Positions 1 through 47,111 of a stretch of 47,111 nt of DNA are shown here, piece after piece. A program made the position numbers and the translations under genes. The stretch's first letter is position 1. The number at the start of each line of letters is the position of its first letter. Source of the stretch: Lachnospiraceae bacterium (GTDB lineage Bacteria; Bacillota; Clostridia; Lachnospirales; Lachnospiraceae); assembly GCA_021200475.1 (NCBI GenBank), contig JAJQGP010000089.1:1-47111 (forward strand), in the 5' to 3' direction. The notes beneath the pieces were generated by a model. It worked only from the letters and a program-made list of their open reading frames with translations. It searched no databases and was not told the origin of the DNA.

Positions 1-5
1 TATAA

Positions 6-260
6 ATGGCGCGCGAAAGAAGAACCAAAAAAGAAATTATTACTGCAAAGATCGAAACGATTGAGGAGAAGATCACAGGTTACGCAAATAAGATTGCAGC
101 TCTGACTGATGAAAAAGAAGCACTTCAGGCAGAACTGGAAGAACTTGCATCAGCACAGAAAAAAGCAGAGGAAGAAGCAAAAACAAAAGAAGTTCTGAAA
201 CTGATAAAGGATAAGAACATCTCCATTGATGATCTGAAGAAGCTCGTAGAGAACAGCTGA
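6..260 (+). CDS. Small coiled-coil protein, unknown function
   Basis: This 84-residue protein is almost wholly charged and helical. It has a basic N-terminus (MARERRTKKE), a predicted coiled coil over about residues 15-60 rich in Glu, Lys and Ala, and a short C-terminal segment with NISIDDLKKLVEN. The layout of a coiled coil followed by a short 'isxddL' tail recalls small DUF4315-like proteins, but I cannot confirm that family. The start is only five bases from the window edge, so the ribosome binding site is outside and a longer N-terminus is possible. It has no membrane segment or signal peptide. It lies 45 bases before glgA on the same strand. The function is unknown. Confidence 0.6.
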   Translation: MARERRTKKEIITAKIETIEEKITGYANKIAALTDEKEALQAELEELASAQKKAEEEAKTKEVLKLIKDKNISIDDLKKLVENS

Positions 261-305
261 TGCTTTATATATTAAAAAATAAATGATGTTGTTGGAGGGT
301 CAATT

Positions 306-1751
306 ATGAAAAACATTTTATTTGTCACATCAGAGGCAACTCCTTTTATTAAGACAGGAGGACTTGCAGATGTTGCAGGATCTCTTCCGAAATGTTTTAA
401 TAAAGAAGAGTTTGACTGCCGCGTGATCCTTCCTAAGTATCAGTGCATGGCAGAAGAATGGAAGAATCAGCTGGAGTATGTCACGCACTTCTATATGAAT
501 CTGTCGTGGAGATCTCAGTATGTGGGTATTCTGCATATGGAGCTGGAGGGTATTCATTTTTATTTTATTGATAATGAATATTATTTTTCCGGCGCAAAGC
601 CATATGGAAATATTTACCAGGACATTGAGAAATTTGCGTTTTTCTCAAAAGCAGCGCTTTCCGCACTGCCGTCTATCGGATTCCGGCCGGATGTGATTCA
701 CTGTCACGACTGGCAGACAGGTCTGATCCCGGTGATGCTCAAAGACAGATTCCAGGATGGAGATTTTTACCGTGGGATCAAATCTGTGATCACGATTCAC
801 AACCTGAAGTTCCAGGGTGTCTGGGATGTCAAGACCGTACGTGATATCACGGGATTATCGGCGGATTATTTTACACCGGATAAGCTTGAGGCATACGGGG
901 ACGCCAATTATCTGAAAGGCGGCATTGTCTATGCGGATGCTATTACTACGGTAAGCGATACTTATGCGGAAGAGATCAAGATGCCGTTTTACGGTGAACG
1001 CCTGGATGGTTTGATGAGGGCGCGTGCAAATGATCTTCGCGGAATTGTAAACGGAATTGATTACGATGTCTGGAATCCGGAGGCCGATCCGCTGATTGAT
1101 TATCATTTTAATGCGCGTAATTTCCGTAAGGAAAAGATTAAAAATAAACGTGCGCTTCAGCGGGAGCTTGGCCTGGAGCAGAATGATTCTGCGTTTATGA
1201 TTGGTATTGTGTCCCGTCTGACGGATCAGAAGGGATTTGACCTGATCGAGCATATGATGGATGAGATGTGCCAGAACAATCTTCAGATCGTAGCGCTTGG
1301 CACCGGTGAAGAGAGATATGAAAATATGTTCCGCCATTTCGCGTGGAAGTATCAGGGCAAGGTGTCCGCGAATATTTTCTATTCGGAGCAGCTTTCCCAC
1401 AAGGTCTATGCGGCCTGTGATGCATTCCTGATGCCGTCGCTGTTTGAGCCGTGCGGCCTGTCGCAGATTATCAGTCTTCGCTATGGCACGGTTCCGATCG
1501 TCCGTGAGACAGGCGGCCTGAAGGATACGGTGGAACCATATAATGAATACGAAAGTACTGGTACCGGATTCAGCTTCGCGAATTATAACGCGCATGAGAT
1601 GTATTTTACGGTACAGCGCGCGATGAATCTTTATCACAACAAAAAGCGTGAGTGGAATAAGATGATTGACCGCGGCATGGCGATGGATTTCTCGTGGAAC
1701 AGTTCTGCGAGAAAGTACGAGGAGCTGTATAACTGGCTGCTCGGCTGCTGA
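306..1751 (+). CDS. glgA: Glycogen synthase (ADP-glucose, GT5)
   Basis: Glycogen synthase transfers glucose from ADP-glucose to the non-reducing end of alpha-1,4-glucan in the cytoplasm. The 481-residue length is normal for bacterial GlgA. The N-terminal Rossmann domain starts with MKNILFVTSEATPF followed by the KTGGLADV motif (Lys16 is the ADP-glucose-binding lysine of the family). The C-terminal GT-B domain carries SRLTDQKGFDL and the nucleotide-binding stretch LMPSLFEPCGLSQ and ETGGLKDTV. A GGAGG-type site ends about eight bases before the ATG. No other glg genes (glgC, glgD, glgB, glgP) are visible here, so the pathway partners must be elsewhere. Confidence 0.96.
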   Translation: MKNILFVTSEATPFIKTGGLADVAGSLPKCFNKEEFDCRVILPKYQCMAEEWKNQLEYVTHFYMNLSWRSQYVGILHMELEGIHFYFIDNEYYFSGAKPYGNIYQDIEKFAFFSKAALSALPSIGFRPDVIHCHDWQTGLIPVMLKDRFQDGDFYRGIKSVITIHNLKFQGVWDVKTVRDITGLSADYFTPDKLEAYGDANYLKGGIVYADAITTVSDTYAEEIKMPFYGERLDGLMRARANDLRGIVNGIDYDVWNPEADPLIDYHFNARNFRKEKIKNKRALQRELGLEQNDSAFMIGIVSRLTDQKGFDLIEHMMDEMCQNNLQIVALGTGEERYENMFRHFAWKYQGKVSANIFYSEQLSHKVYAACDAFLMPSLFEPCGLSQIISLRYGTVPIVRETGGLKDTVEPYNEYESTGTGFSFANYNAHEMYFTVQRAMNLYHNKKREWNKMIDRGMAMDFSWNSSARKYEELYNWLLGC

Positions 1752-1797
1752 TCCGTGTCAGTGAAAGGATAGTTAAGCAACTCGATTCCTGTTATGA

Positions 1798-1885
1798 ATG
1801 CGCAGGGGTGCCATGGAAGTTTCCCAGCTGGCGCTGCATGTACCCCGCGCGGTGCGCAGAGGAAAAATCTCCCTGCGTGATTGAG
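1798..1885 (+). repeat. Two-hairpin dispersed structured element, copy A (upstream of ackA)
   Basis: This spacer folds into two adjacent hairpins. The first pairs GGGGTGC (1805-1811) with GTACCCC (1840-1846) and encloses CAGC/GCTG (1825-1828 with 1833-1836). The second pairs CGCAG (1855-1859) with CTGCG (1873-1877). The same architecture occurs at 12013-12105 and 30551-30650 with different but still pairing bases. It lies between the glgA stop and the ackA start on the same strand. The function is unknown. It could be a structured RNA or a dispersed repeat. Confidence 0.6.
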
Positions 1886-1953
1886 CGTGAGTGGGGGATT
1901 CCGCAGATGAGCGGGATGCCCTGCTTCTTAGTAGAATACCGGAGGATAGAAAA

Positions 1954-3144
1954 ATGAATGTACTGGTAATTAACTGCGGAAGCTCTTCTCTGAAATATCA
2001 GCTGATCAACTCGGATTCGGAGCAGGTACTTGCGAAAGGACTCTGTGAGAGAATTGGCATTGATGGCAGACTGACCTATCAGAAAGCGGGCGGTGAAAAA
2101 GAGATCACAGAAGCTGCGATGCCGACGCACAAAGAAGCGATTCAGATGGTGCTGGACGCGCTGGTAAATGAGAAAACCGGAGCAATCGCAAGCCTGTCTG
2201 AGGTAAATGCGGTTGGACACAGAGTTGTACATGGCGGTGAGAAGTTCGCCAGCTCGGTAGTGATCACGGATGAGGTGATCGCTGCGGTAGAAGAGTGTAA
2301 TGATCTCGCGCCGCTGCACAATCCGGCGAACCTGATTGGGATCAATGCCTGCAAGGAGCTGATGCCGGGTGTGCCGATGGTCGCTGTATTTGACACCGCG
2401 TTCCATCAGACAATGCCGGAGAAGGCTTATCTGTATGGACTTCCGTATGAATACTATGAGAAATATAAAGTGAGAAGATATGGTTTCCACGGAACCAGCC
2501 ACAGCTTTGTATCCAAACATGCGGCAGAGTTCCTTGGTCTTGACCTTGCGGACAGCAAGATCATTGTCGCACATCTGGGCAACGGTGCATCGATTTCCGC
2601 GGTGGTCAATGGAAAATGTGTCGACACTTCCATGGGACTTACCCCGCTTGAGGGCCTGGTGATGGGCACCCGCTCCGGCGACATTGACCCGGCGATCATG
2701 GAATTCATCGCAAAGAAGGAAAAACTTGATATTGCAGGTATTATGAATGTCCTGAATAAAAAGTCCGGCGTATACGGAATCTCCGGCGGACTCTCCAGCG
2801 ATTTCCGCGACCTCGAAGAGGGGATGAATGCCGGCAATAAAAAAGCAGAAAACGCGATCGAAGTATTCAGCTATCGTGTAGCAAAATACATAGGCTCCTA
2901 TGTCGCTGCCATGAACGGTGTGGATGCCATTGCCTTCACGGCCGGCATCGGTGAGAATGCCCCGACCGTTCGCAAGAAGGTGCTCGGTTACCTTGGCTAT
3001 CTTGGCATTACCATGGATGAGGAAGCAAACAAACAGCGCGGCGAGGACAACGTGATCTCCACCGCGGACTCCAAAGTCAAAGTTGCAGTCATCCCGACCA
3101 ACGAGGAGCTGGCGATTTGCCGTGAGACGGTTGCTCTTTTATGA
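1954..3144 (+). CDS. ackA: Acetate kinase
   Basis: Acetate kinase converts acetyl phosphate plus ADP to acetate plus ATP, the last step of the acetate branch of fermentation. From the ATG at 1954 the protein has 396 residues, the usual AckA length. That ATG follows GGAGG at 1941-1945, so the longer open frame to 1891 is rejected. Visible family motifs are [16 protein letters not shown] (the acetate kinase signature at the N-terminus), [27 protein letters not shown], and the ATP-binding AHLGNGASI and [10 protein letters not shown]. Phosphotransacetylase (pta), which commonly precedes ackA, is not present here. A palindromic repeat follows the stop codon. Confidence 0.97.
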
Positions 3145-3154
3145 TGAAAAAAGC

Positions 3155-3195
3155 GTAACGATTCAGAACAGCGGGCCGTTGTTCTGAACTGTTAC
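3155..3195. repeat. Palindromic intergenic repeat, copy 1
   Basis: A 41-base near-perfect inverted repeat has a left arm starting GTAACGATTCAGAACA and a right arm ending TGTTCTGAACTGTTAC. It is flanked on both sides by A-runs. It stands between ackA and the strong promoter of the next operon. Related palindromes occur at 22934-22971 and 31714-31764. It may act as a transcription end for ackA, but the top strand lacks the usual T-run after the stem. Confidence 0.7.
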
Positions 3196-3207
3196 GAAAA
3201 AAACAGG

Positions 3208-3236
3208 TTGACAAAACAATATCTTGCAGTTATAAT
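3208..3236 (+). promoter_or_regulatory. Sigma-A type promoter for the DUF177-rpmF operon
   Basis: The -35 box TTGACA (3208-3213) and the -10 box TATAAT (3231-3236) both match the consensus exactly and are separated by 17 bases. The downstream start codon is at 3269. This is the clearest promoter in the window and suits high expression of ribosomal protein L32. Confidence 0.9.
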
Positions 3237-3268
3237 TTTGAAAGTGCGCTAGAGAGTGGGGTGGTACT

Positions 3269-3763
3269 ATGTTGCTTGATTTGACCGATGTGATTTTAAA
3301 TGAAGGAAAAACAGCACAGTACGAGATCCTGCCGGAGCTTTCCGTTCTCTCTTATCGCTTTGGTGAGTTCAGAGTATTGGACAAACAGACCGGTATTCTG
3401 CAGATTGAGAATCAGGGTGACCAGAAGCTTGCCCTCTGGGGAGAGATAGAGCTGGAAGTCGAATTTCCCTGTGCGCGCTGTCTTGAGAGTGTCAGTCGCA
3501 GACTGTTGATTCAGCCTGAGCTGGAGCTCGATTTAAAAGAAAATGATTATATTGATGGATATTACCTGGATGTGGATCAGCTAATCCATGATGAGGCATT
3601 GCTTGTGTGGCCGGAGCGTGTACTCTGCCGCAGCGATTGCAAAGGGTTATGCGTGACGTGTGGACAGAACCTGAACAAGGGGGAATGTTCGTGCCGGGAA
3701 GCGAGCCTTGATCCAAGAATGGCAAAAATCCTTGATATTTTCAGTAATTATAAGGAGGTGTGA
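3269..3763 (+). CDS. YceD/DUF177 family protein
   Basis: This 164-residue protein belongs to the YceD (DUF177) family, which lies next to rpmF in very many bacteria. In plants and bacteria the family is linked to 23S rRNA accumulation, but its precise biochemical role is not settled. Visible features are the FPCARCLESV motif near the middle and a C-terminal cysteine cluster (CRSDCKGLCVTCGQNL and later CSC), typical of the family and probably metal-binding. The ATG at 3269 is preceded by GTGGGGTGG. The stop codon TGA at 3761-3763 lies within the leader of rpmF, whose ribosome binding site AAGGAGGTG is inside the last codons of this gene, so the two are translated from one message. Confidence 0.9.
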   Translation: MLLDLTDVILNEGKTAQYEILPELSVLSYRFGEFRVLDKQTGILQIENQGDQKLALWGEIELEVEFPCARCLESVSRRLLIQPELELDLKENDYIDGYYLDVDQLIHDEALLVWPERVLCRSDCKGLCVTCGQNLNKGECSCREASLDPRMAKILDIFSNYKEV

Positions 3764-3766
3764 TCC

Positions 3767-3949
3767 GTGTCTATCTGTCCGAAAAACAAACATTCGAAGG
3801 CGAGAAGAGATAAAAGAAGAGCGAACTGGAAGATGAGCGCTCCGACTCTTGTAAAGTGCAGCAAATGTGGAGAGCTGATGCTTCCGCACAGAGTATGCAA
3901 GGCCTGTGGAACGTACAATAAAAAAGAGATTATCGCCGTTGGCGACTGA
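3767..3949 (+). CDS. rpmF: Ribosomal protein bL32
   Basis: bL32 is a structural protein of the large ribosomal subunit. The 60-residue sequence has the family N-terminus (SICPKNKHSKARRDKRRANW) and two CxxC pairs, CSKC and CKAC, that form the zinc-ribbon version of the protein. The start is GTG at 3767, placed by the AAGGAGGTG site at 3752-3760 and by family length. It follows the DUF177 gene by three bases and ends the operon before a terminator. This is the zinc-binding (C+) type, which in some bacteria is paired with a zinc-free copy. No second copy is seen here. Confidence 0.97.
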   Translation: MSICPKNKHSKARRDKRRANWKMSAPTLVKCSKCGELMLPHRVCKACGTYNKKEIIAVGD

Positions 3950-3969
3950 TCTTTGTAGATGATTCGTAG

Positions 3970-4020
3970 GGCCGTCGTAAATGAGCCAGAAAGGGTGGCA
4001 CAGTTTGCGGCGGTCTTTTT
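3970..4020 (+). terminator. Rho-independent terminator after rpmF
   Basis: A long stem pairs GGCCGTCGTAAA with TTTGCGGCGGTC, allowing G-U pairs, and is followed directly by TTTTT and a further T-rich stretch. It separates the DUF177-rpmF unit from the plsX operon. Confidence 0.85.
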
Positions 4021-4044
4021 CATTTTTTCCATTCTATTTTTTTG

Positions 4045-4073
4045 TTGCATTTTAGAATGATGTCTAGTATAGT
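4045..4073 (+). promoter_or_regulatory. Probable promoter of the plsX-acpP-rnc-smc-ftsY operon
   Basis: TTGCAT (4045-4050) and TATAGT (4068-4073) are separated by 17 bases and lie about 110 bases before the plsX start, downstream of the rpmF terminator. In Bacillus this promoter is controlled by FapR. I do not see a convincing FapR operator here and no fapR gene is present in the window. Confidence 0.65.
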
Positions 4074-4091
4074 GTATAAGATAGCTTGTAG

Positions 4092-4128
4092 CGATTCAGG
4101 ACAGTCCATCGCATTTGTTGGGAAGGAC
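4092..4128. repeat. CAGGACAG-type intergenic repeat (plsX leader)
   Basis: The segment GATTCAGGACAGTCC followed by TCGCATTTGTTGGGAAGGAC resembles the spacer before phoH (14660-14694): both have TTCAGGACAGT, then TCGCATTTG, then a complementary arm. It is probably a degenerate relative of the GTAAC..TTCAGAACAG palindromes. Confidence 0.45.
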
Positions 4129-4182
4129 GGATGAAAACGTATCGTATAGCTTTTGCGCAGAAGACAATGGAGGCGGGAAATT

Positions 4183-5193
4183 ATGAGTGAAACAATCCGC
4201 GTTGTGGTTGACGCCATGGGCGGTGACAATGCGCCTGGTGAACTGGTCAAAGGAGCCGTGGATGCGGTGAATGGCCGCGAGAACATTCAGGTGATCCTGA
4301 CCGGCCGAAAGGGACCCGTTGAGGGTGAGCTCTCGAACTATTCTTATCCGAAAGACCGGATTGAGATCGTCCACTGCGAGGACGTGATTGAGACGGCGGA
4401 GCCGCCGGTGAATGCGATCCGTTCCAAGAAGGATTCTTCTCTGGTTGTCGGTCTGCAGATGGTAAAGCGGGGCGAGGCAGATGCGATTGTCTCTGCGGGA
4501 AATTCCGGAGCTGTTCTGGTCGGCGGCCAGGCGATTGTCGGCCGGATCAGAGGAATCGAGCGGCCTGCTCTGGCACCGGTGATCCCTACGGAGAAGGGGA
4601 TGTCCTTGCTGATCGACTGTGGTGCGAATGTGGACGCGAGAGCACCGCATCTTGTGCAGTTCGCGCGGATGGGTTCAATTTATATGGAAAAGGTGCTGGG
4701 AGTGAAGCATCCACGCGTTGGGATTGTGAATATCGGCGCGGAGGAAGAAAAAGGCAATGCTCTTGTCAAGGAGACATTTCCGCTCCTGAAAGCGTGCACG
4801 GATATCAACTTTATCGGCAGTGTCGAGGCGAGGGATATCCCGGCTGGCGTGTGCGATGTCATTGTCTGTGAGGCCTTTGTCGGCAATGTGATCCTGAAGC
4901 TTTATGAGGGGGTTGGTTCTACCCTGATTCATATGGTAAAGGGCAGTCTGATGAAGAATATGAAGACAAAGATCGGCGCTGCGCTGATTCAGTCTTCACT
5001 GAAGGAGACATTAAAATCCTTCGACGGCAGTCAGTATGGAGGCGCACCGCTGCTCGGCCTCAAAGGCCTGGTTGTAAAGACGCACGGAAGTTCAAAGGCG
5101 CAGGAGGTTACGACCTCGATTTATCAGTGTGAATTATTTAAAAAACAGAAAATCAATGAGATCATTAAGGAAAATCTCGGAGAAAATAATTAA
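4183..5193 (+). CDS. plsX: Phosphate acyltransferase PlsX
   Basis: PlsX converts acyl-ACP and phosphate to acyl phosphate, the donor for PlsY in glycerolipid synthesis. It is a peripheral membrane enzyme. From the ATG at 4183 the protein has 336 residues, the family length. GGAGG at 4169-4173 is nine bases upstream, so the open frame from 4153 (TTG) is rejected. Family features are [13 protein letters not shown] at the N-terminus, SAGNSGA, and the C-terminal [14 protein letters not shown]. It is followed by acpP with a short gap, so the enzyme and its acyl carrier are made together, as in other Firmicutes. Confidence 0.96.
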
Positions 5194-5210
5194 AAAGGAG
5201 AGTGCAGGGT

Positions 5211-5441
5211 ATGGAATTCGAAAAATTACAGGGGATCATCGCGGAGGTATTAAATGTTGATGCGGATGAGATTACGATGGAGACGACGTTTGTAGACGAT
5301 CTGGGAGCAGATTCCCTGGATGTATTTCAGATCATCATGGGGATTGAAGAGGAATTTGATATTGAAATCCCGAATGAGAAGGCTGAGACAATTGTTTCAG
5401 TTGGGGACGCGGTTGATGCGATCAAGGCGGCAATTGGTTGA
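5211..5441 (+). CDS. acpP: Acyl carrier protein
   Basis: ACP carries growing acyl chains as thioesters on a 4'-phosphopantetheine arm and supplies PlsX and the fatty acid synthase. The protein is 76 residues and acidic, as usual. The phosphopantetheine attachment site is Ser35 in [15 protein letters not shown] 5211 is chosen because the AGGAG at 5196-5200 is ten bases before it. The GTG at 5202 is too close to that site. The gene sits between plsX and rnc. Confidence 0.95.
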
Positions 5442-5549
5442 GAAAAGGAAGGAGAGGAGGCTGCGAGGCCTCCTCTTTCCAAGAGATGAATGGCCGGCAG
5501 CACTTCTGCTTTTTGCCGAAGTGCGATTGCCTGCCATAGAAGGAGAAAC

Positions 5550-6254
5550 ATGTCCGAACATAAAATGATCAGCCTGGAGAAGAAAATCGGATACCATTTC
5601 CAGGATGGCCGTCTGCTCTTTCAGGCGCTGTCACACAGCTCTTTTGCGAATGAACACCGTTCGGAAGGATATCAGGATAATGAGCGCCTGGAATTCCTGG
5701 GCGACGCGGTGCTGGAGGTAGTGAGCAGCGATTTTCTGTATCACTCCTATCCAGAGCTTCAGGAAGGAAAGCTGACAAAGCTGCGCGCGAGTCTTGTCTG
5801 TGAGCCGACTCTGGCTTTGTGCGCAAAGGAATTTGACTTAAGCAGTTATCTTTTGCTTGGAAGAGGCGAGGAACACACGGGAGGCCGCATGCGCAATTCC
5901 ATTGTTTCTGATGCACTGGAGGCACTGATTGGCGCGATTTATCTGGACGGAGGACTGGAGCCGGCGCGGACCTTTATCGAAAAATTTGTTCTGACGGATA
6001 TCGAGCATAAGAAGCTGTTTTATGACAGCAAAACGGTATTGCAGGAGCTTGTCCAGCGAGACTGCCCTCACGATACGATACGCTATATCATTGTAGGGGA
6101 GGATGGTCCGGATCATGCGAAGACCTTCCGCGTGGAAGTGGAGATTGGCGGCACAGTGGCGGGTACCGGAAGCGGCAGTACCAAAAAGGCTGCGGAGCAG
6201 GAAGCGGCATATCAGGCTCTCCATGCTTTGATGTCTGGTGGGGAGAGAGAATAG
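5550..6254 (+). CDS. rnc: Ribonuclease III
   Basis: RNase III cuts double-stranded RNA and processes rRNA precursors. The protein is 234 residues. The N-terminal endonuclease domain has the signature NERLEFLGDAVL and a second acidic site SDALEALIGAIYLDGG, supplying the metal-binding Glu and Asp residues. The C-terminal double-stranded RNA-binding domain starts near TVLQELVQRD and ends in GSGSTKKAAEQEAAYQAL. ATG 5550 is preceded by AGAAGGAG. The longer open frame from 5490 has no site and lies in the acpP-rnc spacer. The smc start follows the stop by three bases. Confidence 0.96.
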   Translation: MSEHKMISLEKKIGYHFQDGRLLFQALSHSSFANEHRSEGYQDNERLEFLGDAVLEVVSSDFLYHSYPELQEGKLTKLRASLVCEPTLALCAKEFDLSSYLLLGRGEEHTGGRMRNSIVSDALEALIGAIYLDGGLEPARTFIEKFVLTDIEHKKLFYDSKTVLQELVQRDCPHDTIRYIIVGEDGPDHAKTFRVEVEIGGTVAGTGSGSTKKAAEQEAAYQALHALMSGGERE

Positions 6255-6257
6255 ACG

Positions 6258-9200
6258 ATGTATCTGAAGAGTATCGAAGTGCAGGGCTTCAAATCATTTG
6301 CCAATAAGATCAATTTTCAGTTCCACAATGGAATCACGGCAATTGTCGGACCGAATGGCAGCGGAAAGAGTAACGTGGCGGATGCGGTACGCTGGGTCCT
6401 CGGCGAGCAGAGCGCGAAATCTCTTCGCGGGACCAATATGCAGGATGTTATTTTCGCTGGCACCCAGACAAGACGGCCGCTTGGGTTTGCTTCGGTCTCT
6501 ATTACTCTGGACAATGCGGACCATCAGCTGGCAGTATCCTACGATGAGGTAACAGTGACACGACGCGTTTACCGTTCGGGAGAGAGTGAATATCTGCTCA
6601 ATGGCACACAGGTGCGGCTGAAAGACATCAATGAGCTTTTTTACGATACCGGTATCGGTAAGGAAGGCTATTCCATCATCGGGCAGGGACAGATTGAAAG
6701 AATTCTGAGCGGCAAGCCGGAGGAACGCCGGGAGCTTTTCGATGAAGCGGCCGGTATTGTCAAATTCAAACGCCGGAAACAGACTGCGGTCAAAAAACTG
6801 GATGCGGAACGGCAGAATCTGACACACGTCAGCGATATTTTATCGGAGCTGACCAGACAGCTGGGACCGATGCAAAAACAGGCGGAGACCGCGAAGATTT
6901 ACCTGCAGAAAAGAGAGGAATTGAAAACCTGTGATGTGAATCTTTTTTTGCTTGAGACGGAAAAGATTCAGCATGATCTGGAAACTCTTTCCGAAAAGCA
7001 GCGTGTGACAGAGGAGCATCTTGATGCCGCCCGTACGGAATACGACCGCGCGAAGCTGGCGTACGAGGCTGCGGAACAGGAAATTGATCGTATGGATGCG
7101 CTGCTGCAGAAGAAGCGTGACGAAGCGGCGGAAGGCCGGCTTCGCCGGGGACAGTTTGAAAATCAGATCCAGCTGCTGCAGGAGCAGATCCATACGGCCG
7201 AGGCGAATGATGAGCATTTGCATGCCAGAATTCGCGCCGTGACAGAGCAGGCCGCAGACTATGCGCTTCAGGAGACAGAGGCGAGAGAAGAACTGGAAGT
7301 GCAAAAAGGGCAGGTCGTGCAGGCGGGTACAGATGAGGAGGCCCGGCAGGCGGCACTCGCTCAGGTCCGGAGGGAGATTGCGGCTCTGGAATCCGGTATT
7401 GAACAGGACAAAAGCACACTGATTACTCTTTTGAATCAGCGGGCGACGGTAAAGGCACAGACACAGCGCTATGATACGATGGCAGAGCAGGCGTCTCTGC
7501 GCAAGGCACAGCTTTCGCAGGAGGTGCTCCGGCTCAAAAGCGAGGAGGCATCTCAGGAGACGATCTGCAGGGAAGCGCAGGAGGAATACGATGCGACCTG
7601 TGCGAGGCTTGCCAGGCTGAATGACGAAAGTGATGCCGCAAATGATGCGCTTGAGAAAACGCAGAGGGAACTGACCGGATTCAATCAGAGTATGGAGCAC
7701 GATCAGATGAATTACCATCGGGAGGTCTCGCGGCTGGAATCTCTGAGAAACATTGCGGAGCGCTATGACGGATATGGGAACAGCATCCGCCGCGTGATGG
7801 AGCGCCGGGAACAGGAGCCGGGCATTCTTGGGGTTGTGGCGGATATTATCCGGGTGGAAAAAGAATATGAGACGGCCATTGAGACCGCTTTGGGCGGCAG
7901 TATTCAGAATATTGTTACCGATACAGAAGAGACAGCAAAGCGTCAGATCAGTTTCCTGAAACAGAATAAGCTGGGACGTGCGACCTTTCTCCCGCTTTCC
8001 GGTGTGACGAACCGCGGCGGTTTCTCTTCCCCACAGGCGCTCAAAGAGGCAGGCGTTCTTGGGCTGGCTTCTTCTCTTGCACAGGCGGATAAGAAGTATC
8101 TTCCGCTGGTGGAGTCTCTGTTGGGACGTACGGTGGTTGTAGATGAGATCGATCACGCGATCGCGCTGGCAAAAAAATACCGGCATTCGCTTCGTATTGT
8201 GACACTGGAAGGAGAACTGTTAAGCCCGGGTGGCTCTATGACCGGCGGTGCGTTTAAAAATTCCGGTAATCTGCTCGGAAGACGCAGAGAGATTGCGGAT
8301 CTGGAGAAACGGGTGAAGGAAAGCCGTGAGTGCCTGGATCGCCTGCAGGCGAATATTGATCGGACGCGCAGTGAGCGGAATCATTTGCGGGAAACCCTGG
8401 TTCGTTTGAACGAGGAGATGCAAAGGGAATATCTGGCCCAGAACACGGCAAAAATCCGTCTGGATGAGTTAAGCGAAAAGCAGAGCAGTACGTCGGAAAC
8501 CTATCAGAAGCTGCAAAGAGAGTTTTCCCAGCTTGAGATGCAGCTTCAGGAAATCAACGCAAATCTGGCAAATGAACGTGAGGAGCTAAAATCTTCGGAA
8601 GAAGAGGAAACGCGGATTACGGAACGGATTGGCGAAAATCAGGCACGGCTCGAAGAAAAACGCGCCGGGGAGCAGGAAGCGCTTGACGCAGTGCAGAATG
8701 CACAGCTTCTTCTCTCAAAACTGGAGCAGCAGAAGCAGTTTGTCCGGCAGAATCTGGATCGGATTCTGGGAGAAAAAAGCCGGCTGCTGGCGGAAAAAAA
8801 GCAATATGAAGAAGAATTGCAGAACGCGGCCGGCAATGTGAAGGACAGGGAAGAACAGATTGCCGCGATCCGGGAAGCACTTTCTGCGGCGGATGAATCA
8901 GAGAAAGCGCTGCAGGAAGAACTCACAGACCTCACAGCAAAGCGGGAGGAGCGAAACCGGACGCAGAAGCAGTTTTTTGCCGCGCGGGAAGACCTTTCCG
9001 GGCAGATCAGTCTGCTGGATAAGGATGCGTTTCGTCTGAAGTCACAGATCGAGAAGCTCACAGAGCAGAAAGACAGCCGCATCAATTATATGTGGGAGGA
9101 ATATGCGCTGACCTGGAGCTCGGCGTCGGAGCTGCGGGAGGAAGCCTGTACCCTGGTTCCTCCGCTGAAAAAAAGGATTGCGGAACTGAAGGGTGATATC

Positions 9201-9818
9201 AAAGCCCTTGGTTCGGTGAATGTGAATGCGATTGAAGATTACAAAGAGCTCACGGAACGGCATACGTTTCTTAGCAGTCAGTACGATGATCTGCAGAAGG
9301 CGGAGGCCGCGCTGCTGAAAATCATCGATGAACTGGACACGGGGATGCGGACACAGTTTAAGGAGCAGTTTGCGCGGATTCAGACGGAATTTGACAAGGC
9401 CTTCCGTCAGCTTTTCGGGGGCGGGCATGGCTCACTCGAACTGGTTGAGGAGGAGGATATTCTTACTGCGGGTATCCGCATTATCGCACAGCCGCCCGGA
9501 AAAAAGCTTCAGAACATGATGCAGCTCTCCGGCGGGGAAAAATCGCTGACAGCGATCGCGCTGCTTTTCGCGATCCAGAATCTGAAACCGTCGCCGTTCT
9601 GCCTGCTGGATGAGATCGAGGCTGCACTTGATGAGAGTAATGTGGAAAGATACGCAAATTATCTGCACCGGTTGACAAAGAATACGCAATTTATTATCAT
9701 AACACATAGAAGAGGTACGATGAACGCGGCAGATCGCCTGTATGGCATTACGATGCAGGAAAAGGGAGTTTCTGCTCTGGTTTCGGTCAACCTGATAGAG
9801 GATGAACTTGATTCGTAA
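6258..9818 (+). CDS. smc: Chromosome segregation protein SMC
   Basis: SMC is the ATPase of the bacterial condensin, working with ScpA and ScpB to organise and separate chromosomes. The 1186-residue length is typical. The N-terminal head begins MYLKSIEVQGFKSFANK with Walker A GPNGSGKSN at about residues 32-40. Two long coiled coils flank a hinge near residues 510-660 (from ILGVVADIIRVEKEYE to GGSMTGG). The C-terminal head has the ABC signature LSGGEKSLTAIALLFAIQ and the Walker B CLLDEIEAALDESN. It is packed between rnc and ftsY with almost no spacing, an order conserved in Firmicutes. Confidence 0.97.
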   Translation: MYLKSIEVQGFKSFANKINFQFHNGITAIVGPNGSGKSNVADAVRWVLGEQSAKSLRGTNMQDVIFAGTQTRRPLGFASVSITLDNADHQLAVSYDEVTVTRRVYRSGESEYLLNGTQVRLKDINELFYDTGIGKEGYSIIGQGQIERILSGKPEERRELFDEAAGIVKFKRRKQTAVKKLDAERQNLTHVSDILSELTRQLGPMQKQAETAKIYLQKREELKTCDVNLFLLETEKIQHDLETLSEKQRVTEEHLDAARTEYDRAKLAYEAAEQEIDRMDALLQKKRDEAAEGRLRRGQFENQIQLLQEQIHTAEANDEHLHARIRAVTEQAADYALQETEAREELEVQKGQVVQAGTDEEARQAALAQVRREIAALESGIEQDKSTLITLLNQRATVKAQTQRYDTMAEQASLRKAQLSQEVLRLKSEEASQETICREAQEEYDATCARLARLNDESDAANDALEKTQRELTGFNQSMEHDQMNYHREVSRLESLRNIAERYDGYGNSIRRVMERREQEPGILGVVADIIRVEKEYETAIETALGGSIQNIVTDTEETAKRQISFLKQNKLGRATFLPLSGVTNRGGFSSPQALKEAGVLGLASSLAQADKKYLPLVESLLGRTVVVDEIDHAIALAKKYRHSLRIVTLEGELLSPGGSMTGGAFKNSGNLLGRRREIADLEKRVKESRECLDRLQANIDRTRSERNHLRETLVRLNEEMQREYLAQNTAKIRLDELSEKQSSTSETYQKLQREFSQLEMQLQEINANLANEREELKSSEEEETRITERIGENQARLEEKRAGEQEALDAVQNAQLLLSKLEQQKQFVRQNLDRILGEKSRLLAEKKQYEEELQNAAGNVKDREEQIAAIREALSAADESEKALQEELTDLTAKREERNRTQKQFFAAREDLSGQISLLDKDAFRLKSQIEKLTEQKDSRINYMWEEYALTWSSASELREEACTLVPPLKKRIAELKGDIKALGSVNVNAIEDYKELTERHTFLSSQYDDLQKAEAALLKIIDELDTGMRTQFKEQFARIQTEFDKAFRQLFGGGHGSLELVEEEDILTAGIRIIAQPPGKKLQNMMQLSGGEKSLTAIALLFAIQNLKPSPFCLLDEIEAALDESNVERYANYLHRLTKNTQFIIITHRRGTMNAADRLYGITMQEKGVSALVSVNLIEDELDS

Positions 9819-9827
9819 GGAAACAGG

Positions 9828-10787
9828 ATGGTGAGGAATCATATGGAAGAGAAAAAAAAGAAAGGTTTTTTTAAGCGGCTGGTGGAGGGACTGTCGAAGA
9901 CAAGAGATAACATCGTCTCCGGCATGGACGCAATTTTCAGAGGCTTTTCCAGTATTGACGATGATTTTTATGACGAGATCGAAGAAATCCTTGTGATGGG
10001 GGATCTGGGAATTAACGCGACGACGTCAATCATTGAGGACCTCAAGGAAAAGGTGAAGGAGCGGAACATCAAAGAGCCTTCGGAATGCAAGCAGCTTTTG
10101 ATTGACAGTATCAAAGAAGAGATGGATGTCGGGGAGACTGCCTATGAATTTGAAAACCGAAAGTCTGTGATTCTGGTGATCGGCGTCAATGGGGTTGGCA
10201 AGACAACGAGCATCGGAAAGCTGGCCGGCATGCTGAAGGATCAGGGCAAGAAGGTCGTGCTTGCTGCCGCGGATACGTTCCGTGCGGCTGCCGGTGAACA
10301 GCTGATCGAATGGGGCAGCCGTGCCGGCGTCGACGTCATCAGCGGGCAGGAAGGATCGGATCCGGGGGCGGTCGTTTATGACGCGATCGCGGCGGCAAAG
10401 GCCAGAGACGCGGATGTATTGATCTGCGATACAGCGGGGCGCCTGCACAATAAGAAAAATCTGATGAGTGAGCTGAGCAAAATTAACCGCATTCTGGAAC
10501 GGGAGTACCCGGAGGCCTATAAAGAGACGCTGGTCGTTCTCGATGGCACGACGGGGCAGAACGCGCTGGCACAGGCGCGTGAGTTTAAGGCTGTGACGGA
10601 TATCACAGGCATTATTCTCACCAAGCTGGATGGAACGGCAAAGGGAGGGATTGCGGTCGCGATTCACTCCGAGCTGGGGATTCCGGTAAAGTACATCGGT
10701 GTCGGAGAAAAGATCGATGACCTGCAGAAGTTTGATGCAGACGATTTTGTGAATGCCCTGTTCGATTATAATGGAAAGGAAGTTTAG
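9828..10787 (+). CDS. ftsY: Signal recognition particle receptor FtsY
   Basis: FtsY is the GTPase receptor that docks SRP-ribosome complexes at the membrane. The protein is about 319 residues with a short basic N-terminus ([21 protein letters not shown]) instead of the long acidic A domain of proteobacteria. The NG domain shows [16 protein letters not shown] (G1), [11 protein letters not shown] (G2), DTAGRLHNK (G3) and [10 protein letters not shown] (G4). Two starts are possible: ATG 9828 after AAGGA, and ATG 9843 after GAGGA. The difference is five residues. In many Firmicutes ylxM-ffh follow, but here a threonine ammonia-lyase gene does. Confidence 0.95.
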
Positions 10788-10797
10788 GTGAGCGACC

Positions 10798-12015
10798 ATG
10801 GAAATGTTAACTCTGGAAAGCTTTGATGAGGCCTGTGAATGCGTAAAACGTGTCACGCAGGATACAAAATTGATTTACAGCGATTATTTCAGCGCGCAGA
10901 CCGGTAACCGTGTCTATCTCAAGCCGGAAAATATGCAGAAAACGGGCGCCTACAAAATTCGCGGCTCTTATTATAAAATCAGTACGCTGACCCCGGAAGA
11001 AAGGGAAAAAGGACTGATCACGGCCTCCGCCGGAAATCACGCGCAGGGCGTCGCGTATGCGGCACAGGCATTTGGCTGTAAAGCGGTGATTGTGATGCCG
11101 GCGACCACGCCGCTGATGAAGATTAACCGTACAAAAAGCTATGGTGCGGAGGTCGTCCTGCATGGAGAGGTGTACGATGAGGCCTGCGAGTACGCATACC
11201 AGCTGGCCGAAGAGCATGGTTATACCTTTATTCATCCGTTTGACGACCTGGCTGTCGCGACCGGACAGGGGACGATTGCCATGGAAATTATCCAGGATTT
11301 GCCTCTGGTAGACTATATTCTGGTGCCGATTGGCGGCGGCGGACTGGCGACCGGCGTATCGACGCTGGCGAAACTGCTGAATCCGAAGATCAAAGTGATC
11401 GGCGTAGAACCGGAAGGTGCTGCCTGCATGAAAGCCTCACTGGCTGCCGGAGAAATCGTGACGCTTCCGGGTGTCAATACGATCGCGGATGGCACGGCGG
11501 TCAAGACGCCTGGTTCCCATATTTTTCCGTATATTCAGAAAAACCTGGATGATATCCTCACTGTGAGTGATGATGAACTGATTGTAGCCTTTTTGGACAT
11601 GGTAGAAAACCATAAGATGATTGTGGAAAATTCGGGTCTTCTGACCGTGGCGGCGCTGAAGCATCTGAACGTGCAGAACAAGCGGGTGGTAGCGATCTTA
11701 AGCGGCGGCAATATGGACATTATCACCATGTCTTCGGTGGTGCAGCATGGCCTGATCCAGAGAGACCGGATCTTTACAATTTCGGTTCTGCTTCCGGACC
11801 GTCCGGGCGAACTGGTGCGGGTAGCTTCGATCATCGCGGATCAGCAGGGCAATGTGATTCGTCTTGACCACAATCAGTTCGTCAGCACGAATCGCAACGC
11901 GGCGGTAGAGCTTCGGATCACGCTGGAGGCATTTGGCACAGACCACAAGCAAAGAATTATCAGCGCGCTCAGGGCGCAGGGATATGATCCGAAAGAGAGG
12001 ATGGCTGCTCTTTGA
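10798..12015 (+). CDS. ilvA: Threonine ammonia-lyase with ACT domain
   Basis: The enzyme removes ammonia from L-threonine to give 2-oxobutanoate, either for isoleucine synthesis or for catabolism. The 405 residues are a fold-type II PLP domain plus a C-terminal ACT domain. The PLP lysine is Lys53 in KTGAYKIRG. SAGNHAQGVAYA and the glycine loop IGGGGLATG bind substrate and the PLP phosphate. The ACT part (about residues 325-400, FTISVLLPDRPGELVRVASI) is of the single, short type, so this is the medium-length class often annotated ilvA or tdcB. No T-box is seen: the gene starts ten bases after ftsY and probably shares its transcript. Confidence 0.93.
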   Translation: MEMLTLESFDEACECVKRVTQDTKLIYSDYFSAQTGNRVYLKPENMQKTGAYKIRGSYYKISTLTPEEREKGLITASAGNHAQGVAYAAQAFGCKAVIVMPATTPLMKINRTKSYGAEVVLHGEVYDEACEYAYQLAEEHGYTFIHPFDDLAVATGQGTIAMEIIQDLPLVDYILVPIGGGGLATGVSTLAKLLNPKIKVIGVEPEGAACMKASLAAGEIVTLPGVNTIADGTAVKTPGSHIFPYIQKNLDDILTVSDDELIVAFLDMVENHKMIVENSGLLTVAALKHLNVQNKRVVAILSGGNMDIITMSSVVQHGLIQRDRIFTISVLLPDRPGELVRVASIIADQQGNVIRLDHNQFVSTNRNAAVELRITLEAFGTDHKQRIISALRAQGYDPKERMAAL

Positions 12016-12105
12016 TGCACACAGACGCGAGAGAAAATCAGCGGCTTCGCTGCCCGCGCCTGGCACAGCGGACAGGGGCGAGAACTCCCCTGTTCGAATC
12101 ATGAT
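12013..12105 (+). repeat. Two-hairpin dispersed structured element, copy B
   Basis: The spacer after ilvA folds as CAGACGCG (12022-12029) with CGCGCCTG (12055-12062), enclosing CAGCG/CGCTG (12039-12043 with 12048-12052). A second hairpin pairs GGACAGGGG (12070-12078) with CCCCTGTTC (12087-12095). It shares the opening TGATGCACA with copy C and the overall fold with copy A. The stem bases differ between copies yet still pair. Confidence 0.65.
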
Positions 12106-12124
12106 ATAGAAAAGAGATTTTAAT

Positions 12125-12967
12125 ATGGACAGTGAACCAAGATTTGCTATCCTGATTGATGCGGACAATATTTCAGACCGGTATGTAAAAATAATACTCG
12201 ATGAGGCCGCAAACAGCGGGATCGCTACGTACAAACGCATTTACGGCGACTGGACGAGTCCCCGGCTGGCGTCATGGAAGAATGTGCTCCTGGAGAATTC
12301 CATTATTCCAATGCAGCAGTACAGCTACACGATTGGAAAAAATGCCACGGATTCTTCTATCATTATCGATGCGATGGATATTCTGTATTCAGGAAATGTG
12401 GATGGATTCTGCCTGGTATCTTCGGACAGCGATTTTACGAGGCTGGCCTCACGGCTGCGGGAATCCGGGATACAGGTGATCGGCATGGGCGAGCAGAAGA
12501 CGCCAAAGCCTTTTATCTCAGCCTGCAACCAGTTTAAATATCTGGACCTGATTTATTCCAATCAGCAAAAAGAAGAGAAGGAAGAGAAAGAAGAAAAAGA
12601 GCAGGAGACGGTGGAACCGCCGAAACACAGGACGGGAACCGCTTCCGCAAAGCAAAAGGCGGGAACAGCCTCTGCAAAGCAAAAGGAAGCGTCCTCTTCG
12701 AGGAAAAAATCCTCCTCTTCAAAAGAAAAAGAGCTGAAACAGGTGCGTAAGACAATCAACGCGATTATTGAAAAATTTTCCGATGAGGACGGCTGGCTGT
12801 TCTCCGGAAAGCTTGGCGACCAGCTTTCGAAGCGAATGCCGGAGTTTGATGTGCGCAATTACGGCTTTACCAAGTTTACGCCATTTATTATGTCGCTTGG
12901 AAATTATGAGACAGACAAGCGTCCGGCGAGCGGCGGCTCTACGCAGATTTATTTTCGAATGAAATAG
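12125..12967 (+). CDS. NYN domain and OST-HTH/LOTUS domain protein
   Basis: The 280-residue protein begins with a NYN domain (about residues 1-140), a PIN-like nuclease fold. FAILIDADNIS supplies the first acidic residues, with further acidic sites in SSIIIDAMDI and LVSSDSDFTRLA. A low-complexity charged linker (about 145-205) follows, containing two copies of GTASAKQK. The C-terminal part (about 205-280, KTINAIIEKFSDEDGWLFSGKLG) matches the OST-HTH/LOTUS RNA-binding fold. Such proteins are inferred to act on RNA, but the bacterial substrate is not known. The start follows AAAGAGATTT, a weak site. The gene stands alone between ilvA and the sporulation pair. Confidence 0.85.
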   Translation: MDSEPRFAILIDADNISDRYVKIILDEAANSGIATYKRIYGDWTSPRLASWKNVLLENSIIPMQQYSYTIGKNATDSSIIIDAMDILYSGNVDGFCLVSSDSDFTRLASRLRESGIQVIGMGEQKTPKPFISACNQFKYLDLIYSNQQKEEKEEKEEKEQETVEPPKHRTGTASAKQKAGTASAKQKEASSSRKKSSSSKEKELKQVRKTINAIIEKFSDEDGWLFSGKLGDQLSKRMPEFDVRNYGFTKFTPFIMSLGNYETDKRPASGGSTQIYFRMK

Positions 12968-13084
12968 GATTCTGGTAACGGTGAGGGCATGAATGCCTGC
13001 GGAAGCTGCAGCCCTATTCCGGTTCTACGAAAGAAGTGCGGCGCATATAGTTGCAATAAAGAAAGCAGATGGGAAGCGGCTGCT

Positions 13085-13345
13085 TTGCGGGAAAAAGAAA
13101 ATATGATACGCGCACTGCAATTGCCGGATGATGCCCGCAGGGGACGTGCACTTGTACGCATGGAAGGGCAGGAGCATGTCTGCATTGAGAATTTCAAAGG
13201 CATTTGCTCTTATACGGCAGAAACGGTCTCTCTGACAACGGCCGGGAATCCGATCTGCGTGAGCGGTCGGCACCTGCGGATTGACTGCTACACAAAGGAT
13301 GCCATTGAAATTTCCGGCTGGATCGAGGCAGTGAAATACATCTGA
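13085..13345 (+). CDS. yqfC: Sporulation protein YqfC (YabP/YqfC family)
   Basis: The family is made in the mother cell during sporulation. Its exact role is unresolved. The recognisable core is GRALVRMEGQEHVCIENFKG, then CSYTAETVSL, then a C-terminal GRHLRIDCYTKDAIEISGWI. The family is about 85-95 residues, so the TTG at 13085 or the ATG at 13103 is a better start than the ATG at 12989, whose extra 32-38 residues are cysteine-rich and unlike the family. No strong ribosome binding site decides between them. The neighbour yqfD confirms the identity. A long hairpin lies between the two genes. Confidence 0.8.
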   Translation: MREKENMIRALQLPDDARRGRALVRMEGQEHVCIENFKGICSYTAETVSLTTAGNPICVSGRHLRIDCYTKDAIEISGWIEAVKYI

Positions 13346-13363
13346 AAAACTCCATCCGAATGC

Positions 13364-13426
13364 CGTTACAGGTCACACCTGTAGTGGCTGAGATGGTGTG
13401 AATTGGTTAAGGTGTGGCCTGTAACG
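13364..13426 (+). other. Long hairpin between yqfC and yqfD
   Basis: CGTTACAGGTCACACC (13364-13379) pairs with GGTGTGGCCTGTAACG (13411-13426). As RNA all 16 positions pair, one as G-U, around a 31-base loop. The left arm can instead fold on itself as ACAGGT/ACCTGT, so two mutually exclusive structures exist. No T-run follows, so it is not a standard terminator. Confidence 0.7.
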
Positions 13427-13457
13427 TGGAAGTACCTGTAAGATATCGGGAGGCTCT

Positions 13458-14657
13458 ATGGAACAGCATTTTTTCGATTTTATGTGCGGGTATGTCCGGA
13501 TTCGGATCAGTGGAGAAGCGTGCGACCGTTTTCTGAACCTGTGTGCCTATCATGGGATACGGCTGTGGGGACTGCTTCCGGTGGATGGCGCCTGTGAGGC
13601 TTTTGTTTCCAAAAAGGATTTTTTCAGACTGAAAGCATTTGTGAGAAAAAGCCATACCAGAATCAGGCTTGCCGGTCGGTATGGCTTTCCTTTTTTTGTA
13701 CACCGATACCGTTCCCGGTGGGCGTGTGTCTTTGGAGCCCTCGCGGCAGCGGTGTTTATGGTCTGGCTGTCGGCTCACGTCTGGAATATCCGTATTGAGG
13801 GAAATCTGTCGCAGACGGATGATGTGATTTTCGAATACCTGAAAAATGAGGGGATCAGCCATGGAATGTGGAAAAATCAGATAGATACCCAGGAGCTTTC
13901 CGAGCAGATTCGCATGTATTTTACGCAGTTTTCCTGGGTGTCTGCCAGGCTGGAGGGCACCATGCTGATCATTTACGTGAGGGAGGGGACTGCGGATGTG
14001 CAGACGGACAACGCTGTCCATGTGTCCGGGAGCGGCATCGCGGCCGCAAAAGCGGGAATGGTAGTCTCTGTTTTTGTCCGAAAAGGATATGCGGCTGTCG
14101 CGGCGGGCGACACGGTAGAAGCAGGCGACCTGCTGGTGTCTGGCCGGATTCCCATCTACAGCGACGATGGGGAAATCCTCTCCTGGCAGAAGGTAAATGC
14201 GGACGCGGATATTCTTCTGCGAACGGAGACAGACTATTACGAAGAGCTTGCCTGTGAGACAACGCTGAAATATTATACGGGGCGCGAGAAAACGCGTTAT
14301 CTGTTCCGCGCAGGCGGCGTTTCCTTTGCGCTGCCCGGTTCGTGGAAGGAGTTTGCGCTTTTTGATCTCACGGGAGAAATGACGCAGGCACAGTTGTCTG
14401 ATAATTTCTATCTTCCTGTTTATTTTTGCAAATATACGGCGAAAGAATACGAAAACCTGCAATATAGCTACACAGAAGAGCAGGCGAGGCAGATTCTGGA
14501 ATCGAATTTATCCGATTTCGTGGAAAATTTAGAGGAAAAAGGGGTTCAAATATTTCAAAATAATGTTACAATAGACCTGTATGAAAAAGTGGCTGTTGCC
14601 CGGGGAACGCTGATCACGGATGAAAGTGCAGTGGTTTCTGTGGATGAATCGGAGTAA
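13458..14657 (+). CDS. yqfD: Sporulation protein YqfD
   Basis: YqfD is a conserved mother-cell sporulation membrane protein, and the neighbour of yqfC in nearly all endospore formers. The 399 residues show a soluble N-terminus (HGIRLWGLLPVDG), one transmembrane segment at about residues 91-112 (VFGALAAAVFMVWLSAHVW), then a long outer or inter-membrane region. That region includes IRIEGNLSQTDDVIFEYLKNEG, a POTRA-like start, and AAKAGMVVSVFVRKG(Y)AAVAAGDTVEAGDLLVSG, which resembles a biotinyl/lipoyl-type beta barrel. GGGAGG precedes the ATG. The pair implies that this organism sporulates or descends from a sporulating line. Confidence 0.93.
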   Translation: MEQHFFDFMCGYVRIRISGEACDRFLNLCAYHGIRLWGLLPVDGACEAFVSKKDFFRLKAFVRKSHTRIRLAGRYGFPFFVHRYRSRWACVFGALAAAVFMVWLSAHVWNIRIEGNLSQTDDVIFEYLKNEGISHGMWKNQIDTQELSEQIRMYFTQFSWVSARLEGTMLIIYVREGTADVQTDNAVHVSGSGIAAAKAGMVVSVFVRKGYAAVAAGDTVEAGDLLVSGRIPIYSDDGEILSWQKVNADADILLRTETDYYEELACETTLKYYTGREKTRYLFRAGGVSFALPGSWKEFALFDLTGEMTQAQLSDNFYLPVYFCKYTAKEYENLQYSYTEEQARQILESNLSDFVENLEEKGVQIFQNNVTIDLYEKVAVARGTLITDESAVVSVDESE

Positions 14658-14659
14658 TT

Positions 14660-14694
14660 GTTCAGGACAGTACTTCGCATTTGCTGCGAAGTAC
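14660..14694. repeat. CAGGACAG-type hairpin before phoH
   Basis: TTCAGGACA is followed by a perfect 10-bp stem, GTACTTCGCA (14670-14679) with TGCGAAGTAC (14685-14694). The segment resembles the plsX leader at 4092-4128. It covers the upstream alternative start of phoH at 14681, which argues for the start at 14720. Confidence 0.6.
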
Positions 14695-14719
14695 AAATGC
14701 AGGAGGAAGAACCATCAGG

Positions 14720-15769
14720 ATGAGTATGTCAGAAAGAACTCTCACTGTACCGGCCGGACATGAAACAAATGTTTTCGGTCAGTTTGATAAAAATATCAAA
14801 AAAGTAGAGCGGGCGCTTCATGTGACCGTGCTGGTCCGGGATGACGGGATCCGGGTGATCGGAGGCCCGGATGCGATTGCCCGCGCCGGTGAGGTATTTG
14901 ATAATCTGAGTGAGCTCTCACAGCGCGGCAATGTGATTACAGAGCAGAATGTCGATTACGCGATTGCGCTCTCCATGGATGGGAAAACGTCCTCCATGAT
15001 AGAGATGGATAATGACTGTATCTGCCATACAATCAATGGCAGGCCAATCAAGCCGAAGACACTCGGTCAGAAGAATTACGTGGATGAAATCCGCAGAAAT
15101 ATGATTGTGTTCGGCATCGGGCCGGCCGGTACCGGCAAAACCTATCTGGCGATGGCAATGGCGATTGCCGCCTTCAAGAACGAGGAGGTCAGCCGCATTA
15201 TTCTGACGCGCCCGGCGATTGAGGCAGGGGAAAAGCTTGGTTTCCTGCCTGGTGATCTGCAGAGCAAGGTAGACCCTTACCTTCGCCCTCTGTATGACGC
15301 ACTTTATCAGATTATGGGAGCGGACAGCTTTACGAAGAATATGGAAAAGGGCCTGATTGAAGTAGCTCCGCTGGCGTATATGCGCGGGCGGACGCTCGAT
15401 AATGCTTACATCATTCTGGATGAAGCACAGAACACATCCCCGGCACAGATGAAAATGTTTCTGACGCGGATTGGGTTTGGATCGAAGGTAATTGTGACGG
15501 GGGACCGTACACAGAAGGATCTGCCGCCCGGTGCGCCCTCCGGTCTGGACATTGCGGTCAGGGTGCTGAGTAAGGTGGAAGGGATCAGTTTTTGTACGCT
15601 GACCAGTCAGGATGTGGTTCGTCATCCGCTGGTGCAGCGGATTGTAAACGCTTATGAGGAATATGAGGAGCGGGAGCAGCGGCGTACGCAGGCAAAGTCC
15701 CGCACGGAGGGCCGGACGGGGCATAAGCAGTCCTCCGCACCGGCAAGAGGAGGGTCTCATGACAATTGA
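14720..15769 (+). CDS. phoH: PhoH-like ATPase
   Basis: PhoH/PhoL proteins are cytoplasmic ATPases joined to RNA metabolism. In Firmicutes the gene precedes ybeY. From ATG 14720 the protein has 349 residues. AGGAGGAA at 14700-14707 supports this start (ATG 14726 is also possible). An N-terminal KH-like part (about 1-100) is followed by the P-loop domain with Walker A GIGPAGTGKTYLAMAMA, Walker B AYIILDEAQNTSP, and VTGDRTQKDLP. The C-terminus (residues about 310-349) is low-complexity and basic. Its end overlaps the ybeY start by 11 bases, so the two are probably translationally coupled. Confidence 0.94.
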   Translation: MSMSERTLTVPAGHETNVFGQFDKNIKKVERALHVTVLVRDDGIRVIGGPDAIARAGEVFDNLSELSQRGNVITEQNVDYAIALSMDGKTSSMIEMDNDCICHTINGRPIKPKTLGQKNYVDEIRRNMIVFGIGPAGTGKTYLAMAMAIAAFKNEEVSRIILTRPAIEAGEKLGFLPGDLQSKVDPYLRPLYDALYQIMGADSFTKNMEKGLIEVAPLAYMRGRTLDNAYIILDEAQNTSPAQMKMFLTRIGFGSKVIVTGDRTQKDLPPGAPSGLDIAVRVLSKVEGISFCTLTSQDVVRHPLVQRIVNAYEEYEEREQRRTQAKSRTEGRTGHKQSSAPARGGSHDN

Positions 15770-16256
15770 TTTCGAAAATGAATGTGAGGGAAAGCTTGAC
15801 ATCGACCTGTACGCGATTGCGGAGCGGGTGGTGGAAGGAAGCCTGGATTATATGAAGTGCCCATATGAGTCGAGTGTAGGGCTGCTGATCACGGACAATG
15901 AGGAAATTCGCCGGCTAAACCTGGAACACCGCCAGATTGACCGGCCGACGGATGTGCTTTCCTTTCCGATGGTTGATTTTGAGACACCGGGCGAGTTTGA
16001 CTGGCTTGAGGAGGACGGGGATGATTATTTTGACCCTGAGAGCGGGGAACTGCTGCTGGGCGATATCGTGATTTCCGCAGATAAGGTACTGGAACAGGCC
16101 GCTGCATACGGGCATTCCGTGACCAGAGAGTACGCGTTCCTGATCACGCACAGCATGCTGCATCTGTTTGGCTATGATCACATGACAGAGAGCGATGCGG
16201 CGCAGATGGAGCAGATGCAGAGAGAAATTCTGGATTCTCTGCAGATATTCCGGTAG
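15759..16256 (+). CDS. ybeY: Endoribonuclease YbeY (rRNA maturation factor)
   Basis: YbeY is a zinc-dependent enzyme needed for 3' maturation of 16S rRNA and ribosome quality control. The protein has 165 residues from ATG 15759, preceded by AGAGGAGGG. The zinc site HSMLHLFGYDH (three histidines) is intact, and RQIDRPTDVLSFPM is the second conserved block. The first turn has a Ser where many homologues have Gly. In Firmicutes dgkA and era often follow, but here a DUF3048 gene follows after a spacer of about 110 bases in which I see no clear signal. Confidence 0.95.
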   Translation: MTIDFENECEGKLDIDLYAIAERVVEGSLDYMKCPYESSVGLLITDNEEIRRLNLEHRQIDRPTDVLSFPMVDFETPGEFDWLEEDGDDYFDPESGELLLGDIVISADKVLEQAAAYGHSVTREYAFLITHSMLHLFGYDHMTESDAAQMEQMQREILDSLQIFR

Positions 16257-16369
16257 AGGAAGCCGCTTCAGCTGCAGTGGCAGCAATCAGACTGGCGCGG
16301 GAGGGATCGTGTTTTGCGGCAGATCATCTTTGCCGGGATGAAAGAATGAAACAGAACAGGGGGATATAG

Positions 16370-17485
16370 ATGATGAACAGAAAAAGAGTATTGGCCGGAT
16401 TCATGACCGCAGCGGTTATGATCGGCACGATGGCGATGGGAACGCATGGATTCGCAGAAGAGGCAGAGGCCGCTGCGGAGAGCGCCACGGAGACGGAAGC
16501 TGCCGATGAGATGGTCAGAAGCTTTCTGACGGGAAAGCTGGTTCCGGAATCCATCGGACGCTCGATTCCGATCGCGGTGATGTTTAATAATATTGAGGAG
16601 GCTCTTCCGCAGTCCGGAATCAGCAATGCGGAGATTGTCTATGAGGCACCGGTAGAAGGGAATATTACCCGGCTTCTGGGGATTCTGGAGGATTACCAGG
16701 ATATTGAGCGCATTGGTTCCGTTCGCAGCTGCCGGGAATATTTTGTTTATTTTGCGCGCGAATTTGAGGCGATCTATATGCATTACGGAGAAGCGGTGTA
16801 CGCGGTCAATGTGCTGAACCTGTCGGATACGGTGCGTTTAAGCGGTATGGGAGATAATGGCCTCAGCTATTCCGGAGAGGGCGATATCGTATACTACCGA
16901 TCGACAGATTTTGAGGCTCCGCACAATGTCTTTACCAATTATGAAATGATTCAGGCAGGCATTGCGTACAAGGGCATTTCCACCGACTATTCGGAGGAAT
17001 ATCTGGCCAGCGGGCATTACCAGTTTGCGGACGATGAGGAGATCGTGACGCTGGAGAACGGGGAGGATGCGCTCACGGTGTATCCCGGCTATTCCTATAA
17101 CAATGCCTGTTTTGTGTATGATTCAGAGACAGGGAAATACACCAGATATCAGTACGGAGATGTACAGACTGATTATCTGACGGAAAAAGCGCTTACCTAC
17201 AGCAATATTATTTTCCAGTATTGTTCCTCTTCGGTACTGGACGAGAATGGTTACCTCAGCATCAATACGTATTCCGGCGGTTCCGGAAAATATATCACGC
17301 AGGGGAAGGCGATCGATATCACCTGGTTGAAGGATAACAGCTCTTCCGATCCGTACGCGTCCGCCAATTTTGGCGTAACGCATTATTATGACACGGATGG
17401 CAATGAGATCACTTTAAATCAGGGGAAAACCTGGGTATGCATAATTCTGAATTCCAATACAGATGCAGTTTCCATTGAGGGATAA
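16370..17485 (+). CDS. DUF3048 (YerB-like) secreted protein
   Basis: The 371-residue protein carries a DUF3048 domain at about residues 45-360. Family blocks are IPIAVMFNNIEEALPQSGIS, AEIVYEAPVEGNITRLLGIL and RIGSVRSCREYFVYFAREF. The N-terminus MMNRKRVLAGFMTAAVMIGTM is a signal peptide or membrane anchor without a lipobox cysteine. A Glu/Ala-rich segment follows it. Bacillus YerB is a lipoprotein of this family. The biochemical function is not established, although a cell-envelope role is likely. ATG 16370 or 16373 follows GGGGGA. The flippase gene starts 11 bases after the stop, so the two form an envelope-related pair. Confidence 0.87.
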   Translation: MMNRKRVLAGFMTAAVMIGTMAMGTHGFAEEAEAAAESATETEAADEMVRSFLTGKLVPESIGRSIPIAVMFNNIEEALPQSGISNAEIVYEAPVEGNITRLLGILEDYQDIERIGSVRSCREYFVYFAREFEAIYMHYGEAVYAVNVLNLSDTVRLSGMGDNGLSYSGEGDIVYYRSTDFEAPHNVFTNYEMIQAGIAYKGISTDYSEEYLASGHYQFADDEEIVTLENGEDALTVYPGYSYNNACFVYDSETGKYTRYQYGDVQTDYLTEKALTYSNIIFQYCSSSVLDENGYLSINTYSGGSGKYITQGKAIDITWLKDNSSSDPYASANFGVTHYYDTDGNEITLNQGKTWVCIILNSNTDAVSIEG

Positions 17486-17496
17486 GAGGTCAGGCC

Positions 17497-19155
17497 GTGA
17501 AAGAAAAGAACAAAAGTGGAAATGGTTTCCTGGTGCAGGGTTCCATCCTTGCGGGGGCGGCGATTCTCGCGAAAGTGATCGGGATGCTTTATCGTGTACC
17601 GCTCCAGAATATTCTGGGAAACCAGGGCAACGGATATTATTCCACCGCGAATGAAGTCTACGCGATTCTCCTGATGGTCTCCTGCTTTAACATGCCTCTG
17701 GCGGTGTCCAGGCTGGTGTCGGCCAGAGTGCATCGGGGAGAATACCGGAATGCGCACCGTGTCTTTTTATGCGCGGTGCGGTTTTCCATGCTTCTGGGCG
17801 GTTCCATCGCGCTGGTCACCTATGTGTGCGCCGGATTCATTACAAAATACCTGATGTCGATGGACCTGGCGGTATATGGTCTGCGCGTCCTCGCACCGGC
17901 CATTTTTATCTCTGCAATTCTGGGTACCTTCCGCGGCTATTTTCAGGGATATGGCACCATGGTTCCAACTGCATTCTCTCAGGTGATCGAACAGATTGTA
18001 AACGCGATCATAAGCCTGGTATGCGCGAATATCATGTACAGCTACGGCGAGAGCCTGGCGGCTTCCCAGGGAAATGCCTCTCTGGCTCCTGCCTGGGGTG
18101 CTGCCGGCGCTACTTTTGGTACGGTGGCCAGTATTACGGTAGCGCTGATGATCATGATGGTGATCTATCTGGCGCAGACGAAGTCCATGCGTACGCGGAT
18201 GCGCAAGGATCATACAGGGGTCCGGGAATCCTCCGCGGATATTTACCGGGAACTGATTGTCACGATCCTCCCGGTGATCTTAAGTACGGTTGTCTATAAT
18301 ATAACCAATGTGCTTGACCTGGGCGTGTTCAGCAATATTTTACAGCGCCAGGGATACACTGAGGATCAGGCGACAACCATCTGGGGCATCTATTCCGGAC
18401 AGTTCCGGGTGCTGATGAATGTGCCGCTGGCCCTGGCATCCAGCCTGTCGCCTTCGGTCGTACCAAGTCTGACTGCGGCGATGGAAAAAAGGGACAAGGC
18501 GGATGCGCGCCGAAAGGTCAGCTCCTCCATCCGTTTTACCATGTTTCTTACGATCCCCTGCGCGGCGGGTATGGCGGCGCTGGCGGAGCCGATTATTACC
18601 ATGCTTTTTACAAACGAGACGGGAACGCCGCTTTCCGTCGGAATCATGCAGGCTGGCGCGCTGATGATTGTATTTTACGCGCTTTCTACGCTGTCGACCG
18701 GAATTCTGCAGGGACTTGGACGGATGCGGCAGCCGTTGATTCATTGCTGCATTGCGCTGGTGGTTCATCTGATTGCGCTGTATGTCCTGCTGACATCCTT
18801 TAATCTGAATATTTATTCTGTGGTGATCGCGAATATTATTTTTGCAGTTCTGATCAGTATCCTGAATGCGGTCTCCATCGCCAGGTTTCTGAATTACCGG
18901 CAGGAGATTTACCGTACATTTGTGGTACCGGCAATTGTCTCTGTGATCATGGCGGCGGCTGCCTACCTGGTGTATACGGCGGTTCACACATTTTTGGGCA
19001 ATACGGTATCCACCTTCATCGCGGTGATCGCCGGAGTAGCGGTTTACGGGATCGGGATGGTATCCTTTCACGGAGTGACCCAGGAGGAGATTGCGGCTAT
19101 GCCCAAGGGAACGGTGATTATCCGCTTCCTGCGGAAGCTGGGACTACTTCGATAG
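17497..19155 (+). CDS. SpoVB/MurJ-like polysaccharide flippase (MOP superfamily)
   Basis: The 552-residue protein has about 14 hydrophobic segments and the N-terminal pattern GSILAGAAILAKVIGMLYRVPL typical of the SpoVB/MurJ branch of MOP-type lipid-linked oligosaccharide flippases. Such proteins move lipid II or related precursors across the membrane. Some members are needed for spore cortex. It begins with GTG at 17497. The ATG of a shadow frame is out of phase. I cannot tell from sequence alone whether this is SpoVB proper, a vegetative MurJ, or another polysaccharide flippase. The sporulation genes upstream make the first plausible. Confidence 0.85.
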   Translation: MKEKNKSGNGFLVQGSILAGAAILAKVIGMLYRVPLQNILGNQGNGYYSTANEVYAILLMVSCFNMPLAVSRLVSARVHRGEYRNAHRVFLCAVRFSMLLGGSIALVTYVCAGFITKYLMSMDLAVYGLRVLAPAIFISAILGTFRGYFQGYGTMVPTAFSQVIEQIVNAIISLVCANIMYSYGESLAASQGNASLAPAWGAAGATFGTVASITVALMIMMVIYLAQTKSMRTRMRKDHTGVRESSADIYRELIVTILPVILSTVVYNITNVLDLGVFSNILQRQGYTEDQATTIWGIYSGQFRVLMNVPLALASSLSPSVVPSLTAAMEKRDKADARRKVSSSIRFTMFLTIPCAAGMAALAEPIITMLFTNETGTPLSVGIMQAGALMIVFYALSTLSTGILQGLGRMRQPLIHCCIALVVHLIALYVLLTSFNLNIYSVVIANIIFAVLISILNAVSIARFLNYRQEIYRTFVVPAIVSVIMAAAAYLVYTAVHTFLGNTVSTFIAVIAGVAVYGIGMVSFHGVTQEEIAAMPKGTVIIRFLRKLGLLR

Positions 19156-19156
19156 A

Positions 19157-19178
19157 GGAGCGGGGACGTCTCCGTTCC
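19157..19178 (+). terminator. Weak hairpin after the flippase gene
   Basis: GGAGCGGG pairs with TCCGTTCC (two G-U pairs) around GACGTC just after the stop codon. Only a short T-rich stretch follows (CACTTTGGTTT), and a half copy of the palindromic repeat (GAACTGTTAC) lies at about 19189-19198. It is a possible weak terminator. Confidence 0.45.
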
Positions 19179-19234
19179 ACTTTGGTTTGAACTGTTACTA
19201 AAAAAGATGATTCGATGGGAAAGGAACGGTTGAT

Positions 19235-19453
19235 ATGGATCCAAGCAAACTGCAGCGCATTAATGAGCTGGCCCGGCGGGCGAAGGCAGAGGGACTGACG
19301 GAGGCGGAGCGAAAGGAACAGGCTCTGCTCCGGCAGGAGTATATTGAGGCGGTTCGCAGGAATCTGCGGGGGCAGCTGGATAATATAGACGTGGTGAATC
19401 CGGACGGTTCGATTGAAAACCTGGGTGAGAAATATGGAAAAAAAGGAAATTAG
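19235..19453 (+). CDS. DUF896 (YnzC-like) small protein
   Basis: The 72-residue protein matches the DUF896 family. It starts MDPSKLQRINELARRAKAEG, then GLTEAERKEQALLRQEYIEAVR, then NLRGQLDNI. These are small cytoplasmic three-helix proteins. The Bacillus member YnzC lies in the SOS-regulated yneA operon, but a direct function is not established. GGAAAGGAACGG precedes the ATG. The gene overlaps the following 5-formyl-THF cyclo-ligase start by 20 bases, which suggests coupling. Confidence 0.9.
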   Translation: MDPSKLQRINELARRAKAEGLTEAERKEQALLRQEYIEAVRRNLRGQLDNIDVVNPDGSIENLGEKYGKKGN

Positions 19454-20033
19454 AAATATGGTAAAAGAACGGCGTCGGGAATTGTCCGAGGCCGTTTTGA
19501 AAGAAAAAAGTGAGAAAATCTGTGCGGCGGTGCTGGCGATGCCGGAGTTCCGGACGGCGGATGAGGTGTTTGTCTATATGGACTGCAAGGGGGAGGTTTC
19601 TACGAAGCCTCTGATTGAGGCGGCATGGCGTCTGGGAAAGAAGGTGGCTGCTCCGAAGGTAGAAGGGGAGAATATGAGCTATTATTATATTTCTTCTTAT
19701 GACGATGTGGAGGATGGCTATTTTCATGTACCGGAGCCGATGCAGGGGCGGCCTGCCATCGGAGCTGCGGCGGAGCGGTCGCTTCTGATTGTCCCGGGCG
19801 TGGGATTTGACCTTTTGCGGAACCGCTGCGGCTACGGAAAGGGGTTTTATGACCGCTATCTGGCGGCGCATGCGGGGCATGTGACGGTGGCTCTGGCTTT
19901 TGATTTTCAGATTGTGGATGAGGTGCCGACACGGCCGGAGGATATCCGGCCGATGGTGCTGGTGACGGAGAGCCGTGTTTTGTCTGGTATGGAAAATGAT
20001 GAAAATGTTGAGGAGAAAACGAATGATAAATGA
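19434..20033 (+). CDS. 5-formyltetrahydrofolate cyclo-ligase
   Basis: The enzyme (MTHFS) turns 5-formyl-THF into 5,10-methenyl-THF using ATP and so recovers a stored folate. From ATG 19434 it has 199 residues. The open frame to 19413 adds seven residues not seen in the family. The N-terminal EKKEIRNMVKERRRELS block and the C-terminal GVGFDLLRNRCGYGKGFYDRYL, which contains the family GYGxGFYDRYL motif, are clear. It overlaps DUF896 upstream and the beta-galactosidase gene downstream by 11 bases, so the three are tightly packed in one unit though metabolically unrelated. Confidence 0.92.
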   Translation: MEKKEIRNMVKERRRELSEAVLKEKSEKICAAVLAMPEFRTADEVFVYMDCKGEVSTKPLIEAAWRLGKKVAAPKVEGENMSYYYISSYDDVEDGYFHVPEPMQGRPAIGAAAERSLLIVPGVGFDLLRNRCGYGKGFYDRYLAAHAGHVTVALAFDFQIVDEVPTRPEDIRPMVLVTESRVLSGMENDENVEEKTNDK

Positions 20034-22083
20034 CAGCAGAATTCAGAAAATTCCTTATGGCGGCGATTACAATCCGGAGCAGTGGCCGGAGGATGTCTGG
20101 GCGGAGGATATGCGCCTGTTTCGCCTGGCTGGAATCGATATTGTTACACTGAATGTGTTTTCCTGGGCGGCGCTGCAGCCGTCGGAGGAGGTATACGATT
20201 TTTCCAGGCTGGACCGGATCATGGACCTGGTGGAGGAAAATGGCCTGAAGGTTTGCTTTGCCACATCTACGGCAGCACACCCGGCGTGGATGGCAAAGCG
20301 GTATCCGGATGTCCTGCGGGTGGAATTCGACGGGAAGAAGCGAAAATTCGGCAGCCGCCACAATTCCTGCCCGAACAGTCCGACTTATCAGAAATATTCG
20401 GTGCGCCTGGCGGGGGAGCTTGCGAAACGCTATGGGCAGCGCAGGAGCATTGTAGCCTGGCATGTTTCGAACGAGTATGGCGGGGCGTGCTACTGTGAAA
20501 ATTGTGAAAAGGCGTTTCGTATCTGGCTGAAAAAGAAATATGGGTCGATTGAGGAAGTCAACCGCGCCTGGGATACGGCTTTCTGGGGGCACACCTTTTA
20601 TGACTGGGATGAGATTGTGGCGCCGGATCTGCGAAGCGAGCATTTTGCGGAGACGAGGACGAATTTCCAGGGCATTTCGCTGGACTACAGCCGCTTTAAT
20701 TCCGACAGTATGCTGGCCTGCTATGAGGCGGAGGCAGCGGCGATTCGTGCTTACGTCCCGGATGCGAAGATTACGACGAATCTGATGGGCACTTATAAGC
20801 CGCTGGATTACCAGAAGTGGGCGAAATCTATGGATTTTGTTTCCTGGGATAATTATCCGGAAAATGGTGTTCCCTACGCACGCACCGCGATGAGCCATGA
20901 CCTGATGCGCTCTCTCAAGGGTGGGATGCCATTTGCACTGATGGAGCAGACGCCCAGTGTCTCAAACTGGCTTTCCTGCTGTGCGCTGAAGCGCCCGGGT
21001 GTGATGCGTCTCTGGAGCTATCAGGCGGTGGCGCATGGGGCGGATACCGTGATGTTTTTCCAGATGCGAAGGAGCATTGGCGCGTGTGAAAAGTATCATG
21101 GTGCGGTTATTGACCATGTTGGAAATGAAAATACGAGAGTCTTCCGGGAAATCGCGGCGCTTGGTGAAGAACTGAAAAAGCTGGGGACGCACACCCTCGG
21201 CGGCAGGAGCCGCGCGAAGGCAGCGATTGTGTTCGACTGGGACAACTGGTGGGCGCTGGAGTATTCCGCGGGACCCAGCACAGACCTGCATTATCTGGAT
21301 GAAGTCTTTCTCTGGTACCGTGCATTGGCAGAACAGAATTACGCGGCTGACCTGATCAGCGAAGAGGACGCGCTATCCCGGTATGAAGTCGTGATCGCCC
21401 CGGTGCTTTATATGACAAAGACCGGGTATGATGAAAAAATCCGCAGCTTCGTGCGGGAGGGAGGTACATTCATTACCACCTTTTTCAGCGGAATTGTGGA
21501 TGAGCATGATCTCGTGATTACCGGTGGATATCCGGGCCGCCTGCGCGATATCCTTGGCCTCTGGGTGGAAGAGATCGATGCCCTGCCGCCGGATGCGAGC
21601 AATCAGATGACCTATGAAGGTGTGTCTTATCCGGCGCGGCTGCTCTGCGATATTCTGCACACGGAAGGAGCCAGGACTCTCTCTGTCTATGAGAAGGATT
21701 TTTATGCAGGCTTCCCGGCGCTGACGGTGCATTCGTATGGTGAGGGGAAAGCATATTATGTTGCAACCCGGCTTTCCGATGACTTCTATCGTCAGTTTTT
21801 GCGTGAGCGGATGGAAGAAAAGGGCGTGCGTCCGGTGCTGGAAGCGGATGAGATTTCCTGGGTGAAAGGGCAACCATCGGCAGGAATCGAGGCTACCGAG
21901 CGCTTCGCGCATGGGAAAAGCATTCTGTATGTGCTGAACCATACGGACGAGGCGGCGGAAATTACGCTTCCTTCTGATCGGACGGAGCTTCTGAGCGATC
22001 AGGTTCTGAAAAAAGGGGAAAAGGTTTCTGTAGCGCCGAAGGGAGTGCTGTTGCTGGAAGGGGATGACACATCCTGCAGGTGA
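20023..22083 (+). CDS. GH42 beta-galactosidase
   Basis: GH42 enzymes remove terminal beta-galactose, often from plant or milk oligosaccharides. The protein has 686 residues from ATG 20023, placed seven bases after GAGGAG. The TIM barrel begins IPYGGDYNPEQWPEDVW. The acid/base is Glu151 in HVSNEYGG and the nucleophile is Glu308 in ALMEQTPSVSNW. The cysteines in ACYCENC, with one in NSCPNSP, form the zinc cluster of the family. A trimerisation domain (about 395-600) and a small C-terminal beta domain follow. No signal peptide is present, so substrates must be imported. No transporter for them is next to it. Confidence 0.94.
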   Translation: MINDSRIQKIPYGGDYNPEQWPEDVWAEDMRLFRLAGIDIVTLNVFSWAALQPSEEVYDFSRLDRIMDLVEENGLKVCFATSTAAHPAWMAKRYPDVLRVEFDGKKRKFGSRHNSCPNSPTYQKYSVRLAGELAKRYGQRRSIVAWHVSNEYGGACYCENCEKAFRIWLKKKYGSIEEVNRAWDTAFWGHTFYDWDEIVAPDLRSEHFAETRTNFQGISLDYSRFNSDSMLACYEAEAAAIRAYVPDAKITTNLMGTYKPLDYQKWAKSMDFVSWDNYPENGVPYARTAMSHDLMRSLKGGMPFALMEQTPSVSNWLSCCALKRPGVMRLWSYQAVAHGADTVMFFQMRRSIGACEKYHGAVIDHVGNENTRVFREIAALGEELKKLGTHTLGGRSRAKAAIVFDWDNWWALEYSAGPSTDLHYLDEVFLWYRALAEQNYAADLISEEDALSRYEVVIAPVLYMTKTGYDEKIRSFVREGGTFITTFFSGIVDEHDLVITGGYPGRLRDILGLWVEEIDALPPDASNQMTYEGVSYPARLLCDILHTEGARTLSVYEKDFYAGFPALTVHSYGEGKAYYVATRLSDDFYRQFLRERMEEKGVRPVLEADEISWVKGQPSAGIEATERFAHGKSILYVLNHTDEAAEITLPSDRTELLSDQVLKKGEKVSVAPKGVLLLEGDDTSCR

Positions 22084-22202
22084 GTTTTAACGGGAAAGTG
22101 CCAAAAAGACTGGCAGACAGGATAAAGATGAGGGAAAGACTATTCAGAACCATAGCGTGAGAGTGTTTCGGTTGTGAAAATACGGAGATCGGAGAAGAAG
22201 CG

Positions 22203-22937
22203 ATGAGAGAAAAAGGGCTGAATCGGGACGTCATAAAATACATTGCCATGTTTACGATGCTGCTGAATCACATCGCGCATGTATTTCCGCTGCCAGGAAC
22301 GCTTCTGCGGGAGCTCTTTATTGACCTGGGATATTTTACGGCACCGGTTATGTGCTATTTTCTGGTGGAGGGGTATCACTACACGCATTCGAAAAAGCAG
22401 TATGGCATTCGGCTGGCGGTGTTTGCGCTGCTATCGGAGCTTCCATTCTGCCTCGCGTTTACATCCGGTGGACGGCTCTCCTTTATGGGAATGAACATGA
22501 TTTTCACATTGCTGTTATGCTTTCTGATTCTTGTTGCGATGGAGCGGATCGCAAATCCGTTCCTCGGAAAGCTGGCCGTCTTCGCCCTCATCGTTGCGTC
22601 TGTTTTTTCGGACTGGGCGATCCTGGCGCCGCTTTTTACCATTCTTTTCGCGCGGGCCGGGCAGGAGAAGGCAGATGTCCGAAAGGCTTTTGTCATCGCG
22701 ACCCTGGCTTTTGGTCTGGTGAATTTCTGCGGCGGCATCGGTTACGATCCGCTGCAGAGAAATCTGCTTTTCAGCCTGGGCACGATGATCGGACCGGCGC
22801 TGGCCGGATTTGTGATTGTCGGGCTGTATAACGGAAAGCGGATGGAGAAGGGGCGCGTGTTTTCACAGTGGTTTTTCTACCTGTTTTATCCGGTACATCT
22901 GCTCATATTGGGTCTGGTGAGGGTTTTATGTCTGTAA
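22203..22937 (+). CDS. TraX-family membrane protein
   Basis: The 244-residue protein starts MREKGLNRDVIKYIAMFTML and has about eight membrane segments, with the TraX pattern LNHIAHVF...GYFTAPVMCYFLVEGYHYT near residues 15-60. TraX was first known as the F-pilin acetylating protein, and chromosomal relatives belong to the acyltransferase-like membrane proteins. The substrate here is unknown and there are no conjugation genes nearby. The TAA stop lies within the left arm of the palindromic repeat at 22934, so that repeat follows translation directly. Confidence 0.83.
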   Translation: MREKGLNRDVIKYIAMFTMLLNHIAHVFPLPGTLLRELFIDLGYFTAPVMCYFLVEGYHYTHSKKQYGIRLAVFALLSELPFCLAFTSGGRLSFMGMNMIFTLLLCFLILVAMERIANPFLGKLAVFALIVASVFSDWAILAPLFTILFARAGQEKADVRKAFVIATLAFGLVNFCGGIGYDPLQRNLLFSLGTMIGPALAGFVIVGLYNGKRMEKGRVFSQWFFYLFYPVHLLILGLVRVLCL

Positions 22938-22971
22938 CAGTTCAGAACAGCCTGCTGTTCTGAATAGTTAC
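22934..22971. repeat. Palindromic intergenic repeat, copy 2
   Basis: GTAACAGTTCAGAACAGC and GCTGTTCTGAATAGTTAC form a nearly perfect 18-bp inverted repeat separated by CT. It is followed by ATTTTTA. It contains the stop codon of the TraX-like gene. The T-run makes a terminator role plausible at this copy. Confidence 0.85.
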
Positions 22972-22998
22972 ATTTTTACAATCAGGAGGAAAGGAAAA

Positions 22999-24333
22999 AT
23001 GAACACATCAGTAACTACGGAAGATCTTTTCCATTTTGAGGAGCTTTTTGACGCAGACCGCGCGAATCGGGTCGCTATGTATGCGGTGACGGCAAACGGC
23101 GTGAACGCGGCGGCGACGAATTATCAGGCGGCACGGGAAGTGACCCATGATTTTTCCGTTTGCCTGGAGCACGGGAAAATCACAAACCAGAAGCAGAGCG
23201 GGCGCTGCTGGATGTTTGCCGCGCTGAATGTGATGCGTGCGCAGGTCATGAAAAAGACCGGGATGGAGACCTTTGAACTGTCTCAGAATTACACCGTTTT
23301 TTATGATAAGCTGGAGAAGGCAAACTACTTTCTGGAGAGTATTCTTTCAACGCTGGAAGAGCCGACGGACGGACGTCTGCTCGCACATCTGCTTTCCGAA
23401 CCGGAGAATGACGGCGGACAGTGGGATATGCTCTGCAGCCTTGTGGAAAAATATGGCCTGGTGCCAAAGTCCGCTATGCCGGAGAGCGCGGTTTCTTCCG
23501 CAACCCGGGAGCTTGACGCCTATCTGACGGAGAAGCTGCGCGAATTTGCCTGTGTGTTAAGACGCGGCTACACGGAAGGAAAATCGGCAGAGACGCTCCG
23601 CGGCATGAAGTTTTCGATGATGGAGACGGTTTACAATATGCTCTGTATCGGATTTGGCAAGCCGCCGAAGACCTTTGACTTTGAGTATCGGGATAAGGAG
23701 AAAAACTTCCACCGTGACACGAACCTGACACCGAAGACGTTTTATGAGAAATACATAGGCTTAAATCTTGGCGATTATATCAGTATGATCAATGCGCCGA
23801 CCGCGGATAAGCCTTATTACAGAAGCTACGGAGTGGAATACCTCGGAAATGTGCTGGAAGGAAGAGCAGTGCGCTATGTGAACCTGCCGATCGAAGAACT
23901 GAAAAAGGCAGCCATTGCGCAGATGAAGGACGGCGAGCCGGTATGGTTTGGCTGCGACGTGGGAAAACGCTCGGAGCGCAAGACCGGTGTGCTGGATCCG
24001 GATAACTATGCGCTGGAGGATCTGTTTCAGACATCCTTTTCCATGACGAAGGCGGAACGGCTGGATTACGGCCAGAGTCTGATGACGCACGCGATGGTAT
24101 TTCAGGGTGTAAACCTGGATGAGGACGGAAAGCCAAACCGCTGGCAGGTAGAGAACAGCTGGGGCGAAGAGACTGGAAACGAGGGCTATTTTGCCATGAG
24201 TGACCGCTGGTTTGATGAGTATCTGTATCAGGTCGTTGTCAACCGAAGGTATCTCTCAAAGGAGATTCTGGATGCGTATGACAGCGAGCCGATTATGCTG
24301 AAACCGTGGGATCCGATGGGATCGCTGGCCTGA
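22999..24333 (+). CDS. pepC: Aminopeptidase C (bleomycin hydrolase family, C1B)
   Basis: This is a cytoplasmic papain-like aminopeptidase that trims N-terminal residues from peptides. The protein has 444 residues. The catalytic triad can be read directly: Cys70 in QSGRCWMFA, His364 in MTHAMVFQG and Asn386 in VENSWGEE. The family forms a hexameric ring with its active sites inside. The C-terminus ends PWDPMGSLA, like other family members whose tail reaches the active site. GGAGGAAAGGAAAA precedes the ATG. It is followed 13 bases later by recJ. Confidence 0.96.
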   Translation: MNTSVTTEDLFHFEELFDADRANRVAMYAVTANGVNAAATNYQAAREVTHDFSVCLEHGKITNQKQSGRCWMFAALNVMRAQVMKKTGMETFELSQNYTVFYDKLEKANYFLESILSTLEEPTDGRLLAHLLSEPENDGGQWDMLCSLVEKYGLVPKSAMPESAVSSATRELDAYLTEKLREFACVLRRGYTEGKSAETLRGMKFSMMETVYNMLCIGFGKPPKTFDFEYRDKEKNFHRDTNLTPKTFYEKYIGLNLGDYISMINAPTADKPYYRSYGVEYLGNVLEGRAVRYVNLPIEELKKAAIAQMKDGEPVWFGCDVGKRSERKTGVLDPDNYALEDLFQTSFSMTKAERLDYGQSLMTHAMVFQGVNLDEDGKPNRWQVENSWGEETGNEGYFAMSDRWFDEYLYQVVVNRRYLSKEILDAYDSEPIMLKPWDPMGSLA

Positions 24334-24346
24334 GGTGAGGAGAAGA

Positions 24347-26263
24347 ATGAACATGAAAAAGAAAGAGAAATGGTACGTAGCCGCTAAAAAAGCAGATTTT
24401 TCCGCGATTGCGGCTAAATTTGGGATTGATCAGGTGACGGCGCGGCTGATCCGAAACCGGGGAATTATTGGGATGGAGTCTATTCAGGAATACTTGCATG
24501 GAGACAGCTCCTCTCTCTATGAACCGGAGCTGATGAAAGGCTGCCGCGAGGCGGCGGAGCTGTTAGCCGGGAAGATCCAGGAGGGAAAGAAAATCCGTAT
24601 CATCGGCGACTATGACATCGATGGGGTCTGCGCGACCTATATTCTCTATCGCGCCATTACTGGCTGTGGCGGCTGTGTCGATTATGAGATTCCGGACCGT
24701 ATGAAGGACGGTTACGGATTGAATAAGCGGCTGATTGAATTTGCGTATCAGGAGCAGGTGGATACGATTCTGACCTGTGATAATGGCATTTCCGCAATTG
24801 AAGAGATTGCTTACGCGAAAGAAAAGGGCATGACGGTGATCGTGACGGATCATCATGAACCGCTGTTTCTTGCAGCGGGCGATGCCAAAGAGCAGCAGGA
24901 GGAGAAAGACCCGGCAATTCGAATTCCCATGCTGCATGAAAACCGGATTTACCGTCTGCCGGCGGCAGACATTGTGGTGAACCCGCATCAGCCCGGCTGT
25001 CTTTATCCTTACAAAAAGCTCTGCGGCGCGGCGGTGGCCTGGAAAGTGGTCTGTATGCTTTACCGCCTGATGGGACACACACAGGCAGAAGCGGATGAGC
25101 TGCTGGCCTTTGTCGGCTTTGCGACTGTCGGCGATGTCATGGACCTGGATGGAGAAAACCGGATTCTGGTAAAGGAAGGACTGAAACGTCTGCGCCACAC
25201 AAAGAACCCGGGAATGAATGCCCTGATCCGCGCGAACAAGCTGGAACCGGCAGCGCTGACTTCCTATCATATCGGCTTTGTCCTTGGCCCCTGCATCAAT
25301 GCAAGCGGACGTCTTGACACGGCGAAGCGTTCCCTGCGCCTCCTGCTCTCCGAAACAGAAGAGGAGGCAGAAGAGCTTGCTGCGCAGCTGAAGGAATTAA
25401 ATGATGAACGAAAGGCAATGACAGAGGAGGCGGAGAAAGCCGCCTGTGCCCTGATCGAATCTGACGAGAGATATCAGAAGGATCGGGTTCTGGTCGTCTA
25501 TCTCCCGGAATGTCATGAGAGCATCGCCGGAATTGTAGCCGGCCGGCTGCGCGAGCGCTACTACAAGCCGACGTTTGTGCTCACCGATGCTAAAACACTG
25601 GTGGAAGACACAGAAAAAGAGGCGGGGAAAGCAGTAGATGAGCCGGGCGCAGGGGAAGCCTGCGCAAAGGATGCGGGTGTGGTAAAAGGCTCCGGCCGTT
25701 CCATCGAGGCCTATTCCATGTTTGAGGAGATGGTGAAATGCCAGGATCTTTTCCTGAAATTCGGCGGACATCCGATGGCAGCCGGATTTTCCCTGGAGAA
25801 GAACCGCATTTCTGATATGCGCCGCCGCCTGAATGAAAACTGTACCCTTACAGAGGACGAGCTGGCGGAGAAGGTGAGCATTGATGTCGCCATGCCGATC
25901 AATTACATATCCAGCAAGGTGGTCGAAGAGCTCTCCCTGCTGGAACCGTTCGGGAAGGGAAATGAGAAGCCGCTGTTCGCGGATACCTCTCTGTTTGTCG
26001 TGTCCGCACGCATCCTTGGAAAGAATAAAAACGTAGTAAAAATGCGTGTGCAGAATCGTCAGGGATATACCATGGATGCTCTGCTTTTTGGCGACCCGGA
26101 GCCATTTCAGGCATATCTGCGGCAAAAATTTGGCGAAAAAGAGGTACAGAATGTTTTCAGCGGGCGCAGCAACCGCATTCACATGGACTTTACCTATTAT
26201 CCGTCCATCGATGAGTATATGGGGCGGACATCGCTGCAGATTATTATAAAGAATTACAGGTAA
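24347..26263 (+). CDS. recJ: Single-stranded-DNA exonuclease RecJ
   Basis: RecJ degrades single-stranded DNA 5' to 3' in recombination and repair. From ATG 24347 it has 638 residues, and the AGGAG at 24338-24342 favours this or ATG 24353 over the GTG at 24335. The DHH domain has GDYDIDGVCATY, CDNGISA, VTDHHEP, VNPHQPGC and CINASGRLDTA. The DHHA1 part shows SIAGIVAGRLRERY and GGHPMAAGFSL. An OB-like C-terminal region follows. A charged insert of about 30 residues (around 425-450, TEKEAGKAVDEPGAGEAC onward) breaks the DHHA1 region after FVLTDA and is not usual in the family. The terminator-like hairpin at 26295 follows. Confidence 0.93.
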   Translation: MNMKKKEKWYVAAKKADFSAIAAKFGIDQVTARLIRNRGIIGMESIQEYLHGDSSSLYEPELMKGCREAAELLAGKIQEGKKIRIIGDYDIDGVCATYILYRAITGCGGCVDYEIPDRMKDGYGLNKRLIEFAYQEQVDTILTCDNGISAIEEIAYAKEKGMTVIVTDHHEPLFLAAGDAKEQQEEKDPAIRIPMLHENRIYRLPAADIVVNPHQPGCLYPYKKLCGAAVAWKVVCMLYRLMGHTQAEADELLAFVGFATVGDVMDLDGENRILVKEGLKRLRHTKNPGMNALIRANKLEPAALTSYHIGFVLGPCINASGRLDTAKRSLRLLLSETEEEAEELAAQLKELNDERKAMTEEAEKAACALIESDERYQKDRVLVVYLPECHESIAGIVAGRLRERYYKPTFVLTDAKTLVEDTEKEAGKAVDEPGAGEACAKDAGVVKGSGRSIEAYSMFEEMVKCQDLFLKFGGHPMAAGFSLEKNRISDMRRRLNENCTLTEDELAEKVSIDVAMPINYISSKVVEELSLLEPFGKGNEKPLFADTSLFVVSARILGKNKNVVKMRVQNRQGYTMDALLFGDPEPFQAYLRQKFGEKEVQNVFSGRSNRIHMDFTYYPSIDEYMGRTSLQIIIKNYR

Positions 26264-26294
26264 AAATGGCAGCTTACATCTGAATACATGTGCA

Positions 26295-26338
26295 GCATCC
26301 GGCTGCAAAGAGAAGATCTTCGCTGACCGGATGTTTTG
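26295..26338 (+). terminator. Terminator-like hairpin after recJ
   Basis: CATCCGG (26296-26302) pairs with CCGGATG (26327-26333), enclosing the perfect small palindrome GAAGATCTTC, and is followed by TTTT. The rest of the 303-base spacer before the next gene shows no clear promoter that I can defend. Confidence 0.7.
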
Positions 26339-26566
26339 CGTTGTGCAGGAAATGCTTCTTTTTTTTACTGATGCAGAATTTGCTCCAGTACTTACGAAGA
26401 TTGAATGAAAATTCCGTGGGTGGTTATGGTAAGCTAAAATTATGTATCTGGCATCGTGTGCAGAAAACAGATGTCTGAAGTTACTGAAACCGTATATGGT
26501 AAAGTCATTTACGGCAATCATTTGGACGGCAGTTCGATCTGCTGCAGGAAAGGAAGGAGAAAGAGC

Positions 26567-28306
26567 ATGAGAAAGTTAATAAGAAACAGAGCGCTTGCAT
26601 GGACGCTCACGGCACTGGTGACGGTGGCGGCAGTACCGGTCATGGCAAATGCAGAGGAGAACGTATTTGCAAATCCGGGCACTTATACAGCGACAGAAGC
26701 AGGTATCAATGGGGACGTTACCCTTACGGTTACGTTCAGTGAGAGTGAGATTACGGACATCCAGGTGGAGAGCCAGGAGACGGCGACCATCGGTGCGGCG
26801 GCGATGGAGACGCTGACGGAGACGGTGCTGGCGAATCAGTCTCTCGCAATCGACACTGTATCCGGTGCGACGATTTCCTCTACGGCTTACATTGCGGCTC
26901 TGACGGCCTGCGTAGAGCAGGCGGGCGGCGATATAGATGCGCTCAGCAGCAAAGAGATTGCGGTGTCGGATGAGGAGGCGTATCCGGTGACGGAGGCCGA
27001 TGTGATCGTGATCGGCGCGGGCGGCGCCGGCCTTTCGGCGGCAAAGACAGCGGATGAGAATGGCGCGTCTGTGATCCTGATTGAAAAATCTTCCAATGTC
27101 GGCGGCAACACGCTCTGCGCGACGATGGGCATTAACGCGGCGGAATCTCAGGTGCAGACGGATCTGGGCGTTACGGTGACTGTGGAAGAGCTGATTGAGG
27201 CACAGTTAAACAATGAAGATGCCGACGAGGCGCTGGTGACCGCTTTTGCCGAGAACAGCGGTGAGACGATTGACTGGCTGGCTTCCCTTGGCGTAGAGTT
27301 CAGCGCAGAGGGCGGAAACAGTGATTTTATGCTGATGGCGACCGCGGATGGCAAGACCAGCACGACGCTGATCAATGCACTGAATCATTCTCTGACTTCT
27401 ACGGACATCACGCTGTATCTGAATACGACAGCAACTACGCTGGTGACAGACGATAATGGCGCCGTGGTTGGTGTGGTCTGCGAGGATGCGGATGGCAATG
27501 AAGTGACCTTTACCGGAAAAGCGGTTGTACTGGCGACCGGCGGTTTCGGACAGAACAGCGAGCTGCTCGCAGAGGTACGTCCGGATCTGGCAAACGCAAT
27601 CACGGATGAGATCGCTCCGACAACAGGCGATGGTCTTCTGATGGCGCAGGAGCTTGGCGCAGATACCGTAAACCTGGAGGATATTCAGCTGTTCCCGCAT
27701 GTAATTGTCGGTTATGGCCTGCTTACGCCGATGAACCTGCCGGGCGGATTCAATCCGGACGCGATTTATGTGAACGAGAACGCAGAGCGTTTTGTTGCGG
27801 AAGGATTTGAGGTATCGGATGCCATTCTCGCGCAGCCGGATGGTATGGCATACTGCATCTTTACAGAGAACAACCTGAATGAGACCCTGGAAGGCCTGAT
27901 GGAGCTTGGCTATGTGGTATCCGGTGAGACGGTCGAAGAACTGGCGGAAAATCTGGGCCTGGACGCGGATGCGCTGCAGGCAACGATAGATCAGTGGAAT
28001 GCAGACTGCGAAGCAGGTGCGGACAGCCAGTTTGGCCGTGAAGAAAACCTGAACAAGCTGGAAGGAACGCTGTATGGTTATAACTTTGGAGTCGGCGCGC
28101 ATTACTTCATGGGCGGCATCCTGATTAATGAATATACACAGGTCGTTGATACCAATGGTGATGCAATTGTTGGCCTGTATGCTGCTGGCGAGGTGACCGG
28201 AGGGTTCCATGGAAATTATCGTGTGGACGGTTCCGGTACAGCGGACGCATTCGTGTTTGGACGGCTGGCCGGAAAATATTCGACAGCGTATGCACTCGGT
28301 GAGTGA
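26567..28306 (+). CDS. Secreted FMN-binding, FAD-dependent reductase (flavocytochrome-c type without haem)
   Basis: The 579-residue protein starts with a Sec signal peptide (RALAWTLTALVTVAAVPVMANA, about residues 8-30). Residues about 35-125 form an FMN-binding domain with the covalent flavinylation motif DTVSGATIS, Thr102 being the expected site. From about 145, ADVIVIGAGGAGLSAAKT starts a FAD_binding_2 / fumarate-reductase-like domain, ending GNYRVDGSGTADAFVFGRLAG, which supplies a conserved Arg. The architecture is that of extracytosolic flavinylated acceptor reductases of the fumarate, urocanate and related families. The acceptor cannot be read from sequence. Flavinylation needs an ApbE transferase, not present in this window. 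ATG 26567 follows AGGAAGGAGA. Confidence 0.88.
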   Translation: MRKLIRNRALAWTLTALVTVAAVPVMANAEENVFANPGTYTATEAGINGDVTLTVTFSESEITDIQVESQETATIGAAAMETLTETVLANQSLAIDTVSGATISSTAYIAALTACVEQAGGDIDALSSKEIAVSDEEAYPVTEADVIVIGAGGAGLSAAKTADENGASVILIEKSSNVGGNTLCATMGINAAESQVQTDLGVTVTVEELIEAQLNNEDADEALVTAFAENSGETIDWLASLGVEFSAEGGNSDFMLMATADGKTSTTLINALNHSLTSTDITLYLNTTATTLVTDDNGAVVGVVCEDADGNEVTFTGKAVVLATGGFGQNSELLAEVRPDLANAITDEIAPTTGDGLLMAQELGADTVNLEDIQLFPHVIVGYGLLTPMNLPGGFNPDAIYVNENAERFVAEGFEVSDAILAQPDGMAYCIFTENNLNETLEGLMELGYVVSGETVEELAENLGLDADALQATIDQWNADCEAGADSQFGREENLNKLEGTLYGYNFGVGAHYFMGGILINEYTQVVDTNGDAIVGLYAAGEVTGGFHGNYRVDGSGTADAFVFGRLAGKYSTAYALGE

Positions 28307-28367
28307 TATGGATCCGTTTCAGGATTTTTGAATCAAAACAGAAGCTTTTCCTGTGAAAGACAGAAAG

Positions 28368-28397
28368 GAAGGACTGTGAAAACAGCCCTTCTTTTTT
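28368..28397 (+). terminator. Rho-independent terminator after the flavin reductase gene
   Basis: GAAGGACTGT pairs with ACAGCCCTTC (one mismatch) around a GAAA loop and is followed by TTTTTT. It separates the reductase from the convergent LysR gene. A second hairpin, GCGCAGG..CCTGCGC with inner GCAAG/CTTGC, lies at about 28401-28435. Confidence 0.9.
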
Positions 28398-28446
28398 ATG
28401 CGCAGGGCTGGGCAAGGAATCTTGCGGCCTGCGCCGCACCCGCATC

Positions 28447-29310
28447 CTATCCGATCGCCCGGTATTTCGCGACTGCCAGGTCGATGTATTTCCGCACGAT
28501 TCCGGTTGGATTCGGTCGATAGATGATGCCGTATTCTTCGCTCCAGTCCTGCATGAGTGGAAGTGTCAGCAAATCGGGAATGGTACGGACGAAATGATTC
28601 GCGGTGAGCAGGACGGTGTCGGTCTCGGCACAGTAGAAAGCAGCCTGCACCTGTGCGTCCACGTCTCGATGCACATCCAGAAAATGAAATTGTTCCAGTT
28701 CGTTTAAATATTCTTCTTTCATCATTGGCTCATAGACGATGATCGGATAGGGCGCGAGGTCTTCTATAGAGATCACGGCTTGCTTACTCAAAGGATGTTT
28801 CGGTGTCATGGCTGCCAGATAAGGCATATCCGCCAGCTTGGTGTACGCAAGAGGAGAATGTGCGGTCAGCTCGGAGTAAAAAGTCTCTCCTACATCCGCA
28901 ATGTCATGCTCCACCCGGTATTCTCCGCTGTGGTTGGGGTGCACGACGCGATGGATGCGGATGTCCGGATATTTTACCGCGAAGGCTTCTGTAACGTCAT
29001 TCAGGAGAACCTGATGTTCTACGTAGCTGATGCGGATGGAATCCTGTGTCGGAGAAGAATCACGGCAGCGCGCAAATACATCATTTTCCAGCTTCAGAAT
29101 GTCTCTGGCTCCCTCATAAAAGCTCTTTCCTGCATCTGTCAGGGTGATGCCGGTTGTATTGCGAAGAAGCAGCTTTTCCCCCACTTCATCCTCCAGCTGA
29201 TTCATCTGACGCAGCATGGCCTGCTTTGACATGAATTCGGTCTTCTCTGCTTTTGAAAAGCTCCCCAGGTTAGCGATAGTCACGAATAATTGAAGCTGTC
29301 TGGTGTTCAT
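28447..29310 (-). CDS. LysR-family transcriptional regulator
   Basis: The protein has 287 residues from the ATG at 29310 (minus strand), which follows GGAGG nine bases upstream. The longer open frame from 29463 runs through the shared promoter region and is rejected. The N-terminal winged helix (MNTRQLQLFVTIANLGSFSKAEKTEFMSKQAMLRQMNQLE) is of the LysR type. The Ser usual in 'SQPAVS' is replaced by SKQAMLRQ. A LysR substrate domain follows (about 90-287). It is transcribed away from the FMN-dependent dehydrogenase, the classic layout for a LysR protein controlling its neighbour. The inducer is unknown. Confidence 0.9.
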   Translation of the reverse strand: MNTRQLQLFVTIANLGSFSKAEKTEFMSKQAMLRQMNQLEDEVGEKLLLRNTTGITLTDAGKSFYEGARDILKLENDVFARCRDSSPTQDSIRISYVEHQVLLNDVTEAFAVKYPDIRIHRVVHPNHSGEYRVEHDIADVGETFYSELTAHSPLAYTKLADMPYLAAMTPKHPLSKQAVISIEDLAPYPIIVYEPMMKEEYLNELEQFHFLDVHRDVDAQVQAAFYCAETDTVLLTANHFVRTIPDLLTLPLMQDWSEEYGIIYRPNPTGIVRKYIDLAVAKYRAIG

Positions 29311-29468
29311 AGATAGATTCCTCCGCATGCTGTATCGAATTGCATTCGTTTGTGCGATCTGTGTCCGGTACGTTTTCTTTACCGCTATAGTAACACCTTT
29401 TTCATTCCTTTTCAAAGGGGGATTCCTTATAATTGTAAACAGATAATCTGATTCGAGCGACAAAAGGG

Positions 29469-29496
29469 TATGATATTACCTGTCCCTTGTATCATA
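29469..29496. promoter_or_regulatory. Candidate LysR operator
   Basis: TATGATA (29469-29475) and TATCATA (29490-29496) form a perfect 7-bp inverted repeat with a 14-base spacer, giving a T-rich/A-rich dyad of the size LysR proteins bind. It lies in the 212-base region between the divergent genes, close to the start of the FMN-dehydrogenase gene and overlapping a possible -10 box. Confidence 0.45.
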
Positions 29497-29522
29497 ATTT
29501 GAAAAAATGAGGAGGAAATTAT

Positions 29523-30527
29523 ATGCAGGAACCAAAACCAGCGGATTACAGTGAGGATCGGTATTTTGGCGGCCCAGACAGCCCCAGACGGGCAGACGGT
29601 CTGCAATTTGGCTACACACCGTATTCCCTGAAATCCGAGAACGATGACTCAAATAAAATCACCAGAGCGTGCTACGACAGCTATATGATTGAATACCGCT
29701 ATCTGGATTCCCAGGTGGCGGATACGCATGCCAGTCTGTGGGGAAAGACGTTTGATACGCCCATCATGGTAGGCGGACTGTCTGCAATTGCACCTTTATT
29801 GCACAAAAACGGCATGACGGAGATTGCGAAAGGTGCTCTTGCCATGAATACGCCCACATTGTTTGGCTATATTTCCAATCAGGAGGTGGATGAGCTGGTG
29901 GCGACCGGGGCGCAGTGCATCCGTATTGTAAAAATGCAGCGCGACAATGAGACGGTTCTTTCAGAAATTCGTCATGACGAGGAATGTGGATGCTTTGCAG
30001 TAGCGATGGACATTGATCACGGCATCGCGCCGGATGGTACACTCTATCATCCGACACCGGATTATGGACAGCTCTGTCCGAAGACGACCGAAGAGATTGC
30101 GATGTATGTGAAATCCACGAAACTGCCTTTTATCGCGAAGGGTGTTCTGTCGGTACAGGACGCAGTGAAATGTGCGGACGCAGGCGTAGCGGCAATTCTG
30201 TTGTCTCATCATAAAGGGGAAATCCCGGATGCGGTGCCGCCGCTGTATGTCCTTCCGGAGATCAAAAGAGCGGTGGGAGACCGGGTGAAAATTTTTGTGG
30301 ACTGTGGGATTACGAGCGGTATTGATGCTTACAAGGCACTGGCGCTCGGTGCGGACCGGGTGTGCGTGGCGAGAAATCTGGTGAAACCTTATATGAAAGA
30401 GGGCGCAGTGGGAGTAGAGCGACGGCTTCGGGAACTGACGGCGGAGCTGTCCTGTGTGATGGCACGGACCTGCACACCGGATACGGAGCATTTTGATCCG
30501 ACGACCCTGAGAAAGAAAGACTGGTAA
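29523..30527 (+). CDS. FMN-dependent alpha-hydroxy-acid dehydrogenase family protein
   Basis: The 334-residue protein has the TIM-barrel pattern of the FMN_dh family (lactate, glycolate and mandelate oxidases). KGVLSVQDAVKCADAGVAAI carries the FMN lysine (Lys206), then LLSHHKGEIPD with the two His at 229-230, and VDCGITSGIDAYKALALGADRV is the phosphate-binding block. In typical enzymes the active-site stretch is SNHGGRQLD. Here the Asn, the second Gly and the substrate-binding Arg are changed, so the usual 2-hydroxy-acid substrate is doubtful. The start follows GAGGAGGAAATT. It is divergent from a LysR gene, its likely regulator. Confidence 0.85.
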   Translation: MQEPKPADYSEDRYFGGPDSPRRADGLQFGYTPYSLKSENDDSNKITRACYDSYMIEYRYLDSQVADTHASLWGKTFDTPIMVGGLSAIAPLLHKNGMTEIAKGALAMNTPTLFGYISNQEVDELVATGAQCIRIVKMQRDNETVLSEIRHDEECGCFAVAMDIDHGIAPDGTLYHPTPDYGQLCPKTTEEIAMYVKSTKLPFIAKGVLSVQDAVKCADAGVAAILLSHHKGEIPDAVPPLYVLPEIKRAVGDRVKIFVDCGITSGIDAYKALALGADRVCVARNLVKPYMKEGAVGVERRLRELTAELSCVMARTCTPDTEHFDPTTLRKKDW

Positions 30528-30550
30528 TGAGGGTACGGGATTCTATTTTA

Positions 30551-30650
30551 TGATGCACAGGGGCGCGAAAGAAATTCTGGCAGCTTTGCTGCCCGCGCCC
30601 CGCGCAGGCGGATAGGGGGGAAGAGTACTACCCTATCCGATTGATAGCAG
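30551..30650 (+). repeat. Two-hairpin dispersed structured element, copy C
   Basis: GGGGCGCG (30560-30567) pairs with CGCGCCCC (30594-30601), enclosing GGCAGC/GCTGCC (30579-30584 with 30588-30593). The second hairpin pairs GGATAGGG (30610-30617) with CCCTATCC (30631-30638). This is the strongest of the three copies. It precedes the Gfo/Idh gene by about 50 bases. Confidence 0.7.
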
Positions 30651-30697
30651 AGCACGATGCCGGAAGAGGTGATAATGTGTCTGCGGAAAGGAAGAAT

Positions 30698-31705
30698 ATG
30701 AATATAGGTATTTGCGGTGCTGGCACAATTGCCAGCTGGATTTCGGATATTTTGGGACAGCTGAATAGTGAACGAATCGTAAAATATGGCGTGGCAGGCC
30801 AGTCTGCCGACTCCTGCCGTCCTTTCGCGGAAAAATATGGCTGGCAGAAGGTGTATGACAGCTATGAGGAATTGATGAGCGATGACGCGGTAGATGTCGT
30901 GTACATTGCGGTTCCGAATCATGTACATATGGATTTGTGTCTGAAAGCGCTGGAACACGGAAAAAATGTGGTCGTAGAGAAGCCATTTGCTGTGAACTAC
31001 ACACAGGCGAAAACGATGATTGATAAGGCGAAGGAAAAGGGTGTTTTCTTATCAGAAGCCCTCTGGCCGGCCTTTCTGCCGTCCCGGCACATCATTGACC
31101 ACATCATCAAAGATGGAAAGATTGGCCGTCTGACGGGTGCAAAAATTATCAGCAAAGGCAACGTCATGTTCCTGGAGCGTGTAAAGAAGCTGGAAACCGG
31201 CGGCGGTTCGCTTCTGGATATGGGACCTTATATTTTAAGCCGGATGACCTGCCATTTTGGAACGGATTACGAGTCAGCTGAGGGACATTTTGAGATGCTG
31301 GAGAGTGGTGTGGATGCCAGAGATTACTATACGGTGACTTATCCGGGCGGGGTAAAGATTGAATGTGTTTCCACGATCAATACACCGGAAGACGAAAGGG
31401 AAGAGTTCTGTGAGATCTTTGGTACAGAGGGCAGTATCTACCTGGATTCCGTATCCAATCCAAATGAGCTGGAGATTCGCAATCTGGATGGCTCCCTCCG
31501 TGAAAAACCGGAGCTTCCGCCGCTGATTGTGAATTCTGAAATTCCTTTTGTGAAAGGATACGAGCATGAATGGATCAAGATTGAGCAGGCGATCCGGGAA
31601 GGCAAAACACAGACAGAGGATGCTCCATGGGAGCAGACGCTGGCTATCTCGAAAATAATGACAGAGCTGCGCGCACAGGCGGGAGTTGTGTTCCCGTTTG
31701 AATGA
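30698..31705 (+). CDS. Gfo/Idh/MocA family oxidoreductase
   Basis: The protein has 335 residues from ATG 30698, after GGAAAGGA. The longer open frame to 30641 enters the structured element and is rejected. The N-terminal Rossmann fold MNIGICGAGTIASWISDIL binds NAD(P). EKPFAVN (Glu94-Lys95-Pro96) is the family catalytic-site motif. The C-terminal alpha/beta domain shows GGGSLLDMGPYILSRM. Such enzymes oxidise or reduce sugars, inositols and related compounds, but the substrate is not evident. With the GPH symporter 83 bases downstream it may form a sugar-uptake and conversion pair. Confidence 0.92.
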   Translation: MNIGICGAGTIASWISDILGQLNSERIVKYGVAGQSADSCRPFAEKYGWQKVYDSYEELMSDDAVDVVYIAVPNHVHMDLCLKALEHGKNVVVEKPFAVNYTQAKTMIDKAKEKGVFLSEALWPAFLPSRHIIDHIIKDGKIGRLTGAKIISKGNVMFLERVKKLETGGGSLLDMGPYILSRMTCHFGTDYESAEGHFEMLESGVDARDYYTVTYPGGVKIECVSTINTPEDEREEFCEIFGTEGSIYLDSVSNPNELEIRNLDGSLREKPELPPLIVNSEIPFVKGYEHEWIKIEQAIREGKTQTEDAPWEQTLAISKIMTELRAQAGVVFPFE

Positions 31706-31713
31706 AGATAGCG

Positions 31714-31764
31714 TATAACGATTCAGAACAGCACCTCGTAACTGTGAAGGTGCTGAATCGTTAC
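31714..31764. repeat. Palindromic intergenic repeat, copy 3
   Basis: TAACGATTCAG...AGCACCT and AGGTGCTGAATCGTTAC form an inverted repeat with a 5-base asymmetry in the left arm, where AACAG is extra. It shares GATTCAGAACAGC with the other copies. It lies in the 83-base spacer between the oxidoreductase and symporter genes and includes the upstream extension of the latter's frame. Confidence 0.75.
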
Positions 31765-31788
31765 GATAGCAATAAGAAAGGAAATCAA

Positions 31789-33132
31789 ATGAAAGCGAAC
31801 GAAAATACAAAAGTACCCATTTCGCAGAAGCTGGCTTATGGCTGCGGTATGAGCGGCGGTAATATTATGAGTGTTTTGATGTCAAACTTTATCACGGCCT
31901 ATTATACAGACACGGCTTTGATTGCGCCGATGGCCATCGCGACCATGATGGTAGTGGCCCGTGTTTTTGACGGCGTCAGTGATTTTGCCATGGGCAGTGT
32001 CGTAGACCGCACCAACACGAAGCTGGGAAAGGCGCGTCCGTGGATTTTTGTGGCTGCTCCTCTGATGCTGGCTGGCATCATTCTTATCCTCAATGTTCCG
32101 GCAAGCTGGGCGGAGCAGATGAAGCTTGTTTACGCGTATATTACTTATATTTTCCTGAATGCGATTGTATATACGATTTATGGTATTTCACACACGGCTC
32201 TTCTGCCGCGTATGACGCGGGATTCCGAGGATCGCACCCTGACCTCCACGGTGGCGATCATTATGCAGAACCTGGCGCAGATCGCAGCCGCAAGCGGCAT
32301 CACGGTGCTTTACCTGAACATAGGCTGGCGGTACACCAGTGTGATCGTGGGTCTCGTCGCGGGTGTGCTGATTCTGATTGAGGCTCTCGTCTGCCGGGAA
32401 AAGGTAGACATGGAAGAAGACGGCCATACGGAGAAATCCGGTCAGAAGAAGCAGGCGCCGCCGCTTATGGAGCAGTTCGGTGCAGTATTGAAATGCAAAT
32501 ATTTCTGGTGCTGCCTGATTTTCGGTATCTGCACTCTGGTTTATAACGCTAATGCGGCGTCCTGTACGATTTATTATTGTACGTGGGTGCTGGGGGATTC
32601 CATGTATACCGCTACTTTGCTGGGACTGGGAGTTACTCCGAGCATTATCATGCTGGCTGTCACACCCTATCTGACGAAACGCTTCTCCAAGCGTTCCTTC
32701 ATGTCCGTATGCTCCCTGGGACTGATTTTGAGTTTCCTGTTGGTTCTCATTGATCCGACCAGCAAGACGCTGCTTCTTGGCTGCGCTTTCCTGCGGAGCT
32801 TTGCGGGAGGTCCGATGTTTGCCGGTATTTACGCATTTATTGCAGATTCGGCGAATTATGTGGAGTGGAAATCTGGTATTCACGCGGAAGGCCTGATGTC
32901 TGCTTCCCAGTCTATGGGACAGAAGATCGGTATGGGCATTGGCGGGGCCAGTGTGATGTGGGTGCTTGCTGCTGCCGGGTATGATTCCACACTGGAAACC
33001 CAGTCTGCAGCAGTAATTTCCGCCATGAAATTCAGCTACATCTGGGTAGATGCCATTACCTGTGTCATTCTGCTTCTTTGCATTTTACTTCTGGATGTAG
33101 AAAAATATCTTCCGGAAATGCAAAAACAGTGA
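31789..33132 (+). CDS. GPH-type sugar:cation symporter (MFS)
   Basis: The 447-residue protein has about twelve transmembrane segments and the family motif RVFDGVSDFAMGSVVDRTNTKLGKARPW, the form of the glycoside-pentoside-hexuronide (melibiose-like) symporters. The start is ATG 31789, after AAGAAAGGAAATCA. The ORF extends upstream to 31702, but that part translates the palindromic repeat. A cytoplasmic loop near residues 205-225 (MEEDGHTEKSGQKKQ) separates the two halves. Substrate is not determined. It lies between the oxidoreductase and the second LysR gene. Confidence 0.9.
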   Translation: MKANENTKVPISQKLAYGCGMSGGNIMSVLMSNFITAYYTDTALIAPMAIATMMVVARVFDGVSDFAMGSVVDRTNTKLGKARPWIFVAAPLMLAGIILILNVPASWAEQMKLVYAYITYIFLNAIVYTIYGISHTALLPRMTRDSEDRTLTSTVAIIMQNLAQIAAASGITVLYLNIGWRYTSVIVGLVAGVLILIEALVCREKVDMEEDGHTEKSGQKKQAPPLMEQFGAVLKCKYFWCCLIFGICTLVYNANAASCTIYYCTWVLGDSMYTATLLGLGVTPSIIMLAVTPYLTKRFSKRSFMSVCSLGLILSFLLVLIDPTSKTLLLGCAFLRSFAGGPMFAGIYAFIADSANYVEWKSGIHAEGLMSASQSMGQKIGMGIGGASVMWVLAAAGYDSTLETQSAAVISAMKFSYIWVDAITCVILLLCILLLDVEKYLPEMQKQ

Positions 33133-33228
33133 GAAGTGCCAGAACGGCAAAAAGTGCTAAAAACAGATAAGAAAAACAGCCTGAAGCTGACAAAAAAACG
33201 GATTCCAGGGAACAGACTCTTGCTTTTT

Positions 33229-33257
33229 TGACTAAAATCGAGTAGACTGGACATAAG
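33229..33257 (+). promoter_or_regulatory. Possible promoter of the second LysR gene
   Basis: TTGACT (33229-33234) is followed after 17 bases by ACATAA (33252-33257). The -35 box is good, the -10 box is weak. It lies about 95 bases before the LysR start. Confidence 0.35.
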
Positions 33258-33352
33258 TTTTGCGGCGATACCAGACAGTGTGACGCAAAAGAACGTACAC
33301 AGTGGTATTGCCGCATATTCAAATGTAAAAATACAGGGAGGTATCAAGAAAT

Positions 33353-34249
33353 ATGGAGACGAAAAACATCCAGGAATTCCTCGCTCTGGCAAAGCTGGGA
33401 AGCTCTTATGCCGCGGCAGAGAAGCTGTTTATTTCGCAGTCCTCTCTTGTTCGCCATATCCAGTCGATCGAAGAAGAGTTTGGTGTGCCGTTATTTGACC
33501 GTACCAGGAGAGGGTTTTCTCTGAATGAAAATGGCAAGCTTTTCCTTCCATATGCAGAAAAGATCGCCATGCTGCAGTCGCAGTGCTACCAGTCTCTGCA
33601 CCCGGAAGAAAAGGATCCGGACGTGATCCGGATTGCGTCGGAAGGGAAGATCATCGACCTGATGATTGATTTTAAGAAAGAGTATCCGACCTACAATATT
33701 GATTATCAGAAATGCTCCAATATCGAAGTAGAACTGCGCTCCGGGCAGGTGGAGGTGGCATTCCTCTCTACCATGACATCCTCCCATGAAGATTTGAATT
33801 CGATTCCATTTTATAAAGAAGAAGTGCTGGCTGTCCTCTATGAGGGTCATCCGCTTGCCGACAGGGAGTCCGTTCGCCTGGAGGATCTGCGCGGGGAGCA
33901 GTTTGTGGCTCTCTGCGATGATGTGGTTTTTGACGATACCTTTCTGGAACGTTACCGGCGGGTAGGCTTTGTGCGCGAAGTCTCTGCATCTGTTCCGGTG
34001 GGAACGGATCTGATGCGTCTGGTAAAGGAAAAAATCGGCATCGCGCTGATGCATGGAAATGCGGACACGACGCCGGAATATCCGGGAGTGAAGGTTATTC
34101 CGCTGGAGCCGCGGATGCAGTATGAGGTCTGTATGTGTTACCGCAATGACGTTCCGCTCACGCAAGCCGCCGAAGCGTTTGTCAATTTCGCAAAGCGGTG
34201 GCATGTGCGCCACGGGGACTTTAACCTTTCTTTTGACGCGATGATCTGA
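33353..34249 (+). CDS. LysR-family transcriptional regulator
   Basis: The 298-residue protein has an N-terminal winged helix (NIQEFLALAKLGSSYAAAEKLFISQSSLVRHIQSIEEEFG, in which the recognition helix is SQSSLVRHI) and a LysR substrate-binding domain from about residue 90. GGGAGG precedes the ATG. It lies downstream of, and on the same strand as, the symporter, so it may control the oxidoreductase-symporter pair, or act elsewhere. It is followed by a strong terminator. Confidence 0.92.
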   Translation: METKNIQEFLALAKLGSSYAAAEKLFISQSSLVRHIQSIEEEFGVPLFDRTRRGFSLNENGKLFLPYAEKIAMLQSQCYQSLHPEEKDPDVIRIASEGKIIDLMIDFKKEYPTYNIDYQKCSNIEVELRSGQVEVAFLSTMTSSHEDLNSIPFYKEEVLAVLYEGHPLADRESVRLEDLRGEQFVALCDDVVFDDTFLERYRRVGFVREVSASVPVGTDLMRLVKEKIGIALMHGNADTTPEYPGVKVIPLEPRMQYEVCMCYRNDVPLTQAAEAFVNFAKRWHVRHGDFNLSFDAMI

Positions 34250-34264
34250 TTTTTGTACGAAAGT

Positions 34265-34295
34265 ACCCCGCTGTAAAAAGCGGGGTTTTATTTTT
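34265..34295 (+). terminator. Rho-independent terminator after the LysR gene
   Basis: ACCCCGC (34265-34271) pairs with GCGGGGT (34280-34286) and is followed by TTTTATTTTT. The tail runs directly into the first, degenerate unit of the 32-bp repeat array. Confidence 0.95.
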
Positions 34296-34411
34296 CCTGA
34301 AAAATGTAGAATAATCATTCAATTTCCACATGAAAAATTCGAACCAATCTCGTATTTCCACATGAAAAATGTGAAATAATCTTGTATTTCCACATGAAAA
34401 ATGTTATTCTT
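34291..34411 (+). repeat. 32-bp tandem repeat array upstream of the first DUF4143 ATPase
   Basis: Units start at 34323, 34355 and 34387, exactly 32 bases apart, each opening TTTCCACATGAAAAAT. The last is cut to about 25 bases. A degenerate unit precedes them at 34291-34322. Within a unit TTTCCACAT and ATGTGAAA form an imperfect dyad around GAAAA. After the last unit comes ATTCTTAACC then GGGTTAA, so an inverted repeat TTAACC/GGTTAA closes the array. The array is contiguous, with no spacers. A second array with the same period and core lies before the other DUF4143 gene at 45441. Confidence 0.9.
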
Positions 34412-34484
34412 AACCTCAATACGGGTTAATAATAAAGACACTGAACTATTTTAAAACAGGATTTTGCATTATGGAGGGACATTT

Positions 34485-35786
34485 ATGGAACGTTTACTAA
34501 TGGAAGAGCTTGTAAAATGGAAAGAGAAAAAGACAAGAAAACCGCTGCTGATCCGCGGAGCCAGACAGGTGGGGAAGACGTGGATTATGAAAGAATTTGG
34601 CAGACGGTATTTTAAGCAGTCCGTGTATATCAGTTTCGACAACAATGAACGCATGAAAAATGTCTTTTCTATGGATTTTGATATATCCAGAATTCTGTCA
34701 GCGCTGAAAGTGGAAAGCCGGATGCAGATCCGTCCGGAGGATACACTTCTCATATTTGACGAGATTCAGGAGGTTCCGAAAGCACTGACTGCGCTGAAGT
34801 ATTTTCAGGAAAACGCGCCGGAATATGCGATTGTCGCCGCTGGCTCGCTGCTGGGTGTGGCTCTTCACGAAGGGACATCGTTTCCGGTGGGAAAGGTGGA
34901 TTTTTTAAGTTTATATCCTCTGAATTTCAGAGAATTCCTGATGGCGGCGGGGGAATCGGAACTGGCAGAGTTATTGCGAAAGAATGATTTTCAAATGATT
35001 ACGGCATTTTCCTCAAAGTACGCGGATTTTCTGAGAAAATATTATTATGTAGGCGGGATGCCGGAAGCAGTCTGTACTTATTTTGAAACGGATGACGTTT
35101 ATGAGGTACAGAATGTGCAGCGACAGCTTCTGGTTTATTACGCGAATGATTTTTCCAAACATGCGCCAACTGAAACAGTACCGCGGATACAGATGGTGTG
35201 GAATTCCATCCCGATGCAGCTGACAAAAGAAAATAAGAAATTCATATATGGGATGGTCCGCGAGGGCGCCCGTGCGAAAGATTTTGAACTTGCAATTCAG
35301 TGGCTCCTGGATTGTGGTCTGGTTCATAAAGGATACCGTATCAGCAAACCGGGAATGCCGCTTATTTCTTATATGGAAATGAACTGCTTTAAACTGTACT
35401 TCATCGATGTGGGACTTTTATCAGCACTTTGTGACCTGGATGCCCGTACTTTGCTGGAAGGAAATCGTGTATTTACGGAATTTAAAGGCGCATTGACAGA
35501 ACAGTTTGTTGCTCAGGAGTTGTCCGCGGCCGGAATGAATCTGTACTATTATTCGACAGAGAATTCGAGCGGTGAGATTGACTTTGTTGTGCAGCGGTAT
35601 GGCCATATCATTCCTGTGGAAGTAAAAGCGGAGGAGAATCTGCATGCCAAAAGCCTTCGCAGCTATTGCCAGAAGTATCAGCCGGACATTGCCATACGGT
35701 CCTCCATGTCGGATTATCGGGAACAGGATTGGATGGTGAATATTCCACTGTATGCTTTGGTGGAATTTCTGAATGGAATAAAATAG
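34485..35786 (+). CDS. AAA+ ATPase with DUF4143 domain
   Basis: The 433-residue protein (ATG 34485, GGAGGG at 34473) belongs to the large AAA_14/DUF4143 group found in gut bacteria and archaea. No member has a firmly established function. Walker A is GARQVGKT (residues 25-32), and Walker B is LLIFDEIQEVP at about 85-95. The DUF4143 part lies in the middle to C-terminal region. A possible nuclease-like PD-(D/E)xK site can be read as Asp366, then Glu379 and Lys381 in IDFVV...PVEVK. The same spacing recurs in the second ATPase at 45759. The only features shared by the two loci outside the genes are the 32-bp repeats. Confidence 0.9.
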   Translation: MERLLMEELVKWKEKKTRKPLLIRGARQVGKTWIMKEFGRRYFKQSVYISFDNNERMKNVFSMDFDISRILSALKVESRMQIRPEDTLLIFDEIQEVPKALTALKYFQENAPEYAIVAAGSLLGVALHEGTSFPVGKVDFLSLYPLNFREFLMAAGESELAELLRKNDFQMITAFSSKYADFLRKYYYVGGMPEAVCTYFETDDVYEVQNVQRQLLVYYANDFSKHAPTETVPRIQMVWNSIPMQLTKENKKFIYGMVREGARAKDFELAIQWLLDCGLVHKGYRISKPGMPLISYMEMNCFKLYFIDVGLLSALCDLDARTLLEGNRVFTEFKGALTEQFVAQELSAAGMNLYYYSTENSSGEIDFVVQRYGHIIPVEVKAEENLHAKSLRSYCQKYQPDIAIRSSMSDYREQDWMVNIPLYALVEFLNGIK

Positions 35787-36164
35787 GCGTGAGGCTCTCT
35801 TCTGAACTGTTTATGCGTCAAACGCTTTTTGAGAGATGCGGTGATTTGTCTTGTAACTGTGTCTCTCGAAGATCTGATCTGTGGTCTGCTGTTCTGAATA
35901 ATTACATTTCCCTTTCTTATCCAATCAAAATCAATCTATTAACAATAAAAATGACGGAAAACCAGTGCTAAATCAGCAGAAAAGAAGTGAAACTGACGAT
36001 GCATTTTTTGAAGCACCCTCTTTGGTTTGTGGTTTAATGCCAAGCCGCAAAATGTGATAGAGTATTGCCATCAGATGAAAGAGAAAAGCAAACCCCGGAA
36101 ACGGAAGCCGGGGAGGAGCGGATGAAACGCTGCGGCACAGGAACAGCGAAAGGAGGACTTGCCT
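35787..36164 (+). other. Gap with repeat fragments and hairpins
   Basis: No convincing gene is present in this stretch. It holds right-half copies of the palindromic repeat (TTCTGAACTGTT near 35798 and CTGCTGTTCTGAATAATTAC near 35888). A dyad, GAGAGA..TCTCTC, lies at about 35833-35870. A hairpin, CCCCGG/CCGGGG, lies at 36093-36113 just before the next gene's leader. These look like the remains of repeats plus the leader of the membrane protein. Confidence 0.55.
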
Positions 36165-36851
36165 TTGAACAATCTTTACGGACGGGAGAGCAAACAGGCC
36201 AAAAGAAACAGGAAGGCCAGGGAGAAGGAAGCGGATTCCCGCTCCTACCACAGTTTATCTTACCATCGGTTCTTTGAAAACTATACGGAGTATTGTACGA
36301 CCAATGAGAGGGGTAAGAAAAAAATCATCCGGAAATATACGGGGCCTGTTTACGTTCAGGAGATTCCCAAAACGATGAGAATGATCATGAAGCTGTTTTT
36401 TCTGCTTGCATTTGTTCTCATGGCCTGGCTTATTTACCATACTGGAGTGATAGAAGCGCAGGAGACCGCAGCCACAGCCTGGTACCTGGCGATTGCAGAG
36501 TTGCTGACTATTTTATCTCTGACCTATATGGGCTATACGCTGCTGACCGGATACCTGTTTGCTCCGCAACGCATGACGACTGGCGATTATAAGAGCTCGT
36601 CGAAGGCTTTGATCCGGGCGGCAAAGGCAGCGGCGGCCTGCTTTGGAGCGGATGCGGTATTTACCGCGATTGGCTGTCTTTTATCCCAGGGACAGCTTTT
36701 ACGGACAGATGCGCTGCATATGGTGTATTTCCTGGCGGGAGCAGTTCTTTCCCTATTAATTTTTCAGATGGAACGCAGCATTCCGTACCGGGTGGAAGAA
36801 GCGGCGGAGCGGCCGTCTGATGATGAGGGTACGGAGATTCTGTACCGGTGA
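36165..36851 (+). CDS. Four-helix membrane protein, unknown function
   Basis: The 228-residue protein starts with TTG at 36165, eight bases after AGGAGG. The TTG at 36159 is too close to that site. A basic N-terminal tail (MNNLYGRESKQAKRNRKARE) is followed by four membrane segments: KLFFLLAFVLMAWLIYHTGV, ATAWYLAIAELLTILSLTYMG, KAAAACFGADAVFTAIGCLL and MVYFLAGAVLSLLIF. The C-terminus is acidic. I do not recognise a family. A fragment encoding SSKALIRAAKA, identical to this protein's third-segment lead-in, occurs at 45603-45662 beside the other ATPase locus, so a relative once lay there. Confidence 0.75.
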   Translation: MNNLYGRESKQAKRNRKAREKEADSRSYHSLSYHRFFENYTEYCTTNERGKKKIIRKYTGPVYVQEIPKTMRMIMKLFFLLAFVLMAWLIYHTGVIEAQETAATAWYLAIAELLTILSLTYMGYTLLTGYLFAPQRMTTGDYKSSSKALIRAAKAAAACFGADAVFTAIGCLLSQGQLLRTDALHMVYFLAGAVLSLLIFQMERSIPYRVEEAAERPSDDEGTEILYR

Positions 36852-36903
36852 GAAGGACACGATTGCCTGTGAAGCATCACAGAATGATTACATCAGGAAT
36901 CTG

Positions 36904-36924
36904 ACCGGCATGGCCGGTTTGTAT
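36904..36924 (+). terminator. Short hairpin before the peptide transport operon
   Basis: ACCGGC and GCCGGT pair around ATG, followed by TTTGTATTTA. This is a weak terminator for the membrane-protein gene. An AT-rich stretch (TATAATTCAATTC) follows before the binding-protein gene, but a paired -35 box is not clear. Confidence 0.5.
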
Positions 36925-36964
36925 TTATAATTCAATTCATTATTTCACAAGGAGGAAAACAAAA

Positions 36965-38557
36965 ATGATGAAGGAAATCAGCAGAAGAGACTTTTTAAAA
37001 GGTTCCGCGGCAGGAATGGTTGCGGTAGCACTGTCAGGATTTGGCATCAGCGCGTCTGCAGCGAGCGGTGTAATCCTGGACAATGGCCGTTATGAGAAGC
37101 TGGTTGTGGCGATTTCTGAGGATCCGCAGGATCTGGAAGGTGACGATGTAAACGTAGGTTCCCGCTACTATTGGATCTACGGCGTATATGAGAGCCTGTT
37201 TGATTTCGCGGATGACAACAGCGGCGAGCTGCTTCCGTGCCTGGCTTCCGGTTATGAGGAAATGGACGATGGCGCAACCTGGCTTGTTACGCTGAACAGT
37301 GATATCTATGACTGGGACGGCAACAACATTACCTCCAGCGATGTAAAATATTGCTTCGAGTGGATTATCAACAATGGTCAGGCGATCCGCTTTGATTATT
37401 TTGATTCGATTGAAGTCATCGATGATTACACCTTCTATATGCACTGGACAGAGACTCCGCCTGCGATTTCTGAAGTAGAGTTCCCGCTTGTGCGTACACT
37501 GATTTTCTCAGAGAAGGCTTATGAGGATCACAATGGCATGACAACGGATCCGTGCGGCACTGGCTGCTATAAAGTGACTGAGTTTACCGCAGGTTCCAAG
37601 GTTGTGATGGAAGCAAACGACGAGTATTGGGGACTGAATCATACAGAGCTTTCCGGCCGTCATACCGCAACGGTACAGACCTATGAGCTGGATGTCGTAA
37701 CAGAGGCTTCTACTGCGGTAATCGGCCTGGAGACCGGTACGCTGGATGTCTGCAGCTATGTTCCGCTTTCCATGCTGGAAGAGTTCCAGACCGGAGCACA
37801 GTCTGCAAATTATAAGGTAGAGATCATTACACAGGGCGACTTCTGGTATTTCGCTCCGAATGCGCAGACAGTAAACGAGGATCTGCGCCGCGCGATGTTC
37901 TATGCTTTAGACAACGAGACAATCTGCACAGCAATGGGCGGTTCTTACACAGCAGCAACCACGCTTGGAACGGAAGCTTTCACCGATTATGATGAGAGTC
38001 TGGAGCTGACAGATACCTTTGTCACAGAGTATGACCTGGATAAGGCGAAAGAGTATGTGGAAGCGTCCGGTTACGCGGGAGAGACCCTGACACTGATCTG
38101 TGTGAACAACGAGGCGGCTGTTGTAGCAGCAACCATGATGCAGCTTCTGCTGGCACAGGCTGGTATCAATATTGAGATCAACTCCGTTACCAACGATACC
38201 TACAACACCATCACCAGCCCGCAGTATTCCGATCAGTGGGATATTATGATCAATACGCTCGGCGGCTCCAACATGGTCGGCAGCTGGCATCTGATGATGG
38301 ACAATGAGGTAAACAGCGGACTGACCTTCTCCCTGATTGAGGATGAGACACTTCAGGAGCTGTATGAGACCGCAACCGCAGATGCGACGCATGACGCGGA
38401 GCATATGAGAGAGGTTCTGGACTATGTGGTAGAGCATGCGTACTTCTATCCGGTAGCGAAGATCAGTTCCGGCCTTGTCTACACGAAGGATATCTCTGAA
38501 ATGTTCTATCGCGAGGGATATTATACTCCGGGTGCAGCAAGCTTTTCTGTAGAGTAA
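36965..38557 (+). CDS. ABC peptide/nickel-type substrate-binding protein (family 5), Tat signal
   Basis: The 530-residue protein is a family 5 extracellular solute-binding protein (DppA/OppA-like). The N-terminus carries a Tat signal, ISRRDFLKGSAAG (residues 5-17), and a hydrophobic stretch ending ASAAS. There is no cysteine there, so it is not a lipoprotein, which is unusual for a binding protein in a monoderm bacterium. The mature part starts with KLVVAISEDPQDLEGDDVN. The C-terminal region, VYTKDISEMFYREGYYT, is ordinary. The permeases and ATPases follow downstream. GGAGG precedes ATG 36965 (ATG 36968 also possible). Confidence 0.93.
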   Translation: MMKEISRRDFLKGSAAGMVAVALSGFGISASAASGVILDNGRYEKLVVAISEDPQDLEGDDVNVGSRYYWIYGVYESLFDFADDNSGELLPCLASGYEEMDDGATWLVTLNSDIYDWDGNNITSSDVKYCFEWIINNGQAIRFDYFDSIEVIDDYTFYMHWTETPPAISEVEFPLVRTLIFSEKAYEDHNGMTTDPCGTGCYKVTEFTAGSKVVMEANDEYWGLNHTELSGRHTATVQTYELDVVTEASTAVIGLETGTLDVCSYVPLSMLEEFQTGAQSANYKVEIITQGDFWYFAPNAQTVNEDLRRAMFYALDNETICTAMGGSYTAATTLGTEAFTDYDESLELTDTFVTEYDLDKAKEYVEASGYAGETLTLICVNNEAAVVAATMMQLLLAQAGINIEINSVTNDTYNTITSPQYSDQWDIMINTLGGSNMVGSWHLMMDNEVNSGLTFSLIEDETLQELYETATADATHDAEHMREVLDYVVEHAYFYPVAKISSGLVYTKDISEMFYREGYYTPGAASFSVE

Positions 38558-38579
38558 TAAAAAACATCATCTGATATGT

Positions 38580-38639
38580 GGAGCCCCGCAGTCCGGAATT
38601 CCCCTGATTCACCGGCGCTGATAATGGTGCAGGGGCTCC
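38580..38639 (+). other. Hairpin between binding protein and permease genes
   Basis: GGAGCCCC (38580-38587) and GGGGCTCC (38632-38639) form a perfect 8-bp stem around a 44-base loop, which itself holds CGG..CCG. There is no T-run. Such hairpins after the binding-protein gene are common and can stabilise its part of the message, giving more binding protein than transporter. Confidence 0.6.
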
Positions 38640-38727
38640 TGACATAACAGAATACAGACAATGTTGCCTGTCACTGACCCGAAATACAGGGAATATGCGG
38701 CAGACACAATTGCATAGGAGGATTTTC

Positions 38728-39675
38728 ATGATTAAATATGTCATCAAACGAATTTTAAGTATGATCGTGATTCTCTGGTGTGCAGGGCTCGTTATTTTTA
38801 CAATCACCTATCTGGTTCCGGGAGACCCGGCAAGTCTTCTTCTCGGAAAAGAAGCTTCCGCGGAAACCATTGCACAGAAGCGGATCGTGATGGGATTAGA
38901 TAAATCCTATCTGCAGCAGCTCGGCACCTATATGTTTAATACCTTCCTGAGACTGGATTTCGGTACCTCCTGGGTATTTTCCAGTCCGGTGATTGATGAG
39001 CTTCTTGTTCGTCTGCCGCGTACCCTGATTGTCGGTTTAAGCGCGATGGTGCTCAACGTTGTCATTGGAACGCTGCTTGGCATTTTTGCCGGCACACATG
39101 AAGGAAAATGGCAGGATTCCGCGGTTATGATCATAGCAATGGTGTTTATATCAGCGCCGGATTTCTTTGTCGCGCTCCTGTTGATTCTATTGTTTTCTTT
39201 GAAACTGGGATGGGTGCCTGCATATGGAATTGATAGTTGGAAGTGTTATATTTTGCCGATTATTTCCTGCTCTCTTGGTGGTATCGCGATCAATGCCAGA
39301 CAGGCGCGAAGCAGTATGCTGGAGGTGATCCGCGCAGATTTCGTAACGACGGCCCGCTCGAAAGGACAGAAAGAGGGCGTTATTGTCAGAAAGCATATGC
39401 TTCCGAACGCCTTGATGCCGATTATCACGGGTGTGGGAGGCGGCCTGGCGACGGTGATCGCTGGTTCTCCGGTGATTGAATCCGTATTTTCCATTCCCGG
39501 CATTGGCGCTTATCTGCTCTCCGGCGTGAACCAGCACGACTATCCGGTGGTACGGGCCTGTGTAATTTTCTTTGCACTGTTTGCGTCGATCGCCATCCTG
39601 CTTATGGATCTGTGCTACGCATTCCTTGACCCGCGGATTAAGGCACAGTACAGCAAAGGAAAGAAGGTGGGTTAA
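38728..39675 (+). CDS. ABC peptide transporter permease (DppB-like)
   Basis: The 315-residue protein has an N-terminal segment (MIKYVIKRILSMIVILWCAG) and TYLVPGDPASLLLGKEAS, the family start, with about six membrane segments. The EAA loop reads RADFVTTARSKGQKEG, and the C-terminal SPVIESVFSIPGIGAYLL is typical. The start is ATG 38728, after AGGAGG. The earlier ATG/TTG frame to 38695 lacks a site. It forms a pair with the permease that starts directly after its stop codon. Confidence 0.95.
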   Translation: MIKYVIKRILSMIVILWCAGLVIFTITYLVPGDPASLLLGKEASAETIAQKRIVMGLDKSYLQQLGTYMFNTFLRLDFGTSWVFSSPVIDELLVRLPRTLIVGLSAMVLNVVIGTLLGIFAGTHEGKWQDSAVMIIAMVFISAPDFFVALLLILLFSLKLGWVPAYGIDSWKCYILPIISCSLGGIAINARQARSSMLEVIRADFVTTARSKGQKEGVIVRKHMLPNALMPIITGVGGGLATVIAGSPVIESVFSIPGIGAYLLSGVNQHDYPVVRACVIFFALFASIAILLMDLCYAFLDPRIKAQYSKGKKVG

Positions 39676-40542
39676 ATGGCAAGAGAAAAGAAAAGCTACA
39701 GAACGAATCCATTCGCAGATTTCATGAGACGAATGACAAAAAGCTTCAGCGCGAAGCTGGGCGTAATTCTGTTTGTTATAATCGTGCTGTTCTGTCTGAT
39801 CGGTCCGTTTTTCTCTCCGTATGGAGTCAATGACGTCGATCTGCTGAATATGTATGCAGGGCCATCGGCGAATCACATTCTGGGCTGTGATGCCTTGGGG
39901 CGTGACATGTGTACTCGTCTGATGTATGGCGGCAGGTATTCTCTGGCGCTCGGTGTTTCCGCATCTGTATTCGGTGCGTTTGTCGGCGTAGTGGTCGGTT
40001 CCATCGGCGGCTACTTTGGCGGAATCACGGAAACTCTGATCATGCGCCTGATGGATGTCTGGTCAGCGCTTCCGGGAACGCTCCTGTGTATCTTGATTTC
40101 CAGTGCTTTGGGAAAAGGATTTTTCCCGACGGTGATTGCTCTGACGGTGGGCGGTGTCCCGGGAACGGTGCGAATGATCCGCGGCCAGATACTCACGGAA
40201 CGTTCCAAGGAATACATAGAGGCGGCACAGTCCATCAACTGCAGTAGTCTGGTGATTATGTTCAAACACCTGCTGCCAAATGTGATCCAGCCAATTATCG
40301 TGACGACTACGATGGGCATTGGCTCGACTATGATTATGGCAGCTTCCCTTTCTTACATTGGTCTGGGCATCCAGCCGCCAAGTCCGGAGTGGGGCGCGAT
40401 GCTTTCGGATGGGCGTTCATACATTCGTACGAGTCTGCACCTTTTGCTGGTTCCGGGTATCGCGATTGCTTTGACTGTATTTGCGATTAACCTGATGGGC
40501 GACGGTATCCGCGACGCGCTGGATCCGAAGCTGAGAGACTGA
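39676..40542 (+). CDS. ABC peptide transporter permease (DppC-like)
   Basis: The 288-residue protein begins one base after the stop of the first permease, so translation is likely coupled. The N-terminal segment AKLGVILFVIIVLFCLIGPF is followed by HILGCDALGRDMCTRLMYGGR, the DppC/OppC signature, and the loop SKEYIEAAQSINCSS (EAA motif). The end PSPEWGAMLSDGR...ITLTVFAINLMGDGIRDALDP is also typical (the protein reads ALTVFAINLMGDGIRDALDP). Confidence 0.95.
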   Translation: MAREKKSYRTNPFADFMRRMTKSFSAKLGVILFVIIVLFCLIGPFFSPYGVNDVDLLNMYAGPSANHILGCDALGRDMCTRLMYGGRYSLALGVSASVFGAFVGVVVGSIGGYFGGITETLIMRLMDVWSALPGTLLCILISSALGKGFFPTVIALTVGGVPGTVRMIRGQILTERSKEYIEAAQSINCSSLVIMFKHLLPNVIQPIIVTTTMGIGSTMIMAASLSYIGLGIQPPSPEWGAMLSDGRSYIRTSLHLLLVPGIAIALTVFAINLMGDGIRDALDPKLRD

Positions 40543-40562
40543 TAGAAGGAGGATTAGAAAAA

Positions 40563-41546
40563 ATGGCTGAAAATAAAGAATTTCTTTCTGTCAAAGATCT
40601 TGAAGTGATCTATACACAGGCGCGTAAAACGGTGCATGCGGTCAATGGTGTGAGCCTTAGCGTGCCGAAAGGAAAAACACTCGGCCTGGTTGGTGAGACA
40701 GGTGCGGGGAAGACTACCATCGCGAAGGCTATCATGGGAATTCTCCCGGATCCGCCCGCAAAGGTTTTAGGCGGACAGATTCTGCTGGAGGGCGAGGATC
40801 TTCTGAAAAAAACAGAGGATGAGATGCTGGATGTGCGCGGCGGCAAGATTGCGATGATTTTCCAGGATCCGATGACGGCGCTGAATCCGCTGATGACGGT
40901 CGGCGACCAGATTCTGGAGGTTCTGCTTTTGCACAACAGCTATGACAATGCCACTGGAATGAAAAAGGCCGGTGAGATGCTGGAGACGGTAGGCATTCCT
41001 GCAGAGCGCTATGGAGAGTATCCGCACCAGTTCTCCGGCGGGATGAAGCAGCGCGTGGTCATCGCGATGGCGCTGGCCTGCAACCCGCAGCTTCTTCTGG
41101 CGGATGAGCCGACGACCGCTCTGGATGTGACGATTCAGGCACAGGTGCTGGATCTGATCAATGAATTAAAAGTAAAATTTGAAACCTCCATGATCCTGAT
41201 CACGCACGATCTGGGCGTCATTGCGCAGACCTGTGACACTGTAGCAGTGATTTATGCGGGGAGAATCGTAGAAAGCGGCAGCAAGGAGGATCTGTTTGAT
41301 CATCCGACCCATCCGTATACGAACGGACTGTTTGCTTCTCTTCCGAGTATGACAGACGATAATGAGAAGCTGAAGCCGATCGCGGGGATGCCGCCTGATC
41401 CGACGAATCTGCCAAAGGGCTGCGCGTTCTCACCGAGATGTCCGTATGCAACGGACGCGTGCAGATCTGGAGAAATCCCCATGCGTGAGGTGGCGCCAGG
41501 CCATTTCTGCGCATGCGTAAGGAAGGGAGGAGAAGCAGATGGCTGA
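40563..41546 (+). CDS. ABC peptide transporter ATPase (DppD-like)
   Basis: The 327-residue ATPase has Walker A GETGAGKTTIAKA, the Q-loop QDPMTALNPL, the signature FSGGMKQRVVIAMAL, Walker B LLLADEPTTALD and the switch histidine in LITHDLG. The C-terminal oligopeptide-transporter extension ends with CAFSPRCPYATDACRSGE, containing the conserved cysteine cluster of the family. GGAGG lies ahead of the ATG. The end overlaps the next ATPase by eight bases. Confidence 0.96.
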   Translation: MAENKEFLSVKDLEVIYTQARKTVHAVNGVSLSVPKGKTLGLVGETGAGKTTIAKAIMGILPDPPAKVLGGQILLEGEDLLKKTEDEMLDVRGGKIAMIFQDPMTALNPLMTVGDQILEVLLLHNSYDNATGMKKAGEMLETVGIPAERYGEYPHQFSGGMKQRVVIAMALACNPQLLLADEPTTALDVTIQAQVLDLINELKVKFETSMILITHDLGVIAQTCDTVAVIYAGRIVESGSKEDLFDHPTHPYTNGLFASLPSMTDDNEKLKPIAGMPPDPTNLPKGCAFSPRCPYATDACRSGEIPMREVAPGHFCACVRKGGEADG

Positions 41547-42495
41547 AGAATTAATTCGTGTGGAGCATCTGAAAAAATATTTTAAGGTTCCTGCCGGAAC
41601 CAATCACGCAGTGGATGACGTCAGCTTTACCATCCAGAAAGGCGAGACGCTCGGCGTGGTAGGCGAATCCGGCTGCGGAAAAAGTACGCTTGGCCGTACC
41701 CTGATCCACCTTCTTGAGTCCACCGAGGGAAAAATCTACCTGAACGGGCAGGATATCACGGATGTGAAAGGACATGATCTGAAAAAGGTTCGTGAGAAGA
41801 TGCAGATTGTTTTCCAGGATCCGTATTCGAGCCTGAATCCCCGTCTGCGCATTGAAAACACGGTCATTGAGCCGCTGAAAATGTCCGGGCGCTTCCATTC
41901 CAAAAAGGAACTGAAAGAGGAAGCCAACCGTCTGATGGAGCTGGTTGGTATCGATGAACGTTTGCGGGAAGCTTATCCGCATGAGCTCGACGGCGGCCGC
42001 CGCCAGAGAGTCTGCATTGCCCGCGCACTGGCGCTGCAGCCGGAATTCATCGTCTGCGATGAGCCGGTATCCGCCCTGGACGTGTCGATTCAGGCAGCGG
42101 TGCTGAACCTGTTGCAGGAGCTGCAGGAGCAGCTGGGCATGGCGTACATGTTTGTCACGCATGACCTTTCAGTTGTCCGGCACATTTCCGATAACATCTG
42201 TGTCATGTACCTCGGACAGCTGGTAGAGAAGAGTCCGACTAAGGAGCTTTTCCATAATACGCTGCATCCATATACGAAGGCATTGCTTTCTGCGATTCCT
42301 TCCACGGATATCCATAAGCCCATGCAGCGCATTCAGCTTAAGGGTGAAATTACGAGCCCAATTAACCCGAAACCGGGCTGCCGCTTCGCATCCAGATGTC
42401 CTTATGCGACAGAGGCCTGCCAGCAGCCGCAGAAGCTGGTAGAGGTCGGGAAAGACCACTTCGTATCCTGCTGCCGTATCAAGGAAATCGGGTAA
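41539..42495 (+). CDS. ABC peptide transporter ATPase (DppF-like)
   Basis: The 318-residue ATPase has Walker A GESGCGKSTLGRT, the Q-loop QDPYSSLNPRLR, a signature that reads LDGGRRQRVCIARAL (the usual first Ser is Asp here), Walker B FIVCDEPVSALD, and MFVTHDLS. The C-terminus CRFASRCPYATEACQQP is the family's cysteine-rich tail. Together with the DppD-like partner it forms the ATPase heterodimer of the importer. In the related family the usual signature is SGGQ. The SGG to DGG change may reduce activity of one of the two sites. Confidence 0.94.
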   Translation: MAEELIRVEHLKKYFKVPAGTNHAVDDVSFTIQKGETLGVVGESGCGKSTLGRTLIHLLESTEGKIYLNGQDITDVKGHDLKKVREKMQIVFQDPYSSLNPRLRIENTVIEPLKMSGRFHSKKELKEEANRLMELVGIDERLREAYPHELDGGRRQRVCIARALALQPEFIVCDEPVSALDVSIQAAVLNLLQELQEQLGMAYMFVTHDLSVVRHISDNICVMYLGQLVEKSPTKELFHNTLHPYTKALLSAIPSTDIHKPMQRIQLKGEITSPINPKPGCRFASRCPYATEACQQPQKLVEVGKDHFVSCCRIKEIG

Positions 42496-42542
42496 AGACG
42501 TAGACTAAGAGTGCAATCTGAAATCATCAGGAGTGTGATGGA

Positions 42543-42983
42543 ATGTTCACCGGAAAACAAAAAACCATAAACGTTATCCTTGTTTTTCTGATTCTCGCGG
42601 GCGTGACGGTATATTATTTCTTTTACTCCCAGCCGTCCGCAGCCATTCAATTTTCCGATGAGGAGGGAATGGTTTCTTTTTCTGGACAAAACGATACCTC
42701 TGATGTATTCTATTTTTCGGAGATAGTGTCGATTGAACTGGAAGAAGAGCCGGATTATGGTTATGCAGTGGACGGCGGTATTGTAAATAAGAAAAACGGG
42801 TATGGAACCTGGGAGAGTGAATCCCTTGGAACTTATCATGCTTATTTCACAACGAAAGTCACATCCTGTATCGTGATTTCGGACGCAGAAAAAACCGCTG
42901 TGTTCAACATAGACAATGCGGAGACCACGCAATCTCTGTATGAACAGCTGGTGGCGTATTGGGGGGAGCAGCAGACCGATTGA
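42543..42983 (+). CDS. Membrane-anchored small protein, unknown function
   Basis: The 146-residue protein has a single N-terminal membrane segment (INVILVFLILAGVTVYYFFY, about residues 9-28) and a soluble outer part rich in beta strands and aromatic residues. The pattern IQFSDEEGMVSFSGQND...FSEIVSIELEEEPDYG resembles a PH-like fold, but this is only an impression. It has no cysteine lipobox. The start is preceded by AGGAGTGTG. It lies 47 bases downstream of the peptide importer on the same strand and may be a late part of its transcript. Confidence 0.7.
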   Translation: MFTGKQKTINVILVFLILAGVTVYYFFYSQPSAAIQFSDEEGMVSFSGQNDTSDVFYFSEIVSIELEEEPDYGYAVDGGIVNKKNGYGTWESESLGTYHAYFTTKVTSCIVISDAEKTAVFNIDNAETTQSLYEQLVAYWGEQQTD

Positions 42984-43012
42984 AAGAATTGCGGCGACAG
43001 ATCTGAAGTGTA

Positions 43013-43030
43013 AAACGACTTACGTCGTTT
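43013..43030. other. Small palindrome before the hydrolase gene
   Basis: AAACGAC and GTCGTTT pair around TTAC, followed by ACTATAAAAAATG. It is a possible operator or weak terminator, and no T-run follows. Confidence 0.4.
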
Positions 43031-43104
43031 ACTATAAAAAATGATATTATGGCTAATCAATGGCTGCGGTATTAGACTTACGCAGCGAAGGCAGGAGGAG
43101 ACGT

Positions 43105-44400
43105 ATGATTGTAAGAATTGGACGGAATGGAGAGATTGAAAAAGAGGTAAATAAGACCATCCAGGAGACCCTGATCGTGATGGATATGGGACATTCTCAC
43201 GCGATGGAATACGCGCCGATCAATCCGACAGAGACCAGTCAGATCGCGGTCGTTTTGATGCACTGCGACCAGAATTATATGGGGCTTAAGATGGCTCCGG
43301 CTCTCGCCGAAAGAGGGTATCATGTACTTGCGTGTGAATCAATCGAGGGCGGTGAGATCGACCGGAAATTTATGATGCTTGACTCAGCGATCCGCTATCT
43401 TCGCCAGAATAAGGAAATTGAAAAGATTATTCTGATGGGGCACAGCGGAGGCGCGACTCTGATGACAGCCTATCAGAGCATCGCGGAAAATGGCCCGGAA
43501 ATTTATCAGGGCGATGAAATGATTTACAAATGCACCCTGAAAGAAAAACCGGCCGCAGCGGATGGGCTGATGCTGATCGATGCGAACTATGGTAATGGTG
43601 TGATGTCTCTGCTGAGCATGGATCCGGCAGTTGAAGAGGAAGGAAACGGCATGAAGCTGAATCCGGAATATGACATCTTCGATCCGGCAAACGGCTATGA
43701 TCCGGCAGGAGCGCATTACAGCGAAGCATTCATCAGAAAATATCAGGCTGCGCAGAAGGCGAGAAACGATAAGCTGATTGCTCTTGCACTGGAGCGCCTG
43801 GAGAAGATTCAGAAGGGCGAGGGCAACTACGTGGACGACGAGCCGTTCTTCATCACGGCGGCCGACCAGCCCAAGCCGAACAACCGGCTGCTGCCGGAGG
43901 ATACGCATTTCCTGAGCCATACAAAGGGAGAGTATGACCTGGTTCATGGCGATGGAACGGTGACTCATGAGCGGATCTATAGCCTGCGTACGGCGGAATG
44001 TGATCGTTGCTTCTCGAATACTTATGGAATGGGCGTAAACAAGAACACTGTCAAAGGCTTTTTAAGCGCACAGGCGCTGCGAACGACCGAAGAGTTTGCG
44101 GTTCTTGAAGACGGGATCGTTGGAGTGGACTGGAAATCCAGTTACGCTTCCCCGATCGGTAATATTGATGGAATCACGGTTCCGACCCTGCTCATGGGTA
44201 TGACCGGCGGGTATGAGTATCTGGCTTCCGAGATGATCTATGAGCGCGCGAAAATGGAAGATGTGACGATTGCCTTTGTGCGCGGCGCAACCCATATGTT
44301 CTTCCCGAACCGCGACGCGGAGAAAACGCCGGGCGAATTTGGGGATACCGAGAACGCGCTGTATGACTATATGGCGAAGTGGATGAAGAGATTTGTATAA
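43105..44400 (+). CDS. Alpha/beta hydrolase
   Basis: The protein has 431 residues from ATG 43105, which follows GGAGGAG. The longer open frame from 43060 is rejected. The nucleophile elbow is Ser114 in MGHSGGATL, and the oxyanion region is near VVLMHCDQNY. A long insertion of about 100 residues (about 185-290) lies between the elbow and the C-terminal VPTLLMGMTGGYEYL...RGATHMFFP, which supplies the late His. It has no signal peptide. The substrate is unknown. The gene lies between the importer and the SDR gene on the same strand. Confidence 0.85.
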   Translation: MIVRIGRNGEIEKEVNKTIQETLIVMDMGHSHAMEYAPINPTETSQIAVVLMHCDQNYMGLKMAPALAERGYHVLACESIEGGEIDRKFMMLDSAIRYLRQNKEIEKIILMGHSGGATLMTAYQSIAENGPEIYQGDEMIYKCTLKEKPAAADGLMLIDANYGNGVMSLLSMDPAVEEEGNGMKLNPEYDIFDPANGYDPAGAHYSEAFIRKYQAAQKARNDKLIALALERLEKIQKGEGNYVDDEPFFITAADQPKPNNRLLPEDTHFLSHTKGEYDLVHGDGTVTHERIYSLRTAECDRCFSNTYGMGVNKNTVKGFLSAQALRTTEEFAVLEDGIVGVDWKSSYASPIGNIDGITVPTLLMGMTGGYEYLASEMIYERAKMEDVTIAFVRGATHMFFPNRDAEKTPGEFGDTENALYDYMAKWMKRFV

Positions 44401-44493
44401 GATATAGGACAGACTGGCTGTGTCCGGCGCTTTCTATCTGAAGGAAGCTGGATCATGAGGTTAGAAAATACAGCATAGATGGAGGATTCGAAT

Positions 44494-45270
44494 ATGCAGA
44501 CATTAAAAGGACGTACCTGCGTCTTTGCCGGTGCGAGCGGCGGCGACGGCGTATCGGCGGTAAAAGCGCTCTGCCAGGCGGGGATGAATGTGGTCATGAT
44601 GACCCATCAGCCGGCGCAGGCCCAGGGACTGATGGATGAGATGGAAACCCTCGGTTATCCGGGAAAATGTGTGGCAGTCCAGGACGGAAACGCCCAGACG
44701 CCGCCGGTGCCGGATGAGGAAGTTTACTGGAAAATCTTTGAGGAGCAGGGGTCTATCGATGTGATCATCTGCAACATGGGCGGAGACGGCTTTGAGGACA
44801 GCATTGACACGGTTGACACTCAGATGCTGCTTAAGGATGTCGGGCTTCTGCTTGGCGGAAGCTATACGATGCTCAAATGCGCACTTCCGTATCTGCGCAA
44901 AAGCGCCTGCCCGCGCGTCATCTTCATGACGACCGTAGAGGGTGCCAGAGGCGGAAAGCTGGAGGGCTTCACCAATGCAGTGGCAAAGGGTGCGGTGCTC
45001 TCTCTGACGAAAAACTGCGCCGCGCGGCTGGCAGACGAGGGCATCACGGTCAACTGCATTCAGAAGGGCGCCATCGAGCGTCTGCCGCACAAAGGGCCGG
45101 ATCATGGACCGAAGATGAAGGATACTTCGGCGATGCTGCCGTATATCCCGGCCGGCCGGATGGGAACACCGGAGGACCTGGCGGGAGCGATCTGCTTCCT
45201 GGCGAGCGAAGAGACGTCATATATCACAGGCACTGTGCTGGATGTGAGCGGCGGGCTGAGCCTGGTGTGA
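44494..45270 (+). CDS. SDR-family protein lacking the catalytic Tyr
   Basis: The protein has 258 residues from ATG 44494, eight bases after GGAGG. The Rossmann start is KGRTCVFAGASGGDG, the family TGxxxGxG reduced to AGASGGDG. The central block reads DVIICNMGG. The catalytic motif YxxxK reads NAVAK (Asn161...Lys165), and the preceding Ser region reads MTTVEG, so the Tyr is absent and the Ser is replaced. The C-terminus RMGTPEDLAGAICFLASEETSYITGTVLDVSGGLS is typical of the family. It may have lost dehydrogenase activity or use another chemistry. A terminator follows. Confidence 0.85.
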   Translation: MQTLKGRTCVFAGASGGDGVSAVKALCQAGMNVVMMTHQPAQAQGLMDEMETLGYPGKCVAVQDGNAQTPPVPDEEVYWKIFEEQGSIDVIICNMGGDGFEDSIDTVDTQMLLKDVGLLLGGSYTMLKCALPYLRKSACPRVIFMTTVEGARGGKLEGFTNAVAKGAVLSLTKNCAARLADEGITVNCIQKGAIERLPHKGPDHGPKMKDTSAMLPYIPAGRMGTPEDLAGAICFLASEETSYITGTVLDVSGGLSLV

Positions 45271-45301
45271 GAAGAAAATTTGTTTTGAATGGATTGTTGG
45301 T

Positions 45302-45337
45302 AAAAGAGTATCATCGGATGTCGGTGGTACTCTTTTC
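45302..45337 (+). terminator. Terminator after the SDR gene
   Basis: AAAAGAGTA (45302-45310) pairs perfectly with TACTCTTTT (45328-45336); its right arm ends in TTTT. It closes the unit of hydrolase and SDR genes. Confidence 0.75.
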
Positions 45338-45365
45338 TGTTCTTATTCAGAATTTCCCCGATTCC

Positions 45366-45410
45366 CGCCAGGTTGGAAAGCACACTATGCTTAAGTTTCT
45401 GTCAGAGAGC
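45366..45410 (+). pseudogene. Walker-A fragment of a DUF4143-type ATPase
   Basis: The frame reads RQVGKHTMLKFLSES. The intact ATPase downstream reads RQVGKTTMLKHLSEG (45840-45884). By hand alignment 37 of 45 bases agree. Beyond this short segment the similarity stops on both sides. It is a remnant of another copy, or a partial duplication, and cannot make a working protein. Confidence 0.75.
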
Positions 45411-45440
45411 GGAAGGAGTTTATTCCTATTCAAACATCTA

Positions 45441-45546
45441 TTTCGCCTAAAAAATGTATAATTTCATTAAAAATCCACCAGAAAAATGCGAACACATCTT
45501 GTGATTCCACCAGAAAAATGATATTCTTGATTCCAATCTGGGTTAG
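45441..45546 (+). repeat. 32-bp-period repeat array upstream of the second DUF4143 locus
   Basis: CCACCAGAAAAATG occurs twice, with its preceding TCC at 45474 and 45506, 32 bases apart. A degenerate unit, TTTCGCCTAAAAAATG, starts at 45441. The last unit is followed by ATTCTTGATTCC and GGGTTA, the same boundary as the array at 34291-34411. The shared core of the two arrays is CCACnnGAAAAAT. Confidence 0.8.
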
Positions 45547-45602
45547 CTGTGACAGTGCCGAATGATTCAGAAACAGCAGACCGCACAACTTGCAATTATT
45601 AG

Positions 45603-45662
45603 AATTCATCGAAGGCTCTGATTCGTGCGGCAAAAGCAGTGGCAGGACCGAAACAGCTTTGA
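45603..45662 (+). pseudogene. Fragment related to the membrane protein at 36165
   Basis: The frame reads NSSKALIRAAKAVAGPKQL and then stops. The intact membrane protein reads SSSKALIRAAKAAAACFGA. Eleven residues in a row, SSKALIRAAKA, are the same and most base differences are at third positions, as expected for a decayed paralogue. Nothing of the rest of the gene is left. Confidence 0.7.
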
Positions 45663-45690
45663 TAAATCGAGTTTTATATGCCATTGATCG

Positions 45691-45718
45691 TTGACTTTTT
45701 TAAAATTTAAGATAAAAT
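45691..45718 (+). promoter_or_regulatory. Promoter of the second DUF4143 ATPase
   Basis: TTGACT (45691-45696) and TAAAAT (45713-45718) are 16 bases apart and lie about 40 bases before the ATG at 45759. It is the last non-coding element before that gene. In the first locus no equally clear promoter was found. Confidence 0.65.
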
Positions 45719-45758
45719 AGAAATCAACCACCGATTTTCGTAAATCTAAGGAGACATT

Positions 45759-46985
45759 ATGGTATATACTACAAGAGAGCTTGAGAGAAAGTTCTTAAAA
45801 CTGAATGATTTTTTTAAAGTCGTCCTTATCACCGGCGCCCGTCAGGTTGGAAAGACCACGATGCTGAAGCATCTGTCAGAGGGCAGCGAACGCACCTATG
45901 TTACTATGGACAATCTGATGGTTCGAGAACTGGCGCAGACAGACCCTGTTTTGTTTTTCCAGACCTACAAGCCGCCAATTTTAATTGATGAGGTGCAAAA
46001 GGCTCCGGAGCTGTTTGAACAGATCAAGGTGATCTGCGACGAAAGCGAGGAAACGGGATTGATTTGGCTGACTGGTTCTCAGCAATATGAGATGATGAAA
46101 AAAGTCCGTGAGACACTGGCAGGCAGAATCGGGATTCTGGAACTGTACAGTCTGTCTGCCCGGGAAAAGGCCGGGCTTATCTTTGAAAAGGAACTGGATT
46201 TTTCCCTGCCTGCGCTGCAGGAAAGACAGAGAAAACTGCCTAAAAATGATGTGCTTGCTGTGTTTCAGCACATTTGGGAGGGCGGTATGCCGCAGATTCA
46301 GGGGGTGGATGATGAGCTGAGGCAGGAGTATTTTAATTCCTACGTGGACACATACCTGATGCGTGATGTGACAGAAGCCGGAGGGATTACGGATGCTGTG
46401 AAATTTCGCAAATTCCTTGTCGGCTGCGCCTCTCTGGTTGCGGAACAGGTAAACTATGCGACTCTTGCGGAGTCCGCCGATATTGCTCCTTCCACTGCAA
46501 AGGAGTGGCTGAGAGTGCTTGTGGGTCTCCACATCATCTATCTGCTTGCTCCTTATTCCAACAATGGATTGAAACGGCTGAGCAAAACCCCGAAACTATA
46601 CTTTTGTGATACAGGCCTGTGTGCCTGGCTTTCCATGTGGCTGACGCCGGACACGCTGCGAAATGGCGCTGTCAGCGGTCACTATTATGAGAATTATGTG
46701 GTGATGGAGCTGGTAAAAAACTATGCCTACGCAAAATCCAAAGTGAATATCACATATTTTCGTGATTCTAATGCAAAAGAAATTGATCTGTTTATCGAGG
46801 AAAATAATGTGATTCACCCACTGGAAATCAAGAAAAGTGCCAACCCGGATCGACGAGAGGTAAAAAAATACAGCGTGATCGACAAGGCTTCCCTGAATAG
46901 AGGAAATGGCGGCATTATATGCATGTGTGAAGAGCCGATTCCAATTGATGCGGATAATTGTTTTATTCCCAGCAATTTAATTTAA
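45759..46985 (+). CDS. AAA+ ATPase with DUF4143 domain (second copy)
   Basis: The 408-residue protein has Walker A GARQVGKT (residues 26-33), Walker B ILIDEVQKAPELF, and a DUF4143 middle region around residues 190-330. A C-terminal KEIDLF...PLEIK gives Asp343, Glu356 and Lys358, the same D-x12-E-x-K spacing as the first ATPase. The two ATPases differ widely elsewhere, so this is not a recent duplicate. It starts after AAGGAGACATT. In some families the pair of ATP-binding domain and nuclease-like tail suggests a role in mobile DNA or defence, but no activity has been shown for this class. Confidence 0.9.
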   Translation: MVYTTRELERKFLKLNDFFKVVLITGARQVGKTTMLKHLSEGSERTYVTMDNLMVRELAQTDPVLFFQTYKPPILIDEVQKAPELFEQIKVICDESEETGLIWLTGSQQYEMMKKVRETLAGRIGILELYSLSAREKAGLIFEKELDFSLPALQERQRKLPKNDVLAVFQHIWEGGMPQIQGVDDELRQEYFNSYVDTYLMRDVTEAGGITDAVKFRKFLVGCASLVAEQVNYATLAESADIAPSTAKEWLRVLVGLHIIYLLAPYSNNGLKRLSKTPKLYFCDTGLCAWLSMWLTPDTLRNGAVSGHYYENYVVMELVKNYAYAKSKVNITYFRDSNAKEIDLFIEENNVIHPLEIKKSANPDRREVKKYSVIDKASLNRGNGGIICMCEEPIPIDADNCFIPSNLI

Positions 46986-47105
46986 ATAACAATTCAGAAC
47001 AGCATCGAAATGAAAAGACAGCTGTGCAGGTTCACCTGCTAAAGGCTGTATTTTCATTTCGGGATGGGCGGGCGCTGGACATCCAGTGGATGTCCGTTTA
47101 GCGCC
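46986..47105. repeat. Palindromic repeat half and two long hairpins at the window end
   Basis: A left-half palindromic repeat (AACAATTCAGAACAGC) starts just after the ATPase stop. Next, CGAAATGAAAAGACAGC (47006-47022) pairs with GCTGTATTTTCATTTCG (47045-47061) with one mismatch, enclosing GCAGGT/ACCTGC. A second stem joins GGCGCT and GGACATCCA (47071-47085) with TGGATGTCC (47087-47095) and AGCGCC (47100-47105). The window ends here, so the element may continue. Confidence 0.7.
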
Positions 47106-47111
47106 GACCGA

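Follow-up and report, generated by a model that had tools for sequence, protein, structure and literature searches.

The window, by which we mean the whole 47,111-nucleotide stretch of Lachnospiraceae DNA analysed here, belongs to a genome of 3.2 Mb in 180 contigs, and the feature of concern is an array of direct repeats immediately upstream of a gene for an AAA_14-DUF4143 ATPase (Table 1). The product of this gene matches AAA_14 (E 2e-29) and DUF4143 (E 1.1e-38), and is a full-length match, with 626 bits over residues 1-427 of 433, to the PADLOC profile PDLC04786 of the candidate defence family PDC-S01; other PDC-S01 profiles score best for three further DUF4143 subtypes of the same genome and for the 408-aa protein encoded near the end of the window. 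The start codon is likely the ATG at 34485 rather than the TTG at 34464, with a GGAGGG sequence at 34473-34478. In this protein, Walker A spans residues 25-33, Walker B runs to D92-E93, and the residues of a putative PD-(D/E)XK nuclease are E339, E364, D366, E379 and K381. The earlier note on this DNA had proposed an AAA+ motor joined to a possible PD-(D/E)xK tail, and the motif residues are nearly invariant: in 136 array-bearing proteins G25, K31, T32, D92 and E93 are kept in 134 to 136, E339, E379 and K381 in all 136, and E364 and D366 in 135. Residues ~256-308 form a segment which we take, from its sequence pattern, to resemble a winged helix; the assignment is suggestive, as no Pfam HTH match to this segment was obtained in five proteins, and we found no solved relative. 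Because the nearest window genes scanned are a LysR-family gene and the genes of one unassigned and one solute-binding protein, no defence island is seen there.

Table 1. Features of the repeat-ATPase locus and of the second array in the window
Feature	Position	Strand	Basis or remark
Intrinsic terminator belonging to the LysR-family gene upstream; left end of DNA that cassette-free relatives share	34265..34289	+	Terminator scan; alignment with L250 and L251 to 34289
Cassette: array, ATPase gene and ~120 bp beyond	34290..35906	+	Missing from this site in three close relatives; right edge placed to within ~15 bp
Whole array (four 24-base unit frames)	34287-34407	+	
Unit 1, degenerate, 24-base frame	34287..34310	+	33 bp ahead of unit 2
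Unit 2	34320..34343	+	Holds TTTCCACATGAAAAAT at 34323
Unit 3	34352..34375	+	Holds TTTCCACATGAAAAAT at 34355
Unit 4	34384..34407	+	Holds TTTCCACATGAAAAAT at 34387; occupies the predicted spacer between TTGTAT and TATTCT
Predicted promoter: TTGTAT (34382-34387, weak), 17 bp, TATTCT (34405-34410)	34382..34410	+	Sequence and sister genes
Dyad TTAACC/GGTTAA past the -10	34410-34415 / 34424-34429	+	Read from the sequence
AAA_14-DUF4143 ATPase, 433 aa, PADLOC PDC-S01	34485..35786	+	Profile matches
Second array, core CCACCAG, spacing 32	45437..45524	+	234 bp before a 408-aa DUF4143 gene (from 45759)

The array itself is as the earlier note had read it: three exact copies of TTTCCACATGAAAAAT follow one another on the + strand at spacings of 32 and 32 bases, a degenerate unit precedes them, its frame extending 3 bases across the left junction of the cassette, and a dyad closes the series, its full form not being found in the sister loci compared. 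The last unit frame ends 77 bp upstream of the likely ATG of the ATPase gene. When up to three mismatches were allowed, six matches to TTTCCACATGAAAAAT were found in the window against 0.64 expected, a number reached in none of 100 shuffles; Tandem Repeats Finder reported positions 34298-34404 (period 32, 3.3 copies, score 142) as the top of its 14 rows for the window, and the self-shift score of the array was 41, compared to a maximum of 12 among 300 dinucleotide shuffles. The suggestion that each unit holds a short dyad stood for the window, where TTTC-N5-GAAA is present, and was rejected as a general trait, given that dyad arms of at least 4 occur in 9 of 136 array consensuses and letter shuffles expect 11.9. 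The array is also not a CRISPR array, as had been recognised from the outset: in spite of the shared period of ~32 bp, the period here is made up of a 16-base unit and a linker of ~16 bases, and the linkers are partly alike instead of being unique spacers. No Cas protein was found among the four neighbouring window proteins scanned.

At the LysR site the array and the gene appear to have moved as one. The upstream LysR gene has 97% identical orthologues in three close relatives, where this gene (in two of them with the terminator as well) is followed by the next gene with neither array nor ATPase between them, and therefore the two were gained or lost together at this site. The gap there is ~1.6 kb in the window against ~60 bp in the shortest relative, the other two having extra intergenic DNA, and sister genes with 91% and 85% DNA identity are located elsewhere in two of the three relatives. 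During inspection for inverted repeats, a 29-base match was noted between the right flank of the cassette and DNA upstream of a sister cassette. The second array of the window is a different case. The 408-aa gene behind it belongs to a subtype that otherwise lacks arrays, and the DNA at ~45.4-45.5 kb matches the array region of a different ATPase in one of these relatives (G010:C75); the CCACCAG array is therefore probably the orphan of a lost gene, and an array can outlive its own gene.

Similar arrays are common before other DUF4143 genes, a point on which the earlier note had staked its reading. Upstream of 107 of 184 AAA_14-DUF4143 genes (6/13 in the own genome, 32/86 in the genus, 69/85 among named relatives) we found chains of units spaced by 31-34 bp, in most cases by 32 or 33, compared to none of the 272 other genes taken from these loci and from the window; 77 of the 184 failed the test, and 16 passed it on the reverse strand. 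This set was reduced from 188 to 185 genes by removing duplicates and short upstream regions, and to 184 by leaving out L002, whose array is probably the leftover of a different gene; the chain threshold of 18.8 was the largest score of 93 shuffles, and the motif was trained on L001-L190. The genus loci comprise 29 assigned automatically and 60 hand-chosen among the matches listed, and because L111-L190 are the 80 nearest relatives among the matches listed, these frequencies are not population rates. Among loci fetched later, 42 of 74 DUF4143 genes passed compared to 0 of 370 shuffles (viral contigs 3/11, family 31/49, phylum 8/14), or 40 of 72 without L314 and L319, which are fragments from a contig that the training set already contained (see L151). 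A motif-free test gave p<0.01 in 88 of 186 DUF4143 genes (own genome 8/14, genus 37/86, named relatives 43/86) with periods of 32 (48 genes), 33 (31), 23 (5) and others (4), and in 13 of 272 controls, none of which had a period of 31-34. The window genome alone has 17 DUF4143 matches and, the broken copies L010 and L011 being left out, a significant array within 380 bp upstream in 8 of 15 tested, with a period of 32 or 33 in seven and of 23 in one; L002 is among these eight.

Possession of an array follows protein subtype. Proteins of at least 423 aa with a profile score above 330 have an array in 102 of 138 cases and the 405-415-aa subtype in 0 of 23, so that arrays are not a trait of all DUF4143 genes. 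Neither are they common to AAA+/nuclease families at large, as the PF09820 ATPases of the same genome show repeats in 2 of 27 cases, with periods of 26 and 20; a single genome (G000, loci L221-L247) holds 27 PF09820 matches alongside 17 DUF4143 matches, and one genus array precedes a PF09820 AAA-ATPase (L207, G003:C63, ~1500-1540). Some subtypes have arrays of another make: in a distant one the period is 23 bp (L008, L089, L096, L099, L102), and in L008 the core apparently also stands on either side of the -10 in inverted orientation, while near-palindromic units such as AAAAGTCATTTTGAAATGACTTTT recur at 32 bp in the subtype of L090, L094, L095, L097, L098, L101 and L105.

The hosts of array-bearing genes include Firmicutes, Bacteroidota, Pseudomonadota and Actinomycetota, and Chlamydiota with a different unit: in a Criblamydia plasmid (L360, 400 bp before position 701) a period-32 array of unrelated units has a DUF4143 gene downstream, the period being conserved and the unit sequence not. 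Nine plasmid-borne relatives, out of 60 matching records, were read, and the chain test was passed in five of them, from Glaesserella, Parabacteroides, Segatella, Bacteroides and Collinsella, the Bacteroides pass being by motif only (self-shift p 0.90); those of Acinetobacter, Criblamydia and Fusobacterium have period-32 repeats under the motif threshold (p 0.003 each), and no array was found upstream of the Vibrio one. The array-bearing plasmid gene of Glaesserella (L352) adjoins a DNA methyltransferase, and that of Segatella (L354) a DUF262 gene. A relative also occurs in each of 13 unannotated gut records named 'Bacteriophage sp.'. No array was found upstream of the Thermus gene TT_P0211, whose RNA is reported to be 6.6-fold up in plasmid-bearing cells with Argonaute present (PMC4406477), which is at most a lead.

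Searching in the opposite direction, from repeat to gene, the pattern AAAAATGT-N24/25-AAAAATGT was found at 51 places in 40 genus genomes, which by our own count are 33 distinct arrays, and its backward version at 2. Twenty-one of these arrays lie before a same-strand DUF4143 gene (one partial), one lies before a PF09820 gene, and the remaining 11 have no gene of either kind behind them; some of the last group, placed inside coding sequence or at its margin, look like chance and several look like orphans. No ATPase remnant was detected by tblastn at 1e-4 near gene-less arrays at 15 loci, and a decayed ATPase beside them was thus rejected, in spite of L205 resembling one by eye. In two genomes (L192, L217) an esterase-like gene is preceded by arrays whose core resembles that of L005, with no ATPase detectable nearby. 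Within its genome the unit of the window is not widespread without its gene: at up to one mismatch it is confined there to the array and to a single site near a contig end.

Behind units that differ from gene to gene there is one iterated motif, an A-rich stretch followed by TC, a variable core, an A-tract and TGT, in a common frame that is partly imposed by the alignment. Arrays contain from two to seven units, with 58 of 142 having two accepted units only. In the mean profile positions 13-16 are A-rich, at 69-82%, and the core, at positions ~9-12, changes little inside an array but differs from one array to the next, with 82% of the variation at position 10 lying between arrays (again in this partly imposed frame). 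The earlier note had called for comparing the repeat core with the ATPase subtype, and the two do co-vary. For the 33 array-bearing genes of the genus sample, the mean core distance is 0.25 between proteins more than 70% identical from different genomes (78 pairs), 0.57 between less alike proteins from different genomes (422 pairs) and 0.59 between genes of the same genome (28 pairs); the difference between 0.59 and 0.25 has a Mann-Whitney p of 4e-14 over pairs that are not independent. Over 68 path-disjoint pairs of the tree, core distance correlates with the distance in each protein block (Spearman 0.42-0.52). It could be argued that co-variation of this kind stems from common descent of a linked cassette.

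Where in the protein the specificity might be seated is suggested with less force. In a sliding scan, windows within residues 280-306 reach 0.30-0.39 against a median of 0.12 for all windows, and a C-terminal window (417-431) reaches 0.36; the partial Mantel value for block 258-306 is 0.42, with 0 of 2000 permutations as high (83 proteins), and the best single columns include positions 215, 358 and 420 outside the block. With path-disjoint pairs, block 256-308 gives 0.23 (p 0.067, 47 pairs) and 0.19 (p 0.060, 68 pairs), and block 111-160 is close behind (0.17, p 0.079). A seat in the putative winged helix is therefore suggestive, at p about 0.06. The association of a GTAC core with N285 was rejected as proof of contact, being a single event on the tree. 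Own cores match no better than other cores either inside coding sequence (136 genes tested) or in the 300 bp downstream (108 genes tested), and own-core sites in these places were rejected as not above control, a near-copy at ~34647 in the window gene being of the same class.

The units run into what is predicted to be the promoter of the ATPase gene. In the window the predicted -10 has a TG one base ahead and the promoter as a whole is weak, under the threshold of our consensus scan; the sister genes L072 and L113 carry TGTTATAAT / TGTTATATT at the matching position. Across the family, with sequences aligned on the last unit, 33 of 107 genes have their best -10-like hexamer at offset 30-32, compared to 8 of 107 with shuffled tails; overlap of this unit with the core promoter is thus a tendency, as far as promoters can be predicted. 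By eye, many clostridial genes have TTGTAA inside the last unit and TATACT 17 bp downstream; elsewhere the unit leads at its end into TATACT or, among certain Bacteroidota, into a TATATTTG-like box. Each unit had been thought to be a binding site for a regulator or for the ATPase itself, and the position of the units at predicted promoters, together with a core that follows the protein, is what such sites would be expected to show; autoregulation fits this placement better than a nuclease target does.

We consider it rather probable that the arrays are self-specific operators, to which the ATPase itself binds and through which it represses its own gene. Because the wording of the repeat follows the protein and not the host, the protein probably controls its own gene, and because the spacing is about three helical turns, the units would all face the same side of the helix. 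Promoter overlap, same-strand placement, whole-turn spacing, a matched core and the confinement of the window unit essentially to its own array are most simply accounted for by an operator that serves the product of the gene itself. Two to seven units running into the core promoter would act as the operator of the ATPase gene, and the ATPase, with its AAA+ motor, putative winged helix and PD-(D/E)XK residues, would bind the repeats ahead of its own gene, probably co-operatively and as an oligomer, so repressing its own transcription, with derepression possibly serving defence. The 32/33-bp period might then reflect the spacing of neighbouring protomers and the core the recognition surface of the cognate ATPase, and distinct cores could let many paralogues share one genome without cross-regulation. 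A variant that we hold to be something of a long shot is that the units are self-addressed docking sites, where the ATPase-nuclease rests on its own promoter and its loss from there upon invasion both arms the enzyme and switches the gene on; if this were true, paralogues with different cores would make up a panel of insulated tripwires within one genome.

A closely related possibility, in our opinion unlikely although worth keeping in view, is that the ATPase binds the array mainly for a purpose other than repression: the array would tether or store the ATPase-nuclease at its own locus, from which an invader would release the enzyme and free the promoter at once. The conservation of E339, E379 and K381 in every array-bearing protein makes a resting place for a nuclease plausible, and arrays of up to seven units in a candidate defence family would agree with it; however, autoregulation alone accounts for the promoter overlap, and many arrays have only two accepted units. 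That the repeats are operators of a separate, host-encoded regulator seems improbable to us, in spite of a possible analogy in RptR, a small repressor that, in the accessible part of its description, binds direct repeats over a defence promoter (PMC12255303). A single host regulator fits badly because one genome holds several cores, like ATPases of different hosts share cores, and the neighbouring LysR gene is retained in relatives without the array.

More improbable still is that the arrays are phased A-tracts, curved or similar to UP elements, that boost the promoter with no specific binder. The A-rich positions and a period of about three helical turns would suit such a role, but curvature needs neither TGT nor a core that is specific to the array, and no other gene among the 272 controls carries such arrays. 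We give very little credence to the possibility that the repeats are the end or recombination site of a mobile cassette: the array does begin where the insert joins its left flank (34290), and three relatives are without the cassette, but this single insert shows no target duplication at either junction, the 108 genes examined have no excess of own cores downstream, and the units hold a set position relative to the predicted promoter. If the self-specific operator that we favour is the correct reading, a self-matched array of fixed period names a likely DNA target of PDC-S01 without any screen, and therefore binding, autoregulation, oligomer geometry and the insulation of paralogues become directly testable; the arrays and their ATPases would also represent a natural collection of operator-regulator pairs. 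We found no report of arrays before DUF4143 or PDC-S01 genes in the literature searched, which covered few preprints and subscription papers.

Known systems resemble this one in part. In plasmid iterons, direct repeats about whole helical turns apart stand before the gene of the protein that binds them, and the arrays described here share with them the direct repeats, the whole-turn spacing and the place upstream of the gene of a binder, here a proposed one; the difference is that our gene carries no annotation as a replication initiator, and that the units here run into a predicted promoter. The window ATPase is by profile a candidate member of PDC-S01, the single-gene defence candidate of PADLOC. 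In the accessible parts of the published descriptions, PDC-S01 is ranked among the most abundant defence candidates in prokaryotes, with a mechanism not known, and no upstream array is mentioned, whereas arrays stand before such genes here (PMC12988326, PMC13356809). Direct repeats over a promoter of defence type, predicted in our case, are also found in the RptR defence island, where, as far as the accessible part of that report goes, an operon-encoded 9-kDa repressor binds three direct repeats that overlap the -10 of the defence operon (PMC12255303). Those repeats are 9 bp long around TAGCTA and are served by a separate repressor gene, whereas here the spacing is 32/33 bp, the core varies by gene, and the gene behind the array is that of the ATPase-nuclease itself.
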